DNA of 6,329 bases from an uncultured Oscillospiraceae bacterium (GTDB lineage Bacteria; Bacillota_A; Clostridia; Oscillospirales; Oscillospiraceae): the NCBI GenBank assembly GCA_944385265.1, contig CALWWO010000093.1, forward strand, positions 1 through 6,329, in the 5' to 3' direction. The translations under genes were made by a program, and so were the position numbers. Positions 1 through 6,329 of this stretch are shown one piece after another. Numbering within the stretch: position 1 is the stretch's first letter; the number at the start of each line of letters is the position of its first letter. The notes under the pieces are model-generated. The model searched no databases, was not told the DNA's origin, and was given only the letters and a program-made list of their open reading frames with translations.

Positions 1-28
1 TTATATCCAGTAACTTTTTGTTTTCCAT
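1..28 (-). CDS. ABC transporter ATP-binding protein, N-terminal fragment (probable OppD/DppD type)
   Basis: Only the first nine codons are present (MENKKLLDI), and the gene continues off the left edge. The ATG is preceded by a strong ribosome binding site, GGAGGTG, about 7 bases away, whose first bases overlap the stop codon of the upstream permease gene. An opening of this kind, followed by the first beta-strand, is typical of OppD/DppD ATPases. The position directly after OppB- and OppC-type permeases is where such an ATPase is expected. The ATPase would power peptide or nickel import from the cytoplasmic face. No Walker motif lies inside the window, so the assignment rests on operon position and the N-terminal pattern. 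Confidence 0.6.
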
Positions 29-39
29 TACAGCACCTC

Positions 40-945
40 CTAATTCTTAAGACGCGGGTCAAGAGCATCACGAAGACCGTCGCCGATAACGTTAAGGCTG
101 AAAACAGTCATCATGATTGCAACACCCGGGAAAATACAGATATGAGGAGCAACACGGATATACGTTCTGCCGCCCGAAAGCATCGCGCCCCATTCAGCGG
201 TAGGAGCCTGCGCACCAAGACCGATGAAGCTCAGACCTGAGCACATCATGATAGCGTTAGCAATACCCATCGTATACTGAACTATGATAGTAGAGGAAAT
301 ATTCGGAAGAATATGCGAGAATATGATTCTAAAGTTGCCTGCGTTAATCATATGCTCGGCTTCGATATATTCCTTTGTACTTTCAGACAGTATCTGACCA
401 CGAATCATACGCGACATAGCAGGGGCAGTAGAGATAGCAGTTGCGATAAGACAGTTCGTAAGGCTGGCGCCAAGAACTGCGCAGAGAACGATAGCAAGGA
501 GGTTTCCAGGGATACCCATCATAAGCTCAACGAAACGCATGACGCATGTATCAATCACACCACCGAAATAACCGGCACAGGATCCAAGGATCATACCGCC
601 GATAATCGCCATCGTCGTTGCTGCAAAACCAGCCAGCAGAGAAGTTCTCGCACCGTAGATGATACGGGTGAAAACATCACGACCAAGGTCGTCAGTACCA
701 AACCAATGCTCTGCACTTATGCCCTGAAGGCGGTTTGCAACATTTTGCTCATCCATCCCGTACGGGGCGATGAACGGCCCAATGATTGCAACTAAGACAA
801 GGAATATCAGAACACAAAATGCAAATACTGCCACCTTGTTTCTCATAAATCTGCGGGCTGTTTCCGCAAGCATAGAGTTCTTTTTAGCAACTTCTGTTGA
901 AGAAGCAGCATCATTCTTTTTTATTGTAGATACGTTATTTGCCAT
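40..945 (-). CDS. oppC: OppC/DppC-type ABC transporter permease
   Basis: This 301-residue inner-membrane permease is one half of the channel for an oligopeptide, dipeptide or nickel importer. A hydrophilic N-terminal tail (about 1-36) precedes the first membrane segment (about 37-60). The OppC signature HWFGTDDLGRD at 80-90 follows, then several membrane helices, GLSFIGLGAQ at 237-246, and the family-typical ending DALDPRLKN. The coupling (EAA) loop at about 194-214 is recognisable by RIIFSHILPN, but its front half is divergent (IEAEHMINAGN) and lacks the usual glycine. The ATG at 945 is chosen because AAGGAGGGG lies about 7 bases upstream. Earlier in-frame starts would overlap oppB by about 50 bases and add a non-family extension. 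Thirteen bases separate it from the oppB stop, so the two are co-transcribed and probably translated together. The transported substrate cannot be told from the permease alone. Confidence 0.93.
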   Translation of the reverse strand: MANNVSTIKKNDAASSTEVAKKNSMLAETARRFMRNKVAVFAFCVLIFLVLVAIIGPFIAPYGMDEQNVANRLQGISAEHWFGTDDLGRDVFTRIIYGARTSLLAGFAATTMAIIGGMILGSCAGYFGGVIDTCVMRFVELMMGIPGNLLAIVLCAVLGASLTNCLIATAISTAPAMSRMIRGQILSESTKEYIEAEHMINAGNFRIIFSHILPNISSTIIVQYTMGIANAIMMCSGLSFIGLGAQAPTAEWGAMLSGGRTYIRVAPHICIFPGVAIMMTVFSLNVIGDGLRDALDPRLKN

Positions 946-958
946 TGAACACCCCTCC

Positions 959-1906
959 TTACGAAGATTTCTTGTTGCCGCGAATCTGTGCCATGATTCT
1001 CGGGTCAACAAATCCGTAAATTATATCAACGACCAGATTCATAAGACATGATACCATAGATGTGAAAATGACTATGCTCTGAACAGTTTGATAATCACGG
1101 TAGTTTATAGAATCAAGCATAAATCTACCAGCGCCAGGAATCGAGAATATTGTTTCAATAACAACCGAGCCGCCAAGAGACATACCAATACGAGCGCCGA
1201 TAAGGGTTATGACCGGAATGAGCGTATTACGCAGCTCATGATGCCAAATTATCGATCTCTCACTTGCACCCTTTGCACGTGCGGTACGAATATAGTCTTG
1301 ACGAATAACATCAAGCATACCTGAACGTGTATAACGGAGAAGAGTCGTTGTACCGTGAATACCCATCGTCAGTGAAGGGAGTATCCAATACTTTGGTCCG
1401 TACCAGCCAGTTGCCGGCAGCCAGCCCAGCTTGGAAGCGAAGAGCAGTGACAGCATAAGTGCGAACCAGAAATCTGGCATTGATGTACCTAGGAACGCAA
1501 AGCCGCTGGCAAGACGGTCGAATATCGAGTTGTATTTAACACCCGAAAGGACACCAAGCGGAACACCAATTAATACGGTAGCAAGCATACCCATCATTGA
1601 AAGGAAGAACGTAGTTGGGAAACGATCAAAAAGCTGATCCGCAACCGGCATATTGTTTTTATAAGAAGTGCCGAGGTCGAATCTAATGAACGTATTATAC
1701 ATGAAACGACCATACTGTACGATCAGCGGATCTTCAAGACCTAATTCCTCTCTTAACTGGGCGATAGATTCTGCGTCAGCACCGTCGCCAAGAATAATTC
1801 TGGCAGGATCGCCGGGGGCGAAGTGCAGCAGCAGGAAGATTATCGTCGAAATAGCTAGTATCGTAGGAATTACCAACAAAATTCTTTTTAAAATGTACTT
1901 GAGCAA
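959..1906 (-). CDS. oppB: OppB/DppB-type ABC transporter permease
   Basis: This 315-residue integral membrane permease pairs with OppC to form the channel. The N terminus (LKYILKRILLVIPTILAIS) is typical of the family and forms the first membrane helix at about 9-30, followed directly by HFAPGDPA. The coupling loop at about 205-231 (YIRTARAKGASE through RNTLIPV) is close to consensus and contacts the ATPase. GGSVVIETIFSIPGAG at 245-260 and the C-terminal YGFVDPRI are further hallmarks, and full length matches the family. The start is TTG (1906-1904), not ATG. AGAAGG lies about 8 bases upstream, and the residues that follow match the family start. It is the first gene of the operon, with no solute-binding gene directly upstream. 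Its stop codon TAA runs straight into the Shine-Dalgarno of oppC. Nothing shows whether peptides or nickel are the substrate. Confidence 0.94.
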   Translation of the reverse strand: MLKYILKRILLVIPTILAISTIIFLLLHFAPGDPARIILGDGADAESIAQLREELGLEDPLIVQYGRFMYNTFIRFDLGTSYKNNMPVADQLFDRFPTTFFLSMMGMLATVLIGVPLGVLSGVKYNSIFDRLASGFAFLGTSMPDFWFALMLSLLFASKLGWLPATGWYGPKYWILPSLTMGIHGTTTLLRYTRSGMLDVIRQDYIRTARAKGASERSIIWHHELRNTLIPVITLIGARIGMSLGGSVVIETIFSIPGAGRFMLDSINYRDYQTVQSIVIFTSMVSCLMNLVVDIIYGFVDPRIMAQIRGNKKSS

Positions 1907-1927
1907 AATCTTAACCTTCTTTCATTT

Positions 1928-1957
1928 TTAAAATTTGTTTATTTTAAGAAATATACT
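1928..1957 (+). promoter_or_regulatory. Weak candidate sigma-A promoter reading rightwards into the structured RNA
   Basis: TTAAAA (1928-1933) and TATACT (1952-1957) are separated by 18 bases and match the sigma-A boxes at 4/6 and 5/6 positions. A transcript would start near 1964, about 30 bases before the first helix of the RNA. The region is AT-rich, so chance matches are common. It is listed because it is the best plus-strand candidate upstream of that RNA. Confidence 0.25.
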
Positions 1958-1993
1958 CGCTAGACTATCACTCCTTTTTTAATAAACATAGAT

Positions 1994-2242
1994 AAGTTAG
2001 CTTGCCGATAAAGCTGATTGCACCGCGTTTTAGAAATCTCAGAACGCTTTTGCTCAACACTGTCATGCTTTTTATTCTACCGTGCTAAAATTAAGATCAG
2101 GGCCAAATCAATCTTAACAAGGGTAGAATGTACTTAGCAACAGCCGATACGCGAAAGCGAGCAACCTAAAGTAAAGAAACTTTATTTTGGCTGTACCTCA
2201 AAATTTCTCTCCAACACTGGCGCATCAATATCGGGTGAACTT
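1994..2242 (+). ncRNA. Probable structured non-coding RNA with two pseudoknots; class not recognised
   Basis: Mutually compatible complementary segments cover about 250 bases. They are: closing helix AAGTT 1994-1998 / AACTT 2238-2242; hairpin AGCTT 1999-2003 / AAGCT 2011-2015, whose loop CCGATA (2005-2010) pairs with TATCGG 2229-2234; interrupted helix 2016-2024 / 2219-2226; hairpin GCGTTTT 2025-2031 / AGAACGC 2041-2047; ATTCTACC 2074-2081 / GGTAGAAT 2122-2129 enclosing TTAAGAT 2091-2097 / ATCTTAA 2111-2117; pseudoknot TGCTAA 2083-2088 / TTAGCA 2134-2139; and a three-way junction ACAGCC 2140-2145 / GGCTGT 2189-2194. That junction holds CGC-GAAA-GCG (2150-2159) and a 9-base-pair hairpin 2168-2176 / 2180-2188. 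The GAAA loop and two G-U pairs favour the plus strand; on the minus strand it would be the oppB leader. No protein gene overlaps it. The clostridial raiA-motif RNA is one class to test; I do not recognise it with certainty. Confidence 0.65.
2055..2219. repeat. Two copies of CAACACTG inside the structured RNA
   Basis: CAACACTG occurs at 2055-2062 and at 2212-2219. Both copies lie in stretches left mostly unpaired by the proposed fold. The first is just after the 2025-2047 hairpin, and the second is directly before, and one base into, the closing-helix strand. The symmetric placement could mark a repeated binding element, but an 8-base match is short. Confidence 0.4.
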
Positions 2243-2256
2243 TAATTTCACATATC

Positions 2257-2285
2257 ATTTTAAAAACAATATGGAGTTTTTGCAA
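2257..2285 (-). promoter_or_regulatory. Candidate sigma-A promoter for the oppB leader
   Basis: Read on the minus strand, TTGCAA (2285-2280) and TAAAAT (2262-2257) are 17 bases apart, matching 4/6 and 5/6 consensus positions. The predicted start is near 2250, a few bases before the first helix of the structured RNA. If this promoter is real, oppB has a leader of about 340 bases that contains the whole folded element, which would then act as a cis-regulatory leader. AT-rich surroundings make chance matches likely. Confidence 0.35.
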
Positions 2286-2643
2286 ATCGTATTTATGTAA
2301 TATTAAGAATAATCAAGCAAAATGTACGCCTTTCTGGCACAAATTTGATTCAACGGCAAAAATATGATTAAAATGATTTTAGTAAAACAAATCATCTACA
2401 ATTTACACTAACGATATTTAATCTCATGCTGTTTATATTACATCTTTTTCAGTATATATTACATGTAAAATTCTCTGATTTCTTTGTTTTATTTTAACCG
2501 ATTTTGCCAAAATACAAAAAACAAAAACCTTACAATAAGACGTTTGTAGTTAACTCACCTAGAGCAACTAAGAGGGCAAATGTATATTTTATTGACAATA
2601 GCGTTGGCTTTCAGTCATGCCATACAACAAATATAATTTTCGG
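2286..2643. other. AT-rich intergenic stretch with no supported gene
   Basis: No open reading frame here has a ribosome binding site or recognisable protein content, and I see no tRNA or strong terminator. It holds an inverted copy and two direct copies of an ATGTAATAT-type motif. A weak dyad, TGGC with GCCA, lies just downstream of the 276-residue gene (about 2604-2621) and lacks a T-run. Scattered promoter-like boxes (for example TTGACA at 2592-2597) have no well-spaced partner. Confidence 0.6.
2434..2464. repeat. Direct repeat TATATTACAT, two copies 21 bases apart
   Basis: TATATTACAT is found at 2434-2443 and 2455-2464, a spacing of two helical turns. The second copy overlaps the perfect palindrome TTACATGTAA (2459-2468). 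An inverted relative, ATGTAATAT, is at 2295-2303. This could be a binding site for a dimeric regulator, or simple AT-rich coincidence. Confidence 0.35.
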
Positions 2644-3474
2644 TCAATCTCTGGCTATAGTTATTTTATATGACGAAACGCCGATATAGTTTCCGTCTTT
2701 ATCAAAATTATTCAAACCATTATACACAAAACAGGTCAGATATATGTCGCCAACTTCTGTAACTTCCGCGCCCGAAGTAAGCTTTATTGATGAAATAATG
2801 GTCTCATCATCTATATCAACATCAGACAAATGGGTATACCACACTCCCGGCGTCTGATTTATATCGTCATACATATATACCTCTATGTATTCAAAGAACT
2901 CGTCAGCATCGCTCGGTTTCAGCAGCGTCTTCGAGATTTCAGTTCCGTCGCTAATTGAAAATTCAATATGAAAACCTATTTTTGAATTTTCCGTATCTTT
3001 ATAAGAAGTCCATGCGTCTTTCCAAATAGAAGAGAAAGATTCTCCTTCCAGCAGCTCTTCTTGAGAAGCGATCACCTCAAAGCAATCGATATCTGTCCCA
3101 GCAACTCTTGAAGACGAAAATCCTGAAATCAACTTGCGCGCAGCGCTGCCATTATCAGCCGGCAAATATATACCGATTACATCCGGATATATATCGTCTA
3201 TCTTTTCGGATTGGGTAGGGGAGGCGTCTGTCTGATTGCCGCCCACAGCGCCCGGCTGACCTCCACCGCTCATTTCCTCTTCACCGTCTGATATAGTCAG
3301 ACCCTGTTCGTTTGTAGACGTATCACTTTGCACGGAAACACTGTCACTTATGTCCGTATCCGGCGCATCGCTATTGCCGGAGCTTATGATAAATACCACA
3401 AAAACGGCTACAAGAATGACCGCGGCAAGCAGTATAAGCCCGCAATAAATATTTAATCTAGCAGCACGTTTCAT
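2644..3474 (-). CDS. Membrane-anchored extracytoplasmic protein of unknown function
   Basis: The 276-residue product has a short basic start (MKRAARLN) and one hydrophobic segment at about 9-31, which is an uncleaved anchor or signal peptide. There is no lipobox cysteine after it. Residues 32-92 are a Ser/Thr/Asp/Gly-rich, probably unstructured spacer. Residues 93-276 look like a compact, acidic, beta-rich domain ending DGNYIGVSSYKITI. The topology suggests a small cytoplasmic tip and a globular domain outside the membrane. I do not recognise a family or catalytic motif. The ATG is supported by GAAGG about 9 bases upstream. A promoter with an extended -10 box lies just upstream, so it can be transcribed apart from the cotJ operon 75 bases behind it. 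Read-through from cotJ is also possible because no terminator separates them. A sporulation role is only suggested by location. Confidence 0.8.
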   Translation of the reverse strand: MKRAARLNIYCGLILLAAVILVAVFVVFIISSGNSDAPDTDISDSVSVQSDTSTNEQGLTISDGEEEMSGGGQPGAVGGNQTDASPTQSEKIDDIYPDVIGIYLPADNGSAARKLISGFSSSRVAGTDIDCFEVIASQEELLEGESFSSIWKDAWTSYKDTENSKIGFHIEFSISDGTEISKTLLKPSDADEFFEYIEVYMYDDINQTPGVWYTHLSDVDIDDETIISSIKLTSGAEVTEVGDIYLTCFVYNGLNNFDKDGNYIGVSSYKITIARD

Positions 3475-3509
3475 AATTCAAACCTTCACGTTAAAATCTA
3501 ACTTTAAAG

Positions 3510-3538
3510 ATTGTACCACAAAATTTTCAATCTGTCTA
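3510..3538 (-). promoter_or_regulatory. Sigma-A-type promoter with extended -10 for the 276-residue membrane protein gene
   Basis: On the minus strand TAGACA (3538-3533, 5/6) and TACAAT (3515-3510, 5/6) are exactly 17 bases apart. TGG directly before TACAAT gives an extended -10. The predicted start near 3503 leaves a leader of about 30 bases with a ribosome binding site. This is the best housekeeping-type promoter in the window. Confidence 0.6.
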
Positions 3539-3558
3539 TCGATAATTTTTCAATCTGT
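3524..3558. repeat. Direct repeat TTTTCAATCTGT overlapping the promoter
   Basis: Two identical 12-base copies lie at 3524-3535 and 3547-3558, offset by 23 bases. The first covers the -35 edge and spacer of the promoter at 3510-3538. The second includes the stop codon and last codons of cotJC. The placement fits a tandem operator, but a small local duplication explains it equally well. Confidence 0.5.
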
Positions 3559-4092
3559 ACGTTTTGCTTCACCGAAGCGTTGGTAATGTACGATTTCACG
3601 CTCTCTGAGGAACCTGATTACATTATTTACATCAGGATCGTCAGAAAGCCTTAAAATATTATCATAAGTGCTTCTGGCTTTTTGTTCTGCTGCCATATCC
3701 TCGGTCAGATCCGTGATAGTATCTCCTTTGACCTGCATCGTCGCAGCAGTCCACGGGGTGCCGGAAGCAAACTGAGGATATACCCCGGCGGTGTGATCTA
3801 CGAAATACGCGTCGAATCCAGCTGCCTTTACATCCTCGACAGTCATGTTACGTGTCAACTGGTATACGATTGCTCCGATCATTTCAAGATGCCCAAGCTC
3901 CTCGACGCCGATATCAGTGAGCAATCCCTTTAGCTCTGGATACGGCATAGAGTACCGCTGGCTTAAATATCGAAGAGAGGCGCCCAGCTCTCCGTCCGGA
4001 CCTCCGTACTGTGAAATTATAAACTTAGCGAGCGCAGGATTTGTGTTGCTTATTTTAACCGGATATTGTAATTTTTTCTGATACACAAACAT
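3550..4092 (-). CDS. cotJC: Spore coat protein CotJC, manganese-catalase family
   Basis: The 180-residue product aligns by eye over its whole length with CotJC (about 189 residues). It begins with YQKKLQYPVKIS and has the hallmark QYGGPDGELGASLRYLSQRY. The di-manganese ligand set of Mn-catalases is intact: Glu35 (DGELGAS), Glu65 and His68 (VEELGHLEMI), Glu136 (EDMAAEQKAR) and His169 (REREIVHYQRF). The spacing follows the four-helix ferritin-like fold. Hydrogen peroxide breakdown is therefore possible. In spores the protein is deposited in the coat by the mother cell with CotJA and CotJB. The ATG overlaps the stop of the upstream cotJA-cotJB gene by one base (TAATG). Its ribosome binding site, AAAGGGG, lies inside that gene, so translation is probably coupled. 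The C terminus is a few residues shorter than usual, with no sign of truncation. Confidence 0.95.
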   Translation of the reverse strand: MFVYQKKLQYPVKISNTNPALAKFIISQYGGPDGELGASLRYLSQRYSMPYPELKGLLTDIGVEELGHLEMIGAIVYQLTRNMTVEDVKAAGFDAYFVDHTAGVYPQFASGTPWTAATMQVKGDTITDLTEDMAAEQKARSTYDNILRLSDDPDVNNVIRFLREREIVHYQRFGEAKRTD

Positions 4093-4568
4093 TATTTATC
4101 GCCCCTTTCTGAATATTCCCAGGGCCACGGGGAGTTGAGCCATGTGTATGACGAGCAATTCTCAAGATCCTTTACCATGATAGGACCATAAAGCTTTGTG
4201 TATTTTTCCCTGCCCTCATTCGACAGCTCTATCAAACTTTTCAAAGTAGCAAAAGCATCAGCATCGTTCGGATGAGTGTCGAGATAGAGATTCAACTCTT
4301 TTATTGCAAAATCGATCGCCATAAGCTCTCCCAACGGCGTACCAGCATAAGGGTTGTTTTTATTCGCAATATTCATAAATGGCAGATCAAGTCCAGGAAA
4401 CAGCGTTCCACGTGTAAGCGCCTCGGCGTTCCCGTAACGCGGCGTATTATCTTGCTGCATTGGTACATAAGCGGCGGCTAAAGGCGCGCAGTTAGGCAGC
4501 TTGCCGTTCTTGTAGTCGCATTTCTGAGCAGATGCGTTTAATACAGCCTTGTTTTTATTGTCTTCCAA
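4092..4568 (-). CDS. Fused CotJA-CotJB spore coat protein
   Basis: One 158-residue frame contains two coat-protein families that are usually separate genes. Residues about 29-64 are CotJA-like (LAAAYVPMQQ, then EALTRGTLFPGLDLPF). Residues about 78-153 are CotJB-like (LGELMAIDFAIKELNLYLD, THPNDADA, LYGPIM, and the terminal SPWPWEYS). The junction (65-77) is a short Asn/Gly/Pro linker. The internal Met65 has no Shine-Dalgarno upstream, so an independent cotJB start there is unlikely. The gene starts with TTG, supported by a strong AAGGAGG about 8 bases upstream. It is first in an operon with cotJC, overlapping it by one base. In Bacillus subtilis the separate cotJA, cotJB and cotJC genes are mother-cell genes under sigma-E, and the three proteins depend on one another for coat assembly. 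A fusion would fix CotJA and CotJB at equal amounts. No enzymatic residues are apparent. Confidence 0.88.
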   Translation of the reverse strand: MEDNKNKAVLNASAQKCDYKNGKLPNCAPLAAAYVPMQQDNTPRYGNAEALTRGTLFPGLDLPFMNIANKNNPYAGTPLGELMAIDFAIKELNLYLDTHPNDADAFATLKSLIELSNEGREKYTKLYGPIMVKDLENCSSYTWLNSPWPWEYSERGDK

Positions 4569-4597
4569 GTGATTTCCTCCTTACAATATATGTTAAA

Positions 4598-4615
4598 GTA
4601 AGAATGATTCCTTAC
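4598..4615 (-). other. Dyad in the cotJ 5' leader
   Basis: On the minus strand GTAAGGA and TTCTTAC form a 7-base-pair stem (one G-U pair) around a 4-base ATCA loop. It lies between the proposed transcription start and the ribosome binding site of the fused cotJ gene. It could stabilise the mRNA 5' end or be an operator. It is short, so this is only a possibility. Confidence 0.35.
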
Positions 4616-4619
4616 GCCA

Positions 4620-4647
4620 CATTTTATGTCCGCCTCTCTACTGTTGT
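4620..4647 (-). promoter_or_regulatory. Sigma-E/sigma-K-like sporulation promoter for cotJ
   Basis: On the minus strand CATAAAAT (4628-4621) matches the sigma-E -10 consensus CATACAMT at 7/8 positions and the CATA core of sigma-K sites. An AC dinucleotide (4647-4646) is 17 bases upstream, as in sigma-K -35 elements; the sigma-E -35 match is weak. Transcription would start near 4614, leaving a leader of about 45 bases. Mother-cell control agrees with known cotJ regulation in Bacillus. Confidence 0.5.
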
Positions 4648-4659
4648 TAACAGACAAGT

Positions 4660-4691
4660 TGATTATATAAGCCTATGTAAATTCATATTAT
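4660..4691 (+). promoter_or_regulatory. Sigma-G/sigma-E-like sporulation promoter for cwlD
   Basis: TGATTA (4660-4665) lies 18 bases before CATATTA (4684-4690). This fits the forespore sigma-G pattern (TGHATR, CATAYTA) with one mismatch. The same site also reads as sigma-E-like: TTATATA (4663-4669), 14 bases, CATATTAT (4684-4691). In Bacillus cwlD is reported to be made in both compartments. A sigma-A alternative (TTGTTA 4644-4649, 16 bases, TATAAG 4666-4671) overlaps and cannot be ruled out. Confidence 0.45.
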
Positions 4692-4724
4692 TTCATAGCA
4701 CTAAAATTTAGGGGAGGATACTAA

Positions 4725-5501
4725 ATGAAAGCCGTTATAATCACCCGCAAGATTGCAATTATAATACTGGTTGTGATAATATGTATTAGCAGCATAACCT
4801 ACTTTTCGTCAATATCCGAAATAGCGCCTGTAAGTTATCTCGGCGCTATAGGTGGCGGCGTCAGCTATTCAAAAATCCCGCTCAACCTCATCATAGATCC
4901 GGGGCACGGGGGATATGACGGAGGCGCTGTCTCTGACAGGGGCACAGTCGAAAGTGTAATAAATCTTGAAATAGCTTTGAGATTAGAGCAGCTTTGCGGC
5001 TTCTTGGGATTTGAAACTGTAATGACACGCAATTCGGAAGAGATTGAATATCCTCCTCAAGCAGATACGATAAAGACTAAAAAAACAGCTGACCAAAAAG
5101 CGCGCCTTGCTTTAATCAATGATACTGAAAACGCCGTTTTAATCAGCATCCATCAAAATTGTTATCCCGACGAAAGACCGTTCGGCGCCCAGGTTTTATA
5201 TGCGCCTACAGACGGCAGTAAAGAATTTGGAGAGTATATGCAAAATATGATGCTCCAGCATCTGATTCCGAATAATCGCCGTACAGCGTCTTTGATAAGC
5301 GAAAATATCTATTTGATGAACAATATATCTTGTCCCGCAGTTTTGATCGAGTGTGGATTTATATCAAATTATAGCGAGGAAAAGCTGCTTAATACGCACG
5401 AATATCAGCTTAAAATAGCTACTGTTGCCGTATCCTGCTATGCGGAAAAGCTGGAGCTGTTTTTAAATCTCTACGAGGGAGTACATACGAATGAAAAGTA
5501 A
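4725..5501 (+). CDS. cwlD: N-acetylmuramoyl-L-alanine amidase, CwlD type (spore cortex)
   Basis: The 258-residue protein has one N-terminal membrane or signal segment (about 9-28) and an Amidase_3 zinc hydrolase domain (about 53-247). Expected metal and catalytic residues are present: His61 in LIIDPGHGGYDGGA, Glu82 in INLEIALRLE, His143 in ISIHQNCYP and Glu209 in VLIECGFISN. The enzyme cuts the amide bond between muramic acid and L-alanine in peptidoglycan. The CwlD subgroup strips the peptide so that muramic-delta-lactam can form in spore cortex, which germination enzymes need. The single-domain layout without SH3 or SPOR repeats, the length and the location next to coat genes favour CwlD over vegetative amidases. 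The ATG is supported by GGGGAGG 7 bases upstream. It is divergent from cotJ, and its last 11 bases overlap the start of radA. Confidence 0.85.
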   Translation: MKAVIITRKIAIIILVVIICISSITYFSSISEIAPVSYLGAIGGGVSYSKIPLNLIIDPGHGGYDGGAVSDRGTVESVINLEIALRLEQLCGFLGFETVMTRNSEEIEYPPQADTIKTKKTADQKARLALINDTENAVLISIHQNCYPDERPFGAQVLYAPTDGSKEFGEYMQNMMLQHLIPNNRRTASLISENIYLMNNISCPAVLIECGFISNYSEEKLLNTHEYQLKIATVAVSCYAEKLELFLNLYEGVHTNEK

Positions 5502-6329
5502 AACTGTATTTTTCTGTACAGAATGTGGTAACGAATATCCAAAATGGCTTGGAAAATGTCCAGCTTGCGGCAGTTGGAACACGCTGGTAGAACAAAAGGC
5601 ACAGCCCTCTCAAAGCTCGGCTAAGCTCTATAAAGCCTCGCAAAAAAAGGCGCTGCCCATAAGCGAGCTTATGCCCGAATATGAATCTCGTTTTACAACG
5701 GGACTCGGAGAGCTCGATTGCGTTTTAGGCGGCGGTGCAGTGAAAGGTTCTGTCGTGCTCGTAGGAGGGGCTCCTGGAATAGGGAAGTCCACGTTGCTTC
5801 TTCAGATCTGCGCGTCCGTTTCATCTGAACTCAAAATACTTTATGTTACCGGCGAAGAATCGGAACGCCAACTCAAAATGAGAGCGGAACGTCTGTCGGT
5901 AAACAACAAAAATCTTTACGTGCTCAGTGAAACAAATCTCTCGGATATATTGAGCGCGTCGGATAATGTCCGTCCTAATATTTTGATAATAGATTCTATA
6001 CAGACGTTATATAATGACGAACTGACATCGATCCCCGGCAGCGTAAGTCAGGTAAAAGAATGTACAATGCGCCTTATGCAGCTTGCAAAGGGAGAGGATA
6101 TAACAGTTTTTATAATCGGGCACGTCAATAAGGAAGGGGCAATCGCCGGTCCCAAAGTTTTAGAACATATGGTGGACTGCGTATTGAATTTTGAAGGTGC
6201 GCAATCTACCAGCTATAGAATATTACGCGCATCCAAAAACCGTTTCGGCTCAACAAATGAGATTGGGATGTTTGAAATGGCTGGCGCAGGGCTTATAGAA
6301 GTCGCAAATCCATCAGAAATATTGCTGTC
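5491..6329 (+). CDS. radA: DNA repair protein RadA, 3' end beyond window
   Basis: The first 279 codons of an expected roughly 450-460 are present, and the frame is open to the window edge. A four-cysteine zinc finger (Cys9, Cys12, Cys23, Cys26) leads into the RecA-like ATPase core. That core has Walker A GGAPGIGKST at 92-101, Walker B ILIIDS at 164-169 and the RadA signature KNRFG at 249-253. The Lon-like C-terminal domain lies outside. RadA is a cytoplasmic hexameric DNA helicase/branch-migration factor that processes recombination intermediates. The residue after GG in Walker A is Ala; in RadA it is often Asp or Asn. The ATG overlaps the cwlD stop by 11 bases in another frame. GAGGGAG lies about 9 bases upstream inside cwlD, so the two are in one transcript and probably translationally coupled. 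Confidence 0.95.
   Translation, partial: MKSKTVFFCTECGNEYPKWLGKCPACGSWNTLVEQKAQPSQSSAKLYKASQKKALPISELMPEYESRFTTGLGELDCVLGGGAVKGSVVLVGGAPGIGKSTLLLQICASVSSELKILYVTGEESERQLKMRAERLSVNNKNLYVLSETNLSDILSASDNVRPNILIIDSIQTLYNDELTSIPGSVSQVKECTMRLMQLAKGEDITVFIIGHVNKEGAIAGPKVLEHMVDCVLNFEGAQSTSYRILRASKNRFGSTNEIGMFEMAGAGLIEVANPSEILL

Follow-up and report, generated by a model that had tools for sequence, protein, structure and literature searches.

A candidate structured leader RNA upstream of the oppBC genes in an uncultured Oscillospiraceae bacterium

Introduction

The rod-shaped 6S RNA is distinguished by its large central bubble. For the clostridial raiA motif, or ModT RNA, eight helices, two pseudoknots and 97% conservation at more than 25% of the nucleotides are given in its description (PMC11751092). 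RNA thermometers of the ROSE-like type have already been reported ahead of opp genes and of further genes for ABC transporters (PMC11342760). In ROSE-like elements the motif U(U/C)GCU pairs with the ribosome-binding site. Here, these systems are compared with an element found in a stretch of 6,329 nucleotides of an uncultured Oscillospiraceae bacterium, hereafter the window, where the original prediction had placed a structured, apparently non-coding and unclassified element in the gap adjoining the opp genes; this much is supported by the present analysis. No published description of the element was found among the papers that the literature searches listed.

Comparison with known RNA families

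The element has in common with the raiA motif (ModT RNA) its clostridial origin, a length of about 200-250 nt and a compact, apparently non-coding character, but it is without a match to the raiA model (RF03072). The original prediction had offered raiA as a guess, which fell away when the model was absent at E<=10 from either strand of a 301-base query and nothing in the window reached its cut-off of 101.3 bits, while as a positive control the same model gave 192.1 and 170.8 bits in two of 13 clostridial genomes (G006 and G012). The scan of Rfam that had been proposed along with the guess likewise supplied no family, since none of the 4227 families of Rfam 15 reached its gathering cut-off in the whole window. 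The matches at E<=10 were at chance level, namely SCARNA24 (8.7) and C0719 (8.1), which lie beyond the block, and, with a 301-base query, two matches to TtnuCD17 (4.4) and to the Molybdenum riboswitch (7.3), the latter at 2019-1960 of the minus strand and scoring 11.0 bits where the cut-off is 36. A search for tRNA and tmRNA gave none.

On the minus strand the element is predicted to be rod-like, a resemblance to 6S RNA that was compared through Rfam; unlike 6S RNA, it has a tight three-way junction instead of the large bubble and appears to run into oppB. The 6S candidate was rejected, there being no Rfam 6S match and no large central bubble in the predicted fold.

With the ROSE-like thermometers (PMC11342760) the element would share a structured leader ahead of a peptide-import gene, but its folded domain stops about 83 bases upstream of the ribosome-binding site of oppB. 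In nested folding of the predicted leader this site stays mostly free of pairing at 25, 37 and 45 C, and at 37 C its bases have a probability of 0.59-0.90 of being unpaired. The copies of U(U/C)GCU at 2164-2160 and 2140-2136 are not partners of this site, and the thermometer was rejected as a candidate. The UUGCU at 1906-1902, lying over the start codon, pairs weakly with the GG of the site (0.12-0.28, nested folding), and this pairing rises, rather than falls, with heat. Orphan riboswitch-type leaders from GC-rich intergenic regions are similar in that a block rich in GC stands in an AT-rich gap ahead of a transporter gene, but they are defined by conserved alignments, whereas the element is a single known sequence.

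Genomic setting

The coordinates of the genes and of the predicted features are collected in Table 1.

Table 1. Genes and predicted features of the window, in order of position
Feature	Position	Strand	Remark
oppC-type permease	40-1011	minus	
oppB-type permease	959-1906	minus	TTG start at 1906
AAGAAGG, likely oppB ribosome-binding site	1915-1921	minus	role suggested by distance to start codon
5-bp hairpin, loop carrying one strand of 2005-2010/2229-2234	1999-2015		complementarity
Main domain, closed once-branched rod	2005-2234	minus	85 pairs, 12 G-U
Closing stem, 3' strand (TATCGG as read on minus)	2005-2010	minus	pairs with 2229-2234
Apical rod	2059-2144	minus	includes 2129-2122/2081-2074, 8 perfect pairs
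Lone side hairpin of three-way junction	2162-2193	minus	predicted helix list
Closing stem, 5' strand (CCGATA)	2229-2234	minus	pairs with 2005-2010, probability 0.96-1.0
Small hairpin GTGAA/TTCAC directly 5' of domain	2235-2251	minus	MFE structures
Promoter-like TTGCAA-17-TAAAAT	2257-2285	minus	consensus match 9/12
Terminator-like hairpin upstream of promoter-like site	2325-2341	minus	1 found vs 0.4 expected in shuffles
orf3, orphan gene	2644-3474	minus	no Pfam or NCBIfam match
cotJC	3550-4092	minus	spore-coat gene
Fused cotJA-cotJB	4092-4568	minus	spore-coat gene; both domains in one open frame, apparent fusion
cwlD	4725-5501	plus	
radA	from 5491	plus	

The element sits between oppB and orf3 in a gap of 737 bases (1907-2643), which had been described as being without protein genes; it does hold no gene with a family match, but two short plus-strand frames without family (1668-1931 and 2504-2689) overlap its edges. 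The GC content is 41% in the block versus 22% and 27% in its flanks. The nearest RadA fragment among 394 genomes of one order was 71% identical, and the nearest oppB product, within the best 80 of 330 loci, 53% identical, so that there was no near relative for comparison. These values, together with the orf3 homologues described below, suggest an uncultured lineage related to Oscillospiraceae.

Homologues of orf3 were found in 110 proteins of the protein collection at E<=0.001, its own copy included, two of them carrying a precomputed Pfam assignment to PF21827, and at the genome level in one of 400 and two of 149 genomes, genome G001 being in both sets. In G001 the orf3 homologue adjoins cotJC, as in the window; this genome, which has an oppB homologue too, holds no such element either beside orf3 or upstream of oppB, which counts against a leader. 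The name cotJC is our own reading of a Mn-catalase match adjoining cotJA/B. At the G001 locus (L117, 2329-2826 and 3014-3676) the start of the cotJC frame looks altered, and the adjoining frame appears, as we read it, to be serine-recombinase-like; a rearrangement and an assembly error are both possible sources. Separately, a second region where both strands are predicted to fold with unusual stability (z down to -4.3) lies at 3485-3834 of the window; it takes in the gap between orf3 and cotJC together with the 3' part of the latter gene.

Folding of the two strands

A structured RNA is expected to fold more stably than its shuffles, and this was found on the minus strand, where the domain 2005-2234 has a minimum free energy of -73.9 kcal/mol, as low as which came none of 400 and then none of 2000 shuffles. 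The wider stretches 1994-2242 (-76.3 kcal/mol; 0/400) and 1980-2255 (-77.3 kcal/mol; 0/200) behaved alike. In a scan of both strands with 610 windows, each 230 bases long, a length that was picked after the fold had been seen, minus 2005-2234 ranked first (z -5.03), while coding windows of the same contig reached z -4.27, which counts against a leader. When the choice of boundaries was allowed for by letting both ends move on a 15-base grid, the best real value was matched in 3 of 150 shuffles if either strand counted, in 1 of 150 on the minus and in 5 of 150 on the plus strand; the significance of the minus fold after this correction is moderate. A coarse scan in steps of 125 bases, whose 250-base windows cut through the rod, did not pick out the element, and there the plus window 2001-2250 (z -1.77) lay below the minus windows 2080-2329 (z -0.95) and 1955-2204 (z -0.42).

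The pairing of G with U separates the strands more decisively than the direct difference of their energies, which 79 of 1000 shuffles equalled. With G-U pairs forbidden, both strands were alike and weak (27 of 1000 shuffles for 2005-2234, 151 of 1000 for 1994-2242 and 97 of 1000 for 1985-2256). Admitting them brought 26.0 kcal/mol on the minus strand, a gain reached by 9 of 1000 shuffles, and 9.7 kcal/mol on the plus strand, where 148 of 1000 gained equally. In a strand-neutral fold 12 G-U stand against 4 A-C, which by our arithmetic is about what composition would give and is not decisive, and the plus strand is the better fit for the GAAA loop and for two helices that each contain a G-U. The minus strand is, in our judgement, considerably the likelier of the two.

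The direct repeat CAACACTG is found at two places within the element (2055-2062 and 2212-2219), and there are also two copies of GCCGATA (2004-2010 and 2143-2149). The helix 2005-2010/2229-2234, which served as a loop pseudoknot in the original prediction, becomes the closing stem on the minus strand; the hairpin 1999-2015 could form a pseudoknot with it, provided that both coexist. The stretches 1917-1927 and 2168-2178 are arms with 82% complementarity, which in principle would let the side hairpin pair on the minus strand with the bases at the oppB ribosome-binding site; this pairing is absent from the best partners listed in nested folding.

The original prediction had assembled its helices into a single pseudoknotted fold of the plus strand, and as complementarity those given with coordinates are present, 2023-2024 having been named without a partner: the terminal helix 1994-1998/2238-2242 (5 bp), the hairpin 1999-2003/2011-2015 (5 bp) with its loop 2005-2010 complementary to 2229-2234 (6 bp), 2025-2031/2041-2047 (7 bp, one of them G-U), 2083-2088/2134-2139 (6 bp), 2140-2145/2189-2194 (6 bp), the GAAA-loop hairpin with its 3-bp stem, and 2168-2176/2180-2188 (9 bp, one of them G-U). 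The flanks said to resemble a tetraloop receptor, CCTAAAG (2165-2171) and TTTTGG (2185-2190), exist too, but the final GG of the latter also takes part in the helix 2140-2145. The union of the helices into one unusual fold was not confirmed. The nested set, as we took it over from the original prediction with 2020-2022/2051-2053, 2074-2081/2122-2129 and 2091-2097/2111-2117 added and the pseudoknots left unscored, came to -40.0 kcal/mol versus a plus optimum of -59.6 kcal/mol, that is, 19.6 kcal/mol above the best. In the plus ensemble, restricted to nested folds, the pairing probability is 0.02-0.03 for 1994-1998/2238-2242 and 0.0 for 2140-2145/2189-2194. Plus 1994-2242 was equalled by 12 of 400 shuffles (z -1.81) and plus 1980-2255 by 6 of 200 (z -2.38), while for plus 2005-2234 none of 400 and then 4 of 2000 were as low. 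A crude score permitting pseudoknots favoured neither strand (3 of 60 shuffles on the plus, 4 of 60 on the minus). With nested folds clearly stronger on the minus strand, the original prediction appears to be right in place and probably wrong in strand and fold.

Promoter-like sites and the start of oppB

Along the minus strand the terminator-like hairpin is followed by the promoter-like site, the folded block, the ribosome-binding site and oppB. The promoter-like site would start transcription near 2250. In the region 1880-2660, seven promoter-like sites were found versus 3.4 expected in shuffles, so that single sites carry little weight; none of those on the minus strand lies between the domain and oppB. 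In the predicted leader, the start codon of oppB has its last two bases mostly paired. No terminator-like site was found on the minus strand between 2005 and 1906, and neither kind of classical riboswitch platform, a terminator or an occluded ribosome-binding site, is visible, which counts against a leader.

Search for relatives

The searches of genomes, plasmids and phages found no homologue of the element, and this again counts against a leader. With blastn there were no matches in phages and one 36-base match in plasmids (E 0.3); 13 of 14 genomes gave matches at E<=10, those listed being all 15-39 bases long, and a set of 200 genomes gave two at E<=0.01, both within protein frames. A plus-strand covariance model (R1) was run on overlapping sets of 250, 40, 1, 391 and 110 genomes, where the searches of more than 40 genomes used stricter filters by which weak matches are lost. 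Four matches were reported, of 25.2, 19.4, 18.0 and 16.4 bits, three of which (L122, L118 and L119) fall within open frames. The fourth (L116, genome G337, 16.4 bits) is intergenic, with 65% identity over 66 bases, in a gap that seems, by our reading, to begin with a terminator, and it was judged a chance match. On 92 loci or stretches only the window scored well with R1 (next best 13.8 bits), as it did with the minus-strand model R2 on 100 loci or stretches (next best 12.7 bits). Two pattern scans of viral contigs gave one match, which does not extend, and none, respectively, and a search with a translated frame found no relatives miscalled as proteins. That these searches came back empty is no proof that relatives do not exist, because a one-sequence model is insensitive and metagenome contigs lay outside the search.

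Discussion

The GC island between the promoter-like site and oppB was read as a structured 5' leader of the oppBC mRNA, a reading based on the strength of the fold, the G-U signature, the island itself and its position. A minus transcript would begin near 2250 and read into oppB at 1906, with an untranslated leader of about 340 nt holding the folded domain of 230 nt (2234 to 2005), closed by CCGAUA/UAUCGG and bearing, besides a long apical rod, a single side hairpin. This domain would act in cis on the oppBC mRNA, and since neither a terminator nor a ribosome-binding site that is clearly occluded was found downstream of it, it would most likely be a landing pad for a ligand, a protein or a small RNA, or else protect the mRNA from decay. 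That a structured RNA element exists here is likely, an orphan leader RNA of putative function is plausible, and a riboswitch-like nature is possible; the candidate cis-acting leader on the minus strand is tentatively taken as the best explanation overall.

Its main rival, somewhat unlikely in our view, is that a decayed gene, or else an old mobile or inverted-repeat insertion, makes up the GC island, with a fold that arose partly by chance and has no RNA function. The GC fraction of the block (0.41) is indeed near that of coding sequence (0.43-0.46), no relative was found in the collections searched, the boundary-corrected fold test stopped at 3 of 150, G-U-free folding is barely unusual and the wobble types are near composition. 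A G-U gain on one strand is, however, not expected of decayed DNA, no stop-free stretch of more than 48 residues overlaps the block, and the blastn searches turned up no copies in phages and only the short plasmid match. A stand-alone small RNA from the same strand, processed or ended near 2000 and acting in trans like other rod-shaped RNAs such as 6S RNA, would agree with the closed rod, the near-complete pairing and the promoter-like site of its own, but no terminator-like site stands at its 3' end, no 6S or other relevant Rfam family was matched at E<=10, and the tight junction takes the place of a large central bubble; we consider it improbable.

We consider as quite improbable the pseudoknotted plus-strand RNA at 1994-2242, with its loop of the GNRA type and a bulge resembling a receptor. 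Its helices exist as complementarity, GAAA is a GNRA loop on the plus strand only, where two helices have their G-U, a promoter-like site lies on this strand at 1928-1957, the fold of 2005-2234 is rarely equalled by shuffles, and under the score that permits pseudoknots it does at least as well as the minus strand. Nevertheless, the plus strand was the weaker one in the shuffle tests with G-U, the 610-window scan and the boundary-corrected test, the coarse scan excepted; its nested fold is far from its own optimum, no terminator-like site was found on it in 1880-2660, and the next plus-strand gene with a family match is at 4725, with only short frames without family before it.

For the leader of oppBC on the minus strand, an extended version, likewise quite improbable in our view, would make it a new class of large leader RNAs, sensing a signal from peptides, amino acids or nutrients and controlling the peptide importer of an uncultured Oscillospiraceae-like lineage, with relatives only in unsampled metagenomes. 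The case shows that strand-specific G-U pairing can indicate the likely strand of a single sequence without homologues. If transcribed, the element would add a large leader RNA of unclassified kind to peptide uptake.
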